A stretch of DNA of 64,000 bases. It comes from Faunimonas pinastri (GTDB lineage: Bacteria > Pseudomonadota > Alphaproteobacteria > Rhizobiales > Afifellaceae). Of this stretch, positions 1-64,000 are shown in pieces. The stretch spans positions 62,001 to 126,000 of the forward strand of contig NZ_FOFG01000009.1 of the NCBI RefSeq assembly GCF_900110915.1. Reading direction: 5' to 3'. The notes beneath the pieces are model-generated. The model did not search any database. It was not told the DNA's origin and saw only the letters and a list, made by a program, of their open reading frames with translations. Both the position numbers and the translations under genes were made by a program. Position 1 is the first letter of the stretch; every line of letters begins with the position of its first letter.

Positions 1-1
1 C

Positions 2-277
2 GGCCATCGCATCGTCGTCGGCGCGCCGGAGCAGGTGGCGAGCGACATCCTGACATGGGTCGACGAGAACGCCAGTGACGGCTTCAACCTGAACATCGAC
101 ATCCAGACCAGCGGACTGGAGGACATCGTGGATCACGTGATCCCGATCCTGCAGCGGGCCGGGCGCTTCCGCACCGAATACACCGGCCGGACGCTTCGCG
201 AAAACCTGGGCCTGCAGCCCTTCTTCGCGGCCGGGCTGGACAGCGAACCGCTGCTCCGCACCGGCACCGACAACTGA
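2..277 (+). CDS. LLM-class flavin-dependent monooxygenase, C-terminal fragment (NtaA/SnaA/DszA type)
   Basis: Only the last ~91 codons are inside the window; the frame is open from base 2 and the 5' part lies to the left. The C-terminal sequence (VGAPEQVASDI near the edge, then GFNLNIDIQTSGLEDIVDHVIPILQRAG-type residues and a late TLRENLGL) is characteristic of the nitrilotriacetate monooxygenase component A / pristinamycin synthase / DszA family. These enzymes oxidise substrates with FMNH2 supplied by a separate reductase. A flavin reductase lies four genes downstream, and the next gene starts 13 nt after this stop, so an operon is likely. The family is certain; the substrate is inferred to be an organosulfur compound from the rhodanese and sulfate-binding neighbours. 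Confidence 0.85.
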   Translation, partial: GHRIVVGAPEQVASDILTWVDENASDGFNLNIDIQTSGLEDIVDHVIPILQRAGRFRTEYTGRTLRENLGLQPFFAAGLDSEPLLRTGTDN

Positions 278-290
278 GGCGAGCGGGACC

Positions 291-1529
291 ATGCTGGACA
301 AGACACGCCTCGAAACCCTTCCCGCGACGCCCGACTGGAGCGAGCCGACCCGCCGGCTGGGCCTCGCGGACGCCTTCGCCCGCTTTGCTGCAGACGCGGC
401 CGAGCGGGACGTGGAGCGCCGTCCGATCCACGCGGAAGTGCAGGAGCTGAAGGCGGCGGGCTACGGCGCCGTGCGGCTTCCCACCGAGCTTGGCGGTGCC
501 GGCCTCTCGCTGCCGGATCTCTTCGGACTGACGCGGGATCTCGCCACGGCGGACTCCAACGTCGCGCACGTCTTCCGCAACCACTTCCACGCCGTGGAAC
601 AGCATCTGAGGACGCCGGATGAGCCCTTCTCCGCCCGGCTTCTCGATCTGGCGCGGCAAGGCCGGATGTTCGGCGTCGCCTTTTCCGAAGTGACGCGCGA
701 TCCGGCGGGCGGACGGGGCACCGTGCCGGCGGCCGAACTCGCCTGGTCGGAGGCGGAAGGCCGCTACCGGATCTCCGGCACCAAGATCTACAGCACCGGC
801 AACATGTATGCCGATCACCTGATGGTTTCCGCCCGCAGCGGCCGCACCGGCGAGGCGACCGCCTTCCTGGTGGGCACGGAAGCGGAGGGCGTGCGGCTGG
901 AAGACGACTGGGACGGTTTCGGCCAGAAGCTGACCGGCTCGGGCAGGACGGTTTTCGACCGCGTGCCTGTCATGGAGACGGACCTCTTCACGCCGCCGGC
1001 GCAGGGACCGGATTCCTATGGCTACACGTTCCACCAAATCTATCTGACCACCATCGTCTCCGGGGTCGTGCAGCGCATCCTCATCGACGCGATCAACCTC
1101 GTGCGGGGGCGGAGCCGGAATTATTACCATGGCCTGGCGGACCATCCCCGGCAGGAGCCCGAGATCCAGTCCGTCATCGGCCGGATCGCCGGGTACCGTT
1201 CCGCCGTGATCGGGACGGTGGAGCGCGCCATCGCCGCTCTGGACGAGGCCTGGCTCGCGGCCGGCACGCCGGATGCACATGAGCTATCGGTGCAAGCCAC
1301 CATCGCCGCGGCGGAAGCCAAGCTGGTGACGGACGAAGTGGCCGCGACGCTCGCCAGCCTCCTGATCGACGTGGCGAGCGGCAGCGGCGTTTCCGTGCGC
1401 AACGCTTTCGACCGCCACTGGCGCAACATCAAGGTCATCGCCGCCCACAATCCCCGCATCTACAAGGAGCGCGTGGTGGGCGACTTCCATCTCAACGGCA
1501 CCCTGCCCCCCACCGGCGCCTTTTTCTAA
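291..1529 (+). CDS. Acyl-CoA dehydrogenase-fold flavin monooxygenase (DszC/SfnB-like)
   Basis: 412 aa. The N-terminal helical domain, central beta domain and C-terminal four-helix domain of acyl-CoA dehydrogenases are recognisable. The C-terminus carries the HWRNIKVIAAHNPRIYK-type signature shared by DszC (dibenzothiophene monooxygenase), SfnB and related FMNH2-dependent oxygenases rather than true fatty-acid dehydrogenases. It lies 13 nt after the flavin monooxygenase and 19 nt before the rhodanese gene, all on one strand. The likely role is an oxygenation step in releasing sulfur from an organic sulfur compound, with reduced flavin from the downstream reductase. The substrate is inferred from context only. 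The ATG at 291 follows a purine-rich GAGCGGGA site. Confidence 0.8.
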   Translation: MLDKTRLETLPATPDWSEPTRRLGLADAFARFAADAAERDVERRPIHAEVQELKAAGYGAVRLPTELGGAGLSLPDLFGLTRDLATADSNVAHVFRNHFHAVEQHLRTPDEPFSARLLDLARQGRMFGVAFSEVTRDPAGGRGTVPAAELAWSEAEGRYRISGTKIYSTGNMYADHLMVSARSGRTGEATAFLVGTEAEGVRLEDDWDGFGQKLTGSGRTVFDRVPVMETDLFTPPAQGPDSYGYTFHQIYLTTIVSGVVQRILIDAINLVRGRSRNYYHGLADHPRQEPEIQSVIGRIAGYRSAVIGTVERAIAALDEAWLAAGTPDAHELSVQATIAAAEAKLVTDEVAATLASLLIDVASGSGVSVRNAFDRHWRNIKVIAAHNPRIYKERVVGDFHLNGTLPPTGAFF

Positions 1530-1548
1530 AGCGAGCGCGAGGCCGATC

Positions 1549-3165
1549 ATGACCAAGACAATTTCCGCCCGGGACCTTCGCGACCACTGGCGGGACGATC
1601 GCGAGATCGCCCTCCTGGACGTGCGCGAGGAAGGCCCGTTCTCCCAGGGGCATCCCTTGTTCGCCCTTTCCGTGCCGGTCAGCGAGATCGAGCAGAAGGT
1701 GCCCGCGTTGATCCCGCGCAAGTCGGCGCCCGTCGTCGTCTATGATTCCGGCGAGGGCTATGCCGGGCGCGCGGCCGAACGGCTCACCGCGCTGGGCTAT
1801 ACGGATGTCGCGATCCTGGAAGGCGGGCTGTCCGCCTATGCCGGGCACGGCGAGGTCTATATCGACGTCAACGTCCCCTCCAAGGCGTTCGGGGAACTCG
1901 TCGAATCCATCCGGCACACGCCGTCGCTGCCCGCCCCCGACGTGCACCGTATCCTCCAGACGGAAAACGACGTCGTCGTCCTCGACGCCCGCCGCTTCGA
2001 GGAATTCAACACGATGAGCATACCGCGCGGGCGCAGCGTGCCCGGCGGCGAGCTCGTCTATCGCATCAACGACGTTGCGCCCTCGCCCGACACGCTGGTG
2101 ATCGTGAACTGCGCCGGGCGCACCCGCAGCATCATCGGCACGCAAAGCCTGATCGATGCCGGCATCCCGAACCGCGTGGTGGCGCTGCGCAACGGCACGA
2201 TCGGCTGGACCCTGGCAGGGCTCGACCTCGCGAAGGCGCGGACGGAACGCGCGGAAGCCCCCTCCTCCGCCGGCCACCGGCGCGCCCGTGCCAACGCGGA
2301 AAGGTGGGCCGCCCATGTCGGCGTGCCGGTCATCGGGGCGCAGGATTACGAGCGCCTCGTGGCCGAACGCTACGAGCGGACGCTTTACCGGCTGGATGTC
2401 CGCACCCCCGAAGAACATGCCGCCGCCCATCCCGAGAGCTTCGTCTCGGCGCCGGGCGGTCAGCTCGTTCAGGCGACCGACGAATGGCTGGGCGTGCGTG
2501 GTGCGCGGATCGTGCTCTACGACGATGACGGCGTGCGCGCCCGCATGACGGCCTCGTGGCTGCACCAGATGGGCTGGGACGTGTCCGTGCTGGCGGACGA
2601 TGTCGAGCTCCCCCCGGCCCGCAGCGAAGAACCGCGGCAGGTCGCTTCCCACGTGGACGCGGAGCGGGAGATCGAGCCGCGGGATCTCGCGAAGCTAGGC
2701 GATGCCGTGGTCGCGGATCTCGCCCGCAGCCCCGCCTACAGGGCCGGTCACATCCCCGGCGCCTGGTTCGTCTCCGGCCCGGAGCTTGCCCGCGATCTCG
2801 GGGCGCTGCCCGGCGAGGGACCTGTCGTGCTGACCTCGCCCGACGGCGCGTTGGCTGCCGCGAACCTCCGCCTGGCAACGGCCTCGACAAAGCGGACCGT
2901 CCACATCCTAAAGGGTGGCACGGCCGCTTGGCAGGCGGCCGGGCTGCCGCTCGACACCGCCGCGCGATGGGCCTCGCCGCCGCAGGACGTCTACAAGCGT
3001 CCCTACGAAGGCACCGACAACCAGAACGACAAGATGCAGGCCTATATCGACTGGGAACTGCAACTTGTCGCCCAGCTTGCCAATGACGGCATCTCCCGCT
3101 TCCGCGTGGTGCGCGCCGCGCCCGCCGAATCCGGCGGCGCGGGCTTCTCGGAGGCCGCCGAATGA
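1549..3165 (+). CDS. Multidomain rhodanese-related sulfurtransferase (four rhodanese domains)
   Basis: 538 aa, about four rhodanese-like domains in tandem (roughly 1-105, 125-235, 260-355, 370-470) plus a C-terminal tail. Rhodaneses transfer sulfane sulfur through an active-site cysteine. Here only domain 2 keeps it (Cys188 in VIVNCAGRTRS). The matching position is Ser67 in domain 1, Asp326 in domain 3 and about Ser430 in domain 4, so three domains look catalytically inactive. Proteins of this layout are often annotated as rhodanese-related sulfurtransferases beside sulfur-acquisition genes. The position between two oxygenases and the flavin reductase suggests handling of sulfite or sulfane sulfur released by them, which is inference. 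The stop overlaps the next start as ATGA. Confidence 0.88.
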   Translation: MTKTISARDLRDHWRDDREIALLDVREEGPFSQGHPLFALSVPVSEIEQKVPALIPRKSAPVVVYDSGEGYAGRAAERLTALGYTDVAILEGGLSAYAGHGEVYIDVNVPSKAFGELVESIRHTPSLPAPDVHRILQTENDVVVLDARRFEEFNTMSIPRGRSVPGGELVYRINDVAPSPDTLVIVNCAGRTRSIIGTQSLIDAGIPNRVVALRNGTIGWTLAGLDLAKARTERAEAPSSAGHRRARANAERWAAHVGVPVIGAQDYERLVAERYERTLYRLDVRTPEEHAAAHPESFVSAPGGQLVQATDEWLGVRGARIVLYDDDGVRARMTASWLHQMGWDVSVLADDVELPPARSEEPRQVASHVDAEREIEPRDLAKLGDAVVADLARSPAYRAGHIPGAWFVSGPELARDLGALPGEGPVVLTSPDGALAAANLRLATASTKRTVHILKGGTAAWQAAGLPLDTAARWASPPQDVYKRPYEGTDNQNDKMQAYIDWELQLVAQLANDGISRFRVVRAAPAESGGAGFSEAAE

Positions 3166-3812
3166 GCGCCTCGTTTCAAGCCGCAGCCGCAGGACACGCC
3201 GGCATCGCCCCCGATCCGCGCCGCCCCCTTTCTCCCAAGACAGGTGAAGCCATGTCCCTTCGTCAGCCGACCCGGAGCTTCGAGATCCCGGAGCCCGCCC
3301 GGCTCTCTCCCGAACCCATTCCCGCCAGCCTCAAGGAGGCGATGCGCCACCTCGTCGGCGGCGTCTCGGTCGTGACGGCGGGCCTCGGCGACGAACGAAC
3401 CGGGGCGACGGTGACCTCGGCGCATTCGCTTTCCGTCGATCCCGAAACCATGGTGGTCAGCATCAACCGCTCTTCCTCCACTTGGTTCGCGATCCAGAAG
3501 ACGGGGCACTTCTGCGTGAACCTCCTTCGCGCCGACCAGCAGGACGTTGCCGACCGGTTCGCCGGACGTGGTGGCATCAAGGGCCCGCAGCGCTACGAGG
3601 GCGCGCGCTGGTCGGTGCTGGAAACCGGAGCGGCGGCGCTGGACGACGCGGTCGCCTCGGTGGATTGCGAGGTCGAGCACATCCTGGAGCGGCACAGCCA
3701 CGCCGTGATCTTCGGCGCCGTCCGGGCCGTCGTGATCCGTGGCGGCCCGGCTCTCGTCTACAGCCACGGCCGCTACGGCGAGTATCGCCACGGGATGGAG
3801 CCGGTCGCCTGA
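3162..3812 (+). CDS. Flavin reductase family protein (FMN/FAD reductase component)
   Basis: 216 aa from the ATG that overlaps the rhodanese stop (ATGA), preceded by GGAGG seven bases upstream. A second good start is at 3252 (AGGTGA seven bases upstream), which would give 186 aa and remove a 30-residue low-complexity leader. The conserved domain begins around LKEAMRHLVGGVSVVTAG and contains the T-S-x-H-S and F-x-V-N-L-L flavin-binding stretches of the flavin reductase-like (HpaC/SnaC) family. It would use NAD(P)H to make FMNH2 for the two oxygenases encoded upstream in the same operon. The family call is firm; the partner assignment is inferred from linkage. Confidence 0.87.
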   Translation: MSASFQAAAAGHAGIAPDPRRPLSPKTGEAMSLRQPTRSFEIPEPARLSPEPIPASLKEAMRHLVGGVSVVTAGLGDERTGATVTSAHSLSVDPETMVVSINRSSSTWFAIQKTGHFCVNLLRADQQDVADRFAGRGGIKGPQRYEGARWSVLETGAAALDDAVASVDCEVEHILERHSHAVIFGAVRAVVIRGGPALVYSHGRYGEYRHGMEPVA

Positions 3813-3895
3813 CCGTTCGTTCCTCGATGTGTCCGTCAGGCCGGGAGCGTGTGACGCTTTGCCGGCTTTACGGCCTTGTATTTCCAGCTGGTTTT

Positions 3896-3916
3896 TCTAT
3901 TTTCCGTGTAGATTTA
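3896..3916. promoter_or_regulatory. AT-rich promoter-like segment before the Rrf2 gene
   Basis: In otherwise GC-rich DNA, the 35 bases before the regulator contain TCTATTTTCCGTGTAGATTT. A similar AT-rich block, TCTATTTAGTGGATTTTA, precedes the sulfate-binding protein gene at 5977-5994. The shared TCTATTT...GT..GATTT pattern could be the operator of the Rrf2 regulator encoded just downstream. This is pattern matching between two sites only. Confidence 0.35.
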
Positions 3917-3950
3917 TCCGGCCGCGATACGAGGGGTTTCCGTCCCGCAA

Positions 3951-4409
3951 ATGCTGACGATGAAGGGCAAATACGGCCTGAAGGCCATGCTGCACCTCGC
4001 GGGAACGCCTGCGGGCAAGATGGTGCTTTCGGAGGAAATCGCCCGCACCAACGGTATTTCCAAGAAGTTCCTGGACGCCATCCTGGGCGACCTGCGCAAT
4101 GCCGGCTTCATCCATGCCCGCAAGGGGCGCAACGGCGGCTACGTGCTTTCGCGCCCGCCGGAGGAGATCCGCGTCGGCCACATTCTCCGCGTGCTGGATG
4201 GGCCGCTGGCGCCGATCCCCTGCGCCAGCCGCACCGCGTATCGCCGCTGCAACGATTGCCAGGACGAGGAGCGCTGCCAGGTCCGGCTCGCCATGCTGGA
4301 AGTGCGCAACGCCATTTCCGCCATCCTGGACGAGAAGACGCTGGCCCAGTTCCGCTCCATGGGCACGGAGCTGGACGACGATCTGGCGGAACTGGCCATC
4401 AACGCCTGA
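3951..4409 (+). CDS. Rrf2 family transcriptional regulator
   Basis: 152 aa. The N-terminal winged helix (KYGLKAMLHLA, then ...SEEIARTNGISKKFLDAILGDLRNAGFI...GRNGGYVLSRP) is the standard Rrf2 domain. A second in-frame ATG at 3960 is equally plausible. Four cysteines (Cys91, Cys100, Cys103, Cys109) lie in the region that binds an Fe-S cluster in IscR and RirA, although the spacing is not the exact IscR pattern, so cluster binding is possible but unproven. Some Rrf2 proteins (CymR) control sulfur metabolism. Its place between the organosulfur operon and the sulfate-binding protein suggests that it senses sulfur or cysteine status, which is inference. Confidence 0.88.
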   Translation: MLTMKGKYGLKAMLHLAGTPAGKMVLSEEIARTNGISKKFLDAILGDLRNAGFIHARKGRNGGYVLSRPPEEIRVGHILRVLDGPLAPIPCASRTAYRRCNDCQDEERCQVRLAMLEVRNAISAILDEKTLAQFRSMGTELDDDLAELAINA

Positions 4410-4494
4410 TCGCGGCGAAGCACCGGCTTCGCCCCTCCGGCCCCGGCGCCGTCCGTCCCGGCTTCCCTTCTCCCATTTCGAACCGGAGGCAGGC

Positions 4495-5865
4495 ATGAGC
4501 GCGAGCCGGATCATCATTATCGGCGGCGGCGCGAGCGGGGTCCTCCTGGCCGCCCAGCTCCTGCGTACCTCCGGGGACCGGCTGAAGATCGCGCTGATCG
4601 AGCGGCGCGGGGGCATCGGCCGCGGCATCGCCTACAACACCGAAGAGCCCGACCACATCCTGAACACCCGCGTCGGCAGCATGAGCGCCTATGCCGACGA
4701 TCCCGAGCATTTCTGGCGCTGGATCCAGGCATCGGAAGCGGCGAAGCCCTTCTGCGTGGCGGACACGTTCTGCTTCGTGCCGCGCAAGCTTTACCGGCGC
4801 TATCTGGAAGAACTCGTGGAGCCCTGGCTGAAGCATGGAGGCGACGGGCGGCTGGAAATCATCCACGGCGAATGCGTGGATGTGACGGAAACCGACGGCG
4901 GCGTCGCGGCGACGCTGGCCAGCGGCGAAAGCCATATGGGCCACATCGCCGTGCTCGCCACCGGGCATCACGTCCCGTCCTTCTCCTCCGGCAATGCCCT
5001 GCTGCATGCCTGGGTGTCGCCGGAAGAAGCGGGAATCCAGGAGGAGGCGGCCGTGCTGATCCTCGGCACCGGCCTTTCCATGATCGACTGCGCGATCCAG
5101 CTCATCAATTCCGGCCATCGCGGCCCGATTACCGCCCTGTCCCGGCGCGGCCTGCTGCCGCTTCCCCACAAGCGGAGCCAGCCGATCCGCATCGATCCCG
5201 CCGATATCCCCTTCGGCACCGACCCGGCGTACCTGCTGCACTGGTTCCGCGAAACGGTACGCTGGGCGACGGAACGCGGCGGTGACTGGCGCGACGTGGT
5301 CGACGGCATCCGGCCCTACACCCGGCAGATCTGGCAAAGCCTGTCGCCCGGAGGCAAGCAGCGCTTTCTCCGTCATGCCCGCACCTTCTGGGAGATCCAC
5401 CGCCACCGCCTGCCGCCGGAAAGCGACCTCCGCGTCAGGCTGGCGCTCCAGAGCGGAAGGCTGGAGATCCTGGCCGGGCGCTTCCTGGGCATGGAACAGC
5501 AGGGAGCCGGGCCGCAGGAAGGCGGGTCGCTGACGGTCCGCTTCCGCCGACGCGGCAGCCGGGCGGTGGAAAGCCGGTCCGTGAACCACGTCATCGACTG
5601 CACCGGCATCCTTCGCGATCCCGCCGATCATGGCGACGCCTTGATCACCTCGCTGCTGGCACGCGGGATCGCACGGCGGGATCCCCTGGGGATCGGCATC
5701 GAGGTGGACGGGCGCTGCGCCGTGATCGACAGGCAGGGAACCTCGCGCCGCCGCATCTTCGCCGTGGGGCCCGTCACGCGGGCGCAGTTCTGGGAGGTGA
5801 CCTCCATCCCGGATATCCGCAACCAGTGCGCGGCGCTCGGCGCCGAGTTCGCGGCGCAGCGTTAG
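4495..5865 (+). CDS. FAD/NAD(P)-binding oxidoreductase-like protein
   Basis: 456 aa from the ATG at 4495, which has GGAGG five bases upstream. The Rossmann dinucleotide fold is at the N-terminus (IIIIGGGASGVLLAAQLL), followed by GIGRGIAYNTEEPDHILN. That stretch marks the FAD-NAD(P)-binding family (Pfam PF13454 type), whose members include HydN-like and uncharacterised flavoproteins. A second nucleotide-binding motif sits mid-protein (VLILGTGLSMIDCAIQL). It follows the Rrf2 gene on the same strand by 85 nt and precedes the sulfate-binding protein. A flavoprotein oxidoreductase role in sulfur metabolism is plausible, but no specific reaction can be assigned. Confidence 0.8.
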   Translation: MSASRIIIIGGGASGVLLAAQLLRTSGDRLKIALIERRGGIGRGIAYNTEEPDHILNTRVGSMSAYADDPEHFWRWIQASEAAKPFCVADTFCFVPRKLYRRYLEELVEPWLKHGGDGRLEIIHGECVDVTETDGGVAATLASGESHMGHIAVLATGHHVPSFSSGNALLHAWVSPEEAGIQEEAAVLILGTGLSMIDCAIQLINSGHRGPITALSRRGLLPLPHKRSQPIRIDPADIPFGTDPAYLLHWFRETVRWATERGGDWRDVVDGIRPYTRQIWQSLSPGGKQRFLRHARTFWEIHRHRLPPESDLRVRLALQSGRLEILAGRFLGMEQQGAGPQEGGSLTVRFRRRGSRAVESRSVNHVIDCTGILRDPADHGDALITSLLARGIARRDPLGIGIEVDGRCAVIDRQGTSRRRIFAVGPVTRAQFWEVTSIPDIRNQCAALGAEFAAQR

Positions 5866-5885
5866 CCGGGCGCGGAAGGAACCCT

Positions 5886-5938
5886 CTCTCTCCGAGCCGA
5901 GCCGGGCCGACCCGGGGCCGAGCCGGCCGGGGAGAGAG
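5886..5938 (+). terminator. Long inverted repeat after the FAD/NAD(P)-binding gene
   Basis: CTCTCTCC at 5886-5893 pairs with GGAGAGAG at 5931-5938. The 37-base loop is itself rich in repeated GAGCCG/CCGGG units that can pair further. It lies 20 bases after the stop codon. There is no T-tract, so it may be a structured 3' end rather than a classical intrinsic terminator. Confidence 0.4.
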
Positions 5939-5976
5939 CCGTAAGAGGAGCGGGAACAGCTTTGCCGAAAATTCCA

Positions 5977-5997
5977 TCTATTTAGTGGATTTTACTT
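5977..5997. promoter_or_regulatory. AT-rich regulatory block upstream of the sulfate-binding protein gene
   Basis: TCTATTTAGTGGATTTTACT lies about 105 bases before the start of the sulfate-binding protein. It is the only AT-rich stretch in this 235-base gap. It resembles the block before the Rrf2 gene (3896-3916) and is a candidate promoter/operator that would link both genes to sulfur control. Confidence 0.35.
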
Positions 5998-6100
5998 TCT
6001 CTCCCGGGGCTTTCGTTCCTACCATCCGGCCATGGTTCGGCCTGGAGACGTGCAGCGGCTGCACGTGCCGGGGCCGCCGAGACCCGACAGGAGAACGTCG

Positions 6101-7120
6101 ATGTCCTTCCAGCGATTTACGATCATCGGCGCTGCCGCGCTTGCCCTATCGATCGGCAGCGTCGTCCCGGCCTTTGCCGACGAGACGATCCTGAACGTGT
6201 CTTACGATCCGACGCGCGAGCTCTACAAGGAATACGACGCCGCCTTCGCCAAGCACTGGAAGGCGGAGACCGGCGAGACGGTCACCATCAAGCAATCTCA
6301 TGGCGGCTCCGGCGCGCAGGCCCGCTCGGTGATCAACGGCCTCGACGCCGATGTGGTGACGCTGGCGCTCGACGCCGACATCGACGCGATCGCCAAGGCG
6401 ACGGGCAAGATCCCCGCCAATTGGCGAGACCGGCTGCCGAGCCACAGCGCGCCCTACACCTCCACGATCGTCTTTCTCGTCCGCAAGGGCAATCCCAAGG
6501 GCATCAAGGACTGGGACGACCTGGCGAAACCCGGCGTCGAGGTGGTGACGCCCAACCCGAAGACCTCGGGCGGCGCGCGCTGGAACTACCTGGCGGCCTG
6601 GGCCTACGCGGAAAAGAAATTCGGCGGCGACGAGGCCAAGGTTCGGGATTTCGTCGGCAAGATCTACTCCAATGCCCCGGTGCTCGACACGGGCGCGCGC
6701 GGCGCCACCACGACCTTCGCCCAGCGCGGCATCGGCGACGTGCTGATCGCGTGGGAAAACGAGGCGCTCCTCGCGCTCGACGAGCTCGGCCCGGGCGAGT
6801 TCGAAATCGTCGTGCCCTCCGTCTCCATCAAGGCGGAACCGCCGGTCACATTGGTGGACGGCAATGCCGACAAGAAAGGCACCCGCAAGGTCGCCGAGGC
6901 CTATCTGAACTATCTCTATGAGCCGGAGGGCCAGAAGATGGCGGCCAGGAACTATTACCGCCCGATCCATCCCGAGGGCGTCGACCCCGCCGATCTGAAG
7001 CGCTTCCCCCAGATCAATCTGGTCACCATCGACGACCCGCTCTTCGGCGGCTGGGCCAAGGCGCAGCCCAAGCATTTCGGCGACGGCGGCGTCTTCGACC
7101 AGATCTACAAGGCGAAGTAG
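6101..7120 (+). CDS. sbp: Sulfate ABC transporter substrate-binding protein
   Basis: 339 aa from the ATG at 6101 (AGGAG seven bases upstream); an upstream in-frame ATG at 6032 would add a non-signal leader and is rejected. The first ~27 residues form a Sec signal peptide ending in AFA-DE. The mature part has the family marks of periplasmic sulfate/thiosulfate-binding proteins: [12 protein letters not shown] at the start, [12 protein letters not shown], ...DADVVTLAL..., [16 protein letters not shown] and [17 protein letters not shown]. It binds sulfate in the periplasm for a CysTWA permease. No cysT, cysW or cysA is nearby, so the permease must be encoded elsewhere or be shared. It is probably induced by sulfur limitation along with the upstream genes. 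Confidence 0.93.
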
Positions 7121-7140
7121 GCGTACCCTTGGAATGAACA

Positions 7141-7169
7141 GGGCGGCATCCGGGATGCCGCCCTTTCTT
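7141..7169. terminator. Strong intrinsic terminator between convergent genes
   Basis: GGGCGGCATCC (7141-7151) and GGATGCCGCCC (7153-7163) are perfect complements, followed by TTTCTT. It lies 20 bases after the sulfate-binding protein stop. It also sits just beyond the end of the convergent ABC exporter gene, so it may serve both strands. Confidence 0.9.
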
Positions 7170-7188
7170 CATCTGGACGTCGGAGGCT

Positions 7189-8922
7189 TCAGGCGCCTTC
7201 CGTTCCCGCCAGCTGCGCCTGCGCGTCGTGCAGACGGCGATAGGCGCCGTCCTTCGCCAGGAGCTCGCGGTGGTTGCCGGCCTCCACGATGCCTTCCCGC
7301 CCGACCACCAGGATGCGGTCGGCGTGACGGATGGTGGCGAGGCGGTGGGCGATGATCAGCGTCGTCCGCCCCACTGAAAGCTCCGCCAGCGCGGACTGGA
7401 TCATCCGCTCCGTCTCCGAATCCAGCGCCGAGGTCGCCTCGTCGAGGATCAGGATCGCCGGATCCTTCAGGAACATGCGGGCGATGGAAAGCCGCTGCTT
7501 CTGGCCGCCGGAAAGCTTCACGCCGCGCTCGCCCACCACAGTGTCGTAGCCGGCCGGCAGCGCCGCGATCGTGTCGTGAAGCTGCGCCCGCCGCGCCGCC
7601 TCCTCGATTTCCGCGTCCGTGGCTTCGAGCCGGCCATAAGCGATGTTCTCGCGCACCGTGCCGCCGAACAGGAACACGTCCTGCTGCACGATGCCGATCT
7701 GGCCCCGGAGCGACGCCATCGTCAGGTCTCGGATATCGATGCCGTCGACGATGATGCGTCCGCCCGTCACCTCGTAGAACCGCGGCAGCAGCGAGCAGAT
7801 CGTCGTCTTGCCGGCGCCGGACGGCCCGACGAAGGCGATCGTCTCGCCCGGCTCCACGGTGAAGTCGATGCCGGCAAGCACCTTGCGGCCGTTGGAATAG
7901 GCGAAGGACACCTCCTCATAGCGAATGTGCCCTTCCAACTGCGGAGCGGCAATCGCCTCCGGGCGGTCCTCGATGTCCGGCCGCATGTCGATCAGCTCGC
8001 AATAGGAGCGGAACCCGGCGAGGCCCTTGGGATAGGTTTCGATGACGGCCGAGATCTTTTCCACCGGCCGGAAGAACACGCCGACGAGCAGCAGGAAACC
8101 GACGAAGCCGCCATTGCTCAGGGAGCCCTGCAGGACGAAATACGCGCCCGCCAGCATGACGACGAGCTGCGTCAGGCGCATGGAGAGATAGCTGAGCGAG
8201 GCGCTGGTCGCCATGATGCGATAGGCGGCGAGCTTGTTCTCGCGGTAGTGCCGGTTGTTCTCGGCGAAGAGCTTGCGCTCGTGGTCCTCGTTGGCGAAGG
8301 CCTGCACCACGCGGATGCCGCCGACATTCTCCTCGATACGGGCGTTGAAGTCGCCGACGCGGCTGTAGATCGCGCGCCATGCGCCCATCATCCGCCCGCC
8401 GTAGCGCGCGGTCACCCAGGCCGTCGCGGGCACGATGGCGGCGGTGATCAGCGCCAGCTTGCCGTTGACCAGGAACATCAGCACGAAGGCGCCGATAAAG
8501 GTCATGACGGCGATGAAGAGATCTTCCGGCCCGTGATGGGCGACCTCGCCGATCTCCTCCAGGTCCTTGGTGAGGCGGCCGACGAGATGCCCGGTCTTCT
8601 GGTTGTCGAAGAAGCCGAACGAGAGCTTCTGGAGATGGTCGAACGCCTTGCGGCGCATGTCCGTCTCCATGTTGATGCCGAGCATGTGGCCCCAGTAGGT
8701 CACCACGGCCATCAGCCCGGCATTCAGGATATAGACGAGGACGAGCGCCGCCGCGGCCAGCGCGATCAGCGCCCATTCGCGGCTGGGCAGGAGCTGGTCG
8801 ACGAATAGCTTCACCGCCATGGGAAAGCCGAGCTCCAGCAGCCCGGCCAGCACCGCGCAGGAGAAATCCAGCACGAAGAGCCCGCGATAAGGACGGTAAT
8901 AGGCAAAGAAACGTCGAAGCAT
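7189..8922 (-). CDS. ABC exporter half-transporter (fused membrane and ATPase domains)
   Basis: 577 aa, the usual size for a type IV half ABC exporter. Residues ~1-310 hold six membrane helices; residues ~335-570 hold the ATPase with Walker A GPSGAGKT (~366), signature LSGGQKQR (~470), Walker B ILILDEATSALD (~491) and an H-loop (IIAHR). It works as a homodimer that exports a substrate across the inner membrane. The start is taken as the ATG at 8922; a GTG codon immediately before it is possible. It lies 56 nt downstream of the ferric-siderophore permease gene on the same strand, so it may be co-transcribed and could export or recycle a siderophore, which is inference. Confidence 0.88.
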   Translation of the reverse strand: MLRRFFAYYRPYRGLFVLDFSCAVLAGLLELGFPMAVKLFVDQLLPSREWALIALAAAALVLVYILNAGLMAVVTYWGHMLGINMETDMRRKAFDHLQKLSFGFFDNQKTGHLVGRLTKDLEEIGEVAHHGPEDLFIAVMTFIGAFVLMFLVNGKLALITAAIVPATAWVTARYGGRMMGAWRAIYSRVGDFNARIEENVGGIRVVQAFANEDHERKLFAENNRHYRENKLAAYRIMATSASLSYLSMRLTQLVVMLAGAYFVLQGSLSNGGFVGFLLLVGVFFRPVEKISAVIETYPKGLAGFRSYCELIDMRPDIEDRPEAIAAPQLEGHIRYEEVSFAYSNGRKVLAGIDFTVEPGETIAFVGPSGAGKTTICSLLPRFYEVTGGRIIVDGIDIRDLTMASLRGQIGIVQQDVFLFGGTVRENIAYGRLEATDAEIEEAARRAQLHDTIAALPAGYDTVVGERGVKLSGGQKQRLSIARMFLKDPAILILDEATSALDSETERMIQSALAELSVGRTTLIIAHRLATIRHADRILVVGREGIVEAGNHRELLAKDGAYRRLHDAQAQLAGTEGA

Positions 8923-8978
8923 CACGATCTACCAATGGGGGCCGTCGGCGGACGCCCGTCCGGGTTTGCGCCTGCCGG

Positions 8979-10934
8979 CTAGTTCCGCCCGACCCCGCGC
9001 CTGAGCAGCCAGACGAGATAGGGACCGCCGATCAGCGAGGCGAAGAGGCCAAGCGGCAGTTGATAGGGAAAAGTCAGCATTCGCGCCAGCCAGTCGGCGA
9101 TCACCAACAGGGTCGCGCCGATCAGGACCGCCCCGGCAAGCTGCTCGCGCGGCCGCCGGAACCCGGCGTGGCGCGCCAGATGCGGCGCCATGAGGCCGAC
9201 AAAGGAAAGCGGGCCTACGAAGACGGCGGCGGCACCGGTCAAAAGCGCGGCGAAGAGGACGAGCCAGAGGCTGGCCCGCCCGGCGTTCAGACCCAGGGCC
9301 GAGCCGGTCGCAGGCCCGAGCGGCAGGATCGACAGCCAGCGGCCGAAGACGAATAGCGGCGGCAGCAGCAGGCAGGCCGCCACGGCCGAGATGACGGCAT
9401 CGCGCGGCAGGACGGCGTTGGTGGAGCCGCTGAACCAGCCGAGCAGCTGGAAGGCTTCCGGCTTGCCCGTGGCGATCAGCACCGTGATGACAGAGCCGCC
9501 CAGCGAACTCACCGCGATGCCGCCGAGGAGCAGCCGTTCCGGTCCGTAATGTCCGCGAACGGCAATTGCGAGGATCGCGAGCAGCGTCACGCCTGCCCCG
9601 ACAACGGCGCCCAAAAGCTGCAGTTCGCGGCTCGGCGCGGTGACCGTCAGCAGCACGGCGGCGAGACCCAGCCCGCTACCGGTGGCGATGCCGAGCACTT
9701 CCGGGCTCGCCAGCGGATTGGCGGTGATACGCTGGAGAAGGACACCGGCGGCGGCGAGCATCGCACCCGAGGTGGCGGCGATGACGATGCGCGGCAGCCT
9801 CCAGGCCGCGAATTCGGCCAGATGGGACCCGAGCGCCAGCGACCAGCCATCCGGCCCCTTGCCGAGGAGCAGGCCCAGTGCCGCGGCCAGCACGAGGGCG
9901 GCCCCGACGATCAGGGCCGCCTTTCCCGGACGCATCCGGGGTGCCGCGACAGGCGCTTCGGGCTCCAGCGGTCGCGGTCGGGTGAGGCGCGGCAGGAGCC
10001 AGAGGAGCAGCGGCCCGCCGAGCAGCGCCGTCACCGCGCCGGTCGGCACGTCGGAGCCGCTTGCCTGCACGAGGCCGTCCGTCACCCAGAGGATCAGTCC
10101 GCCCAGCACCGGAGATGTCAGCAGCACGGCCTTTTGGGAGCGGGCACCGAGCGCGCGGGCGAGTGCCGGCGCGGCAAGGCCGACGAACCCGATGAGGCCC
10201 ACTTCCACGCTGACGCCGACCGCCAGCCAGACGGCGACGACGAGCACGAGGAAGCGCATGGCGGCCACGCCCACGCCGAGACTTCTGGCGCTGGACTCAT
10301 CAAGGGCGAGGATCGCCAAGGGTCGCAGCAGAAGCGCCGAGGCGACGCCGGCGATGCCAAGGCGGGCGAGGATGGTCAGCGTCGGCGCCCAGCTGTCCTG
10401 GATCAGCGATCCCCCGCCCCAGATGAAGAGCGACATCATGTAGTCGCCATTGGCAAGGATCAGCGCCGCGCCGAGCGCCCCGGCCGTCAGCGAGACCAGC
10501 ATGCCGGAGAGCACGACCGAAACGGGATTGAAGCCGCCGCGCGACGTCAGCGCGAGCACCAGCAGAAAGGCTCCGAAGCCGCCGCCGAGCCCCACCCATT
10601 CGCGCGAGGTCGCCATCAGCGCCGGCGCGTAGACCGTGGCGAGCCCCAATGCGAGCTGCACGCCGGAGGCGATGCCGAGGGTGGAGGGTTCGGCGATGGG
10701 GTTGCGCAGCACGCGCTGGAACAGCGCGCCGGACAGCGCCAGCGACGCCCCGGCCGCGATCGCCACGGCCGCGCGCGGCAGGAGACTTTGGTAGAGCAGC
10801 AAACCGTTGATGGCCGGCGGGCGATCCGATCCCATCAGACGGAAGGCGGCGAGCAGCGTCAGCCCGGCGCCCAGAACAACGGCGAGGGCCAGCACCGCTC
10901 CCGGCCGCCGGAACAGTCTCCGCACCTCAGCCAT
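8979..10934 (-). CDS. fhuB: Ferric hydroxamate/siderophore ABC transporter permease, double-length (FhuB-like)
   Basis: 651 aa, close to the ~660 aa of E. coli FhuB. Two homologous BtuC/FecCD-type halves (~1-325 and ~340-651) each carry repeated hydrophobic helices and the motifs RLPR, GxxxQ..TRNPLA-like (FQRVLRNPIAEP, LQRITANPLASP) and VGLxAPHLAR-like loops that contact the ATPase. A fused double permease of this kind is typical of hydroxamate-siderophore importers. The ATG at 10934 overlaps the end of the binding-protein gene by 8 nt. The frame stays open far upstream, but that extension runs through the binding protein and IalB genes and is not coding. No FhuC ATPase gene is present nearby. 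Confidence 0.92.
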   Translation of the reverse strand: MAEVRRLFRRPGAVLALAVVLGAGLTLLAAFRLMGSDRPPAINGLLLYQSLLPRAAVAIAAGASLALSGALFQRVLRNPIAEPSTLGIASGVQLALGLATVYAPALMATSREWVGLGGGFGAFLLVLALTSRGGFNPVSVVLSGMLVSLTAGALGAALILANGDYMMSLFIWGGGSLIQDSWAPTLTILARLGIAGVASALLLRPLAILALDESSARSLGVGVAAMRFLVLVVAVWLAVGVSVEVGLIGFVGLAAPALARALGARSQKAVLLTSPVLGGLILWVTDGLVQASGSDVPTGAVTALLGGPLLLWLLPRLTRPRPLEPEAPVAAPRMRPGKAALIVGAALVLAAALGLLLGKGPDGWSLALGSHLAEFAAWRLPRIVIAATSGAMLAAAGVLLQRITANPLASPEVLGIATGSGLGLAAVLLTVTAPSRELQLLGAVVGAGVTLLAILAIAVRGHYGPERLLLGGIAVSSLGGSVITVLIATGKPEAFQLLGWFSGSTNAVLPRDAVISAVAACLLLPPLFVFGRWLSILPLGPATGSALGLNAGRASLWLVLFAALLTGAAAVFVGPLSFVGLMAPHLARHAGFRRPREQLAGAVLIGATLLVIADWLARMLTFPYQLPLGLFASLIGGPYLVWLLRRGVGRN

Positions 10935-11835
10935 TCGACGACGCCTCCAGCGAGGCCGCGAAGAGGCGGGCGAAACGAAGCGCGGCGGGCAGCGCGCCGA
11001 AGGCATCGACCGGCGGCAGGAACGTGGCGCGTCCCCCGGCCACCGCCGGCAGCGCCTTCCAGAGCGCGCTTTGCGGCAGCACGCGCCGGGCATCCGGCGG
11101 CACCGGCCCGACCACGACGATACGCGCCTCCGGCACTTCGGCCAGCGCTTCCAGTCCCACCGGCGCGGTGGCGCGATAGCTGGTGGGCCGCCGCCACGCA
11201 TTGTCGAAACCGAGGCGGGAAAGTACGTTCCCGAACATGGAATCCTCGCCGAACGAGCGGACGTGACGGGGATCGCCGACATTGACGATGAAGACCGGCC
11301 GCCTCTCCCGCCCGGCGAGCGCCGCACGGATACGGTCGATCTCGGCGGCGGCATCGGCAACCACACGCTCTCCCGCGCCGGCGATACCCAGTCGCGCCGC
11401 AACCTCCCGCGTCGCCGCCTCGGCCTTGCCGTAGGGCGGCTCGCCCGGAACATAGATCGGCAGCGACAGGACCGGCGCGATCCGCTCCAGTTGCGGCCTC
11501 GCCCACTTGGCGAAGGGAGAGGACAGGATGAGGTCTGGTCTTGAAAGCAGCAGCTGCTCAAAATTAAGCGAACCGCGAAGGCCCAGATCGGCGACGCCGG
11601 CCGGTATCGGCGGCTCCACCACGATGCGGGCGTAAAGCTCCAGCTCCGCCGCCGCGACCGGTGGATGGCCGAGCGCCAGCAGGGTCTCCAGCATCGCCCA
11701 GTCCACCGCCGCGACCCGGCTGGGCGTTGCCGCTCCGGCCGGCCGAACCGCGCGGGCAAGCGCCAGCGCGCCGAGGCCGCCAAGCAGGGAGCGGCGGTCC
11801 AGTCCGTTTCGAAACGATGGTCGGGATGCGTGCAT
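10927..11835 (-). CDS. fhuD: Iron-siderophore ABC transporter substrate-binding protein (FhuD-like)
   Basis: 302 aa from the ATG at 11835, chosen because it places a Tat signal (twin arginine in DRRSLLGGLGALALA) at the N-terminus; the frame is open to 11937, but the extra residues are not signal-like. The periplasmic-binding-protein-2 fold with VAAVDWAMLETLLALGHPPVAAAE and LLLSRPDLILSS is typical of FhuD and related siderophore binders. It would deliver ferric hydroxamate to the FhuB-like permease whose gene overlaps its 3' end. An outer-membrane TonB receptor and the ATPase are not in the window. Confidence 0.9.
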   Translation of the reverse strand: MHASRPSFRNGLDRRSLLGGLGALALARAVRPAGAATPSRVAAVDWAMLETLLALGHPPVAAAELELYARIVVEPPIPAGVADLGLRGSLNFEQLLLSRPDLILSSPFAKWARPQLERIAPVLSLPIYVPGEPPYGKAEAATREVAARLGIAGAGERVVADAAAEIDRIRAALAGRERRPVFIVNVGDPRHVRSFGEDSMFGNVLSRLGFDNAWRRPTSYRATAPVGLEALAEVPEARIVVVGPVPPDARRVLPQSALWKALPAVAGGRATFLPPVDAFGALPAALRFARLFAASLEASSNG

Positions 11836-11914
11836 GGAGAAGATCGAAGTACCGGCGCCGGACCGCCCCGCTTTGCCCGATGGCATTTCGCGGGACAACA
11901 CCGGTCGCGGACGG

Positions 11915-12625
11915 TCAGCCGCCGAGCTGGGCCGCACGGTTGAGAGCGGCGCCGAAGCCGTTCAGCGAAACGTTGAAGGTGACGGGATTGCCGTCCGCCA
12001 TGTTGAGCGCCGAAACCGTCAGCTTCTGCCCTTTCTTCAGCGCCTCGACGGCCTGCGCCGGGAAGGAGATCGACAGCAGGCAACCGGCCGGGGTGCAGGT
12101 GGAGAAGCGGACGCCGTCGCCCAGATCCTTGTCGTCGAGCTTCAGGATCGCGCCGGCGTCGAAACTCAGGCCGAAAGGCATCAGCAGCGTGCCCTCCGTG
12201 TCGCCGTCCTTGGGTGCGCGCAGTTCGATGCCGAAGACGCGCTGCCCCGTCTCCTTGCTGCCCTGCGACTGGTTGAAGACGCAGACCCGGGCATTGTTGG
12301 CGATGCCGCAGTTCACCGTCCAATCGCCATAGACCTCGGTGATGGAGGTTGCCCCGTTCGCCAGCTGCACGGTCGGGCCGGGCGCGGGTGCCGGACTTGC
12401 CGCAGCGGGTGCCGGCTGCGGCGCGGCAGCCGGATGCGGCGGCGCGCCTTTTTTCGCCGGTGCCGCCTTGCCGGCATCGCCCGTGCCCAGCAGGTCCCAT
12501 TTGGACGAGGCCGAGCCATCGCCGGACGGCTTCTGGGCAAGGGCCTGGCCCGAAAGGGAGACCATGGCGATCAACGCCATGGCAGCAACCGTTTTTGCGG
12601 CGGGGGCAAATGGCAGACGAGGCAT
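11915..12625 (-). CDS. Invasion-associated locus B (IalB) family protein
   Basis: 236 aa. A Sec signal peptide (MALIAMVSLSGQALA) is followed by a Pro/Ala-rich linker (~55-85), then the IalB domain: EVYGDWTVNCG, CVFNQSQ, FGIELR, LLMPFGLSFDAGAIL, FSTCTPAGCLLS and a closing FNVSLNGF. The paired cysteines in the domain are probably disulfide-bonded. IalB proteins are periplasmic or envelope proteins common in Hyphomicrobiales, named for Bartonella but present in free-living members; their biochemical role is unknown. It is encoded 79 nt upstream of the fhuD-like gene on the same strand, with no functional link evident. Confidence 0.88.
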   Translation of the reverse strand: MPRLPFAPAAKTVAAMALIAMVSLSGQALAQKPSGDGSASSKWDLLGTGDAGKAAPAKKGAPPHPAAAPQPAPAAASPAPAPGPTVQLANGATSITEVYGDWTVNCGIANNARVCVFNQSQGSKETGQRVFGIELRAPKDGDTEGTLLMPFGLSFDAGAILKLDDKDLGDGVRFSTCTPAGCLLSISFPAQAVEALKKGQKLTVSALNMADGNPVTFNVSLNGFGAALNRAAQLGG

Positions 12626-12758
12626 GGGACTATCCGTTCAGATGAGCGACGATGCGCGCGCGGGCACCGACCGATCTGCTCGATTGCAAATACGACGACC
12701 GAATTCAAGTTTTATCCGGCGCCTTGCTGCATCGTGAACGAAAGCGGCGGTGAGCCCC

Positions 12759-13139
12759 TTATTCTTCTTCGGCGCGCAGCCGGTTCTCTTCCCGGGCGCG
12801 AAGCTCCTCGCGGCAGAGCGGCATCGGCTCCGTCGCCGGGCGGTGGAACTCGACGTAGAAGGCGACCGGGCCCATCGGCTCGACGGAATGCAGGATCGTC
12901 GGCTCCACGAGCCCGGGTCCGCTTTCCGGGGTCAGCGTCGCGTCCAGCGCATCGCGGCGCCGATCGGTGACGCGATAGCGCAGCGTTCCGCCCACGACAT
13001 GGATCACGCCCCAGACGTCCGCCTTGTTGCCGTGGTCCTTCCGCAGGCCCGCGGGCAGCGTGGCTTCCGTGAAGAGGTCGGTTCGCCGATAGGACTCGAA
13101 GCCATCCGGCAGCCGGTCCGGGTTCTGCTGTGTTTCCAT
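12759..13139 (-). CDS. DUF1971 domain-containing protein
   Basis: 126 aa from the ATG at 13139, which has GGAG six bases upstream; a GTG at 13157 would add six residues. The sequence begins LPDGFESYRRTDLFTEATLPAGLRKDHGNKADVWGVIHVVGGTLRYRVTD and continues with PTILHSVEPMGPVAFYVEFHR. This is a small cupin-like beta fold of the family (PF09313) found alone or at the N-terminus of some TehB tellurite-resistance proteins. Its function is not established. It stands alone between IalB and the divergent chromate-transporter genes. Confidence 0.8.
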   Translation of the reverse strand: METQQNPDRLPDGFESYRRTDLFTEATLPAGLRKDHGNKADVWGVIHVVGGTLRYRVTDRRRDALDATLTPESGPGLVEPTILHSVEPMGPVAFYVEFHRPATEPMPLCREELRAREENRLRAEEE

Positions 13140-13314
13140 CGCCGTCTCCGTTTCCACCTCCCCGCTTCCGCTGGAAAACCTACAGCCGAGCCCTGCGCCG
13201 GGCTAGATCGGCCAGCAGTCGCTCCGGTGCGGGTGTCGCATTGCGTCCGCCCGGCCGGCGGGAGTAGGTGGTCGCCTTGCGTGTGGGCGCCGATCATCTC
13301 ACGCCAGGAGGACC

Positions 13315-13872
13315 ATGGTGCTTGACGAACATCCGGAAAAGCCCACCGCCTTGCAGCTCTTCCTGGTCTTTTCCCGGATCGGCCTGACGAGCTTCGGCGG
13401 CGGCCTCAGCGGCCTTTTCATGCGGGAGTTCGTGGACCGTCGCGCCTGGATCAGCCGCGACGAGTTCATGAACGGGCTGGCGCTCTCCCAGGCCCTGCCG
13501 GGCGTCAACGTCAAGAATCTCTCGATCTGGATCGGCTACCGCATCCGCGGCCGCTCCGGCGCGATCGCCGGCTTTCTCGGCACGATCCTGCCGCCGGCAA
13601 TCTTCATCATCGTGCTGGCAAGCCTGTTCGCGCGGCTGACCCAGTTCGACCTCACGCAGTCGCTGCTGATCGGCGCCGGCGCGGCCGCCGTCGGGCTTTC
13701 CCTTTCCATGGGCCTGATCGCGGGCTGGCACGTGCCGCGCGAGGCCGTGCCCATGATCCTGATGGCGACGACCTTCGTGGCGATCGGGATCTTCCACCTG
13801 TCGCTGATCCTAACCGTGCTCGTTGCCGGCGGGATCGGCTTCGCCCACGCCTATTACCGAGCCGGGAGCTAG
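13315..13872 (+). CDS. Chromate transporter, N-terminal-type half protein
   Basis: 185 aa membrane protein with an AGGAGG site just before the ATG. It carries the CHR-family signature near the start (FSRIGLTSFGGGLSGLFMREFV...W) and DEFMNGLALSQALPGVNVKNLSIWIGYRIRG, followed by several hydrophobic helices. Short-chain CHR proteins work as a pair of ~190-residue halves equivalent to one ChrA, exporting or exchanging chromate across the inner membrane. The second half starts 3 nt after this stop. Some CHR proteins have unknown substrates, so chromate export is a family-level call. Confidence 0.88.
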   Translation: MVLDEHPEKPTALQLFLVFSRIGLTSFGGGLSGLFMREFVDRRAWISRDEFMNGLALSQALPGVNVKNLSIWIGYRIRGRSGAIAGFLGTILPPAIFIIVLASLFARLTQFDLTQSLLIGAGAAAVGLSLSMGLIAGWHVPREAVPMILMATTFVAIGIFHLSLILTVLVAGGIGFAHAYYRAGS

Positions 13873-13875
13873 GCC

Positions 13876-14406
13876 GTGCAGAACCCGGTCTGGACCCTGA
13901 TCGCGGTCTTCCTGCCGCTCTCCGTCGTCACCATCGGCGGTGGGCAGAGCGCGCTGGCGGAGATCCAGCGGCAGACGGTGGACGTGCAGCACTGGATGAC
14001 CTCCGCCGATTTCGTCGACACCTTCGCCATCTCCCGCATGACACCGGGGCCGGGGTCGCTGATCGCGACCCTGATCGGCTGGAAGGTGGCGGGGCTCCCC
14101 GGCGCGATCGCGGCGACGCTGGCGCTTTTCGGGCCGACGTCTTTCCTGATCTATGCCGTCGCCCATCTCTGGACCCGCTATCGCGGGGCGCGCTGGCAGG
14201 TGGCGCTGGAAACCGGCCTCCGGCCCGTGGCGGCCGGCATGATCCTCGCTGCGACAAACGTGCTGATCCAGTCCATGTCCGGCGGCTGGCTCGCGCGCGG
14301 CATCTGCCTTGCCTCCGCCGCGGCGCTGACCTTTACCCGGGTCAATCCGGTGATCCTGCTGGCGCTGGGGGCCGCCACCTTCGCCGCCATACACCCGCTT
14401 CTATAG
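13876..14406 (+). CDS. Chromate transporter, C-terminal-type half protein
   Basis: 176 aa, GTG start at 13876, 3 nt after the preceding half. It repeats the family motif in variant form (LPLSVVTIGGGQSALAEIQRQTV...W) with DFVDTFAISRMTPGPGSLIATLIGWKVAGLPGA and hydrophobic helices to the end. It should pair with the preceding product to form the complete chromate-transporter unit in the inner membrane. Its 3' end overlaps that of the convergent polyamine permease gene by 6 nt. Confidence 0.88.
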   Translation: MQNPVWTLIAVFLPLSVVTIGGGQSALAEIQRQTVDVQHWMTSADFVDTFAISRMTPGPGSLIATLIGWKVAGLPGAIAATLALFGPTSFLIYAVAHLWTRYRGARWQVALETGLRPVAAGMILAATNVLIQSMSGGWLARGICLASAAALTFTRVNPVILLALGAATFAAIHPLL

Positions 14407-15264
14407 CGCCGCGCTTCCCCGTGGCCGACGGGAGGTCAGCCGGAACAGCAGAAACGCGACGCCCAGCATCGCGAGCGTGAAGAGGAACACCACGGAGGCC
14501 GCGGCATAGACGGTCGGCGCCGGGCCATATTGGAGGCTGCCATAAAGGTAGACCGGCAAGGTGTTCAGCCGGGGCGTGGTGAGAAACGTCGAGATGACGA
14601 GATTGTCGAAGGAGAAGGTGTAGGCCATGACCGCGCTGGCGAGGATCGCCGGCAGCATCTGCGGCAGCACGATGAACCGGAGCGTCTTCGCCCGCGTGCT
14701 GCCGAGGTCGGCGGCGGCTTCCTCCACCCGCCGGTCCAGCGTGAGGACGCGGGCGCGTACGATCAGCGCCACCACGGCGATCGCCACCGGCGTGATGCCC
14801 GCCACCAGCGTGGCCGAACTGAGCCGGATGGCGGTCACGGCATAGAAAAGCAGGGAGGAAACGCCGATCACCGATTCCGGCACGATCAACAGGAAATAGG
14901 TGATCGCGGAAAGCAGCCTGCGCACCGGCGGGCTCGGATGGCGGATCAGGGCATAGCCGAGCGCCGTGCCGACCAGCACCGAGATCAGCGCCGACCAGAA
15001 GGACACGACGAGGCTCGTGCCCACCGCGCGGCGCAGCGAGGTGTCGTGCCAGGCGGCGGGAAACCATTGCAGCGTCCAGCCGGTGAAGGTGGAAGTCTGC
15101 TTGCCCACGATGCCCAGGTTGAAGGCATAGACGAGCGCGCAGAGGATCGGCGCGAAGAGGAAGACGACGACCAGCGCGTACCAGAGCGCCAGCGCCCGAT
15201 CCGTGGCCCTGCCCTGCAGGAGATTTGCCAGCCGGGACGATTCAGGGACGGGCGGAGGGCTCAT
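14401..15264 (-). CDS. potC: Polyamine-type ABC transporter permease (PotC-like)
   Basis: 287 aa, six predicted membrane helices. It carries the binding-protein-dependent transport EAA loop (VEEAAADLGSTRAKTLRFIVLPQMLPAI) that docks the ATPase. It pairs with the PotB-like permease encoded immediately upstream (ATGA overlap). The combination with a PotD-like binding protein and a PotA-like ATPase makes a complete spermidine/putrescine-family importer. Such systems in alphaproteobacteria may import polyamines, opines or related amines, so the exact substrate is open. Confidence 0.88.
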   Translation of the reverse strand: MSPPPVPESSRLANLLQGRATDRALALWYALVVVFLFAPILCALVYAFNLGIVGKQTSTFTGWTLQWFPAAWHDTSLRRAVGTSLVVSFWSALISVLVGTALGYALIRHPSPPVRRLLSAITYFLLIVPESVIGVSSLLFYAVTAIRLSSATLVAGITPVAIAVVALIVRARVLTLDRRVEEAAADLGSTRAKTLRFIVLPQMLPAILASAVMAYTFSFDNLVISTFLTTPRLNTLPVYLYGSLQYGPAPTVYAAASVVFLFTLAMLGVAFLLFRLTSRRPRGSAAL

Positions 15265-16169
15265 CGCGGCACCTCGACGAAGCCCTTGGTCATGCGGGCG
15301 AGCGCCGCCACCAGCACGCCCACGGCAACGAGCACCAGCACCGCCATGGCGGAGCCCAGCGGATAGTTTTGCGATTGCAGATATTGCGACGAGATCGCCT
15401 GCCCCATCAGGAGGCCGCGCCCGCCGCCGAGAAGCCGCGGGATTACCAATTCACCCAGCATCGGCACGGCCGTCAGCAAGGCGGCGGTGGCGATCCCCGG
15501 CCGTGTCAGCGGCAGCGTGACGTGGCGGAAGGTGCGCCAGCGCGAGGCGCCGAGATCGCGGCTGGCTTCCACCAGCGCGCGCGGGATGCGGTCGAGCACC
15601 ACGACCAGCGGGATGATGGCGATCGGCAGATAGGCATAGACCATGCCGATGAAGACAGCCGTCTGAGTGTCCAGGAGATCCAGCGGGCCGGCGTGCAGAC
15701 CGACGCCGTTCAGCAGCCATTCCACGACGCCGCCGCGCGCCATCAGCATGGTGAGGGCCATGATGCGGATCAGGAACGAGGAGAAATACGGGATGAGGAT
15801 CAGAAGCAGCGCGACGTTTTTCCGCCGACCGGAGAGCCGCGCGATGAAGAGCGCCGCCGGAAATGCGACGGCGAGGCAGAGGGCCGACGCCGTGACCGCG
15901 AAGCGCAGCGTTCTGAGAAACGTCGCGCCGTAGAAGCCGGACAGCGCGAGGCGGTAATTGTCGAGGGTGAAGCCGAGCTCGACGCCGCCGAAGAGCGAAT
16001 GGCCGAAGGAAAAGACGAAGGTGAAGGCGAGCGGCAGCAGAAAGAAGACGGCGAGCCACAGCGCCGGCACCGCCGCGATCAGGTGATCGGCGACTGCGAC
16101 GGAACGGCGCGGGCGGGCGGTTCTTCCACCGTCCGCGCTCCTTGCAGGGTTTCCGTTTGCCTGAGCCAT
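15261..16169 (-). CDS. potB: Polyamine-type ABC transporter permease (PotB-like)
   Basis: 302 aa with an N-terminal basic segment, then six membrane helices and the EAA loop LVEASRDLGASRWRTFRHVTLPLTRPGI. The first periplasmic loop (FSFGHSLFGGVELGFTLDNYRLAL) is typical of PotB/PotH permeases. It lies 10 nt after the binding-protein gene and overlaps the PotC-like gene by 4 nt, so all four transporter genes probably form one transcript. Confidence 0.88.
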   Translation of the reverse strand: MAQANGNPARSADGGRTARPRRSVAVADHLIAAVPALWLAVFFLLPLAFTFVFSFGHSLFGGVELGFTLDNYRLALSGFYGATFLRTLRFAVTASALCLAVAFPAALFIARLSGRRKNVALLLILIPYFSSFLIRIMALTMLMARGGVVEWLLNGVGLHAGPLDLLDTQTAVFIGMVYAYLPIAIIPLVVVLDRIPRALVEASRDLGASRWRTFRHVTLPLTRPGIATAALLTAVPMLGELVIPRLLGGGRGLLMGQAISSQYLQSQNYPLGSAMAVLVLVAVGVLVAALARMTKGFVEVPR

Positions 16170-16179
16170 TCCGGCCCGA

Positions 16180-17271
16180 TCAGCCCGCAGCGGCCTGGAT
16201 CTCGCTCTGCACCTGCAGATAGATGCCGATCGTCTTCGGATTGACGACGAAGGAGGTGAGCTTGGAAAAGTCCACGCCCTCGCCGCCGAAGATCAGGTCG
16301 ACGTTCTTCACGTCGGTCCCGAGCTTGCCGCGCAGCCCCTTAATGGCGGCCGGGAAGCCGATATATTCCGTCTCGCTGACCTGCACCTCCGGCCGGAGCT
16401 GGTAGGACAGGAAGTCGTACGCCTGGTCGAGATTGGGCGCGCCCTTGGCGATCGCGTAATTGTCGACCCAGAGTTCGCTCGTCGGGCCCGGCACCACCCA
16501 TTTCAGCTTGGGATTGAGCCCGATGGCGGCGCGTGCGGTGCCCTGGTTGCACTGGGCCAGCACGATGGAGCCGTTGGCCGCGGCATTGGCGTCGAGGGCG
16601 GTGAACGACTTCACGTTCCTGGCGAAGCTCTTGAGCCGCTCGCCCGCCTTGCGGATATCGGCTTCCCCGGCGGCGTTCCAATCCTTGCCGTCCAGCCAGA
16701 GCGCCGGGCCGATCGTTTCCCAGCCGGAATCCGACAGCCGGACCTTGCCCGAAACGCCCGGCTTCTCGCCCGCCTTGAAGAAATCCTCCCACGTGCGGAT
16801 TTCGGTCCCCACCCCCTCGGGATCGTAGATCACGCCGAGGAGGCCCCAATCCTTGGGGATGGAGTACTTGTTGCCCCGGTCGTAGTCGCGGTCGAGCAGG
16901 TCCGGGTCGAGCGAGCCGAAGTCGAGCCGGCCGTGGTCCAGCTCCTCCAAGAGGCCCTTGGCGGCGAGCTGCTCGATCCAGCTCGACGAGGGAACCACGA
17001 TATCGAAGCCCGCGCCTGCCGGGCTGTTCAGCTTGGCAAACAGCGTGTCGTCGGAATCGTAGGTGGAGATCGCCGGGGTGACGCCGGTTTTCTTTCTGTA
17101 GGCGGCGAGGCTCTCGGAGGAGAAGTAATTCGGCCAGGAATAGATGTTGAGCCCACCGGCGGCGAAGGCACGCGGCACATGCCCCAACAGGGCCGCCCCG
17201 GACGCGGCGCCGAAGAGCCCGAGGGTCTGACGGCGGTTGAGCATGCTGGTCATGGCAGGCGTTCCTTTCAT
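16180..17271 (-). CDS. potD: Polyamine-type ABC transporter substrate-binding protein (PotD-like)
   Basis: 363 aa. A Tat signal is visible (NRRQTLGLFGAASGAALLG), followed by the PotD hallmark LNIYSWPNYFSSESLAAYRKKTG and a D-S-D-D-T-LFAKL segment near the ligand pocket, with W-x-D-N-Y-A-I-A-K-G-A-P later. The extracellular binding protein captures the cationic substrate in the periplasm. The ATG at 17271 overlaps the ATPase stop (ATGA); an in-frame ATG at 17253 with AGGA upstream is an alternative start. Confidence 0.88.
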   Translation of the reverse strand: MKGTPAMTSMLNRRQTLGLFGAASGAALLGHVPRAFAAGGLNIYSWPNYFSSESLAAYRKKTGVTPAISTYDSDDTLFAKLNSPAGAGFDIVVPSSSWIEQLAAKGLLEELDHGRLDFGSLDPDLLDRDYDRGNKYSIPKDWGLLGVIYDPEGVGTEIRTWEDFFKAGEKPGVSGKVRLSDSGWETIGPALWLDGKDWNAAGEADIRKAGERLKSFARNVKSFTALDANAAANGSIVLAQCNQGTARAAIGLNPKLKWVVPGPTSELWVDNYAIAKGAPNLDQAYDFLSYQLRPEVQVSETEYIGFPAAIKGLRGKLGTDVKNVDLIFGGEGVDFSKLTSFVVNPKTIGIYLQVQSEIQAAAG

Positions 17272-18458
17272 CCAGTTCGCAGGCCGGGATCCGGCCGATA
17301 GACGCGTGCGGCCTCCGCCGCGAAGCTGACGGCGATCCGGCTGCCGGGTGCCAGTTGGCCAGGGCTGCCGGGCTCCGTTCGCGGCCGCACCGATTCAAGA
17401 TCGAGGCCACCCGCCGTCCGCGCCCTCAGCCGCATGGACGAACCGAGGGTGACGATATCGACGAGATCGGCCGGGATGCGGTTCGGCCCGCCTTCGCTCT
17501 CGTCCCAGGCGCTGAAGCGCGTCGCCTCCGGCCGCACCACGACCAGCGCATCGCTGCCCCTCGCGAGATCGGCCCCGCCGCCGGCATGAAGAGGACCGAA
17601 ATCGGTGGCGATCACCGGATGCGGCCCAATCGTTTCCACCCGGCCCGGAATGGCGTTGCCGCTGCCGACGAAGAGCGCCACCCAGGCGTCCGCCGGATCG
17701 TCATAGACCTCCGACGGCGTGCCGACCTGCACGAAGCGCCCGTCGCGCATCACGGCCAGCCGGTCGGCCATGCCGAAGGCTTCTTCCTGATCGTGGGTGA
17801 TGTAGAGAAAGGTCGCGCCGAGTTCGGCCTGCACGCGCCGGAGCTCGCGCTGCATCTCGTCGCGGAGCTTGCGGTCGAGCGCGCCCAGCGGCTCGTCGAG
17901 AAGCAGCACCTCCGGCTCGTTGGCCAGCGCCCGGGCCAAAGCAACGCGCTGCTGCATGCCGCCGGAGAGTTCGTGCGGACGCTGCCCCGCCACTCCCTCC
18001 AGACGCACCAGCGCCAGCATGTCGCGCGCCCGGGCATGACGCCCGCGTCGCGACAGGCCCTGCATTCGCGGCCCGTAGGCGACGTTTTCCAGCACGTTCA
18101 TGTGCGGGAAGAGCGCGTAGCTCTGGAACACGGTGTTGACGCGCCGCCGCTCCGGCGGATCGAGCGTCACGTCGCGACCGCCGATCTCGACGGAGCCCTC
18201 GTCCGGCCGCTCGAAACCGGCGACGATGCGCAGCAAGGTCGTCTTGCCGCTGCCGCTCGGGCCGACGATCGCCAGGAACTCGCCCCGCTCCACCCGCAGA
18301 GAGAGCCCGGCCAGCACGGCCCTGCCGTCGAAGCTCTTCGTGAGCCCCCGGAGAGCTACGGCCACATCTCGCGAATCCACCAGGTCGATCTCATCGGGAA
18401 AGAGAGAAACAGGCGGACCGTCCCGCCAGGACGGGACCTTATCCCAAGCCGGCGCCAT
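17268..18458 (-). CDS. potA: Polyamine-type ABC transporter ATP-binding protein (PotA-like)
   Basis: 396 aa, first gene of the importer operon. Walker A GPSGSGKT (~66-73), Q-loop FQSYALFPHM, signature LSGGMQQR (~164-171), Walker B LLLDEP (~185) and the H-switch THDQ are all intact. The C-terminal ~120 residues form the TOBE/regulatory domain usual in PotA. It powers import through the PotB/PotC-like pore. The first ~30 residues are poorly conserved, so translation might begin slightly downstream. Confidence 0.9.
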   Translation of the reverse strand: MAPAWDKVPSWRDGPPVSLFPDEIDLVDSRDVAVALRGLTKSFDGRAVLAGLSLRVERGEFLAIVGPSGSGKTTLLRIVAGFERPDEGSVEIGGRDVTLDPPERRRVNTVFQSYALFPHMNVLENVAYGPRMQGLSRRGRHARARDMLALVRLEGVAGQRPHELSGGMQQRVALARALANEPEVLLLDEPLGALDRKLRDEMQRELRRVQAELGATFLYITHDQEEAFGMADRLAVMRDGRFVQVGTPSEVYDDPADAWVALFVGSGNAIPGRVETIGPHPVIATDFGPLHAGGGADLARGSDALVVVRPEATRFSAWDESEGGPNRIPADLVDIVTLGSSMRLRARTAGGLDLESVRPRTEPGSPGQLAPGSRIAVSFAAEAARVYRPDPGLRTG

Positions 18459-18525
18459 ATCGAAAGGCGTTCATTCGCCGCCCTGCCGCTCGCGGGCAAG
18501 GCTCCGGAAACGACGGGGACGCTCT

Positions 18526-18807
18526 TTATTCCAGCACGGCTTGCTCGGCGTGAACCGGCCTTGGATAGTCAGGAGCCCTAGGCCGCGACAATTCCACGGC
18601 AACGCCGCTCGCGGCAGCGGCTTCCGCGATCTCCTGGGCGATTGCGACGGGATCCAGCCCGCAGGCCGGGTAGGTTCTGGACAAGCGCCAGGCCAGCGGG
18701 CCCGAAGCGATGACGGTGGGTTTCGAGATCGCTTCCGAGACGATGGCCCGGATCTCTTCCAGCACCAGAGCCTGAATCAGCGAAGCGCTGCCAGCGTCCT
18801 CTCCCAT
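18526..18807 (-). CDS. Small conserved-looking hypothetical protein
   Basis: 93 aa. I do not recognise a named family. The codon use and third-position GC match a real gene, and the ATG at 18807 is preceded by GGAG seven bases upstream. The sequence has an amphipathic helix (LIQALVLEEIRAIVSEAI), then a short KPTVIASGPLAWRLSRTYP segment and a second helix (VAIAQEIAEAAAASG). It has no signal peptide or membrane helix and is probably a cytosolic helical protein. It lies 67 nt upstream of the polyamine ATPase on the same strand and could be the first gene of that transcript. Confidence 0.6.
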   Translation of the reverse strand: MGEDAGSASLIQALVLEEIRAIVSEAISKPTVIASGPLAWRLSRTYPACGLDPVAIAQEIAEAAAASGVAVELSRPRAPDYPRPVHAEQAVLE

Positions 18808-19001
18808 CGAATTCTCCGCCGTTCACCCAGGAGCGGGTCTACGCCTTTGGAGGCGGGGGTGGATTATCAGAGGTTAATCACGGGATCGGACGCCGCCGCG
18901 CATCGTCAGCGCTGCCAAAGCGGGCGCAGGCGGGGCGGCAAGTTCCCGGATGTGCTATGAATATCCTACAAACGACCCCATCGGACGGAACGGAATTCAT
19001 C

Positions 19002-20240
19002 ATGCGCGACGTTCTCGTTCTCGGTGCCGGCGCGGTGGGCGTCTCGAGCGCTCTTCACCTGCAGAAGCGGGGCTGGTCGGTGGTGCTCGTCGACCGTCTC
19101 GGGCCCGGACGGGCTACCAGCTACGGCAATGCCGGGATCATCCAGAGCGAGGCCGTCGAGCCCTACGCAATGCCGCGGAGCTGGGCGGCTCTTTGAGACA
19201 TGGCCGCGAGACGAAGCAACGACGTGCACTACACCCTCGACGCCTTGCGCGCCCAGGCCGGGCCGCTGCTGCGATACTGGTGGCACTCGGCGCCGTCGCG
19301 TCACCGGTCGATCTCGTCGGCCTATGCCAGCCTTATCCGCAGGGCCACGGCGGAGCACGGCGACCTGATCGGGGAAGCCGGTGCCGAGGCGCTCGTTCGA
19401 TCCGGCGGGTTCCGCATCCTGCATCGCACGCAAGCGGCCATGGAGGATGCGATCCGGGAAGCGGAGCGCCTGAAAGCCTCCTACGACGTTCCCTTCGCCG
19501 CCTTGTCCGCGACCGAACTGCGTGTCGCGGAGCCCTCGCTGAAGGTGACCGGGGCCGGCGCGATCCATTGGACGGAGCCCATGTCGGCGAGCGATCCGGG
19601 CGGCCTGGTGGAAGCCTATGCGAGCCTTTTCCGTCGTTGCGGTGGCGAAATCCGCGTTGCGAACGCCGCGACCTTGCGTCGGGCGGGCAATGGCTGGAGC
19701 GTCCAGACCACGGATGGGGCGATCAAGGCCGAGGAAATCGTGGTGGCGCTCGGTCCCTGGTCGCCCGACCTGCTCCGGCCGCTCGGCTATCGTATCCCGA
19801 TGATCCGCAAACGCGGATATCACCGGCACTGGTCCAGCCCTCAACCGCTTCGGCTGCCGCTTCTCGATGGGGCGAACGGCTATGTGCTCGCCCCCATGGC
19901 GAAAGGGCTGCGGATCACCACGGGGGCGGAGCTGACGAAATTCGACGCGCCCGCCACCCCGGTGCAGCTGCGCCGCGCGGAGGAGGCCGCCGCCGAACTC
20001 CTGGATCTCGGCGCCCCGGTCGAGGCCGAGCCCTGGTTCGGCACGCGTCCCTGCATGCCGGACATGCTGCCCGCGATCGGACCGGCGCCGCGCCACAAGG
20101 GGCTCTGGTTCAACTTCGGACACGGCCACCAGGGCTTCACCCTGGGTCCGGCAAGCGGCCGGCTGCTGGCCGAGCTGATGTCGGGCGAAAAGCCCTTTGT
20201 CGCTGCCGAACCGTTCAGCCCGCGACGCCTGCCGGCCTGA
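19002..20240 (+). pseudogene. FAD-dependent D-amino-acid dehydrogenase-like gene with an in-frame TGA
   Basis: A single reading frame encodes a DadA-family flavoprotein of ~412 codons, interrupted by TGA at 19194-19196. Before it are the Rossmann motif (LVLGAGAVGVSSALHLQKRGW) and SYGNAGIIQSEAVEPYAMP. After it, still in the same frame, come NDVHYTLDALRAQAGPLLRYWWHSAP, the substrate and FAD domains, and the closing FNFGHGHQGFTLGPASGRLLAELM. Because both halves share a frame, this is a point nonsense change rather than an indel; TGG (Trp) to TGA fits the family pattern at this position. The downstream piece alone (from ATG 19200) lacks the FAD-binding motif. Start chosen at 19002; an upstream ATG at 18957 is possible. 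The intact enzyme would oxidise a D-amino acid or hydroxyproline-like imino acid. Confidence 0.75.
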
Positions 20241-20308
20241 GGACACTTCGCGGGATCACACCGCCAAAAGGATTTCGTCGGGATCGCCGGGCATAGGAAC
20301 CAGAAAGC

Positions 20309-21214
20309 ATGGACATCCACGACGCCGCCGCGACGGCCCGTCTTCTCGACTATCCCAGCCTGATCGAAACGCTCGCGACCGTGGTCGAAGAATACGGCCG
20401 GGGCGAGATCGTGAGCCCCGAGCGCCTCGTGGTGCCGACCGGCGACCGACGCGGGCTGCTGCTGTCCATGCCATGCGACGCGCGCGATATCGTGGCGCAC
20501 AAGCTGCTGACGATCTATTCCGGCAACCCGGCCTCCGGCCTTCCCGCCATCCAGGGACAGGTGACCGCGTTCGACGCAGCGAACGGAACGCCGCTCTTCT
20601 GCCTGGACGGCCCGACCGTCACCGCCCGGCGCACCGCCGCGATCACGCTGCTCGGCATCCGGCATCTCGCCCCGTCCGCACCCCGCTCCGTGCTGCTGAT
20701 CGGCACGGGCGCGCAGGCGCTCGGCCACGTCGAGGCGCTGCTGGCGATCTATCCCGAGGTTTCGATCCGCGTTCGTGGTCGATCGGCCGCCAGCGCGCGG
20801 GTTTTCTGCGAGCGTGCCGGCGGCCGGCACGGGCAGGTGGTGCCGGACAGCACGGCTGCGGGACCGGTCGATGTCGTCATCGCCGTCACCAGCAGCAAGA
20901 TCCCGGTCTATGACGAGGAAGCCGACGCCGCCCGCCTCGTCGTCGGGGTCGGCGCCTACCGCCTCGACATGATCGAAATCGGAGCCAGGCTGATCCGGGG
21001 CAGCCAGGTCTATGTCGACGATCCCATCGGCGCACCGGTGGAAGCAGGCGATATCGCTGCCGCCGGCACGGACTGGAGCACTGTGCGGCCGCTCGCCTCG
21101 GCACTGTCCGGACAGTCCGACTTCGCCCGGCCCATTTTCTTCAAGAGCGTCGGCTGCGCCGCCTGGGATCTCGCGGCCTGCCGGGCCGCAAGAACGGCGC
21201 TGACGCGGCTTTGA
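20309..21214 (+). CDS. Ornithine cyclodeaminase/mu-crystallin family protein, possible cyclic imino-acid reductase
   Basis: 301 aa. The NAD(P)-binding motif is mid-protein (VLLIGTGAQALGHVEALL), preceded by the family stretch KLLTIYSGNPASGLPAIQGQVTAFDAANGTPL and followed by DVVIAVTSSKIPVYD. Members of this branch include Delta1-pyrroline-2-carboxylate/Delta1-piperideine-2-carboxylate reductases, which reduce cyclic imines formed by D-amino-acid or hydroxyproline dehydrogenases. The immediately upstream gene is such a dehydrogenase (interrupted), 68 nt away on the same strand, which fits that pairing. Ornithine cyclodeaminase activity is less likely. The exact substrate is inferred. Confidence 0.8.
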   Translation: MDIHDAAATARLLDYPSLIETLATVVEEYGRGEIVSPERLVVPTGDRRGLLLSMPCDARDIVAHKLLTIYSGNPASGLPAIQGQVTAFDAANGTPLFCLDGPTVTARRTAAITLLGIRHLAPSAPRSVLLIGTGAQALGHVEALLAIYPEVSIRVRGRSAASARVFCERAGGRHGQVVPDSTAAGPVDVVIAVTSSKIPVYDEEADAARLVVGVGAYRLDMIEIGARLIRGSQVYVDDPIGAPVEAGDIAAAGTDWSTVRPLASALSGQSDFARPIFFKSVGCAAWDLAACRAARTALTRL

Positions 21215-21397
21215 CCGATCAGCCCAAGGCGGTCGCCATATAGCCCGGGCGCGACTTCGCCGACTTCTTCGGGGCCATCCTGACCGATGGGGCAACCCGA
21301 TATCCGCAGAACCGCATCCGGCACACACATCGGCCCACTCGGAACACGAGGGCAGAGAGAGCGGGAGGGCCGCTGACGGAGATCGGCACGCGTCACG

Positions 21398-22552
21398 TCA
21401 GGACGTGGCGGTGACACCCCTCAGCACCAGCTCTTTCACCCGGAGCCGCGTCGCGCCGGGTTCCCAGGCGAAGCGGATCAGGTCGGCGGAAGCCCCCACC
21501 TCGATGCGGGCACGCCCGCCGACGAAGCGGCCGGGATTGACGGTCGCCAGCCGGAGAGCGTCCGCGAGGGAAAGATCGCCCATCCGCATCGCGATCGGAA
21601 TATCCTCGATCAGCGGACGCGCCGCGCCGGCGAGGTAGGGCGTGCCGGCAATCCCGAGGCGACCGTCTTCCCGCAATTCCACGTCGCCGCCGATCGGCTG
21701 GCGATACGTACCGGGCGGCAGACCTCCGAGCGCCGCCGTATCGGACACCAGCACCGCGCGTTCCAGCCCCTTGGCGCGGAGCATCGCCCTGAAGGCGTCG
21801 GCGGGAAGGTGATGGCCGTCGGCAATGAAGGAGGCGGTGAGGCGATCATCGGCAAGCTGCGCCCAGATGAGGTTGGGGTGGCGCGGCAGGGTAGCCGCAA
21901 CGCCGTTGCCGAGATGGGTGGAAAGCGCCGCGCCGGCATCCACCGCCGCGCGGATCTCCTCCGGGCCCGCATGCGTGTGCCCGATGGCGACGTGCACCCC
22001 CTCCCCCGTCAGGGCTCGGATATAATCGGGAGCTTCGGGATGATGCGGCGACAGCGTCACCATGCCGACCAGCCCGCCCGAGGCTTCCTGCCATCGGTGG
22101 AATTCGGCCAGATCCGGCGGGCGGACGTGCTCGCGCGGATGGGCCCCGCGCGGTCCGTCCTCGGGGGAGATATGCGGGCCCTCGACATGGACGCACGGAA
22201 TGGAATGCGCCAGGTCGGGATCGCTTTCGCGTGCCCGCGCGATGGCCCGCAACGCCGCGCCGATCGAGCTTTCGGACGCCGTGATCAGCGTCGGCAGGAA
22301 GGTGGTCACGCCGTTGGCGCGCAACACGTGCGCCAGCGCCTTCACCGTCTCCGGAAGGAGACCGGGGGCGTTCAGGTCGTGCCCGGCGAAACCGTTGACC
22401 TGCAGGTCGATCAGCCCCGGCCCCAGCCAGTCCTCCGCGTCGGACGGCCCCTCGCCGATCGCCGCGATCATCCCGTCCGCGACGGTGACAGCGAGCGGGA
22501 GACCGGAAGCCGGGTCCCTGCCGGTGATGGTGCGGGCCAAACCGCTTTCCAC
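21398..22552 (-). CDS. nagA: N-acetylglucosamine-6-phosphate deacetylase-like amidohydrolase
   Basis: 384 aa from the GTG at 22552; longer starts run into the upstream gene. It is an amidohydrolase barrel with metal/catalytic residues in HVEGPHI (Glu124), GHTHA (His192), THLGNG (His213) and VSDTAALGG (Asp271). The family removes the acetyl group from GlcNAc-6-P. The loop after His213 reads HLGNG where characterised NagA proteins have H-L-[FY]-N-A-M, which contacts the sugar phosphate, so this may be a variant subfamily with a different substrate. It is the last gene of the amino-sugar operon, 4 nt after the NagB-like gene. Confidence 0.8.
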   Translation of the reverse strand: MESGLARTITGRDPASGLPLAVTVADGMIAAIGEGPSDAEDWLGPGLIDLQVNGFAGHDLNAPGLLPETVKALAHVLRANGVTTFLPTLITASESSIGAALRAIARARESDPDLAHSIPCVHVEGPHISPEDGPRGAHPREHVRPPDLAEFHRWQEASGGLVGMVTLSPHHPEAPDYIRALTGEGVHVAIGHTHAGPEEIRAAVDAGAALSTHLGNGVAATLPRHPNLIWAQLADDRLTASFIADGHHLPADAFRAMLRAKGLERAVLVSDTAALGGLPPGTYRQPIGGDVELREDGRLGIAGTPYLAGAARPLIEDIPIAMRMGDLSLADALRLATVNPGRFVGGRARIEVGASADLIRFAWEPGATRLRVKELVLRGVTATS

Positions 22553-22556
22553 CTGG

Positions 22557-23294
22557 CTAGCCCCGGCCCGTCGGCGCGGAGGCGGCGTCCAGATAGAGCG
22601 TCGCGTCCGCGTGACCACGCAGCGCGCTCGCGGGACAGGCTGTCGAAACCGGCCCTTCCAGGGTCTGCCGCACGGCCTCGCGCTTGGCCTTGCCCGGCAC
22701 CACGCAAAAGATCTTCGCGGCCCGAAGCAGGCGCGGAACGGTAAGGGTCACGGCCCGCTCGGGCACGTCGTCGAAGCTCGCGAAGCAATCGTCATCCACC
22801 TGCTGCTGCCGGCAGACATCGTCGAGCTCCACGATCTTCACGTCCAGCGGATCGCCGAAATCGGCCACCGGCGGATCGTTGAACGCGATATGCCCGTTCA
22901 CGCCGATGCCCATGCAGACGATGTCGATGGGAGCGGCGGCGAGCAGCGCCGCGTAGTTCCGCACGGCCTGCGCCGGGTCCTGTCCGGGGTCGATGAGGTT
23001 GACCGTACCGAAGGGGAGCCGGTCGAAGAGGTGCTCGCGCAGCCAGAGCGCGAAGCGCTGCGGCGCATCCTCGGGCAAGCCGATATATTCGTCCATGTGG
23101 AAGGCGGTGACGCGGCTCCAGTCGATGCCGGGCTGGGCGCGCAGGGCTTCCAGCATGTCGGACTGGCTCGGCGCGGCCGCGAAGACCATGCGGACGCGGT
23201 CCTGCCGGTCCAGCAGCGAGCGAAGCGTCGTGGCCACGTCGGCTGCGGCGGCGCGGCCCATCTCGGCCCGTGTCGGAGAGATCTGGAAATTCAT
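22557..23294 (-). CDS. nagB: Glucosamine-6-phosphate deaminase-like protein
   Basis: 245 aa with the NagB catalytic core: FHMDEYIGLP (Asp68, matching the general base) and GIGVNGHIAFND (His135, Asp140 in place of the usual Glu). The family converts glucosamine-6-P to fructose-6-P and ammonia. The N-terminal phosphate-binding loop G-x-x-x-GGTP of classical NagB is replaced by FAAAPSQSDM, so the protein is a divergent member. Its start overlaps the upstream epimerase stop by 4 nt. With the NagA-like protein it suggests catabolism of an amino sugar, possibly a non-standard one. Confidence 0.8.
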   Translation of the reverse strand: MNFQISPTRAEMGRAAAADVATTLRSLLDRQDRVRMVFAAAPSQSDMLEALRAQPGIDWSRVTAFHMDEYIGLPEDAPQRFALWLREHLFDRLPFGTVNLIDPGQDPAQAVRNYAALLAAAPIDIVCMGIGVNGHIAFNDPPVADFGDPLDVKIVELDDVCRQQQVDDDCFASFDDVPERAVTLTVPRLLRAAKIFCVVPGKAKREAVRQTLEGPVSTACPASALRGHADATLYLDAASAPTGRG

Positions 23295-24631
23295 TCTGGG
23301 CCGTTATCCCTGGGTTCGTTGGTCGTATCGGGAGATGACGCCGGTTGCGGCGGCAATCGTTCGAGGATCAGCAGCAGCGATCGCGCGATGTGGAACGGGT
23401 CCTTGACGGGCAGCGCCACGGTTCTGGTCAACGGAGCGCCCTGCCGGTCGCGGATCTGGATCCACTCCTCTCCCGGGCGGCCCGGAAACGTCGCGGAGAT
23501 GTAGCGGGAAAGCCGGTCGTACCAGGCGCCCACATCCTCGCGACCGGTTTCCAGATGCAGGAGCAGCATGGTGTAGAGCGCCTCGGCGTGCGGCCACCAA
23601 AGCTTGGTGTCCCAGGTTTCCTGCACCAGCCGCTCGTAGCGGTCGTCCACCAGCCGTCCGCGCGGTTCGCCGCCGTCGCGGTCGACATAGCGAAACAGCC
23701 CGCCCGCTTCCGTGTCCCAGCCGATGGTGGCGGCATGGACGGCGATATCCGCCAGCACGTCCGGCTTGAACAGCGCGTGTTGCGCGAAAGCCCAACGGTC
23801 GCGCACCATCTCGCCGGCATGCAGGAAAAACCAGCAGGCCTCCAGCACATGACCGGGCGTGCGATGCCGGGCCAGCAGCGTATCCGCAAGCTCCGGATCG
23901 GCCGGCTTCATCTCGAAGACGTCCGCCCCCTGCAGGAACTCGCCCTCGATCTGCCCGATCGCGTCGATGACCGTTCCGGCGGAAGCGTGCGATCCCGTTG
24001 CGGCATGGACCTCCGCGCCCACGCCCACCAGGATCATCGGCAGGGCAAAGCTGCCAAAGCCCGTCGGCACGGGATAGGGCTCCGTGCGCGCGCGGCCGGC
24101 GAGGATGCGGTCCCGCGCGTTCTGGAGGAGACGGTCGGCCGCCTCGCCCCAGCGGTCGCTCCCGGTTTCCGCCGAAAGAGCGGCGAAGCCGAGCGCCACG
24201 AAGAGATCGGCGAAGACGCTGGTATGAAGACCGCCGCCGACCTCCGGCTCCTTCGGCATTCCGTCTTCCGCCAGCAGGAACGCGGTGCTGCCATCGGGCA
24301 GCAGCGCATGGCTCTCCAGGAAGAGCGCCGTCCGTTCCGCCCGCTCCAGGCATTTCGCACCGTCGAGATCGACGAGGCCCAGCCGCGCCGCGCGCGACAG
24401 GCGCGCCATCAGCCAGATCCACCGCCCCTGCGACCAGGTGTACTTGTCGCGCGAGAGAAGGCGGGAATTGTCGTTCGACCAGCAGGTGAAGACACCGCCC
24501 CGCGCGTCGTCCGGCCCATGCCGGAGCCACCAGGCGAGCACGTCTTCCGTCAGGTGACGGGAGACGCCGGCCCGCAGCTTCTCAAGCTCTGCCGTCGTGC
24601 CGAAATCAGGCACGGGCGGCGGCCAGTGCAC
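23291..24631 (-). CDS. AGE family sugar epimerase/isomerase
   Basis: 446 aa from a GTG at 24631, overlapping the symporter gene by 26 nt. It belongs to the N-acylglucosamine 2-epimerase superfamily, an (alpha/alpha)6 barrel. Conserved stretches include WSQGRWIWLMARL, the catalytic-region histidine in HRTPGHVLEACWFFLHAGE and WDTKLWWPHAEALYTMLLL. Family members interconvert ManNAc/GlcNAc, mannose/fructose/glucose or cellobiose. Next to NagA/NagB-like enzymes and a sugar symporter, an N-acetylmannosamine to N-acetylglucosamine step is reasonable but not proven. Confidence 0.83.
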   Translation of the reverse strand: MHWPPPVPDFGTTAELEKLRAGVSRHLTEDVLAWWLRHGPDDARGGVFTCWSNDNSRLLSRDKYTWSQGRWIWLMARLSRAARLGLVDLDGAKCLERAERTALFLESHALLPDGSTAFLLAEDGMPKEPEVGGGLHTSVFADLFVALGFAALSAETGSDRWGEAADRLLQNARDRILAGRARTEPYPVPTGFGSFALPMILVGVGAEVHAATGSHASAGTVIDAIGQIEGEFLQGADVFEMKPADPELADTLLARHRTPGHVLEACWFFLHAGEMVRDRWAFAQHALFKPDVLADIAVHAATIGWDTEAGGLFRYVDRDGGEPRGRLVDDRYERLVQETWDTKLWWPHAEALYTMLLLHLETGREDVGAWYDRLSRYISATFPGRPGEEWIQIRDRQGAPLTRTVALPVKDPFHIARSLLLILERLPPQPASSPDTTNEPRDNGPE

Positions 24632-26138
24632 GCTGCTCTTCCTCCGGCATTTCCGTGCCGATGGAGGCGATCAGCGCGTCGGAGGCGGGCTTGTGCCAGG
24701 GATCGATCAGGCCGATCACCACGTAGCTCACCATCGAGCAGAGCACCGGCCCGGCAACCGTGATGGTGGTCGTCCAGTCCGGGTTGAGCGCCTTGATCTC
24801 GCCGGCGAAGACATACTTGATCAGCACGAAGGCGAGAATGCCGAGCGCCCAGGAGCCGATGGCCGCGGAGGGACCGCTGCGCCGGAACGCCGGCAGCAGG
24901 CCGAAGAGCATGGGGATCGCGATGGGTCCGACCAGCGCGCCGAACCAGAGGATGATCAGGCCGAGCACGCCGCCGAAGTTCTTGGCGGAAAGCGCGATCA
25001 CCATGGACAGAGCGATGAAGACGAAGGTGCTGATGCGGCCGATCCGGAGTTCCGTCTTTTCCGACACGGTACGGATCCCCTTCCAGACCGCCGGCAGGAT
25101 GTCGCGGGTGACCACGGCGGAAACGGCATTGGCGTCCGAAGAGGTCATCGCCATCGTGTGCGCGAACATGCCGGCGAGCACGAGGCCGATCAGGCCGCGC
25201 GGCAGAAGGGTTTCCGTCAGGATGGCATAGGATTGCTGCGGCTCCGCGAGGTTCGGCAGCAGGATCGGCGCGGCCCACATCGGGAAAAACAGGATCAACG
25301 GCCAGACCAGATAGAGCGCGGCGGACAGCAGCGCCGCCTTGCGGGCCTGCGAACCGTTGGGCGCGGCGATGAAGCGCTGCGCCAGGTTCCACGTGCCGCC
25401 ATTGTAGGACAGCGTGTTGATCAGGAGATAGACCAGCGCGAAGACCGCCGTGTACTGGCCGTTGAAGAGGTGCGAATGCCCTTCCGGCAGCTGGTCCCAG
25501 ATCGTGAACACCGAACCGAAACCGCCGAGCCTGGCGGCAGCCGCGATGAACATCACGATGCCGGCGACGAGCTGGATCAGGAACTGGCTGAAATCGGTCA
25601 TCGCATCGGCCCAGAGGCCGCCCACCGTCGCGTAGATCAGCGTGACGCCGCCGGTCAGCAGCACGCCCCAGACCAGCGGCACGCCGGCGAAGACGTTGAG
25701 CAGCAGCGCCGTCGCGGTCCATTTCGCGCCGACGTCGAAGACCTTGAGGGCGCCGCCGCTCCAGGCCAGCACCTGCTGGGTCGGCACGTTGTAGCGGGTC
25801 GTCAGATATTCCAGGGGAGAGATCACGTCGAGCCGCTGGCGCAGCCGCGCCCAGCGCGGCGCGAACGTAAAGGCGCCCACCACCATGGCGATGGTGATCG
25901 TGCAGGCCCACCAGACATAGATCGTGAAGCCGGCCGTATAGGCGATCGCGGCATAACCGACGAAGACGGCGGAGCTGTAGCCCGACATGTGATGCGACAC
26001 GCCGGACAGCCACCAGGGCATCGCGCCACCGGCGGTGAAGAAGTCGCGCGCGTTCTTCACCTTGCTCCGCGCCCAGATACCGACGCCAATCATCAAGATG
26101 AAATACGCCGTCAGCACGGCCCAATCCAAAATGGACAT
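24606..26138 (-). CDS. Sodium:solute symporter (SSS family), probable amino-sugar/sugar uptake
   Basis: 510 aa with about 13 membrane helices, GGAGGGG directly upstream of the ATG. The N-terminus has DWAVLTAYFILMIGVGIWA and the family motif region GGxxMPWWLSGVSHHMSGYSSAVFVG, as in SGLT and sialic-acid symporters. It would couple sodium entry to sugar import across the inner membrane. As first gene of a four-gene operon (symporter, epimerase, NagB-like, NagA-like) with a divergent LacI regulator, it most likely imports the amino sugar that these enzymes degrade. It brings the sugar in unphosphorylated, and no kinase is encoded nearby. Confidence 0.88.
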   Translation of the reverse strand: MSILDWAVLTAYFILMIGVGIWARSKVKNARDFFTAGGAMPWWLSGVSHHMSGYSSAVFVGYAAIAYTAGFTIYVWWACTITIAMVVGAFTFAPRWARLRQRLDVISPLEYLTTRYNVPTQQVLAWSGGALKVFDVGAKWTATALLLNVFAGVPLVWGVLLTGGVTLIYATVGGLWADAMTDFSQFLIQLVAGIVMFIAAAARLGGFGSVFTIWDQLPEGHSHLFNGQYTAVFALVYLLINTLSYNGGTWNLAQRFIAAPNGSQARKAALLSAALYLVWPLILFFPMWAAPILLPNLAEPQQSYAILTETLLPRGLIGLVLAGMFAHTMAMTSSDANAVSAVVTRDILPAVWKGIRTVSEKTELRIGRISTFVFIALSMVIALSAKNFGGVLGLIILWFGALVGPIAIPMLFGLLPAFRRSGPSAAIGSWALGILAFVLIKYVFAGEIKALNPDWTTTITVAGPVLCSMVSYVVIGLIDPWHKPASDALIASIGTEMPEEEQRALAAARA

Positions 26139-26179
26139 ATTTTCCCCTCCGGCATTCTGCCTTGTGCTCTCATACTTCT

Positions 26180-26217
26180 ATGCAATCGGTTTCCGGTCAA
26201 CATGCAACCGGTTGCAT
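26180..26217. promoter_or_regulatory. LacI-type operator (perfect palindrome plus a second degenerate site)
   Basis: ATGCAACCGGTTGCAT at 26202-26217 is a perfect 16-base palindrome with the central CG typical of LacI-family operators. A related sequence, ATGCAATCGGTTTCCG, starts 22 bases earlier at 26180, about two helical turns away. Both lie in the gap between the symporter operon and the divergent LacI regulator, so one protein could control both directions. Confidence 0.85.
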
Positions 26218-26294
26218 AGAAGATTATCGCCTGCTCGCTTGCTCGTGCCGGCCATCCGGATAGAAGAAGGGATGAGTTCGATACGGACGGTGTT

Positions 26295-27278
26295 GTGAAC
26301 CCGACGATCCAGCAGGTTGCGGAAGCCGCGGGCGTTTCCCGTTCCACCGTGTCCCGCGCCTTCACCCGGCCGGACATGCTGAACCCGGAAACGGTCGCGC
26401 TGGTGCGGGACGTCGCGGCGCGGCTCGGCTACGTGCCGAGCCAGGTCGCCCGTGCCCTGTCCACCGGCCGGTTCGGCAACATCGCGCTTCTGGTGCCCGA
26501 TGTCGGCAATCCGTTCTTTCCCCCCTTGATCCGTGCGGTGGAGAAGCAGGCGGACCTGTCCGGGGCTTGCGTGTTTCTCGGCAATTCCGACGAGAACCCC
26601 GAGCGGGAGAACGTCCTCCTGAAGCGGCTCTCCGGGCAGGTCGACGGCTTCATCCTCGCGTCCTCACGCCTCTCGGATGCGGAAATCCGGGCCCATGCCG
26701 CGCGACGGCCGGTGGTGCTGGTGAACCGCGACATCGCGGGCCTCGGGCGCGTCCTGATCGACAGCGCCCAGGGCGTCGGGGACGCGATCCGGCATCTTCA
26801 CGAACTCGGGCACCGGCGCATTGCCTATGTCAGCGGACCGTCGGCATCGTGGTCCAACCAGCAGCGATGGTCGGCCGCATCCCGGGGGGCGCGGGATCTC
26901 GGGCTGGATCTGGCGCTGATAGAGGGCGAGCAGCCTTCCTTCGAAGGCGGTGCGTCGGCCGCGCGGCTGGCAGTGGACACGAGGGTCACCGCTGCGATCG
27001 CCTTCGACGATTCCATGGCGCATGGCCTGCTCGCGGGCTTCTCTGCGGCGGGTGTCGACGTGCCGGGCACGATCAGCGTGATCGGCTGCGACGATGTGCT
27101 GGGCGCCAGGACCTATCCGCCGCTGACGACCATCTCCTCCGGCGCCGACGATGCCGGCCGCCTCGCGACCGACATGCTGATGGGCCTCCTGGGGGGAAGT
27201 CAGGCAGGTGAAACCCTGCGTCTGCCCACGACCCTGATCGTCCGCGCGACCACCGCGATCGCCCGCCAGGGCTCGTAG
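26295..27278 (+). CDS. LacI family transcriptional regulator
   Basis: 327 aa from a GTG start. The helix-turn-helix is at the extreme N-terminus (TIQQVAEAAGVSRSTVSRAF, residues 4-23), followed by a hinge helix (QVARALSTGRFGNIALLVPD) and a periplasmic-binding-protein-like effector domain. The gene is divergent from the amino-sugar operon with a palindromic operator between them, so it most likely represses that operon until an amino sugar or its derivative binds. Confidence 0.9.
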   Translation: MNPTIQQVAEAAGVSRSTVSRAFTRPDMLNPETVALVRDVAARLGYVPSQVARALSTGRFGNIALLVPDVGNPFFPPLIRAVEKQADLSGACVFLGNSDENPERENVLLKRLSGQVDGFILASSRLSDAEIRAHAARRPVVLVNRDIAGLGRVLIDSAQGVGDAIRHLHELGHRRIAYVSGPSASWSNQQRWSAASRGARDLGLDLALIEGEQPSFEGGASAARLAVDTRVTAAIAFDDSMAHGLLAGFSAAGVDVPGTISVIGCDDVLGARTYPPLTTISSGADDAGRLATDMLMGLLGGSQAGETLRLPTTLIVRATTAIARQGS

Positions 27279-27297
27279 TCGAGACGCTGGCGCGGCG

Positions 27298-28239
27298 TCA
27301 CGATCTCGCGGGTTCGCTGGCGCGGAAGCTTTCGTCGAGCGCCCTGTTCACCGCATACATCCCCGTGGTGCGGAACTCCGTGGGGCTGGTGCCGAAGGTA
27401 CGGCGGAAGGCCTTGGCGAAGTAGTTGGGATCGGAAAAGCCGCAGGCGATCGAGATCGCCTTTACCGGGAGGTCGCCGCTCTCCAGCAAGCGGGCGGCCC
27501 GGCGCATGCGCTCGTTCAACACGTATTCGGCGGGGGGAATGCCTTCGGCCGCGGTGAAGATGCGGGTGAAATGGGCGCGACTGAAACCGGCGAGCCGCGC
27601 CAGCGCTTCCACGTCGAGCGGTTGGTCGAGATGCTCCCGGACGTAGCCCCGGATGGCGTCGAGAGTGCCCGCGTCCTCGCCGCCGGCGCTGTCGGAGTGG
27701 GGAGCGAGCAGGTCGTCGTAGAGCGCCATCAAAGCCTGGTAGGCGAGCGACGAGGCCGTGCCTGGCCGCTCCGGGAGATCCTGACCGGCTCTTTCGAGGA
27801 GCCCGTGACAGCTCGCGGCAAGAAGCCCGATCGCCTCTTCCGAAAGACGGAAAACCGGACCGCGAACATCGAGGATCGTCTTTTGCAGCCGCAGCGCCTC
27901 CTGACCGTACATGGAAATCCAGAAGAACTCCCAATGGTCCCCTTCCGCCAGCCAGTAGCGGTGATCGTGCGGGATCATCACGAGCATGGTGTCGCCAGCC
28001 TCGATCCGGTGCAGGCGACGGTCGTAGGTGAGATGGCCCCGCCCGCTCAGGGTGTGCTGCAGGACGGTGAAGGGCGTCTCGCCCCGCTTGCGGCCGCTCC
28101 AGTCGTAGCTCTGGCTGGTGACGCGGTCGTAGCCGAAATTGGTGGGCATGGCGTGCAGCCGGTGGCGTCCGCGCGGCAGCGAAAGCGTCTTCATCACCGG
28201 GCCGTTCCGCGTCAGGGCATCGAGCACAAAATCACCCAT
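27298..28239 (-). CDS. AraC family regulator of the alpha-galactoside locus (AgpT-like)
   Basis: 313 aa. An N-terminal cupin-type sensor domain (HTLSGRGHLTYDRRLHRIEAGDTMLVMIPHDHRYWLAEG) is followed by a C-terminal pair of helix-turn-helix motifs (ALARLAGFSRAHFTRIFTAAEGIPPAEYVLNERM and VKAISIACGFSDPNYFAKAFRRTFGTSPTEFR). It is divergent from the alpha-galactosidase/transporter operon, the position of the AraC-type activator agpT in the comparable Sinorhizobium locus. It probably activates the operon in response to an alpha-galactoside. Its 3' end faces the LacI gene 19 nt away. Confidence 0.85.
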   Translation of the reverse strand: MGDFVLDALTRNGPVMKTLSLPRGRHRLHAMPTNFGYDRVTSQSYDWSGRKRGETPFTVLQHTLSGRGHLTYDRRLHRIEAGDTMLVMIPHDHRYWLAEGDHWEFFWISMYGQEALRLQKTILDVRGPVFRLSEEAIGLLAASCHGLLERAGQDLPERPGTASSLAYQALMALYDDLLAPHSDSAGGEDAGTLDAIRGYVREHLDQPLDVEALARLAGFSRAHFTRIFTAAEGIPPAEYVLNERMRRAARLLESGDLPVKAISIACGFSDPNYFAKAFRRTFGTSPTEFRTTGMYAVNRALDESFRASEPARS

Positions 28240-28418
28240 ATCAGCACAATTCCGCTCTAGAACTTCGGCTGCTCCAATCGGTATTACTCTTTCAAACGTC
28301 GATGCCGCGAGTGAATTTCACCCGCGCTCCGACCAAAGGCGAGCGTTTCTCGCCAGAGCCGCCCGCCGGAGCCGATCGCTTCAGGAACGAGGGGCCGAAG
28401 GGAAGGGAGAAGGTTCGG
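28240..28418. promoter_or_regulatory. Divergent promoter region between the AraC regulator and the alpha-galactoside operon
   Basis: 179 bases with the most AT-rich stretch at ~28243-28310. A perfect 11-base dyad, GTGAATTTCAC, is at 28311-28321. The open frame starting at 28302 would add ~39 poorly conserved residues to the first GH4 enzyme and is rejected in favour of the ATG at 28419. Confidence 0.45.
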
Positions 28419-29912
28419 ATGTCCTCAGGGATCAAGATCGCCATTATCGGCGCGGGCAGCGTCGGGTTCACCAAGAAGCTCGTGACCGACATTCTCTGCG
28501 TGCCGGAGCTGCAGGATATCGAGTTCGCGCTGACCGACATCAACGCGCACAACCTCGATCTCGTCCGGCAGATCGTCGAGCGGATCGTCTCGGTGAACGG
28601 GCTGCCGACGCGCGTCACGGCGACGACGGAGCGTCGCGAGGCGCTGGAAGGCGCGCGCTACATTATCAACTGCACGCGGATCGGCGGACTGGAGGCCTAC
28701 CGCCACGATATCGAGATCCCGCTGAAATACGGCGTCGACCAGTGCGTCGGCGACACGATCTGCGCCGGCGGCATCCTATACGGCCAGCGCAACATCCCGG
28801 TGATCCTCGACTTCTGCCGGGACATCAAGGCGGTCGCGGAGCCGGGCGCCAAGCTCCTGAACTACGCCAACCCCATGGCGATGAACACCTGGGCCGCGCT
28901 GGAATATGGCGGCGTCGATACGATCGGCCTCTGCCACGGCGTGCAGAACGGCTGGCGGCAGATCGCCAAGGCGCTCGGCGCGGAGCGCAAGGAAGACGTC
29001 GACATCTTCTGCTCCGGCATCAACCACCAGACCTGGTACCTGGACATCCGCTATGGAGGTCGGAAGATCTCGAAGGACGAACTGGTCGAGGCCTTCGAGC
29101 GCCATCCCGTCTTCAGCCAGCAGGAGAAGGTCCGCATCGACGTCCTGAAGCGCTTCGGCTTCTATTCCACCGAGTCCAACGGCCATCTCTCCGAATATCT
29201 GCCGTGGTATCGCAAGCGGCCGGGCGAGATCCTGAACTGGATCGATTTGTCCGACTGGATCCACGGCGAGACCGGCGGCTATCTCCGCTACACCACGGAA
29301 AGCCGGAACTGGTTCGAGACGGACTTCCCGCAGTTCCTGGAGGAGGCCGGCCAGCCGATCGACGCTTCCCGCCGCACCGACGAGCATGCGAGCTGGATCC
29401 TCGAAGCGCTGGAAACCGACCGGGTTTATCGCGGGCATTTCAACGTCCGCAACAACGGGATCATCACCAACCTGCCGGCCGACTGCATCGTGGAAAGCCC
29501 CGGCTTCGTCGATCGGTTCGGCCTCAACATGACGGCCGGCGTCACCCTGCCGGAAGCCGCGGCCGCGACCTGCATCGCCTCCGTCAACGTGCAGCGCATG
29601 TCGGTCCACGCCGCGATGACCGGCGACGTGGAACTCCTGAAGCTGGCGGTGCTGCACGATCCGCTGGTGGGCGCCGTCTGCTCGCCGGAAGAGGTCTGGG
29701 CGATGGTGGACGAATTGCTCGTGGCGCAGGCGGAATGGCTGCCGCAATATGCCGAGGCGATCCCGGCCGCCCGCGAGCGCGCCAGCCGCTCGACGGTGCA
29801 GACCACCGACTGGGCCGGCGCGGCGCGCCAGCGCGTGCGCTCCGTCTCCGAAGTGCGCGAGGCGACCTCCCGAAAGAAGGAGGCGGCCCTCGGCCAGATG
29901 CCCGGAGCCTGA
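28419..29912 (+). CDS. agaL1: GH4 family alpha-galactosidase-like glycosidase (AgaL1-like)
   Basis: 497 aa from the ATG at 28419. GH4 enzymes use NAD+ and a divalent metal to cleave glycosides by an oxidation-elimination route. The Rossmann motif is at the N-terminus (IAIIGAGSVGFTKKL, GAGS 11-14). Metal ligands are Cys172 in GLCHGVQNG and His202 in CSGINH, and NYANPM (148-153) is the substrate loop. The C-terminal ~45 residues extend beyond typical MelA. Its place as the first gene of an operon with an oligosaccharide importer and a second GH4 gene matches agaL1 of the Sinorhizobium agp locus. The intracellular substrate is probably melibiose- or raffinose-type sugars. Confidence 0.87.
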   Translation: MSSGIKIAIIGAGSVGFTKKLVTDILCVPELQDIEFALTDINAHNLDLVRQIVERIVSVNGLPTRVTATTERREALEGARYIINCTRIGGLEAYRHDIEIPLKYGVDQCVGDTICAGGILYGQRNIPVILDFCRDIKAVAEPGAKLLNYANPMAMNTWAALEYGGVDTIGLCHGVQNGWRQIAKALGAERKEDVDIFCSGINHQTWYLDIRYGGRKISKDELVEAFERHPVFSQQEKVRIDVLKRFGFYSTESNGHLSEYLPWYRKRPGEILNWIDLSDWIHGETGGYLRYTTESRNWFETDFPQFLEEAGQPIDASRRTDEHASWILEALETDRVYRGHFNVRNNGIITNLPADCIVESPGFVDRFGLNMTAGVTLPEAAAATCIASVNVQRMSVHAAMTGDVELLKLAVLHDPLVGAVCSPEEVWAMVDELLVAQAEWLPQYAEAIPAARERASRSTVQTTDWAGAARQRVRSVSEVREATSRKKEAALGQMPGA

Positions 29913-30016
29913 GGACGACGGGAACGACGACGAGAGGCCGGCAACGTCCGGCCTCCGGGACAACAGAGCTGCCGAATGGCAGCCGGCCGGACATCGGCGC
30001 AATGGGAGGGAAGACG

Positions 30017-32080
30017 ATGATGCATTGGAGGACGACGGTTGCAGCCGTCGCGTGTCTCGGTCTGTGGTCGGCGGGCGTTGCCCGCGCGCAGGAGCTGAAA
30101 GGCCCGGTGCCGGTGCCGGCCGGCAAGTCGCTGCAGAAGGGCGAGCGGACGCAGGTCGCCTATGACAAGCTGATGCAGATCAAGGCGCTGCCATCCTATT
30201 CCGAGCCGGACTGGGTCAAGGCGCTTGTCGACCAGGGCAAGCTGCCGCCGGTCAAGGATCGTCTCCCCGCCAAGCCCATCGTCGTCGACACTTCATCGGT
30301 GGAGGGAACGGGCGTCTATGGCGGCGTCATCCGCCATGTGTCCGGTGCGCGCCCGCAAGGCTGGAACTGGATGGCCGGCAACATCCTCGCCTGGGGCGGC
30401 GTGGAGGAGATCGAAAGCCAGTGCCTCGTCCGCCTCGCTCCGGTCTGGATGCTGACGCCGGAAAAATCGGAGCCGCTGCCGCAGCTGGCGACGCATTGGG
30501 AATGGTCCGATGACGGCCACGCGCTCACCATGCATCTGCTGGAAGGCGCGAAGTGGTCGGACGGCCAGCCTTTCGGCGCCGACGACGTGATGTTCCTGTG
30601 GAACGACAACATGGGCGATCTCAACGTTCCGGCCTGGGGACGGCCCGAGGCGTTCGGTGCCGGCACGACGCTGGAGAAGGTCGACGACAACACCATCCGC
30701 TGGCACTTCAAGGAAAAGAATCCGGCGACGACCCTCTATCAGATGGGTTTCCAGAAGCTCTGCCCGGGTCCGGCGCACATCCTGAAGCCGCTGCATCCGA
30801 AGTACAACAAGAGCGCGACCTACCAGAGCTACATCAACGCCCTGAAGCCGGAGAACACGCCGGTCGTGTCGATGGGGCCGTGGACCGTCACGGAATACAA
30901 GCCGGACCAGCTGATGGTCATGCGGCGCAACCCGTATTTCTACGAGGTGGACGAGAAGGGCAACCAACTGCCCTACCTCGACGAGGTGCAATACAAGCTT
31001 TCCACGTGGGAGGACCGGACGGTCCAGACCGTCGCGGGCTCGGCCGACTACGCCAACATGGAAGATCCGTCGATCTACCTGGAATCGCTGCGGCAGGCGA
31101 AGAACCCGGACTTCCCCGACAAGATCATCTGGGGCGCGCGAGCGCTCGACTGGTCGGTGCTGCTGAACTATTCCACGAATTGCGGCGTGCAGAACGATCG
31201 CGACAAGGCGATCCGCAACCTCAACCGGACGCTGGATTTCCGCCGGATCATCACACAGGGGATGGACCGCGAAGCGATCGGCCAGAGCCTCGTGCGCGGG
31301 CCGTTCATCACGCCCTTCCCCGGCGGGCTGCATCTGGAATCCGACTTCGGCCAGCCGGACATGGCGGTCTATTATCCGTATGACCTTGCAGGCGCGAAGG
31401 CGGCGCTGGCCAAACTCGGCTTCAAGGATACCGACGGCGACGGCATCGTGAACTGGCCGAAGACCGCCATGAGCGGCCCTCTGGCCGGGCAGAACCTGCA
31501 GATCAACCTGCTGTACACGACGCTCTACACGACCGATTCCAATGTCGCGCAATCCGTGGTCTCCATGATGCGGGATCTCGGCGTCTCCATCCTGCTGCAG
31601 CCGAATTCGACGGAGCTGGAGAACACCATCGGCACCTGCCAGTGGGACTGGATGGTCCGCCGCATCGACCATGACGCGCAGGCACCGCTGCTCTACCTCG
31701 ACCGCATCGCGCCGCTGGCGGCGAACAATCCGGAATGGCACCACGGCACGGCGCAGGAGAACCAGAACCTCCTCCCGTTCGAGAAGCAGCTGGTGGACAT
31801 CATCGGCCAGATCCGCACGGAGGTCGATCCGGCCAAGCGCAACGCCCTGCTGCGCGATTACGACAAGGTGGCGACGGAGAACGTCTATCAGGTCGGTCTT
31901 GTCGCCGTTCCCGCCGCGATCCTGATCAACAAGCGCTTCCACAACGTGCCGCCGGGCACGCCGGTGCTGGCCTATGGCTGGGGCGAGGATGCCTCGATGC
32001 GCGAGCGGTTCTGGGTGGCCAAGCAGGATCAGGGCAAGGTGAGCGAACTCGCGCCGAAGACTCTGCCGGGCGTGAAATAG
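30017..32080 (+). CDS. agpA: Alpha-galactoside ABC transporter substrate-binding protein (family 5, AgpA-like)
   Basis: 687 aa from the ATG at 30017, which has GGGAGGG six bases upstream. A Sec signal peptide ends at GVARA. The mature protein is a large cluster C (SBP family 5) binding protein of the oligopeptide/dipeptide class: LATHWEWSDDGHALTMHLLEGAKWSDGQPFGADDVMF is the family signature. At almost 690 residues it is longer than DppA/OppA (~540), as expected for the oligosaccharide-binding branch that includes AgpA. It would bind alpha-galactosides in the periplasm for the permeases encoded next. Confidence 0.9.
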   Translation: MMHWRTTVAAVACLGLWSAGVARAQELKGPVPVPAGKSLQKGERTQVAYDKLMQIKALPSYSEPDWVKALVDQGKLPPVKDRLPAKPIVVDTSSVEGTGVYGGVIRHVSGARPQGWNWMAGNILAWGGVEEIESQCLVRLAPVWMLTPEKSEPLPQLATHWEWSDDGHALTMHLLEGAKWSDGQPFGADDVMFLWNDNMGDLNVPAWGRPEAFGAGTTLEKVDDNTIRWHFKEKNPATTLYQMGFQKLCPGPAHILKPLHPKYNKSATYQSYINALKPENTPVVSMGPWTVTEYKPDQLMVMRRNPYFYEVDEKGNQLPYLDEVQYKLSTWEDRTVQTVAGSADYANMEDPSIYLESLRQAKNPDFPDKIIWGARALDWSVLLNYSTNCGVQNDRDKAIRNLNRTLDFRRIITQGMDREAIGQSLVRGPFITPFPGGLHLESDFGQPDMAVYYPYDLAGAKAALAKLGFKDTDGDGIVNWPKTAMSGPLAGQNLQINLLYTTLYTTDSNVAQSVVSMMRDLGVSILLQPNSTELENTIGTCQWDWMVRRIDHDAQAPLLYLDRIAPLAANNPEWHHGTAQENQNLLPFEKQLVDIIGQIRTEVDPAKRNALLRDYDKVATENVYQVGLVAVPAAILINKRFHNVPPGTPVLAYGWGEDASMRERFWVAKQDQGKVSELAPKTLPGVK

Positions 32081-32146
32081 TCCGCTGCCGTGCCCGGGCC
32101 GGAGCGATCCGGCCCGGATCTCCAAAACCGGAACGGAAGGCATGCC

Positions 32147-33154
32147 ATGCTTTACTTCCTGATGCGGCGTCTGGTGTCCGCCATCGGCCTGATCTTTGTC
32201 GTCAGCATCGTCTCGTTTCTGCTGATCCAGGCCCCTCCCGGGGACTACGCGACGACGCTCAAGGCTGACGCAATGAGCCGCGGCGGCATGAGCGAGACCG
32301 AAGCGGAAGCCATGGCGCAGGCCGCACGGGTGCGGCTCGGGCTCGATAGGCCGCTGCCCGTCCAGTACTTGCACTGGATCGGCGGCATCGTCGGCCACGG
32401 CGATTTCGGCCCGTCATTCAGGCAGAACAAGCCGGCCGCGCAAGTCATCGGACAGCGCATCTGGTGGACGCTCGGCATCGCCATCGTCTGCCATTTGCTG
32501 GCCACCGTGATCGGCGCCGGGCTCGGCATCTTCGCCGCCGTCAACCAGCACCGGCTCGGCGACAGCATCGCCACCACCTTCGCCTTTCTCGGCATGACGA
32601 TCCCGCGCTTCTTCATGGCGCTGGTGATCCTCTATCTCCTGGCTTTCGTGATCCACTCGCCGAATATCGGTTCGCTGTTCTCGGCCGATTACGTCTTCGC
32701 GCCGTGGTCGCTGGGCCGCCTCGGCAACCTTTTCCTCCATGTCTGGCCGATCATCCTGATCGCCAGCTTCGGCGGCCTCGCCTACAATCTCCGCGTCATG
32801 CGCGGCAATTTGCTGGACGTGCTGCGACAGCCCTTCATCGAGGCGGCGCGGGCCAAGGGCCTGCCGGAGCGCAAGGTGATCCTGAAGCACGCGGTGCCCA
32901 ACGCGATCCACCCGCTCGTCATGTATCAGGGCGTCATCATGCCCTACATGATCTCCGGCGAGCTGGAGACCGCGATCGTGCTTTCGGTCCCGACGATCGG
33001 CCCGCTGATGTTCCAGTCGCTGATCTCGCAGGACATCTACGTCACCGCGACCATCTTCCTGTTCCTGTCCGTGCTTCTCGTCGTCGGCAATCTCCTCGCC
33101 GACCTGGCCCTCGCGCTGATCGATCCGCGCATCCGGCAGGGAGCGCACCCATGA
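32147..33154 (+). CDS. agpB: ABC transporter permease (DppB/OppB-type, AgpB-like)
   Basis: 335 aa from the ATG at 32147 (GGAAGG upstream). It begins with the classic MLYFLMRRLVSAIGLIFVVSIVSFLLI helix, has a periplasmic loop of ~70 residues, then five more helices. The EAA loop (FIEAARAKGLPERKVILKHAVPNAIHPLV) docks the ATPase. It forms the import channel with the next gene product, whose start overlaps this stop by 4 nt. Confidence 0.9.
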   Translation: MLYFLMRRLVSAIGLIFVVSIVSFLLIQAPPGDYATTLKADAMSRGGMSETEAEAMAQAARVRLGLDRPLPVQYLHWIGGIVGHGDFGPSFRQNKPAAQVIGQRIWWTLGIAIVCHLLATVIGAGLGIFAAVNQHRLGDSIATTFAFLGMTIPRFFMALVILYLLAFVIHSPNIGSLFSADYVFAPWSLGRLGNLFLHVWPIILIASFGGLAYNLRVMRGNLLDVLRQPFIEAARAKGLPERKVILKHAVPNAIHPLVMYQGVIMPYMISGELETAIVLSVPTIGPLMFQSLISQDIYVTATIFLFLSVLLVVGNLLADLALALIDPRIRQGAHP

Positions 33155-34308
33155 CCATGCCCCCCATCAACGATCCCGCGACCGACCTCGTCTTCGCGGA
33201 CGGCGCGCTCGTCGCCAGTTCCGAAATCCGCGAAGTTCGCTCGCGCAGCTATATGGGCCTGGTCTGGCGACGGTTCCGCCGGCATCGGCTGGGCCTCGTC
33301 GGCGCGGTTCTCGTGGCGCTGATCATGCTCACCGCGATCTTCGCCAGCGTGCTGGCGCCCTACGATCCCTACCAGCGCGACGGCAAAAGCATCTACCTGC
33401 CGCCGCAGCGCCTGCATGTCTTCGCCGATGACGGGTTCCACCCTCTGCCCTTCACAAATCCGGTGAAGCTCGACCTCGATCCCGACACCTATGAACTGGT
33501 GCCGACGATCGACACGGCGACGCGCTGCTCCGTGTCCGTTTTCGGCAAGGGCTGGACGTACAGCTTCTTCGGCATCCGCACCGACCGGCACCTCTTTGCC
33601 CCCGCCCCCGATTGCGGCTGGCATGTGCTCGGAACCGACAGGGACGGGCGGGACATGCTCTCGCGATTGCTGATCGGCAGCCGGCTGACGCTGCTGATGG
33701 CGGCGGTGGTGGTGACGATCTCCGTCATCATCGGCACGCTGGTCGGCATGGTGTCCGGCTATTTCCGGGGCGCGGTCGACCATTGGCTGCAACGGATCGT
33801 CGAGTTCATCCTGGCGCTGCCGGAACTGCCCTTCTACTTCGCGCTGGTCGTGATCATTCCGCGCAACGCCGATCCCTTCCGCGTCTTCCTGGCGCTGGTC
33901 GGCATTCTCTCCGTGATGAAATGGGCTCAGCTCGCCCGCGAGGTGCGCGGCAAGACCCTGTCGGTGGCGAGCCTCGACTACATCGTCGCCGCCGAGGCGG
34001 TCGGCACGCGAACGCCGCGCATCGTGCTCCGGCATATCCTGCCCAACGTGCTCAGCCACGTCGTGGTCGCGACCACGCTGATGATCCCCTCCATCGTGCT
34101 GCTGGAGAGTTTCCTCTCGTTCCTCGGCATCGGAGTGCGCGCGCCGCTCGTGTCATGGGGGCTGCTGCTCAATGCGGCGAGCGACCTGCAGAATCTCGGG
34201 TCCTATCCCTGGGTGCTGACGCCGGTCGTCGCGATTCTGATCACGGTGATGGGTTTCAACATGCTGGGCGACGGGCTGCGCGATGCCATCGACCCCTACC
34301 AGAACTGA
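33151..34308 (+). CDS. agpC: ABC transporter permease (DppC/OppC-type, AgpC-like)
   Basis: 385 aa; the ATG at 33151 overlaps the preceding stop. After the first membrane helix there is an unusually long periplasmic segment (~70-165) containing two cysteines (in TATRCSV and APDCGW) that could form a disulfide. It is followed by the [21 protein letters not shown] motif of DppC-type permeases, five helices and the EAA loop [25 protein letters not shown]. The long insertion accounts for its length above the ~300 aa of DppC and may contact the large binding protein. Confidence 0.9.
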
Positions 34309-34318
34309 GGAGCTCGCC

Positions 34319-35953
34319 ATGCCAGGCGCCCCGCTCATCGCCACGACCGGTCACCTCCTCGACGTCCGCGACCTCTCCGTGCGGTTCAAGCTGCAGGACA
34401 ATACCGTGCAGGCGGTGGACGGGGTCAGCTTCCATGTCGACCGCGGCGAGACGCTGGCGATCGTCGGCGAATCCGGCTCCGGCAAGTCCGTCAGCGCCCG
34501 CGCGATCATGCGGCTCCTGCCGCGCACGGCGCTGATCGGCAAGGAAACGCGGATCCATTTCGACGGCCAGCGCATCGACATGGCCAGTGAACGCCAGATG
34601 CTCTCCATTCGCGGCGACAAGATCGCGATGATCTTCCAGGAGCCGATGTCGTCGCTGAACCCGATCTACAAGATCGGCAGCCAGATCGCGGAAACGCTGA
34701 TGCTGCACCAGCGCTTGACGAAGAAGCAGGCGCTGGCGCGTTCGCTCGACCTGTTGAAGCAGGTGCATATTCCCGAGCCAGAAGCCCGGCTGGAGCAGTT
34801 TCCGCACCAGCTCTCCGGCGGCCAGCGACAGCGCGTGATGATCGCCATGGCCATCGCCAACGAGCCGGACCTCCTGATCGCCGACGAACCCACGACCGCG
34901 CTGGACGTCACCGTGCAGGCGGAGATCCTGAAGCTAATCGCGCAGCTGCAGGCGAGCTACAACATGGGCGTCGTCCTGATCACCCACGACCTCACCATCG
35001 TGGAGAAGGTCTCCGACAGGGTCGCCGTGATGCGGCTGGGCAAGCTCGTGGAGAGCAACGGGACGGAGGAACTCTTCCGCCATCCGCAGCATCCCTATAC
35101 GCAGCGCCTCCTCGCGTCCGAGCCCAAGGGCACGCCGCAACCGTTGCAGGCGGACGCCGCGACGGTGCTGGACGTCGACAAGCTCTGCGTAGCCTACACC
35201 CTGAACTGGGGCGGCCTCTTCAGCCGCCAGACCCGCCAGCTCGTGGCCGTGAACGACATCAGCCTCGATATCCGGCAGGGCGAAACGCTGGGCGTGGTGG
35301 GCGAATCCGGCTCCGGCAAGACCACTCTCGGCAAGGCGGTGCTACGGCTGATCCACAACGACAGCGGAAGGATCCTTTTCCATGGCGAGCGCCTGGACGA
35401 CAAGGACAAGGCGGAGATGCGGCCTTTCCGCACCAGGATCCAGGTCGTGTTTCAGGATCCCTTCGCCTCGCTCAACCCGCGCCTGTCGGTTCGCGAGCTG
35501 ATCGAGGAAGGGCTGATCGTCAACGGGATCGGCACCGGCAGTCGCGACCGGTTGGTCCGGGTGCGCCGCGCCCTTTCCGACGTCGGCCTCGATCCCAACG
35601 TGCTGAACCGCTATCCGCACGAGTTCTCCGGCGGCCAGAGACAGCGCATCGCCATCGCCCGCGCGCTTGCACTGGAGCCGGAATTCATCGTGCTGGACGA
35701 GCCGACCTCCGCGCTCGATCTTTCCGTCCAGGCGCAGATCATCGACCTCCTGCGCGATCTCCAGGTCCGTTACGGGCTGACCTATCTCTTCATCAGCCAC
35801 GATCTGAAGGTGGTGCGCGCGCTCTGCCACCGCGTCGCCGTCATGTCCGCGGGCCAGGTGGTGGAAACCGGGGAGACGGCGCAGGTGATGGATGCGCCGG
35901 TCCATGATTATACGCGCCGCCTGATCCGCGCCGCGCTGGAGGTGGACGCCTGA
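34319..35953 (+). CDS. agpD: Fused double ABC ATPase for the alpha-galactoside importer (AgpD-like)
   Basis: 544 aa with two complete ATPase domains equivalent to DppD and DppF joined by a short linker (~265-285). Domain 1: Walker A GESGSGKS (50-57), signature LSGGQRQR (~165), Walker B LLIADEP. Domain 2: Walker A GESGSGKT (328-335), signature FSGGQRQR (~436), Walker B FIVLDEP. Both energise the AgpB/AgpC-like channel. It starts 10 nt after the permease stop. The next gene follows after a 49-nt gap, so one transcript is likely. Confidence 0.92.
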
Positions 35954-36002
35954 GCGCCGCCCCCCTCGCCCTCCCAATCATTTCAGAACAGGGACGTTTC
36001 CC

Positions 36003-37316
36003 ATGACCAAGATTGCCATGATCGGCGCCGGCTCCACGGTGTTCATGAAGAACCTCCTCGGTGACATCCTCCAGGAGCCGCTGTTGGCGCAGTCCACCAT
36101 CGCGCTGATGGATATCGACGAGCATCGGCTGGAGACCTCCCGGCTCGTCGCCTCCAAGGTGGCCGAGGCCGTCGGCGCGTCGCCCACGATCGAAGCCTAT
36201 TCCGACCGGCGCAGGGCGCTGGAAGGGGCCGATTACGTCGTGCTGATGATCCAGGTCGCCGGCTACAAGCCGGGCACGGTGACGGATTTCGAAATCCCGA
36301 AGAAGTACGGCCTGCGCCAGACCATCGCCGACACGCTCGGCATCGGCGGGATCATGCGCGGCCTGCGCACAGCGCCCGTCCTGGTCGGCATCGCGCGCGA
36401 CATGGCGGAAGTCTGCCCGAACGCGCTGATGCTGCAATACGTGAACCCGATGGCGATGAACTGCTGGGCGCTGTCGCGCTTCGTGCCGGAAATCCGCACC
36501 GTCGGCCTCTGCCATTCCGTGCAGGGCACGAGCAAGGAGCTGGCGGAGGATATCGGCGTGCCGATCGATGAGATCCGCTATCTCTGCGCCGGCATCAACC
36601 ACATGTCGTTCTACCTCAAGTTCGAGCGCCGGCTGCCTGACGGCTCGATCGAGGATCTCTATCCGCGCATCCGGCAGGTCTATCAGGAGGGCCGGGCGCC
36701 GGACTGGAACCGCGTCCGCTACGAGGTGATGAAGCACTTCGGCTACTTCGTCACCGAATCCTCGGAACACTTTTCGGAATACGTGCCGTGGTTCATCAAG
36801 CGCAACCGGCCTGAGCTGATCGAGCAGTTCAACATCCCGCTCGACGAATATATCCGCCGCTGCGAGGTCCAGCTCTCCACCTGGAACGAGCAGGAAAAAC
36901 AGCTCGTGGCCGGCGGCGGCATCGAGGTGAAGCGAACTCACGAATATGCCGCCCGCATCATCATGGCGGAGCTCACCGGCGAGGCGACGGTGATCAACGG
37001 CAACGTTCGCAACGACGGGCTGATCGACAACCTCCCGGCGGATGCCTGTGTCGAGGTTCCCTGCCTCGTCGACCATAACGGCATCCAGCCGATCCGGGTC
37101 GGCAAGCTGCCGATCGAGCTGGCGAGCCTGATGCAGACCAACATCAACGTGCAGGCGCTGACGGTCGAAGCCCTGGCGACCGGTCGCCGCGATCACGTCA
37201 AGCAGGCAGCGATGCTGGACCCCCATACGGCGGCAGAACTGCCGCTGGAGGACATTTCACGCCTCGTCGACGACCTGATCGACGCTCACGAAGGCTGGCT
37301 GCCGATGCTGAACTGA
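36003..37316 (+). CDS. agaL2: Alpha-galactosidase, GH4 family (MelA/AgaL2)
   Basis: 437 aa, close to E. coli MelA (451 aa), with long runs of matching sequence: IGAGSTVFMKNLLGD, LRQTIADTLGIGGIMR, LQYVNPMAMNCWA, GLCHSVQGTSKELA, RYLCAGINHMSFYL, YFVTESSEHFSEYVPWFIK and GNVRNDGLIDNLPADACVEV. Metal ligands are Cys170 and His200; NAD+ binds at GAGS 8-11. It hydrolyses melibiose and related alpha-galactosides in the cytoplasm after import. It closes the operon, so two distinct GH4 enzymes flank the transporter genes, as in the Sinorhizobium agp locus. Confidence 0.94.
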   Translation: MTKIAMIGAGSTVFMKNLLGDILQEPLLAQSTIALMDIDEHRLETSRLVASKVAEAVGASPTIEAYSDRRRALEGADYVVLMIQVAGYKPGTVTDFEIPKKYGLRQTIADTLGIGGIMRGLRTAPVLVGIARDMAEVCPNALMLQYVNPMAMNCWALSRFVPEIRTVGLCHSVQGTSKELAEDIGVPIDEIRYLCAGINHMSFYLKFERRLPDGSIEDLYPRIRQVYQEGRAPDWNRVRYEVMKHFGYFVTESSEHFSEYVPWFIKRNRPELIEQFNIPLDEYIRRCEVQLSTWNEQEKQLVAGGGIEVKRTHEYAARIIMAELTGEATVINGNVRNDGLIDNLPADACVEVPCLVDHNGIQPIRVGKLPIELASLMQTNINVQALTVEALATGRRDHVKQAAMLDPHTAAELPLEDISRLVDDLIDAHEGWLPMLN

Positions 37317-37448
37317 CGCGCGAGCCGTTGCTGCCGGCAATGGCGGCGACGGCTGTCGTCGTCTTCGGGAAACCGCGTCGGCGTCCCGGGTGATCGGTGC
37401 AGACCGTCTCGCGAAACGCCGCCACCTCCGCGTCGGGCACCGAAACCG

Positions 37449-38378
37449 TCAGGTTCCCTGCCGAGCCAGCAAGGGTGTCGTCCCGTAGCGCTGCTTGAAC
37501 AGCCGGGAGAATGAGGCGGGATCGGAAAATCCGCAGCGGTAGCCGATCTCGGCAATGCCGGTGCCCCGGGGACAATCGGAAAGCAGGGTCCGCGCACGCT
37601 CCAGTCGCTGGTTGCGGATGTACTCCGCGACCGTGGTTTCGGTCGGCTCGAACAATCGGTTCAGATGCCTCGGGGACACGCGAAGCCGGTGGGCGACGAA
37701 GTCCGGCCGGAGCGCGAAGTCCCCCAGGTTTTCCTCGATGATGGTCATCGCCGCCGCGAGCATGCCGAACTTCCTCGCGGAGTTGCGGCCGCTCAGCGCC
37801 TCATCGAGGACTTGCCGGCAGGCCCGCACGCTTGCCGGGTCGTGGCGCACCATAAGCTCTTGCAAGGCGCGGTTCAGCGTCGCGGTGAGAACGCGACCGC
37901 CGCCGATCCCGCCGTCGATCTTGACGGCTCGCGTGCGGCGGGCATCGGCATCGCCGCCCGCCAGCGTGGACGGCGGCAGCTCGATCAGGATCTGCCGCAT
38001 GCGGCGCGTGAAGCCGTAAAGGAACGGGCGGTCGGCATCGTAGACCAGAAGGTCTCCGGCTCGGAGCGTCAGGCAGTGCTCCCCCTGGAAGAAGAACGCG
38101 TCTCCTTCCAGAAGAAGGCAGGCGAAAAGCGAGTCCAGCGGCTGGCGCTTCATGATTTCCGGGGTGCGCTCGACGATGTGCTGCTCGCCCCGGATATCGC
38201 TGATGCGGAAGCCGTTGCGGTCGTAATGATCGGCGCTTACGCGCAGTCCGTCCGCCGCGTGGGTGGAGCAACGCACCCCGGACAGGCTCGCGACGTTGTA
38301 AGCCTCCCAGTATTCGATGCGCTCGCTCTCGGGCACATCCATCGTGGAGATGCGCGCGTGGCTGCGTTCTTCCGTCAT
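37449..38378 (-). CDS. AraC family transcriptional regulator
   Basis: 309 aa from the ATG at 38378 (GAGGGGG upstream); the frame is open far beyond, but that part is antisense to the hydrolase gene. The N-terminal half is a ligand-binding beta domain of the AraC-binding-like type (FACLLLEGDAFFFQGEHCLTLRAGDLLVYDADRPFLYGF). The C-terminal 100 residues carry the paired helix-turn-helix (FVAHRLRVSPRHLNRLFEPTETTVAEYIRNQRLERA and IAEIGYRCGFSDPASFSRLFKQRYGTTP). It is divergent from a cysteine hydrolase and an MFS transporter and probably controls them. The effector is unknown. Confidence 0.87.
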   Translation of the reverse strand: MTEERSHARISTMDVPESERIEYWEAYNVASLSGVRCSTHAADGLRVSADHYDRNGFRISDIRGEQHIVERTPEIMKRQPLDSLFACLLLEGDAFFFQGEHCLTLRAGDLLVYDADRPFLYGFTRRMRQILIELPPSTLAGGDADARRTRAVKIDGGIGGGRVLTATLNRALQELMVRHDPASVRACRQVLDEALSGRNSARKFGMLAAAMTIIEENLGDFALRPDFVAHRLRVSPRHLNRLFEPTETTVAEYIRNQRLERARTLLSDCPRGTGIAEIGYRCGFSDPASFSRLFKQRYGTTPLLARQGT

Positions 38379-38420
38379 TGCCCCCTCGCGGCACACCCGC
38401 CGGCTCCGATCGCATGCCGC

Positions 38421-38492
38421 ATGTCCGGCCGATGACATGGCGGCCCCGGATACTTGTCGAGGAAGGACTCCATTCTTGTCAATTCCGGACAT
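38421..38492. promoter_or_regulatory. Candidate AraC-type binding sites in the divergent gap
   Basis: Two CTTGTC-A direct repeats (38453-38460 and 38475-38482) are 22 bases apart, the two-turn spacing favoured by AraC-family dimers. They lie inside a wider inverted repeat, ATGTCCGG at 38421-38428 and CCGGACAT at 38485-38492. They sit in the 229-base gap between the AraC regulator and the hydrolase gene. Confidence 0.4.
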
Positions 38493-38607
38493 CTCGCCCT
38501 TTCGCGGGCGGCCCGGCTGGCGGCGGCAAGAGCGGCGGATAAGGTCGACGGCAGCCAGGAGCGACCGGCCTTTGCGGTAGCCCCTGCCTGAAAGGAGATT
38601 TCTGTCG

Positions 38608-39222
38608 ATGTCCGAAGCAAGCAGCATCCCCTGGCGGTTCGACCGAAACCGGGCGGCCCTCATCGTCGTCGACATGCAACGCGACTTCGTGGAGGAGGGC
38701 GCCATCATGGAGGTGGCCATGGCGCGCAGGGCCATTCCCACGATGGCGCGGGTCGTCGAGGCCTGCCGCGGCGCGGGCATCCCGGTCATCTACACGCGGC
38801 ACGTCCTGCATGACGAGTTCGACATCTCGCCGCTGGAAGCCGCCTACCAGCCCAGGCTGAAGACCTCCGGCATGCGCGCCGGCACGCCCGGCGTCGAGAT
38901 CGTGCCGGAACTCGCTCCGCTGCCGCGTGACGTCATCGTCACCAAGCACCGCTACGACGCCTTTCACGACACGCAGCTGGAAACCGTGCTGCGCAACATC
39001 CGCGGCGAGCGGCAGGTCGACACCCTGGTGATCATCGGCACCGTTACCAGCGTGTGCTGCGAATCCACGGCGCGCAGCGCGTTCATGCGCGACTACAAGG
39101 TCGCCTTCATCAGCGACGCCAATGGCGGCTTCGACGAAGCGTCGCACAACGCCTCGTGCGACATCCTGGGCAGGGTTTTCGCCCGGGTGATGCGGTGCGA
39201 CGAGTTCCTGGGGGAAATGTGA
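38608..39222 (+). CDS. Cysteine hydrolase, isochorismatase-like family
   Basis: 204 aa. The catalytic triad is visible: Asp22 in ALIVVDMQRDF, Lys113 in VIVTKHRYDAF and Cys150 in GTVTSVCCESTAR, with the cis-peptide-type stretch preceding the cysteine. The family hydrolyses amides such as nicotinamide, N-carbamoylsarcosine or biuret, or the vinyl ether of isochorismate. Nothing in the sequence fixes the substrate. The MFS gene starts 1 nt after its stop, so the pair probably imports and hydrolyses the same compound. Confidence 0.87.
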   Translation: MSEASSIPWRFDRNRAALIVVDMQRDFVEEGAIMEVAMARRAIPTMARVVEACRGAGIPVIYTRHVLHDEFDISPLEAAYQPRLKTSGMRAGTPGVEIVPELAPLPRDVIVTKHRYDAFHDTQLETVLRNIRGERQVDTLVIIGTVTSVCCESTARSAFMRDYKVAFISDANGGFDEASHNASCDILGRVFARVMRCDEFLGEM

Positions 39223-39223
39223 G

Positions 39224-40471
39224 ATGACCGAGAGCAAGTTCGACACGAATTACGAATGGAAGGCAGTCACCCTGCTGGGGCTCGGCTTTGGCCTCGTCGG
39301 GCTGGATCGCTGGCTGATCACGCCGCTCTTCCCCGCCATCATGGCGGACCTGTCGCTCACCTATAAGGATCTTGGCACGATCGTTGGCGTGCTCGGCATA
39401 TCCTGGGGCGTGTTCTCGATCCTCATGGGCAACGTCTCCGACCGGATCGGCCGGCGAAAGGTGATCCTCCCGGCGATCCTCATCTTCTCGGTGCTGTCTG
39501 CCCTTTCCGGCTGGACGGGCGGCTTCGCCGGCCTGCTGCTTATCCGCATCCTGATGGGACTGGCGGAGGGCTCCTATTGCCCGACCAGTGTCGCGGCCAC
39601 CGGGGAAGCGTCGCACCCGAAGCGCCGCGGCCTCAATCAGGGCCTGCAGATGAGCCTGTTCGCCCTCTTCGGCTTCGGCTTCGCCCCGATCATCGCCACG
39701 CAGCTCCTTCAGGTGGTCCCCTCCTGGCGGTGGGTCTTCGTGATCTCGGCCCTTCCGGGAATAATCCTGGCGGCCATCATGTATTTCGTGATCCGCGAAC
39801 CTCGCGCCATTCCCTCCGCGTCCGTCCAGCAACCGGCAAAACGTTCGCAGGCGCGCCCGGGCTGGGGGGAGCTCTTCAGCAACCGGAATGTGCTCACCGC
39901 CATTATCGGGCTGTTCTGCGCGATGAGCGGCATCTTCGTGATGGGCGCGATGATCCCGAACTATCTCGTGGATTACCTCAAGCTCGGCGGGCAGCAGATG
40001 GGCTTCGTGATGTCGGCGATCGGGTTCGGCGGCTTTCTCGGCGAATTCGCGGTGCCGGGTATCTCCGACCTGATCGGGCGCAAACTCGCCGCCATCCTCG
40101 CCTTTATCGGCGCGGCGATCTTCCTCTGGCTCTTCTCCCGGACGGGCGCGAGCCCCACGATGCTCTTCGCCCTGCTGTTCTGCTCCGCCTTCTTCTGCCT
40201 CGGCCTGCTGGCGCTCTTCACCGGCCCGATCGCGATGGAAGCAGTGCCGGCAGCCCTGATCGCATCGGCCATCGGCCTGGTGTCTGGAGCCGGTGAGATC
40301 TTCGGCGGCGGGGTCGCTCCGTTCCTGGCGGGTATCGTGGCAGACGGATACGGCATCCAGTACACCCTGTATCTCGCCTTGTCGGGCCTGGTGCTGGGGG
40401 CGTTCGTCAGCCTCTTCCTGCGCGAGACCGCGCCCGGAAAAACGGCTGTGGTCGCCATCCCGGCCGGATGA
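39224..40471 (+). CDS. MFS transporter
   Basis: 415 aa with 12 membrane helices in two six-helix halves. The loop 2-3 motif (GNVSDRIGRRKVILP) and its echo in the second half (GISDLIGRKLAAI) are typical of MFS symporters. The first helix contains GLDRW, resembling metabolite:proton symporters for organic acids. The gene is translationally coupled to the cysteine hydrolase (stop TGA at 39220, start ATG at 39224). The substrate is likely an amide or organic acid, by context only. Confidence 0.87.
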   Translation: MTESKFDTNYEWKAVTLLGLGFGLVGLDRWLITPLFPAIMADLSLTYKDLGTIVGVLGISWGVFSILMGNVSDRIGRRKVILPAILIFSVLSALSGWTGGFAGLLLIRILMGLAEGSYCPTSVAATGEASHPKRRGLNQGLQMSLFALFGFGFAPIIATQLLQVVPSWRWVFVISALPGIILAAIMYFVIREPRAIPSASVQQPAKRSQARPGWGELFSNRNVLTAIIGLFCAMSGIFVMGAMIPNYLVDYLKLGGQQMGFVMSAIGFGGFLGEFAVPGISDLIGRKLAAILAFIGAAIFLWLFSRTGASPTMLFALLFCSAFFCLGLLALFTGPIAMEAVPAALIASAIGLVSGAGEIFGGGVAPFLAGIVADGYGIQYTLYLALSGLVLGAFVSLFLRETAPGKTAVVAIPAG

Positions 40472-40786
40472 CCTGCCTGCCAGAATAAGTGGGCGGAGGC
40501 TTCCGAGCGGCGATCGGAAGCCCCCGCCCCAAACTCACCGGGCGGCCGCTCCCGGTTCGGCGACGGCATCTTTCGCAGGGTATGGCGGCTGCCAGGAGCA
40601 ATCGTTCCCAGCATCGGGAACGACCCGCCGCCGAGCGGCCTGCGACGCTCCGCTCCAGATCACCGCCACGACGAATAGTTTGGCATCCATCCAGTTGTCG
40701 ACCGGCGAGCGATCTGGTTCACTCCCGGGAACGACACCGTGACGAGCGGTGAGAATATCGGTCCAAAAGGATCCGGGGGGAGGCAC
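40472..40786. promoter_or_regulatory. 315-base intergenic region with terminator-like hairpin and two CGGGAAC dyads
   Basis: No gene is supported here. A 16-base-pair stem with one mismatch (40491-40506 with 40514-40529) lies 20 bases after the MFS stop and probably ends that transcript, although a T-tract is lacking. TCGTTCCC (40602-40609) and GGGAACGA (40616-40623) form a perfect dyad. A second dyad-like site, GTTCACTCCCGGGAAC, is at 40717-40732. Both contain CGGGAACGAC. They may be operators for the SDR gene. Confidence 0.5.
40491..40529 (+). terminator. Hairpin after the MFS gene
   Basis: GGGCGGAGGCTTCCGA pairs with TCGGAAGCCCCCGCCC across a 7-base loop with a single mismatch. It lies 20 bases after the MFS stop codon, with no downstream T run. 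Confidence 0.6.
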
Positions 40787-41545
40787 ATGGCACAGCTGCA
40801 GGACAAGGTTTGCGTGATCACCGGCGGCGCCGGGAGCATCGGGATGGAAACGGCGAAGCTGTTCCTGGCCGAGGGCGCCAGGGTGATGCTTGTCGATCTC
40901 GACCGGGAGCGACTCGAAGCGGCGGCGGCAGAACTTGCAAGCCGGGATCTCGCCACCATGCAGGCGGACGTCACGTCACGCGAAAGCGTCGAAGCCTTCG
41001 TGGCGGAAACGGTCCGACGCTGGGGCGGCATCGACGCGGTCTTCAGCAATGCGGGCAATTTCGGCACGGTGGCGCCCATCGAAGCCTACCCGGAGGCCAC
41101 TTTCGACGCCGTCTATGCCGTGCACGTGAAAGGCGCCTTTCTCGTCTGCCGGGCCGCGGTGCCGCACATGGGGCGCGGCGGCAGCATCGTCATCACCTCA
41201 AGCGTTGCCGGCACCCGCGGCGACCCGGGAGTCTACGCCTATATCACGGCCAAACATGCGCAGGTGGGGCTGATGCGCTGCCTTGCAAAGGAACTCGCGC
41301 CCAGAGGCATCCGGGTCAACACGATCCATCCGGGACCGATCGAGAACGGCTTTCAGCACGCGGTCGAGGCCGATCTTTCAACCATCATCGGCCGCGATGG
41401 CGGGGCGTTCTTCGACGAGATCATCCCGATGGGCCGCCACGGCCGCGCCGAGGAAATCGCCCGGTCCGTGCTATATCTCGCCTCCGACCAGAGCAGCTTC
41501 ACCACCGGAACCACGCTGATGGTGGACGGCGGGATGAGCGCCTGA
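40787..41545 (+). CDS. Short-chain dehydrogenase/reductase (SDR)
   Basis: 252 aa from the ATG at 40787 with a strong GGGAGG site; a GTG-initiated extension from 40739 is rejected. Classical SDR features: NAD(P) motif TGGAGSIGMETAKLF, the aspartate in VMLVDLDRE (favouring NAD(H)), NAG (SNAGNFG), catalytic Ser in VITSSVAG and YAYITAKHA (Tyr-x-x-x-Lys). It oxidises an alcohol or reduces a ketone. It converges on a dihydroxyacetophenone-dioxygenase-like gene and lies beside the aromatic cluster, so an aryl alcohol or ketone substrate is plausible but unproven. Confidence 0.87.
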   Translation: MAQLQDKVCVITGGAGSIGMETAKLFLAEGARVMLVDLDRERLEAAAAELASRDLATMQADVTSRESVEAFVAETVRRWGGIDAVFSNAGNFGTVAPIEAYPEATFDAVYAVHVKGAFLVCRAAVPHMGRGGSIVITSSVAGTRGDPGVYAYITAKHAQVGLMRCLAKELAPRGIRVNTIHPGPIENGFQHAVEADLSTIIGRDGGAFFDEIIPMGRHGRAEEIARSVLYLASDQSSFTTGTTLMVDGGMSA

Positions 41546-41612
41546 TCTTCCGCTGGACCCTTCCCCGGGGACAACCCGCCTTCCCCGCCCCGCCCGCGTA
41601 TCGTCGAGCGGG

Positions 41613-42146
41613 CTAGCGGAGCAGCGCGTCGATCATGTCGGCGCTCAGTCCCACCGCATCGTAGTGCGCCTTGCACATGGCGATGTACTTGTGGACGTCG
41701 AAATAGCCGTTCGGCTCGCCGTCCTCGTCGAGCCAGATCAGCGGGCCCTCGACAATGAAGATCGCCTTCATCGGGTCCCGGTGCTCGTAGGCGACCAGCG
41801 TATGCCCCTCGCCCGGAGTCTCGTAGATGAAATCGCCCGCCGTGGCGGTCCAGTCGTGCTCCAGGTAACCCCATTTTCCGGAGATCGTATAGGCGAAGAC
41901 CTGATGGGGATGGTAATACCGGTTCACCAGCCCGGCCCGTCTGGCGGTCAGCACGTCGCACCATTTGTTCTGGCTGGGCGAGATCCAGAGCGGGCGCGAG
42001 GACACCGTTTCCGTGAAGGGAACGTAGTAGCGCTCGTCCCCGGTGGCGGCGTCCGCGGTGTAGACTTCCGGCAGGGCGTTCGGCTGGAACACCGTGGTGA
42101 TCGGCTTGAGGTCCTTCCAGAATTCCCCCGTCGCAGCTTCAGGCAT
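41613..42146 (-). CDS. 2,4'-dihydroxyacetophenone dioxygenase family cupin
   Basis: 177 aa from the ATG at 42146 (GAGGAAG upstream); a GTG at 42161 is an alternative. A single cupin barrel carries the iron-site histidines in YYHPHQVFAYTISGKWGYLEHDW (His79, His81) and TPGEGHTLVAYE (His115), the same H-x-H...H layout as the characterised bacterial dioxygenase. That enzyme splits 2,4'-dihydroxyacetophenone into 4-hydroxybenzoate and formate. 4-Hydroxybenzoate is exactly the substrate of PobA encoded 15 kb away. The family also includes members of unknown substrate, so the reaction is likely rather than certain. It lies 69 nt after the branched-chain-type permease gene on the same strand and may be the last gene of that operon. 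Confidence 0.75.
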   Translation of the reverse strand: MPEAATGEFWKDLKPITTVFQPNALPEVYTADAATGDERYYVPFTETVSSRPLWISPSQNKWCDVLTARRAGLVNRYYHPHQVFAYTISGKWGYLEHDWTATAGDFIYETPGEGHTLVAYEHRDPMKAIFIVEGPLIWLDEDGEPNGYFDVHKYIAMCKAHYDAVGLSADMIDALLR

Positions 42147-42215
42147 GGCTTCCTCCGTCACCGCCCCCTCCGGGGCTGTTGCTGATCGTCCGTGGCAGGC
42201 GATCGCCCCGGCGGG

Positions 42216-43292
42216 TCAGCCGGCGGGCGTCGAATGCGGCTCCTTCAGGTGCGTGCCGGAGGGCGCGCTGTCGGACCCGGCGAGGGGCCGCGCCGGCGGC
42301 CGGTGCGACACGGGGATGAGGTCGCCCGGCACGACGCGGCGCAGGATGCCCCAGAGGCCGCGCGGTTCCACCATGATGACCCCGATGGAGAGCATGCCCA
42401 GGATGATGAAGTGCCAGACGCCGATCTCGGCGAGGTATTGCCGGATCAGGAAGAACACCACCGTGCCGATGATCGGCCCCTCGAAGCTGCCGATGCCGCC
42501 GATCACCACGATGAAGATCACGTAGACCGTCCAGTCGGTGATCGAGAAGGAGGCGGGCGGCGCGACGCGAAGCTTCTGCAGCGTGATGATGCCGCCGGCG
42601 AGGCCGAGGAACGGCGCCGTCCAGAGAAAGCAGAGAATGCGCGAGCGGATCAGGTTGACGCCGACGGAGCCCGCGCCCTCCTCGTTGTCGCGCATGGCGG
42701 TGAGGCCGAGGCCGATGCGCGAGCGCATCAGGAGCCAGGTGGTGGCGAGTGCCACGGCGGCGACCGCGAGCGCCAGCCAGTAGATGTGCGAATAGCGCAG
42801 CGCCGGCTGCACGCCCAGCGACCGGACCACGGAGACGGGCATGCTGACGCCCGAGCCGCCGCCGAAGGCGGTGAGCTTGCCGGCGCCCAGCATCAGCGTT
42901 TCCGCCACCACCCAGCTGCCGACCGCGAGATAGGCGGCGCGCAGGCGGAAGATGATCAGCATGACGGGCACGGCGAAGACCAGCGCGGTCGCGCCACCCG
43001 CCAGCAGCGCCAGGTAGGGGCTGAACCCGGCGAAGACGGCAAAGCCGAAGAAGGCATAAGCTCCGATGCCGACAAAGGCGTGCTGGCCGACGGAAACGAT
43101 GTCGGCATAGCCGGCGAGCAGGTTCCACATGATGGCGATGACGAGCAGCGACAGGAACTGCGTCAGGAGCTGCAGCTGGGGAATGCTGCAGACCCACGGG
43201 CCGGCGATCAGGAAGCAGAGGCCGAGCAGCAGGAGCAGGCGTCCGGCGGGCACCAGCCAGGCGTTGAAGGGAGCCTTGGGCACCGGTGACAC
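42216..43292 (-). CDS. livM: Branched-chain amino acid-type ABC transporter permease (LivM-like)
   Basis: 358 aa, ~9-10 membrane helices with the LivM core WNLLAGYADIVSVGQHAFVGIGAYAF and the conserved SRIGLGLTAMRDNEEGAGSVGVNLIRSR loop. It forms the heterodimeric channel with LivH. Its start follows the LivH stop by 1 nt. Importers of this type in aromatic-degrading bacteria often carry aromatic acids rather than amino acids, and the location here supports that idea. Confidence 0.88.
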   Translation of the reverse strand: MSPVPKAPFNAWLVPAGRLLLLLGLCFLIAGPWVCSIPQLQLLTQFLSLLVIAIMWNLLAGYADIVSVGQHAFVGIGAYAFFGFAVFAGFSPYLALLAGGATALVFAVPVMLIIFRLRAAYLAVGSWVVAETLMLGAGKLTAFGGGSGVSMPVSVVRSLGVQPALRYSHIYWLALAVAAVALATTWLLMRSRIGLGLTAMRDNEEGAGSVGVNLIRSRILCFLWTAPFLGLAGGIITLQKLRVAPPASFSITDWTVYVIFIVVIGGIGSFEGPIIGTVVFFLIRQYLAEIGVWHFIILGMLSIGVIMVEPRGLWGILRRVVPGDLIPVSHRPPARPLAGSDSAPSGTHLKEPHSTPAG

Positions 43293-43293
43293 C

Positions 43294-44160
43294 TCAGTTC
43301 CGGGGAAACAGGCCCTGCGGCCTGAGCATGAAGATGATGAGGAAGACGATGTGGCCGGCCAGCACCTGCCATGCCGCGTCGAACTGGGCGCCCAGTGTCT
43401 GCGCGACGCCGAGCACGATGCCGCCGATCAACGTGCCCCACAGGCTGCCGAGGCCGCCCAGCACCACAGCCTCGAAGGCGGTGATCAGGCGGCTTGGCCC
43501 GCTCGTCGGATCGAAATTCGTCCAGACCGACATGAAGCCCGCCGAGATCGCCACCGTCACGCCGACGATCCCCATGGCGATGGCATAGATGTGGGCGGAG
43601 GGCAGGCCGACGAGATTGGCGGAGGAGACGTCGTCGGAAACCGCGCGGATACGGGCGCCCATGCGCGTGCGGTAGAGCAGCAGGTCCAGTCCCGCCACCA
43701 TGACCATGGCCGTGACGAAGATCGCCAGCGGCAGCACGCCGACATTGATGCCCTTGCCCAGCATCAGGGTCGCCGTCTCGATGCCGCCGCCGGCGACCTT
43801 GCGGGTATCGGCGCCATAGGTGCCGAGCAGCCCGTTCTGGATGATGATGGAAAGGCCGAAGGTGACGAGGATGATCGGCAGCACGCCTTCGCCGATCACC
43901 CGCTGGAGCAGGTAGCGCTGCAGCAGGTAGCCGCCGAGAAAGGCGAGCGGCAGGGTGATCAGCACGGCGAGGATCGGATCGAGCCCGAAGGCCTGCGTCA
44001 GCGACAGGATGAGGAAGGAAACGAGGACAATCAGGTCGCCATGCGCGATGTTGACGAAGCGCATGATCCCGACCGACAGCGAGAGGCCCATCGCGAACAT
44101 CGCGTAGAGCCCGCCGACCAGGACGCCCTGCAGGATTTGGTTGGCCCAACTGAAAAACAT
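43294..44160 (-). CDS. livH: Branched-chain amino acid-type ABC transporter permease (LivH-like)
   Basis: 288 aa, ~8 membrane helices. Typical LivH sequence: LQGVLVGGLYAMFAMGLSLSVGIMRFVNIAHGDLIVL, then RTRMGARIRAVSDDVSSANLVGLP as the ATPase-contact loop and EAVVLGGLGSLWGTLIGGIVLG near the end. It pairs with the LivM-like permease. The gene sits between the LivF-like ATPase (3-nt gap) and LivM. Confidence 0.9.
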   Translation of the reverse strand: MFFSWANQILQGVLVGGLYAMFAMGLSLSVGIMRFVNIAHGDLIVLVSFLILSLTQAFGLDPILAVLITLPLAFLGGYLLQRYLLQRVIGEGVLPIILVTFGLSIIIQNGLLGTYGADTRKVAGGGIETATLMLGKGINVGVLPLAIFVTAMVMVAGLDLLLYRTRMGARIRAVSDDVSSANLVGLPSAHIYAIAMGIVGVTVAISAGFMSVWTNFDPTSGPSRLITAFEAVVLGGLGSLWGTLIGGIVLGVAQTLGAQFDAAWQVLAGHIVFLIIFMLRPQGLFPRN

Positions 44161-44163
44161 GTC

Positions 44164-44898
44164 TCAGACCCCGAAATAGTGCTGAGCGACGATCTCGCGC
44201 GTCGTGTCCTGCGGCCGGCCGGTCAGGTTCACCCGGCCTTCCAGCAGGCAGTAGAAGCGGTCGGCGACGGCGAGCGAGCGCGTGATGTCCTGTTCCACCA
44301 CGACGATGCCGATGCCACGATCGCGGATCGCCGGGATGATCTCGTAGAGTTCGTTGATGACGACGGGCGCGAGGCCGAGGCTGATCTCGTCGCAGAGAAG
44401 CAGGCGCGGATTGGCGAGAAGCGCCCGGCCGACCGCCACCATCTGTTGCTGGCCACCGGAAAGCTCGCGCGTTTTCTGCCGCCGCCGCTCCTTCAGGATC
44501 GGGAAGTATCGGTAGACCTCGTCGAAGCCGATCTCGCCCTGCCGTCCGACTTCCCATCCGATATGGAGGTTCTCCTCCACGGTGAGCGAGGGGAAGAGCC
44601 GCCGGCCTTCCGGCACCAGCGCCACGCCGCCGCCCACGATCTCCGCCGTGGGCAGGGCCGTCAGGTCCGCGCCTTCCAGGAGGATGCGTCCCTCGGTGCG
44701 ACCGACCTGACCGACGATCGCCTTCAGGAGCGAGGACTTGCCCGCCCCGTTCGCGCCGATGATGGAGACGATCTCCCCGGCCCGGACCTCCAGGTCCACC
44801 CCGAACAAGGCCCGGAACTGGCCGTAGAAGACGGACAGCTTCTCCACCGCGAGCAGGGTGCCGTTTCCTGTCGGTGCGACCGCCGGTCTCCCCGCCAT
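44164..44898 (-). CDS. livF: Branched-chain amino acid-type ABC transporter ATPase (LivF-like)
   Basis: 244 aa from the ATG at 44898, one base after the LivG stop. Walker A GANGAGKS, signature LSGGQQQM, Walker B LLLCDEISLGLAP and the H-switch VVEQD are intact. LivF and LivG form the heterodimeric engine of the importer. The ~10 residues before LLAVEKLSVFYG are not conserved. Confidence 0.9.
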   Translation of the reverse strand: MAGRPAVAPTGNGTLLAVEKLSVFYGQFRALFGVDLEVRAGEIVSIIGANGAGKSSLLKAIVGQVGRTEGRILLEGADLTALPTAEIVGGGVALVPEGRRLFPSLTVEENLHIGWEVGRQGEIGFDEVYRYFPILKERRRQKTRELSGGQQQMVAVGRALLANPRLLLCDEISLGLAPVVINELYEIIPAIRDRGIGIVVVEQDITRSLAVADRFYCLLEGRVNLTGRPQDTTREIVAQHYFGV

Positions 44899-44899
44899 G

Positions 44900-45613
44900 T
44901 CAGGCCTCGACACCGAGATAGACCTCCCGCACGCGCGGGTCGGCAAGCACCGCGTCGGGCGTTCCGCTGCTGATGATCTTGCCGCCGTAGAGAACCGCCA
45001 GACGGGTCGCGGCGCGGCGAAGCGCGTGGATCACGTGCTCGATCCAGACGATGGTCGCGCCCTGCCGGTGAACGCCGCGGATGATCTCAAGAAGTTCGTC
45101 GCATTCCATGTCGGTCAGTCCGCCGGCGATCTCGTCGAGAAGCAGCAGCTTGGGGCGGCAGGCGACCGCCTTGGCAAGTTCCAGCCGCTTCAGGTCGAGC
45201 AGCGAGAGTTCGCCCGCCGGCCTTTCCATGCGATGAGCGAGGCCGGTCAGCTCCACGACTTCCACCGCCCAGTCGCGGGAGGCGCGGATGGAGCCCTGGC
45301 CGCCGCTGACAGCCGCGACCAGCACGTTCTCGAACACGCTCATGTGGGAGAACGGCTTCGGCACTTGGTAGGTCCTGCCGATGCCCATCTGGCAGCGCGA
45401 CCACGGCCGCTTGCGCGTGATGTCGCGCCCCTCGAAGCGGACATGGCCGGCGCTGACGGGATGAACGCCGAGAATGACGTTGAACAGTGTCGTCTTTCCC
45501 GCGCCGTTCGGGCCCAGAATGCCCAGCACGTCGCCCTTCGCCACCGAGAGGTCGAGATCGTCGATGACCTTGAGCGGACCGAAATGACGACGGACGGAAA
45601 CAAGCTCCAGCAT
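44900..45613 (-). CDS. livG: Branched-chain amino acid-type ABC transporter ATPase (LivG-like)
   Basis: 237 aa from the ATG at 45613 (GGAGGG upstream). Walker A GPNGAGKT, the LivG-type MGIGRTYQVPKPFSHMSVFENV segment, a signature variant LSLLDLKRLELAKA and Walker B LLLLDEIAGGLTD are seen. The signature LSLLDLKR departs from the usual LSYGEQR/LSGGQ motif, a feature of some LivG proteins. It lies 65 nt after the binding-protein gene. Confidence 0.9.
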   Translation of the reverse strand: MLELVSVRRHFGPLKVIDDLDLSVAKGDVLGILGPNGAGKTTLFNVILGVHPVSAGHVRFEGRDITRKRPWSRCQMGIGRTYQVPKPFSHMSVFENVLVAAVSGGQGSIRASRDWAVEVVELTGLAHRMERPAGELSLLDLKRLELAKAVACRPKLLLLDEIAGGLTDMECDELLEIIRGVHRQGATIVWIEHVIHALRRAATRLAVLYGGKIISSGTPDAVLADPRVREVYLGVEA

Positions 45614-45678
45614 GGCACCCTCCGACTTGGCTAGCCGGCCGGCGCGACAGGCGCCGACCGGATTCTCGATCCGCCGGC

Positions 45679-46953
45679 TCAGGCGTAGGGGATCGGCTGC
45701 GGCTCGCCGCCGACGGGAATGTCGGGGAAGAGGGAATTGTCGACCACGACGAGGTCGAAGGGATATTTCTTCCCCAAGCGCCATTGCCCGGCCACCAGAG
45801 GCGTCAGCCCGCAATTCGGGAACGGTCCCTTGGTGAAATCCACCATGCCGATGATGGTGTTGAGTTTAGTGGCCTTCAGCGCGTCGCGAATGGAAGCCGG
45901 ATCGTCGAGATCCTGCGTCCGGGCGAAGGTGTCGAAGATCACCTCGAACAGCGAATGGCGGAAGCCCAGCGGCTGCGACCACTGGCGGCCGCTGCCCTTC
46001 TCGTAGGCGTCGGCAAGCTCCTGCGAGGACTGGCCGGTGAGGCTCGACTTGTAGGGAGCCGAGGCCGTCCACCACACCTCCGTCGTGAGCCCCTCCGCCC
46101 GCGCACCGAGCGGGGCGATGGCGGAGGGAAACTCCAGCGCCTTGCCCATGTAGACCGCCTTGGGCCGATAGCCCTGCTGGGCGCAGCCATTCCAGAAGGT
46201 CGTCATCTCCGGCGGCGGCATGGAGCCCGTGACGATCTCGCAGCCGGCCGATTTGAAGGCACCGATCTGCGCGTTGTAATTGCCGGCCGGAATGTCGAAG
46301 CGGCCGGGATCGACGACCTTGTAGCCGGCCTTGTCGAGGATGACCGGGAAGCCGCGCGACTGGGCGATGCCGTCGCCGTCATTGGGCCAGAGGCCGCCGA
46401 CAAGCTTGTTGGTGGTCAGCCGGTTCCACATCGGGATCAACGAGCTGACCAGTTCGTCGCCGCTGAAGAAGTAATGGTAGGTCCAGTCGAAGCCCTTCTT
46501 CGGATCGCCGTTGCGGCCGAGGAAATAGGGCTCCAGCGGAGCGTCGTTGCTGACGCAGGGCATGCCATTCAGCTCGCACTGGTCGGCGACGGGGTTGCAG
46601 GTCTCCGGCGTGGCAAAGGTGGAGACGAGGTTCACCTGGTCGTTGAGGATGAGCTCCTGTGCGACTTCGGCGGCGCGGTTCGGGTTGGACTGGCTGTCCT
46701 TCACCACGATCTCGAACGGATATTCCGTCCCGCCGACCTTGATCTTGCCGCCAGACGCCTTCTTCACCTGATCCAGCACGAACGGCATGTGCTCGCAGAA
46801 GGCGGCCAGCGGCCCCGTCTGCGGCATGACCAGCCCGATCTTGATGGTGCGCGAGGCGGCGAAGGCGACATTCCGGCTGACGCCTCCGGCAACGCCGGTC
46901 GCCAGCATTCCCTTGAGGACGGTTCTCCGCCCCACTCCCATGGTCCAGACCAT
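45679..46953 (-). CDS. Branched-chain amino acid-type ABC transporter substrate-binding protein
   Basis: 424 aa from the ATG at 46953 (GGAGG seven bases upstream). A Tat signal is present (GVGRRTVLKGMLATGVAGG). The mature protein is a Leu/Ile/Val-binding-protein fold: IKIGLVMPQTGPLAAFCEHM at the start, VVKDSQSNPNRAAEVAQELILNDQVNLV and then CEIVTGSMPPPEMTTFWNGC. It is first in the operon feeding LivGFHM. Given the neighbouring cupin dioxygenase and aldehyde dehydrogenase, an aromatic or aryl-keto substrate is a reasonable guess, but amino acids cannot be excluded. Confidence 0.88.
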   Translation of the reverse strand: MVWTMGVGRRTVLKGMLATGVAGGVSRNVAFAASRTIKIGLVMPQTGPLAAFCEHMPFVLDQVKKASGGKIKVGGTEYPFEIVVKDSQSNPNRAAEVAQELILNDQVNLVSTFATPETCNPVADQCELNGMPCVSNDAPLEPYFLGRNGDPKKGFDWTYHYFFSGDELVSSLIPMWNRLTTNKLVGGLWPNDGDGIAQSRGFPVILDKAGYKVVDPGRFDIPAGNYNAQIGAFKSAGCEIVTGSMPPPEMTTFWNGCAQQGYRPKAVYMGKALEFPSAIAPLGARAEGLTTEVWWTASAPYKSSLTGQSSQELADAYEKGSGRQWSQPLGFRHSLFEVIFDTFARTQDLDDPASIRDALKATKLNTIIGMVDFTKGPFPNCGLTPLVAGQWRLGKKYPFDLVVVDNSLFPDIPVGGEPQPIPYA

Positions 46954-47287
46954 GATCTTTCCTCCCTGCCGACGGGTCCCAACCCGCCCGACGGCCCGGT
47001 TTCTTCCGGGCTCGATCGTTTGCAGTCCAACTATCCTACAGAGTTTCAAGGGAATCAACTTATGATTCTGTCTTTCGGAGCCGGAGGGGCAGCAACCTGT
47101 AACTTCACCGATTTCAAGAAAACAAGGAGCGCAGTTCCGGCTCTTGATCGACCAGAGCGGGAACTGCTAGTCGTCGAGGGGAGGACTGCCATTTCGCGAA
47201 AGACAAGCACTGTCGTTCTTCGCCAGGAGCGCCGTTCATCCACCCGGCATAACATCGTGACCTTTTCGATTTCATTGGAGAATTCTC
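46954..47287. promoter_or_regulatory. 334-base divergent control region between the Liv operon and the aldehyde dehydrogenase
   Basis: No gene is supported here. GTTCCGGCTCT (47134-47144) and AGAGCGGGAAC (47154-47164) form an 11-base-pair dyad with one mismatch and a 9-base spacer. TTTCGCGAAA (47192-47201) is a perfect palindrome just downstream. The GGGAAC half-site also occurs in the gap before the SDR gene (40472-40786). Promoters for both directions are expected in this segment. Confidence 0.5.
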
Positions 47288-48733
47288 ATGGATGTCAGCT
47301 TACTCATCGACAATGAGGAAAGGAGCGCGGAGAACAACGCGACCTTCGACCGGCTCGACCCCGTAACGGGCAAGCTCGCCTCGCGCGCCGCCGCGGCCGG
47401 CGTGACGGACGCGAACGCCGCCGTGGATGCCGCGGCCGCCGCATTCCCCGCCTGGGCGTCCATGGGCCCCGGCGAGCGTCGCATGCTGCTCCTGAAGGCG
47501 GCCGACGTCATGCAGGCGGAGGCGGAAAAGTTCACCCGCCTGATGATCGAGGAAATCGGCGCCACGGCCCCGTGGGCGGGTTTCAACGTGCACCTGGCCT
47601 CCAGCATGCTGCGCGAGGCGGCGGCGCTCACCACGCAGGTCGACGGGCAGGTCATTCCCTCCGACAAGCCGGGCACCCTGTCCCTGGCGGTCCGGCAGCC
47701 GGCAGGCGTGGTGCTGGGAATCGCGCCATGGAACGCGCCGGTGATCCTCGCCACCCGCGCCATCGCCACGCCTCTCGCCTGCGGCAACACCGTCGTCCTG
47801 AAGGCGTCCGAGATTTGCCCCGGCACCCATCGCTTGATCGGCGAGGTCCTGGTCAAGGCGGGCTTGCCCAAGGGCGTGGTCAACGTCGTCACGCATTCCG
47901 CCGCCGACGCGCCGAAGGTCGTCGAGGCGCTGGTCGCGCACCCCGCCGTGAAGCGCGTGAACTTCACCGGCTCCACCCGCGTCGGCCGCATCATCGCGGA
48001 GCATGCGGCGCGATACCTGAAGCCGGTGCTCCTGGAACTGGGCGGCAAGGCGCCGCTGCTCGTTCTCGATGACGCGGACCTCGATGCCGCCGTGAACGCG
48101 GCAGCCTTCGGCGCCTTCATGAACCAGGGCCAGATCTGCATGTCCACCGAGCGGATCGTCGTGGATGAGGCCGTCGCCGACGAGTTCGTCGCGAAGCTGG
48201 CCGCCAAGGCCCGGACGCTGAAGGCGGGCGATCCGCGCGGCCATGTCGTGCTGGGGTCGCTGGTGGATCTCGGCTCGGCGGAAAAGATGGATGCGCTGAT
48301 CAAGGACGCGGTGGAGAAGGGGGCGGTGCTCGCCTGCGGCGGCAATCGCGACGGCGCGATCGTGGATGCCACCCTACTCGACCGGGTCGGTCCCGGCATG
48401 CGCATCTATTCGGAAGAAAGCTTCGGACCGGTGAAGTCGGTGATCCGCGTCAGCGGCGTCGACGAGGCCGTGCGCGTCGCCAACGATACGGAATACGGCC
48501 TCTCCTCCGCCGTCTTCGGCCGTGACATCATGCGGGCGCTGGAGGTTGCCAAGCGCATCCAGTCCGGCATCTGCCACATCAACGGACCGACGGTCGGCGA
48601 CGAGGCGCAGATCCCCTTCGGCGGCGTGAAGGGCAGCGGCTATGGCCGCTTCGGCGGACGCTGGGGCATCGATGCCTTCACGGAGACGCGCTGGATCACC
48701 ATCGAGGATCCGCACCAGCACTACCCGTTCTGA
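47288..48733 (+). CDS. Aldehyde dehydrogenase, vanillin/salicylaldehyde dehydrogenase type
   Basis: 481 aa, standard NAD(P)+-dependent ALDH length. Asn149 (APWNAP), Glu250 (LLELGGKAP), NAD loop FTGST (226-230) and catalytic Cys284 within NQGQICMSTERIVVDE are all present. The GQICMSTER sequence is characteristic of the aromatic-aldehyde branch (vanillin, salicylaldehyde and benzaldehyde dehydrogenases). It would oxidise an aryl aldehyde such as 4-hydroxybenzaldehyde or vanillin to the acid entering the pob/pca pathway. It is divergent from the Liv-type importer and convergent with pcaG, with a strong terminator between. Confidence 0.88.
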   Translation: MDVSLLIDNEERSAENNATFDRLDPVTGKLASRAAAAGVTDANAAVDAAAAAFPAWASMGPGERRMLLLKAADVMQAEAEKFTRLMIEEIGATAPWAGFNVHLASSMLREAAALTTQVDGQVIPSDKPGTLSLAVRQPAGVVLGIAPWNAPVILATRAIATPLACGNTVVLKASEICPGTHRLIGEVLVKAGLPKGVVNVVTHSAADAPKVVEALVAHPAVKRVNFTGSTRVGRIIAEHAARYLKPVLLELGGKAPLLVLDDADLDAAVNAAAFGAFMNQGQICMSTERIVVDEAVADEFVAKLAAKARTLKAGDPRGHVVLGSLVDLGSAEKMDALIKDAVEKGAVLACGGNRDGAIVDATLLDRVGPGMRIYSEESFGPVKSVIRVSGVDEAVRVANDTEYGLSSAVFGRDIMRALEVAKRIQSGICHINGPTVGDEAQIPFGGVKGSGYGRFGGRWGIDAFTETRWITIEDPHQHYPF

Positions 48734-48739
48734 AACGAC

Positions 48740-48770
48740 AAGGCCGCCGGAAACAATCCGGCGGCCTTTT
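48740..48770. terminator. Strong bidirectional intrinsic terminator
   Basis: AAGGCCGCCGGA (48740-48751) and TCCGGCGGCCTT (48757-48768) form a perfect 12-base-pair stem with loop AACAA. TTTT follows on the plus strand, and the A-rich start mirrors it on the other strand. It separates the aldehyde dehydrogenase from the convergent pca operon. Confidence 0.93.
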
Positions 48771-48807
48771 CGAAGGGAACAGCGAGGCTGCCCGGCGGGC
48801 TCCGGTT

Positions 48808-49401
48808 TCAGGCTTCGAAGAAGACGGTCTCGAGCTCGCCCTGCAGATAGATGTCGAAGGCGTAGATCGGTGCGCCGTCGCGGTCGCCCGTCCGCCGCGC
48901 GATCAGCGTGGGACGGAGTTCCTCAGGCACCAGCGAGAGGATCGGGTCGCTGCCGTTTGCCGCCTCGTCCTCGAAATAGATGCGCGTGAACAGGCGGCGC
49001 ACGATGCCGCGGGCGAAGATGCCGACATTGATATGGGGCGCCTGCTGCCGCCCGTCCGGCCCGGGCACCGGTCCGGGCTTCACCGTCGCGAACCCGTACT
49101 GGCCGAGCTTGTCGCATTCCGAGCGGCCGAACCCCTTGAAGGCGCCGTTCGGCAGCGGCGCCGTGTCGTTGCCGGCAAAGCGACCCTGCCCGTCCGCCTG
49201 CCAGATCTCGACCATGGCGTCCGGCACCGGAAGGCCCTGACCGTCATAGATGGTGCCCTCCACCCGGATCGCCTGCCCCACGGCATCGTCCGTCAGGAGA
49301 TTGTTGGAGACCAGCGCCGCGAAATCGTAGGCCGTCGGCGTCAGGGCATAGGCGAAGAAAGGCCCGACCGTCTGCGATGGGGTGATCTCATGCTCAGCCA
49401 T
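48808..49401 (-). CDS. pcaG: Protocatechuate 3,4-dioxygenase alpha subunit
   Basis: 197 aa from the ATG at 49401, overlapping the pcaH stop by 8 nt. It begins ITPSQTVGPFFAYALTP, as expected for the alpha subunit, with MVEIWQADGQGRFAG, KPGPVPG and APHINVGIFARGIVRRLFTRIYF. This chain lacks the iron ligands and completes the active site formed by the beta subunit. The complex cleaves protocatechuate between its hydroxyls to beta-carboxy-cis,cis-muconate. It is last in the pcaIJF-HG group. Confidence 0.97.
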   Translation of the reverse strand: MAEHEITPSQTVGPFFAYALTPTAYDFAALVSNNLLTDDAVGQAIRVEGTIYDGQGLPVPDAMVEIWQADGQGRFAGNDTAPLPNGAFKGFGRSECDKLGQYGFATVKPGPVPGPDGRQQAPHINVGIFARGIVRRLFTRIYFEDEAANGSDPILSLVPEELRPTLIARRTGDRDGAPIYAFDIYLQGELETVFFEA

Positions 49402-50104
49402 GATGCGGGTCCTCGAAGAAGGTCTGCTCACGCCCGCGCAGGACGATGTTGAAGCGGAAGGCCAGCGCCCATTCCGGCTGGGTCGCCTCCAGGTCGAAGG
49501 TCGATATCATCCGCTCCCTCGCGCGCTCGTCGGTGACGGAATTGAAGATCGGGTCGAACGGGAAAAGCGGATCGCCCGGAAAGTACATCTGGGTGACGAG
49601 ACGCGACAGGAAGCTCGGGCCGAAGAGCGACAGGTGGATGTGCGCGGGCCGCCAGGCATTCGGATGGTTGCGCCACGGATAGGGGCCGGGCTTGACCGTG
49701 ATGAACTTGTAATAGCCGTCGCCATTCGTCACGCAGCGCCCGGCGCCGGAAAAATTCGGATCCAGCGGCGCCGGATGCTGGTCGACCACGTGAATATAGC
49801 GTCCGGCCGAGTTGCACTGCCAGATCTCGATGAGCGTGTTCGGCAGGGGACGCCCGTCCTCGTCCATGACATGGCCGTGCACGATGATGCGCTCGCCCAG
49901 GGGCTCGCCTTCGTGCTGGATCGTAAGGTCGGCGTCGGTCTCCGCGACGGATTCGTGACCATAGACCGGGCCGGTCAACTCCGACAGCGTGTGCGGAATG
50001 ATCACCAGCGGCCGCTTCGGCGAGCGGATGCGCGTCCCGACATAATCGGGCGAGAGATAGGACGGATGCGCCTTCAGGCTTTCCTGCGGATAGATCAAAG
50101 CCAT
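49394..50104 (-). CDS. pcaH: Protocatechuate 3,4-dioxygenase beta subunit
   Basis: 236 aa. All four Fe(III) ligands are recognisable and keep the spacing of the Pseudomonas enzyme: Tyr103 (GRYIHV), Tyr142 (KPGPYPW), His155 and His157 (RPAHIHLSL). The N-terminal SPKRPLVIIPHTLSELTGPVYG segment is typical of beta chains. It forms the catalytic unit with PcaG and ring-cleaves protocatechuate. A 74-nt gap separates it from pcaF upstream. Confidence 0.97.
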   Translation of the reverse strand: MALIYPQESLKAHPSYLSPDYVGTRIRSPKRPLVIIPHTLSELTGPVYGHESVAETDADLTIQHEGEPLGERIIVHGHVMDEDGRPLPNTLIEIWQCNSAGRYIHVVDQHPAPLDPNFSGAGRCVTNGDGYYKFITVKPGPYPWRNHPNAWRPAHIHLSLFGPSFLSRLVTQMYFPGDPLFPFDPIFNSVTDERARERMISTFDLEATQPEWALAFRFNIVLRGREQTFFEDPHHG

Positions 50105-50178
50105 ATCGTCACCTCAACGTTTCCTCCGGCGATGTGCCGGCATCTGCGCCTCTGCCCGGGCGCTTCCTCTTCAGCCTG

Positions 50179-51383
<1,205 letters not shown>

Positions 51384-51384
<1 letters not shown>

Positions 51385-52175
51385 TATGCCTCTCCCTGAT
51401 GGGCGAGCTTCGTTCGCTCATGCAGATCGCGCAGGATCTTCAGCTCCTCCGCCGTCGGCGCCGGCGTTTCGGAGCAATCGTCGGCGAATTTCACCGGCCA
51501 GCCGCACTGCTCCTGCACTCGCTCGCGCGTGACGCCGGGATGCAGGGTGACGACCTGCAGCTCCTTGGTGTCCGGATGGGGCTCCAGAACGCAGAGATCG
51601 GTAAACACCCGGGTGGGCCCCTTGGTCTTCACGCCCAGCGCCTCCCGGCTGCCCGCCCCCGTGCCGTGGCCGAACGAGGTGATGAAGGGCAGCTTATCCA
51701 CGAAGGCGCGCGGCGACATCGCCATGGTGATGAAGATCTCGCCGCAATTTGTGGCGATCTCCGGCGCGCCGCCGCCGCCGGGAAGGCGGACCTTCGGCTT
51801 GTCGTAATCGCCGACGACGGTCGTGTTCAGGTTGGCGTAGCGGTCGATCTGCGCTCCGCCGAGGAAGCCGACGGTGATGCGACCCCCCTGCAGCCAGTAT
51901 CGGAACATCTCCGGGACCGAAACGGTGGTCAGCGCCGTCTCGCAAAGCTCGCCGTCGCCGATGGAAAGCGGCAGCACCTGCGGCTTGGTATCGATGGTGC
52001 CGGATTCGTAGATCAGCGTGACGCCGGGGGCGTGGGTGAGCCGCGCCAGATTGCACGCGGCGGACGGCGCGCCGATGCCGACGAAGCAGACATCCTCGGC
52101 GGACAAGGCGCGCGCCGCCGTCACGGTCATGATCTCGGTGGCGCTATAGGTGGTGGACGGTGTCTGGTCGGTCAT
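51384..52175 (-). CDS. pcaJ: 3-oxoadipate CoA-transferase subunit B
   Basis: 263 aa from the ATG at 52175. Catalytic Glu57 lies in LIYESGTID, the position that forms the glutamyl-CoA intermediate in this family. GxGG glycine-rich and KPKVRLPGGGGAPEIATNC motifs are also present. With PcaI it transfers CoA from succinyl-CoA to beta-ketoadipate. The C-terminus extends ~30 residues past the short E. coli-type enzymes. It lies 7 nt after pcaI. Confidence 0.95.
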
Positions 52176-52182
52176 CTCTGCC

Positions 52183-53028
52183 TCACGCCACCTTGGCCAG
52201 TCGGCTGGCGAAATCTTCAGGGCCGCGCTCCAGCACGTGCTCGCGCATCCAGGCAAGGAAGGTATCCCTGTCGCGCGCGATCGGGTCCCAGGCCTGATAG
52301 AAGGAGTTGGCGCGCTTGTAGTAGCCGTGCGCATAGGAGGGATAGGCACCGCCCGGAACGACGGAGATGGCGGTCACGGTCCAGGAGGGCAGCACGATGG
52401 CGTTGGGGCTGCGGGGCCCGAGATCGTCCACGACCTCTTCCACCGTGACGACGGACCGGCGGGCGGCCAGCACCGCCTCCTTCTGCACGCCGACGATACC
52501 TTCCAGCAGCACGTTGCCGGCGCGGTCGGCCCGCTGGGCGTGGATAATCGAAACGTCAGGGCGGATCGCCGGAACCGTCGCCAGCACCTCCCCGGTGTAA
52601 GGACAGGTCACGGAGCGGATGGTGGGGTTCACCTTCGGAAGGTCGACCCCCTTGTAGCCCCGCAAGACCGCGAACGGCAGGTTCGCCGCACCGGCCTCGT
52701 AGGCGTTCGCCATGGCGGCATGGGAATGCTCCTCCACTTCCAGCCGATTGGGCCAGCCCTTCTCCACCGCCTCGCGCAGACGGTGAAGCGAGCCCACGCC
52801 GGGATTGCCACCCCAGGAGAAGACGAGCTTCTCCGCGCAACCCATGCCGATCAGCTGGTCGTAGATCAGGTCCGGCGTCATCCGCACCAGGGTCAGCTGC
52901 TTGCGGCCCTGCCGGATAACCTCGTGACCCGCCGCATACGGGATCAGATGGGTAAAGCCTTCCATGGCCACCGTGTCGCCATCGCGCACGGTTTCGATCG
53001 CCTGTGAAAGCGTGAGGAACTCAGCCAC
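52183..53028 (-). CDS. pcaI: 3-oxoadipate CoA-transferase subunit A
   Basis: 281 aa from a GTG at 53028 with GGGAG upstream; the frame extends to 53097, but that would cover the promoter region. CoA-transferase family 1 alpha-chain features: GDTVAMEGFTHLIPYAAGHEVIRQ and the GxGxAEKLVFSWGGNPGVGS region. It pairs with PcaJ. First gene of the pcaIJF-HG operon, divergent from pcaR. Confidence 0.94.
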   Translation of the reverse strand: MAEFLTLSQAIETVRDGDTVAMEGFTHLIPYAAGHEVIRQGRKQLTLVRMTPDLIYDQLIGMGCAEKLVFSWGGNPGVGSLHRLREAVEKGWPNRLEVEEHSHAAMANAYEAGAANLPFAVLRGYKGVDLPKVNPTIRSVTCPYTGEVLATVPAIRPDVSIIHAQRADRAGNVLLEGIVGVQKEAVLAARRSVVTVEEVVDDLGPRSPNAIVLPSWTVTAISVVPGGAYPSYAHGYYKRANSFYQAWDPIARDRDTFLAWMREHVLERGPEDFASRLAKVA

Positions 53029-53103
53029 GCGTCTCCCTTCCGTTCTTCTATGCCGAAGCTTTCCCGGGATGATCGGCCGGGAAGAAAGCCCTGTCAATAA
53101 AAG

Positions 53104-53137
53104 TTCGCTGGATGTACATTTGTTCGCTCTGCGAACT
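53104..53137. promoter_or_regulatory. Probable PcaR operator between pcaI and pcaR
   Basis: GTTCGCTCTGCGAAC at 53123-53137 is a perfect inverted repeat (GTTCGC/GCGAAC around TCT). A direct copy of GTTCGC lies 19 bases earlier at 53104-53109. IclR-family regulators of the PcaR/PobR group bind sites of this GTTCG-type. It lies upstream of both genes if pcaR starts at 53163, so it could control the pca operon and autoregulate pcaR. Confidence 0.75.
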
Positions 53138-53162
53138 AAGCAGGACGAACCGTGCGACGGGA

Positions 53163-53954
53163 ATGCCGATGGACGTGAGACATGCCGAGGAGGCCGGAGG
53201 CGAGGATTCCCGCACCTTCGTGACGGCGCTGGCGCGAGGGCTGGAGGTCATCCGGGCCTTCGGTCCGGAGAGGCCGCGCCTCAACCTTGCGGAGGCGTCC
53301 AAGGCGACCGGTCTGCCGCGCGCCACCGTGCGGCGCTGTCTGCATACGCTGGTGGTGCTCGGATACGTGGAGGCGGATGGCCGCAGCTTCGCGCTGACGC
53401 CGAAGGTGCTGACGCTGGGCCACGCCTACCTCTCCGCCACGCCCCTGCCCCGGATCGCGCAGCCTTACCTCGAGCGGGTCAGCGAACGGTCCAACGAGTC
53501 CTGCTCCATGTCGATCCTGGACGGCGACGAGATCGTCTATATCGCGCGCGCATTCACCAAACGGATCATGTCGGTGGGTCTTTCCGTCGGCTCGCGCCTG
53601 CCGGCGCTCTATACCTCGATGGGCCGCGTGCTGCTGGCCGGGCTGTCCGAGGCGGAGCTTGCGCGGCGACTGGAGCGCTCCGAGCCGGTTGCCCACACGC
53701 CCTACACGCGGATCACGCCGGGCTCAATCGCCGAGGCCGTCGCGGACGTGCGCCGGCAGGGCTACGCCATCCTCGATCAGGAACTGGAGATCGGGCTTCG
53801 CTCCGTGGCCGTGCCGATCCGCAACGCGCGCGGCGAGACGCTGGCCGCGATCAACATCAGCACGCAGGCGGGGCGGGTGGATCTCGAACGCCTCGGGGGG
53901 CCGCTGCTGGAGATCCTGCAGGCGACCGCGCGAGACATCTCAGTCTTCGTCTGA
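53163..53954 (+). CDS. pcaR: IclR family regulator of the beta-ketoadipate pathway
   Basis: 263 aa from the ATG at 53163; a longer frame starts at 53112, but it would overlap the operator, and an ATG at 53169 is also possible. The N-terminal winged helix (ALARGLEVIRAFGPERPRLNLAEASKATGLPRATVRRCLHTL) and IclR effector domain (CSMSILDGDEIVYIARAF, PAYTSMGRVLLAGL-like, DQELEIGLRSVAVPIRN) match PcaR/PcaU proteins, which respond to beta-ketoadipate or protocatechuate. It is divergent from pcaIJF-HG. Its stop abuts the stop of pcaDC with no gap. Confidence 0.92.
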   Translation: MPMDVRHAEEAGGEDSRTFVTALARGLEVIRAFGPERPRLNLAEASKATGLPRATVRRCLHTLVVLGYVEADGRSFALTPKVLTLGHAYLSATPLPRIAQPYLERVSERSNESCSMSILDGDEIVYIARAFTKRIMSVGLSVGSRLPALYTSMGRVLLAGLSEAELARRLERSEPVAHTPYTRITPGSIAEAVADVRRQGYAILDQELEIGLRSVAVPIRNARGETLAAINISTQAGRVDLERLGGPLLEILQATARDISVFV

Positions 53955-55136
53955 TCAGTCGATTTCGTCGCCGAGCACGTCCTTGACCCAGCGGAAGGCC
54001 GCGTTGGCGGCGGGAACGCCGGCATAGATCGCCGCCTGGATCAGCATTGCCCGGAGTTCCTCCACCGTGACGCCGTTCTTCAGCGCCGGGCGGACGTGCA
54101 GCTTGAATTCCTCTTCCCGGTGCAGCGCCACCATCATGGTCAGCGTCAGGAGCGAGCGCGTCTTCCAGGGCAAGGTGGGATCGCCCCAGATCTCTCCCCA
54201 GGCATTGCGGGTGATGAAATCCTGCCAGGGCATGGCAAAGCTCCCCGCCTTGGCGAGCGAGCGCTGCACATGGTCGACGCCGAGCACGGCCTTGCGATTG
54301 GCGAGGCCCGTCTCGAAGGTGGCGCCCGGCAGCTCCGAGGGCTGGAGGCCGCTCTGCCGGTCGAGGAACGTGGCCAGGATGCCGTTCACCTCGTCGGCCA
54401 GCTCGACCGCCAGCAGATGGGCGGCCCGCACGACTTCCAGTTCCGCGCCCGGAATGCGCGCCGCCATGTCCTCGCCCATGGCCACCGGTGCGGCCGGATC
54501 CTCAGAGCCGGCGATCACCAGGGTCGGAACGGCGATAGCCCGGATCGCGTCGGCAAGATCGAGCCTGGAGATCACCTCGCAACAGACGGCATAGCCCACC
54601 GGATCGGTTTGCAGGAAGCGCTGGCGGGTGAAGGCGACCTTTTCCGGCGCCCGCTCCGCAAAGCCCGGGGTGAACCAGCGGGGCACCATGGTCGCGTCGA
54701 CGATCGCCGCCATGCCCTCGCGCCGGATCAGCGCCGCGCGGTCGCTCCAGTTCCTGGCGGGCGGCATGGCCGGACCGGTCGCCATGAGAACGACGCTCGA
54801 CGTCCGTTCGGGATGACGAAGCGCAAAGGCCTGCGCCGTCATGCCGCCGAGCGAGAGCCCGACCACATGCGCTTTTCCGATGCCGAGCGCGTCCAGCAGC
54901 CCGGCGAGGTCGTCGGCCAGATCGTCGATCCCGACCGCCTCGTCCACCACCTCGGAGCGGCCATGCCCACGCGCATCGTAGCGGAGACAGCGGTAACGAT
55001 CGGCAAGCGCGCGCACCTGCGCGTCCCACATCTCCACCGACGTCCCGATGGAGTGGCCGAACGCCACGACCGGCGCATCCTCCGGGCCGGTGAGGTCGTA
55101 GAAAAGCTTGACGCCATTGGCTTCGATCAGAGGCAT
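53955..55136 (-). CDS. pcaL: Fused 3-oxoadipate enol-lactonase / 4-carboxymuconolactone decarboxylase
   Basis: 393 aa. Residues 1-260 are an alpha/beta hydrolase (PcaD) with nucleophile Ser95 in GLSLGG, acid near Asp213 and His240. Residues ~270-393 are a carboxymuconolactone decarboxylase (PcaC) with LANRKAVLGVDHV, WGEIWGDPTLPWKTRSLLTLTMMVAL and HVRPALKNGVT...EELRAMLIQAAIYAGVPAANAAF. The fusion performs decarboxylation to the enol-lactone and then hydrolysis to beta-ketoadipate. Such PcaDC (PcaL) fusions are known from Actinobacteria and some alphaproteobacteria. It starts 5 nt after pcaB. Confidence 0.95.
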   Translation of the reverse strand: MPLIEANGVKLFYDLTGPEDAPVVAFGHSIGTSVEMWDAQVRALADRYRCLRYDARGHGRSEVVDEAVGIDDLADDLAGLLDALGIGKAHVVGLSLGGMTAQAFALRHPERTSSVVLMATGPAMPPARNWSDRAALIRREGMAAIVDATMVPRWFTPGFAERAPEKVAFTRQRFLQTDPVGYAVCCEVISRLDLADAIRAIAVPTLVIAGSEDPAAPVAMGEDMAARIPGAELEVVRAAHLLAVELADEVNGILATFLDRQSGLQPSELPGATFETGLANRKAVLGVDHVQRSLAKAGSFAMPWQDFITRNAWGEIWGDPTLPWKTRSLLTLTMMVALHREEEFKLHVRPALKNGVTVEELRAMLIQAAIYAGVPAANAAFRWVKDVLGDEID

Positions 55137-55141
55137 ATCGG

Positions 55142-56527
55142 TCAGTTCCCGGTCGACTGGTTGGGAGGAAGCAGGGCGCGGACGCGATCCGCCTCGGCCA
55201 GCGCGCGGTCGACCCAGACCGAGGCCGCATCGATGGCCGGTTGCAGGTCGAAGGCACCGGCAAGGTCGAAGTCTGCCGCCTCGGAGCGGAGCGTCTCGTT
55301 TCGCTCAAGGGCCTGCTGCAAGGTGACGTCGCCGTCGCGGACGCGCGTTGCGGCCTCCTCGACGACCTCATGCGCCTTGCCGCGACCGAGCTTCGGCGCA
55401 AGCCGTCCCGCCACCGCGTCCGCGAAGAGCAGGCCTTTCGTGGCTTCGAGGTTGCGCTGCATCCGATCGGCGTCCACCACGAGCCCGCCGGCCAGCGAGC
55501 GGGCCTCCCGCAGCGCACCGGAAAGTAGGCCAAAGAGTTGCGGCAGGGCATGCCACTCCGCGTGCCAGAGGCCCGGAGGCCGCTCATGCGCGGCGGCCAT
55601 GGCGTCGAACAAGGTCGTGAGGTGGCCCCGCGCCGCCGCATGCGCGGCGAGGATGATCGTGGCGGAAACCGGATTGCGCTTGTGCGGCATGGCGGAGGAG
55701 CCGCCCCGGCCCGGAATATGCGGCTCGGACGCCTCCCCGACCTCGGTGGAAGCGAGCGACGCGACATCCGTGGCGATCTTCGCCAGCGCCCCGATGAGTT
55801 CGGCGAGCCAGGCCCCCAGCCCGGCGATACGGCCCCGGCCGGTGTGCCACGAGAGCGTCGCCGTTCCGAGACCCAGCTCGCCGGCGAAGGCTTCGGCGAC
55901 CGCTGGCCCCTTTTTCCGAAACGTCGTCAGCGTTCCGACCGGTCCGCCAAGCGAGGCGACCAGCACGCGCCGGCGAAGATCCGGCAGCTTTTCTGCCGTC
56001 TCCGCGACGCCGGAAAGCCAGACGGCGACCTTGAAGCCGAAGGTGATCGGCGCGGCATGCTGGCCGTAAGTGCGCCCTACGCAGGGGGTGCCCCGATGCC
56101 GTTGCGCAAGCGACGCGAGATCCCGCATGACGGCATCGAGGTCACCGGCGATCAGGTCGAGCGCGGCACGGACCTGCAGGACCAGCGCGGTATCGGCAAC
56201 GTCCTGCGTCGTGGCGCCCTTGTGGAACGCGCTCTCCAGATCCTTCGGAAGCAGCTTCTGCACGGCCTTCACGAAGGGGATCACGGGCACGCCGGAGACG
56301 GCCGTGTCGCGGCCGAGCTGCTGGAGATCGAGCTGGTCGGGGCCGATTGCCTCGATCGCCGGCGCGAGCTCCGGGGGAGCCAGGTCGAACCGGGCCGCCG
56401 CCTTCGCCAGCGCGCATTCCATCCTCAGCATTCCGGCCAGCCGCGCCCGGTCGGAGAACACGTCCCGCATGGCGTCCGTCGCGAAAAGCGGCCCGAGCAA
56501 TTCCGAATCGAGAGCTGAAAACGTCAT
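55142..56527 (-). CDS. pcaB: 3-carboxy-cis,cis-muconate cycloisomerase
   Basis: 461 aa from the ATG at 56527 (AAGGAGGAACG directly upstream). It belongs to the fumarase/aspartase superfamily: the TTQD motif (106-109), GRTYGQHA (151-158) and the flexible signature loop GSSAMPHKRNP (276-286) with its catalytic serine are all there. It cyclises beta-carboxymuconate to gamma-carboxymuconolactone. The start overlaps the stop of the AraC regulator by 4 nt, so the regulator, pcaB and pcaL appear to be one transcript. Confidence 0.96.
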   Translation of the reverse strand: MTFSALDSELLGPLFATDAMRDVFSDRARLAGMLRMECALAKAAARFDLAPPELAPAIEAIGPDQLDLQQLGRDTAVSGVPVIPFVKAVQKLLPKDLESAFHKGATTQDVADTALVLQVRAALDLIAGDLDAVMRDLASLAQRHRGTPCVGRTYGQHAAPITFGFKVAVWLSGVAETAEKLPDLRRRVLVASLGGPVGTLTTFRKKGPAVAEAFAGELGLGTATLSWHTGRGRIAGLGAWLAELIGALAKIATDVASLASTEVGEASEPHIPGRGGSSAMPHKRNPVSATIILAAHAAARGHLTTLFDAMAAAHERPPGLWHAEWHALPQLFGLLSGALREARSLAGGLVVDADRMQRNLEATKGLLFADAVAGRLAPKLGRGKAHEVVEEAATRVRDGDVTLQQALERNETLRSEAADFDLAGAFDLQPAIDAASVWVDRALAEADRVRALLPPNQSTGN

Positions 56528-57450
56528 CGTTCCTCCTTCAGGCGCAGGCCCGCGCCGGCCGCAGCCAGGTCGCTGCCCGTCACTCCCCGGTTCTGCCGGA
56601 ACACGGATGGCGGAGCACCCACGCGCAGGCTGAAGAAACGGGAAAAATAGGCGGCATCCCGGAAACCGAGATCGTACGCGATCTCGCTCACCGTCATCGT
56701 GGTATAGATGAGATTGCGCTTGGCTTCGAGGAGCAGGCGGCGCTGGACGATCTCGCGCGGCGCGCAACCGGCCACGCGGCGCACCACCGCGTGCAGCCGA
56801 TCCGTCCCCGCGCCGAGCGCCTCGCCATAGGCCCCGATCGTCCAGCGAGCGCGGTAATGGTCTTCCACGAGACGGCGGAAGCGGCGGAAGAGTTCCGTGT
56901 CGCCGCTGGGCGGCTCCGTTGCGGCCGTGCCCAACCGGGCGAACAGCACCAGCAACAGTTTCATATGGGCTTCCAGCACCGTCTGCCAGCCGGACGCGGT
57001 CGCCGTGACGGCTTCGCCGATGGCGGTGAAGGAGGCTTCCGCGGCGATGCCCATCCCGGTGGTCGTGATGGCGGCGACAGAGGTGACGCGGCGCATCGCC
57101 GAGCCGACCTCGGAATGGTTCTCGCCGCTGAGAATGGTGGACAGGAAGTGATCGGAGATCGTCAGCACATGCCCCGCCGATCCCGGCGCGAACCGGAAGC
57201 CATGGACGATCCCTGTCGGCAACCAGAGTAGCCAGGGGGCGCCGATCTCCGTCCGCCGCCCTTCCACCTCCAGCGAGGCGCCGCCGTCGGTGAGCAGGAA
57301 GGCCTGGCAGAGATCGGGGTGCCGGTGCACGCGGATTTCCCAGTCGTGCACGGGAGCGCGTGCCGCGATGCGCTCCCAATGGATAAAGCGCGGGATCGGC
57401 GGCATGTCGTTCTCGCCGTAAAGCTGGAATGCCGGAACGCTCGCCGCCAT
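56524..57450 (-). CDS. AraC family regulator, probable activator of pobA
   Basis: 308 aa. An N-terminal cupin sensor (HRHPDLCQAFLLTDGGASLEVEGRRTEIGAPWLLWLPTGIVHGF) is followed by a long middle domain and a C-terminal AraC-type DNA-binding domain (AVVRRVAGCAPREIVQRRLLLEAKRNLIYTTMTVSEIAYDLGFRDAAYFSRFFSLRVGAPPS). AraC proteins (PobC/PobR type) commonly sit divergent to pobA and activate it with 4-hydroxybenzoate, as here. It is also the first gene of a unit with pcaB and pcaL, so it may be co-transcribed with those. Confidence 0.88.
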   Translation of the reverse strand: MAASVPAFQLYGENDMPPIPRFIHWERIAARAPVHDWEIRVHRHPDLCQAFLLTDGGASLEVEGRRTEIGAPWLLWLPTGIVHGFRFAPGSAGHVLTISDHFLSTILSGENHSEVGSAMRRVTSVAAITTTGMGIAAEASFTAIGEAVTATASGWQTVLEAHMKLLLVLFARLGTAATEPPSGDTELFRRFRRLVEDHYRARWTIGAYGEALGAGTDRLHAVVRRVAGCAPREIVQRRLLLEAKRNLIYTTMTVSEIAYDLGFRDAAYFSRFFSLRVGAPPSVFRQNRGVTGSDLAAAGAGLRLKEER

Positions 57451-57463
57451 TCAGCCCTCGCCA

Positions 57464-57545
57464 TTCGTCCAGGTCGCGACGGCGGCCGACCCGCCCGTGC
57501 GGACGCGGAAGACCCGGCGGTCCCCGGTTTCGTCCAAGTCGCGAC
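57464..57545. promoter_or_regulatory. Two 17-base direct repeats upstream of pobA
   Basis: TTCGTCCAGGTCGCGAC (57464-57480) and TTCGTCCAAGTCGCGAC (57529-57545) differ at one base and are 65 bases apart, about six helical turns. They lie in the 180-base gap between the AraC regulator and pobA and are good candidates for that regulator's binding sites; a looped arrangement is possible. Confidence 0.7.
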
Positions 57546-57630
57546 CCGCTTCCGTCCATTGCCCGCCGCGAAGACCCTGCCTAGCCTCGCTCCGTGACAA
57601 CGCTCCGCAGAGAGCCGCAGGGAGGACTGA

Positions 57631-58806
<1,176 letters not shown>

Positions 58807-58816
58807 ATCCGGCGTC

Positions 58817-60418
<1,602 letters not shown>

Positions 60419-60482
60419 CCTGCAGTCCTCCCCTCGTCAGACCGACGGCCGGATGGCCGCCGGCAGCTTTCAGGTCCGAACC

Positions 60483-61871
60483 CTAGTGGGCGGTCATGTC
60501 CTGACCGGGGTCCACTGCGCCCACTCCGGTCAGTTTCGGGATGTGGCGGTGCACGATCGCCAGGGCGACGAACGTCAGCACCATCATCACCGTGATGAAG
60601 ATGAAGTAGGCGTGCCCGCCCCCGAGGTTCAGCACCCATGCGCCGACGAAGGAGCTGAGCACAGAGCCGGCACGGCCGACCGCTGTCGCCGCACCCGCGC
60701 CGGTGGCCCGGACATCCGTGGGATAAACGTGCGCGACAAGCGCATACATCGTGGTCTGCGCCGCGTTCACGAAGGCGCCGTGAACACCGAGCATCAGGAT
60801 GAGGACGAAGTGGCTGCCCTCCGGCACGATGGGGATGTAGCGCAGGACGAGAGCGCTTACCGCGCCGCCGGCAGCCATGATCAGCATCGCCGGGCGCGAA
60901 CCCATGTAGCTGATCAGCCATGCCCCGCCGAGCGCGCCAAGCACGCCGCCGAAATTGTAGGCGGTGAGGCCGGAACCCGCGGTCGCGAGATCGAGACCCT
61001 CGCTGCTCAGCATGGTCGGCAGCCAGCTGAAGACCATGTAGACGGAGATCAGGCAGGAGAAGAATGCGCCCCAGAGGCCGACCGTGTCGCGCAGATGCCC
61101 CGCCCCGAAGAGTGCCGAGATGGGCGTGCGGGCCATATGCTGCTCGGTACGGTCGACGAAGTCGCTGTCCGCAGAATAGGACTTGCCGAAGCGGGACAGG
61201 ATACGAGCCAGCTCGGGGTAGCGGCGCGGATGGCGCGCCAGATAGCGCGGCGATTCGGGCAACGCGAAAATCAGGACGACGCCGAGGATCACCGGGACGA
61301 GCCCGCCAACCGCGAAGAGCGCTCGCCAGCCGATGCCCGGCAGGATCCGCGAGGCGACCATGCCGCCCACCATGCCGCCCAGGGGAACACAGACCATGGT
61401 CAGCGTCACCGCCCATGGACGACGTCGCAACGGCGTATATTCCGCCGCCAGCGTCGTCGCATTGGGGATGGCCCCGCCAAGTCCCATGGCTGCGAAGAAG
61501 CGAAGGATGCCCAGCCCGGTCAGGCCGTGGACGGTGGAAATCGCGGCCGTCATCACGCCGAACAGGAAGACGCTGGCAATCAGCGCATTGCGGCGGCCGA
61601 TGCGGTCGCCAAGCATTCCGGCAACAGCCGTGCCGATCGTCATGCCGACCAGCCCGATCGCCAGGATCGGAGCGAAGTCACTGCGCGCGACGCCCCATTC
61701 CTTGATGATCGCCGGTAGCGCGAAGCCCAGCACCTGATTGTCGAAGCCGTCGAAAACGACGGTCAGGGCTGAAAACAGAAGAACCGTTTTCTGAAACCCG
61801 CTCCAGGAGCCGGTGTCGAGCACGTGCCCGACATCCACGACCGTGCCCCTCGTTCTTCCCGTATCAACCAT
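60483..61871 (-). CDS. MFS aromatic acid:proton symporter (PcaK/AAHS-like)
   Basis: 462 aa from the ATG at 61871 (GGGGGGA upstream), 12 membrane helices. The first helix contains VVFDGFDNQVLGFALP, the D-G-x-D motif of aromatic acid:H+ symporters such as PcaK and BenK, needed for transport of 4-hydroxybenzoate and protocatechuate. MFS loop motif GMLGDRIGRRNALI and PESPRYLARHPRR after helix 6 are also present. It probably imports the hydroxybenzoate used by PobA. It follows the ThDP enzyme by 58 nt on the same strand. Confidence 0.88.
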   Translation of the reverse strand: MVDTGRTRGTVVDVGHVLDTGSWSGFQKTVLLFSALTVVFDGFDNQVLGFALPAIIKEWGVARSDFAPILAIGLVGMTIGTAVAGMLGDRIGRRNALIASVFLFGVMTAAISTVHGLTGLGILRFFAAMGLGGAIPNATTLAAEYTPLRRRPWAVTLTMVCVPLGGMVGGMVASRILPGIGWRALFAVGGLVPVILGVVLIFALPESPRYLARHPRRYPELARILSRFGKSYSADSDFVDRTEQHMARTPISALFGAGHLRDTVGLWGAFFSCLISVYMVFSWLPTMLSSEGLDLATAGSGLTAYNFGGVLGALGGAWLISYMGSRPAMLIMAAGGAVSALVLRYIPIVPEGSHFVLILMLGVHGAFVNAAQTTMYALVAHVYPTDVRATGAGAATAVGRAGSVLSSFVGAWVLNLGGGHAYFIFITVMMVLTFVALAIVHRHIPKLTGVGAVDPGQDMTAH

Positions 61872-61929
61872 GGTTCCCCCCTGAGACCAGATAAAGACCG
61901 TCGGCTTTCGCCGATCTTCTGAAACGTTG

Positions 61930-63690
61930 CTAGAGGTGGGGTATCCACACGTCCAGCACCGCGCAACGTCCTTCTTCCCGCACGACCCGAAGCGCTTCCA
62001 CGAGCGCCTCCTCCACCTCGTCCGGCCGCCGCACCAGCCGGGCATGCGCGCCGCCGGAAGCGGCGGCGATATCGGCATAGGCGGGCGGCGGGTCGAAGGC
62101 GACGTCAAGCGAGTTGGCGCGGCTTGCATAGCCGTCCGGATGCACCGCGAGCGCGGAAAGCTTTGGCGACTTCCAGCCGCGATTGTTGAAGACGATCTGC
62201 AGGAAAGGCGTCTCGTACTGGCGCGCCATCCAATGGACGGAGGACGGCACCGAGAACATGTACGAACCGTCCCCGGTGAAGGAGACCACGGTCTTTTCCG
62301 GCTGCGCCAGCTTCACGCCGATCGCAGCGCCGCCATTCCAGCCGAGCGAGCCGCCACCGCTGGTGAAGATCGCCCCCGGCCGGCTCAGGGCCAGATGGTT
62401 GAAGACGGTGTGATAATTGGAGATGCTCTCGTTCAGGAACAGCATGTCCTCGTCGGCATGCTTGCGCATGCAGGCGACCAGGTATTCCGGGGTGATCATG
62501 TCGCCCTCGGGGAAGGCCTCCAGCCGCCCCAGTTCGTCCGCACGCTCCGCATGCAGGCCGGCATAGTGACGCCGCCGTTCGTCGGCCGCCGCCTCGTCGA
62601 CCGCGCCTCCATCGACAGGGCCCCCGTCGACCGGGCCCCCGTCGAGATAGGCGTTGATCTGCGCCAGCGCTCCGGTCGCATCCACCTGATAGGCGCGCTC
62701 GGAGCCGATATACCAGAGCGGCATCTGATGCTTCAGCGCGTCGATATCGATATGGAAGATCCGCGCATCCTCGCGCGGCCGGCTGACGGTCGGGATCCAG
62801 GGCACGTCGCTGTCGAGGACGAGGATCACGTCGGCTTCGGCCAGCACCGGATTCTGGCGCGGATGGTTCCACTGGTTGCCCTGGTAGAGCGGGTTGTCGT
62901 GCGGGAAGTTCATCGCGTTCGGCACCGATTCCAGGACGCCGATCCCGAGCCGTTCGCAGAGGCGGACGAGCTCCCGGACCGCCTTCGGCTGGCGCCCGAC
63001 ATAGGACGTCACCACCAGAGGACGCCGCGCACCGGCCAGCGCCGTGGCGATGGCCTCGACGCCCTCCGGCGGAAGCACGGCGGAGGCGAGCGGCTGCCAC
63101 TCCGCCATGTCCAGCTTCGTCGGGGAGACCTCCTCCTCCATGACCTCGCGGGCGCCCATGAGATAGACCGGCCCCTTGGGGTCGCTGTAGGCGAACTGGA
63201 GCGCCCGGTGCGTCACCTGCTTGATGTTGCGGCCGGTGCGGAACTCGTTGTCGTACTTCATGTAGCCGCGCACCAGCCCGCGCTGGTCGTGGACGTCCTG
63301 GATCCACTGGATGAACTCGTTGCGGCTGCCCCGCATCTCCCCATCCTGCGTGAAGGGCGAAGCGCCGGCGAAGATGAGGACGGGCGCGCGGCCCTTGGCG
63401 GCATTGTGGACGGCGCCGGCGAGCGCCTGCGTCCCGCATTCCACGTGGACGACCACGGCCTGCGCCCTGCCACTCGCCTGGAAGTAGCCCTGCGCGGCGC
63501 TCAGGCCGGCCATCTCGTTGGGACAGGTGATCACATCGGGTATCTTGCGCCCATGCGCGCGCGCCTCGGCGATCGCCTCGACAAGCGCCGGATGGTCGCT
63601 GCCGAGATTGGCGAAGATGTAGGAGACGCCGGCTTCGACGAGGGCGTCCAGGAACGCGGAACTTGCAGTGTACATCAAAAGGTCCTGCAT
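61930..63690 (-). CDS. ThDP-dependent enzyme, acetolactate synthase/benzoylformate decarboxylase superfamily
   Basis: 586 aa from the ATG at 63690. Three-domain ThDP fold: N-terminal PYR domain with the cofactor-activating Glu59 (CPNEMAGLSAAQGY), a central domain, and the PP domain with the GDGS...NN motif (GDGSYMF ~473, FNNRGW ~501). No regulatory subunit gene is next to it, and the sequence is distant from biosynthetic IlvB. Position 350-365 holds a GGPVD-type tandem repeat at the domain border. It is encoded just upstream of the aromatic-acid transporter and near pobA, so decarboxylation of an aryl 2-oxoacid (benzoylformate-decarboxylase-like) is attractive but unproven. Confidence 0.8.
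   Translation of the reverse strand: MQDLLMYTASSAFLDALVEAGVSYIFANLGSDHPALVEAIAEARAHGRKIPDVITCPNEMAGLSAAQGYFQASGRAQAVVVHVECGTQALAGAVHNAAKGRAPVLIFAGASPFTQDGEMRGSRNEFIQWIQDVHDQRGLVRGYMKYDNEFRTGRNIKQVTHRALQFAYSDPKGPVYLMGAREVMEEEVSPTKLDMAEWQPLASAVLPPEGVEAIATALAGARRPLVVTSYVGRQPKAVRELVRLCERLGIGVLESVPNAMNFPHDNPLYQGNQWNHPRQNPVLAEADVILVLDSDVPWIPTVSRPREDARIFHIDIDALKHQMPLWYIGSERAYQVDATGALAQINAYLDGGPVDGGPVDGGAVDEAAADERRRHYAGLHAERADELGRLEAFPEGDMITPEYLVACMRKHADEDMLFLNESISNYHTVFNHLALSRPGAIFTSGGGSLGWNGGAAIGVKLAQPEKTVVSFTGDGSYMFSVPSSVHWMARQYETPFLQIVFNNRGWKSPKLSALAVHPDGYASRANSLDVAFDPPPAYADIAAASGGAHARLVRRPDEVEEALVEALRVVREEGRCAVLDVWIPHL
62597..62641 (-). repeat. Three 15-base tandem repeats inside the ThDP enzyme gene
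   Basis: Three in-frame units (62597-62611, 62612-62626, 62627-62641), each close to TCGACCGGGCCCCCG on the plus strand, encode GG(P/A)VD repeats at residues ~350-365. They fall in the linker between the central and C-terminal domains and keep the frame. Confidence 0.85.
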
Positions 63691-64000
63691 GACAGGTCGG
63701 CCGGACGGATCAAGCGACCGGCTGACGGAGAGAGGCCCGGCCTGGGCCGGGCGAAAGCGGGGAGAGAAAGCGGGAAGGCGCCGCAAGGTCCGACGCGAGC
63801 CGCGCGAACGCTCAGGCAGACTGTGTTCGCCGCCTGCGAAGCGGCGGCAAAGATCGGCGGCGGGAGACGTGTACCCACGGCGCATCCTCCAATGTCGCCG
63901 GCGGCCTTGACCACGGCGTTTTCGGCTTCTAACGGCCGGCTTTCTCTGTTCTTATCCGGGATTATGCATGCAAATTAGTTTGAGACAATACCAACGGCGG
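63691..64000. promoter_or_regulatory. 310-base upstream region of the ThDP enzyme, to the window edge
   Basis: No gene is supported. On the minus strand a weak sigma-70-like pair is visible: TTGTCT (63983-63988) and CATAAT (63961-63966), 16 bases apart, in the only AT-rich part of the segment. The ~270-base leader between this and the start is long. A gene beyond the right edge may share the region. Confidence 0.35.

Follow-up and report, generated by a model that had tools for sequence, protein, structure and literature searches.

The nagBA genes of Escherichia coli place a deacetylase (NagA) beside an isomerase/deaminase (NagB). Other described systems close to the locus presented here are the N-acyl-D-glucosamine 2-epimerases of the AGE family, the hexuronate route and NagS, a GlcNAc-6-P dehydratase of Streptomyces that has been placed near MurQ (PMC12680351). 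The NagS phosphate serines Ser119 and Ser121 did not prove crucial on mutation, and a distant Paenibacillus homologue, which may or may not belong to the SIS group discussed below, was inactive on GlcNAc-6-P (PMC12680351).

An amino-sugar operon in Faunimonas pinastri

Reading frames of the 64-kb window, that is the whole stretch of F. pinastri DNA that was analysed, revealed an operon of a sodium symporter, an AGE-type epimerase, a NagB-like and a NagA-like gene, with a LacI-family gene divergent from it.

21398–22618, minus strand: NagA-like amidohydrolase, HLG-N-[GA] subfamily (listed reading frame; exact start unsure, P0001 being 21398–22525)
21902–21916, minus strand: HLGNG motif of the NagA-like protein, P0001 residues 204–208, from alignment
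22557–23294, minus strand: NagB-like isomerase/deaminase, with a NagB fold in the predicted structure
22800–22811, minus strand: RQQQ of the NagB-like protein, residues 162–165, an altered lid with two extra residues
22875–22877, minus strand: Asp140 of the NagB-like protein, at the position of E. coli Glu148
23163–23180, minus strand: AAAPSQ loop of the NagB-like protein, residues 39–44, where canonical enzymes carry the phosphate loop
23291–24631, minus strand: AGE-type N-acyl-hexosamine 2-epimerase
24606–26138, minus strand: SSS sodium:solute symporter
26202–26217, no strand assigned: predicted palindromic operator ATGCAACCGGTTGCAT, between the symporter and LacI genes
26295–27278, plus strand: LacI-family regulator, 53–60% identical to the LacI proteins of 14 other loci with the NagB-like gene

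The operon resembles E. coli nagBA in that both enzymes belong to the same superfamilies and lie side by side, with NagB Asp72 and His143 and the NagA metal and catalytic residues kept. It differs in the rebuilt phosphate loop and lid of the NagB-like protein, in the exchange of Glu148 for Asp and in the HLG-N-[GA] motif of the NagA-like protein, and both proteins fall short of the curated cut-offs for NagA and NagB. Furthermore, it holds no kinase or PTS gene and instead carries a free-sugar symporter and an epimerase. The epimerase aligned full-length to solved AGE chains, with a GlcNAc 2-epimerase as the closest match (E 1.5e-34), but reached only 148.4 bits against a cut-off of 600, and its substrate is putative. 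The closest solved match to the symporter was 5nv9 (E 1.2e-20). Neither protein is diagnostic of an unphosphorylated substrate.

On balance, we lean towards an operon that degrades a non-phosphorylated N-acetylated 2-amino-2-deoxy sugar with no kinase at the front, all reactions and substrates named here being predictions. The symporter would bring in the free sugar, the AGE enzyme would switch the configuration at C2 from manno to gluco type and the NagA-like enzyme would take off the acetyl group. The NagB-like enzyme would then open the ring, isomerise and release ammonia to give a free 2-ketose, with LacI presumably controlling the operon through one operator.

Residue changes in the NagB-like and NagA-like proteins

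The AlphaFold2 model of the NagB-like protein had a mean pLDDT of 95.4, and its 26 best Foldseek matches were NagB-type structures, one of which (6nbg) is titled hypothetical protein. In profile searches it scored 122.7 bits against the best nagB model, NF001684 (cut-off 326), and 107.8 bits against NCBIfam TIGR00502 (cut-off 236.9). A 6-phosphogluconolactonase was rejected, given the 77.1 bits obtained with the NCBIfam pgl model (cut-off 124.45), the NagB identity of the best fold matches and the presence of the NagB base Asp in 80/80 relatives. Several proteins of the NagB-like family are named 6-phosphogluconolactonase in plasmid records.

The odd motifs were found in all 80 relatives fetched, which span seven phyla. 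As the preliminary description had claimed, the GGTP phosphate loop of E. coli is missing and Asp140 replaces Glu. The loop reads AAPSQ instead, with A39, A41 and S43 in 80/80 and P42 in 79/80 relatives, and Asp is equally invariant at the Glu148 position, as are the catalytic Asp72 and His143, Lys208 and the lid residues R162, Q164 and Q165. Contacts of the phosphate site were taken from S. mutans NagB. MAFFT set the loop Pro against E. coli P45 in one alignment and against G43 in another; the G43 register is favoured, though not settled, since a sister subfamily (ATGASQ) bridges both loops. Degenerate enzymes were ruled out by the fixation of signature residues across phyla.

Other changes in the NagB-like protein are less telling. 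Arg172 is lost, as is the Arg127 equivalent, but both positions vary among 14 canonical-type NagB proteins of the order (Ala at 172 in 5/14), which leaves only the loop, Asp140 and the lid insertion as distinctive. Asn133, which aligns with E. coli Asp141, is undiagnostic because Asn is also found there in the best solved match, 2bkv, and in 14/14 canonical-type NagB proteins of the same order. The residue before this catalytic Asn (residue 132) is Glu in 62/80 relatives and Val in the window protein and 14 relatives, mostly Alphaproteobacteria. This split tracks phylogeny (the NagB tree being a quick tree) and alone does not fix the substrate.

Residue 132 bears on a neutral hexosamine as substrate, a branch of the kinase-free reading that we regard as rather improbable for the window operon. 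After epimerisation and deacetylation of free ManNAc or GlcNAc (or GalNAc), deamination would yield free fructose (or tagatose), to be phosphorylated by a fructokinase encoded elsewhere. Glu at this position suits an uncharged C6; the window protein, however, carries Val, Glu also occurs in one canonical-type NagB (L135), and Arg is retained at the C6 site of the NagA-like protein.

The closest solved structure to the NagA-like protein was a GlcNAc-6-P deacetylase (E 1.1e-37), and its score with the NCBIfam nagA model was 191.5 bits (cut-off 225.65). HLG-N was present in 49/49 close relatives, the next residue being G in 45 of them and A in the other 4, so that the HLGNG reported in the preliminary description is one form of a subfamily-wide motif, HLG-N-[GA]. 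The Tyr218 position is Gly in 49/49 and the Ala220 position Gly in 45/49, while E131, H195, H216 and D273, the metal and catalytic residues, are all conserved in 49/49. The further step of taking the motif as a sign of a lost phosphate site is weak, because equivalents of E. coli Asn219 and Arg227, which contact phosphate in human AMDHD2, are retained in 49/49. This retention, together with that of Lys208 in the NagB-like protein, favours a conventional route in which the sugar is epimerised and then phosphorylated by a kinase encoded elsewhere, such as a BcrAD-type enzyme on contig C28, with both enzymes using 6-phosphates. The loop, Asp140 and lid changes fixed across the NagB-like family speak against such a route, which we consider unlikely.

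Kinase genes and the LacI operator

Annotation of the operon's proteins recognised no kinase among them, in agreement with the preliminary description. Elsewhere in the genome, 12 PfkB and 9 ROK matches were found, which could supply the fructokinase of the neutral form, and the several ROK proteins together with the BcrAD/BadFG-type kinase gene on C28 could serve the conventional route. The C28 kinase, however, is part of a separate canonical GlcNAc operon, which also encodes a canonical NagA, a second one for this genome, and an SIS-type deaminase.

Kinase-type ORFs were observed in 5/70 loci with the NagB-like gene versus 7/8 canonical NagB and NagA operons of the same order, FGGY and APH-type kinases being left out. 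The 70 loci are those of at least 10 kb among the 80, and ROK ORFs judged to be regulators (>345 residues, HTH-type N-terminus by sight) and ROK fragments in two loci (L022 and L050) were not counted. The eight controls are the loci with canonical NagA among 33 fetched NagB loci (13 + 20), 11 of which hold a kinase-type ORF; two more (L188 and L189), outside the 11, hold long ROK ORFs, possibly kinase genes whose start is misplaced. Absence of a nearby kinase is not specific, since among the other 25 of these NagB loci of the order, all lacking canonical NagA, only 4 hold a kinase-type ORF. In line with the conventional route, such ORFs of ROK type lie directly after the NagA-like gene in Edaphobacter (L040) and within the cluster in Thermoactinomyces (L019).

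The exact 14-base core of the operator recurs in 14/17 other LacI gaps checked. In the F. pinastri genome it was found as a single site, with no second one at up to 2 mismatches, and hence no kinase elsewhere shares that operator. The conventional route is further weakened by this result. A distant kinase gene regulated by the same LacI protein, which the preliminary description had named in its refuting case, was thus searched for and not found.

Neighbouring genes and candidate substrates

UxuB- and UxuA-type genes, known from the hexuronate route, close several operons with the NagB-like gene. This is so in several Rhizobiales relatives that share the LacI operator of the window. Both are the last genes of the operon in Nitratireductor rhodophyticola and in G206, another genome, and in Agrobacterium tumefaciens CFBP6624 both follow the NagB-like, NagA-like and ABC genes. 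UxuA lies in or adjoins the cluster in 7/53 genomes; in G260 and G282 the contig ends too close to the operon to show a following UxuA. The window operon itself has neither gene, copies being located on other contigs of its genome.

As UxuB/UxuA at the operon end imply fructuronate as product, the ketose in those Rhizobiales is probably fructuronate and the sugar N-acetylglucosaminuronate or N-acetylmannosaminuronate. A previously undescribed N-acetylhexosaminuronic acid route can tentatively be proposed, in which AGE epimerisation, deacetylation and deamination would lead directly to fructuronate, to be converted by UxuB/UxuA in the direction of KDG. The C6 carboxylate would occupy the position of the phosphate in canonical enzymes. 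A literature search of partial coverage returned no description of a kinase-free route of this kind. For the window operon the uronate form is less certain than for these relatives, and we hold it as a possibility below even chance. Presence of UxuA or UxuB-UxuA in operons sharing the operator counts against the neutral form. Conversely, no UxuA match was found in 12/53 genomes with the NagB-like gene, including two with the symporter–AGE layout (L012, L073), and hexosaminidase-type (GH20) genes lie near the NagB-like gene in Bacteroidota, both of which favour a neutral sugar.

A SIS protein homologous to NagS (E 1.2e-38 to chain 9eol) occurs in 20/80 loci and a ceramidase-like protein in 22/80; in Paenibacillus, Gfo/Idh and TIM-barrel proteins are also encoded at the loci. 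The SIS partner conserves the essential NagS residues in the alignment shown but differs in having Asn and Tyr for the phosphate serines 119 and 121 in 13/13 aligned, a further point against the conventional route. Such accessory enzymes could deliver a sugar derivative that carries, for example, another N-acyl group or an additional substituent. Both the SIS and the ceramidase-like gene are absent from the window operon and hence dispensable for the core reactions, and we consider such a derivative improbable, more so than the other alternatives. A peptidoglycan (MurNAc) substrate with SIS as etherase, considered because of the placement of NagS near MurQ, was dropped as it leaves UxuA/UxuB unexplained.

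The preliminary description's suggestion of a variant route, for sugars that are unphosphorylated or otherwise unusual, is thus the best supported, on account of the family-wide changes in the NagB-like protein, the scarcity of kinase genes near its gene, the SIS partners that lack the two phosphate serines and the single operator. Support is partial, since the NagA-like Asn and Arg and Lys208 are retained, the symporter and epimerase are undiagnostic and the activities are predicted. Both the kinase-free reading and its uronate form lose some weight because Arg172 and the Arg127 position vary in canonical-type NagB too and canonical-type NagB loci without NagA mostly lack kinases.

Public records name the NagB-like proteins GlcN-6-P deaminase or 6-phosphogluconolactonase, perhaps wrongly in both cases. 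If true, a kinase-free amino-sugar route would correct these names and metabolic models across many phyla, and would explain the use of free amino sugars or amino uronates by soil, plant-associated and gut bacteria.

Operon features and the separate GlcNAc set

The operon comprises four genes transcribed from the minus strand and faces a divergent LacI gene.

Features of the operon in order of transcription, followed by its control region
24606-26138, minus strand: SSS symporter, first gene; best solved relative 5nv9
23291-24631, minus strand: AGE-type epimerase, second gene; closest solved relatives GlcNAc 2-epimerases
22557-23294, minus strand: NagB-like protein (subfamily NagB*), third gene; closest solved relatives GlcN-6-P deaminases
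21398-22618 (start unsure), minus strand: NagA-like protein (subfamily NagA*), fourth gene; closest solved relatives GlcNAc-6-P deacetylases
26202-26217: predicted operator ATGCAACCGGTTGCAT, gap between the divergent symporter and LacI genes
26295-27278, plus strand, opposite to the operon: LacI gene

Pfam and NCBIfam returned the expected superfamilies for the operon proteins, and the NCBIfam scores of NagA, NagB, AGE and the symporter all fell below the curated cut-offs. A separate sugar operon adjoins the LacI gene (27298-32080), in which an AraC regulator is divergent from a GH4 glycosidase that exceeds one NCBIfam alpha-galactosidase cut-off and is followed by an ORF resembling an oligopeptide-type binding protein. 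At 18950-21214 an ORF resembling an FAD-dependent oxidoreductase precedes a Delta1-pyrroline-2-carboxylate reductase, which exceeds one NCBIfam cut-off.

The genome (4,196,045 bases, 99.11% complete) contains a single NagB* match and, besides NagA*, one other NagA (33% identical). The latter is canonical (THLFNAM); its neighbours on contig C28 are a BcrAD kinase, an SIS-type deaminase and an ORF judged by eye to be GntR-like. Ordinary GlcNAc use is thus served by a separate set. Kinase-family matches in the genome numbered 9 for ROK, 6 for BcrAD and 12 for PfkB, some below cut-off. The lack of a kinase in the preliminary description applies to the operon; the genome does contain a BcrAD kinase, within the separate canonical NagA set.

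Substrate sites of the NagB* and NagA* subfamilies

Scanning of genome contigs yielded at least 580 stretches encoding NagB* relatives, of which the best 80 (52-68% identity) were retained; these span Pseudomonadota, Bacillota, Bacteroidota, Acidobacteriota, Chloroflexota, Actinomycetota and Ignavibacteriota. The catalytic residues of E. coli NagB are Asp72, His143 and Glu148, and the metal and catalytic residues of E. coli NagA are E131, H195, H216 and D273. Asp72, His143 and Lys208 (E. coli numbering) are retained in all of these best 80, as are the replacements of Asp141 by Asn and Glu148 by Asp and the lid residues R162, Q164 and Q165. Within the loop, A39, A41 and S43 occur in 80/80, P42 in 79/80 and A40 in 76/80; A39, A41, S43 and Q44 are invariant among 46 aligned members. 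The absence of a GGTP-type loop and the Asp in place of Glu148, first noted for the single protein, accordingly hold family-wide (80/80). In a quick tree NagB* formed one group (86 rows, SH-aLRT 97), with the window protein inside a 24-row group (SH-aLRT 100) of Alphaproteobacteria, Acidobacteriota, a betaproteobacterium and one actinomycete. The structure model (mean pLDDT 95.4) matched NagB structures most closely. A sister NagB subfamily of the same order has an ATGASQ loop and shares the FNDP and RxQQ signatures with NagB*, whereas canonical-type NagB of the order carries ATG, a variable residue, then T or S, and FNEP (14/14).

In a simulation study of S. mutans NagB, phosphate is contacted by Lys194, by Thr38 and Ser37 through backbone N, and via water by Arg127, and Arg159 assists delivery (PMC8369159). 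By alignment to these residues, NagB* keeps the Lys and has Ser at the Thr38 position. If the register that the sister subfamily favours is used, the Ser37 position is occupied by Pro, which lacks a backbone NH; the Arg127 position is V or E in 76 of the best 80 of at least 580, and Arg is missing at the Arg159 position. The two arginine changes are weak points because both positions vary among the 14 canonical-type NagB of the order as well (R, L, I, E, H or K at Arg127; Ala at Arg159 in 5). On sequence comparison, the distinctive changes of NagB* are the loop, Asp140 and a two-residue lid insertion.

For human AMDHD2, phosphate contacts are given as Asn235, Ala236, His242* and Arg243* (PMC8970586); Asn235, Ala236 and Arg243* align with E. 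coli Asn219, Ala220 and Arg227. This Asn and Arg are retained in 49/49 NagA*, in which Ala220 is replaced by Gly in 45/49 and Tyr218 by Gly in 49/49. HLG-N-[GA] is the signature of the subfamily. NagA* makes no case against an anion at C6, and the site would fit phosphate or carboxylate. At the Arg227 position, the NagA-like proteins paired with the sister NagB carry Lys (6/6), and 5/23 of the distant NagA-like proteins paired with NagB* carry D, N or E.

Gene neighbourhood, kinases and operator

A NagA-like gene occurs in 73 of the best 80 of at least 580 NagB* loci; in 46 of the 73 it is no more than 100 bases away from NagB*, counting L032, where both share one open frame. At 200 bits or more, the same 80 loci contained SIS (20), ceramidase-like (22), AGE (17) and SSS symporter (20) genes. 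The ceramidase-like protein, a regular member of NagB* operons, is short (about 430 residues) and corresponds to the N-terminal part of PF04734.

Examples of the ceramidase-like protein, also present in other loci
L016, 8662-9960
L197, 18571-19833

The SIS protein of related operons is homologous to NagS, a GlcNAc-6-P dehydratase of Streptomyces, for which PMC12680351 names phosphate contacts (Ser54, Ser119, Ser121) and essential residues (H53, R64, E94, D179). The printed alignment shows Ser54 and the essential residues retained, and Ser119 and Ser121 replaced by Asn and Tyr; N[AS]YGIN is found in 13/13 aligned SIS proteins. This serine loss is of limited weight as an argument because replacing Ser54, Ser119 or Ser121 of NagS with alanine had little effect (PMC12680351). 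According to the same source, a distant Paenibacillus homologue (25.7%), a possible member of the SIS group, was inactive on GlcNAc-6-P. In eight Paenibacillus loci (L011, L027, L028, L029, L030, L038, L052, L059), TIM-barrel (xylose-isomerase-like) and Gfo/Idh proteins accompany NagB* in place of AGE and SIS.

Kinases were counted using ROK, BcrAD and PfkB profiles from the organism's own genome. Among the 70 NagB* loci that reach 10 kb, 5 have a kinase-type ORF of these families (L006, L019, L040, L068, L073), directly beside NagA* only in L040. This Edaphobacter ROK kinase-type ORF (L040, 11906-12823) starts 6 bases past NagA* and may encode either a fructokinase or a hexosamine kinase. Canonical NagB and NagA operons of the same order contained a ROK ORF of ~285-325 residues in 7 of 8 18-kb stretches (L158, L159, L160, L164, L165, L172, L180; not L162), a comparison limited by the relatedness of the eight operons to each other. 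It is limited further because other NagB loci without canonical NagA also mostly lack a kinase-type ORF (present in 4/25: L181, L186, L187, L190).

The window LacI protein shares 53-60% identity with the LacI proteins of 14 loci among the best 80 of at least 580. The exact 14-base operator core recurs in 14 of 17 other LacI gaps, with one change in L145 and L149, and is absent from the L033 gap. In the organism's own genome 26202-26217 is the sole site at up to 2 mismatches, so that no kinase elsewhere is controlled through this operator at that threshold; the co-regulated kinase that would have spoken against the earlier proposal did not appear. Nearly all of 17 other genomes searched carry a pair of sites within the NagB* cluster, and sites outside are single, mostly with 2 mismatches; in one relative, G206, a perfect site lies beside a sister-type NagB outside the cluster. 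The sister NagB is linked to a window-type LacI operator in L149 (genome G290), where it occupies the usual NagB* place, and in L154 (G206), where it marks the second operator site.

AGE enzymes act on free sugars. Catabolism of a free sugar is the most likely role of the operon, somewhat favoured by the loop changes and the scarcity of kinase genes. A conventional phosphorylated route, with which the retained Lys of NagB* and the Asn and Arg of NagA* would be compatible, is considered rather improbable.

Possible products of the route

No description of the pathway or module was found in the literature searched, outside the scope of which were preprints and most subscription papers. Within free-sugar catabolism, a tentative branch is that an amino uronate would be converted to fructuronate. 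UxuB and UxuA would take fructuronate on towards KDG. The operon of Nitratireductor rhodophyticola reads NagB*, SIS, NagA*, ceramidase-like, ABC transporter, a hypothetical protein at the AGE position, UgpC, a UxuB type (annotated mannitol dehydrogenase family protein) and UxuA (annotated mannonate dehydratase), and the G206 operon ends in the same way. NagB*, NagA*, ABC transporter, UxuA and UxuB lie in a row in A. tumefaciens CFBP6624, and in Ancylobacter the sister NagB and an ABC transporter are followed by UxuA and UxuB on the other strand. By position, UxuA is in or adjoins the cluster in 7 of 53 genomes (L005, L009, L010, L015, L021, G206, L051). The window organism has UxuA (C28:642362, 53%) and UxuB (C28:133068, 52%; contig C34:46025, 40%) outside the operon.

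Several cases count against fructuronate. No UxuA match was obtained at E 1e-20 in 12 of the 53 genomes, including two that have the symporter-AGE layout (L012, L073), and UxuA is not listed near NagB* in four plasmid records with incomplete gene tables.

Plasmid records without nearby UxuA
Devosia neptuniae
Microvirga
Martelella
Ponticoccus

In L208 a Gfo/Idh protein comes after UxuA, and in L209 the Gfo/Idh protein stands alone. In Spirosoma, a beta-N-acetylhexosaminidase and an MFS transporter accompany NagB*, and two Bacteroidota loci contain confirmed GH20 domains. The other branch, a neutral hexosamine giving fructose, is slightly less probable than the uronate. Action on another sugar derivative ranks below the conventional route and is improbable. 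Judged from sequence, the common denominator of NagB* loci is a non-phosphorylated sugar, the C6 group of which may differ between lineages.
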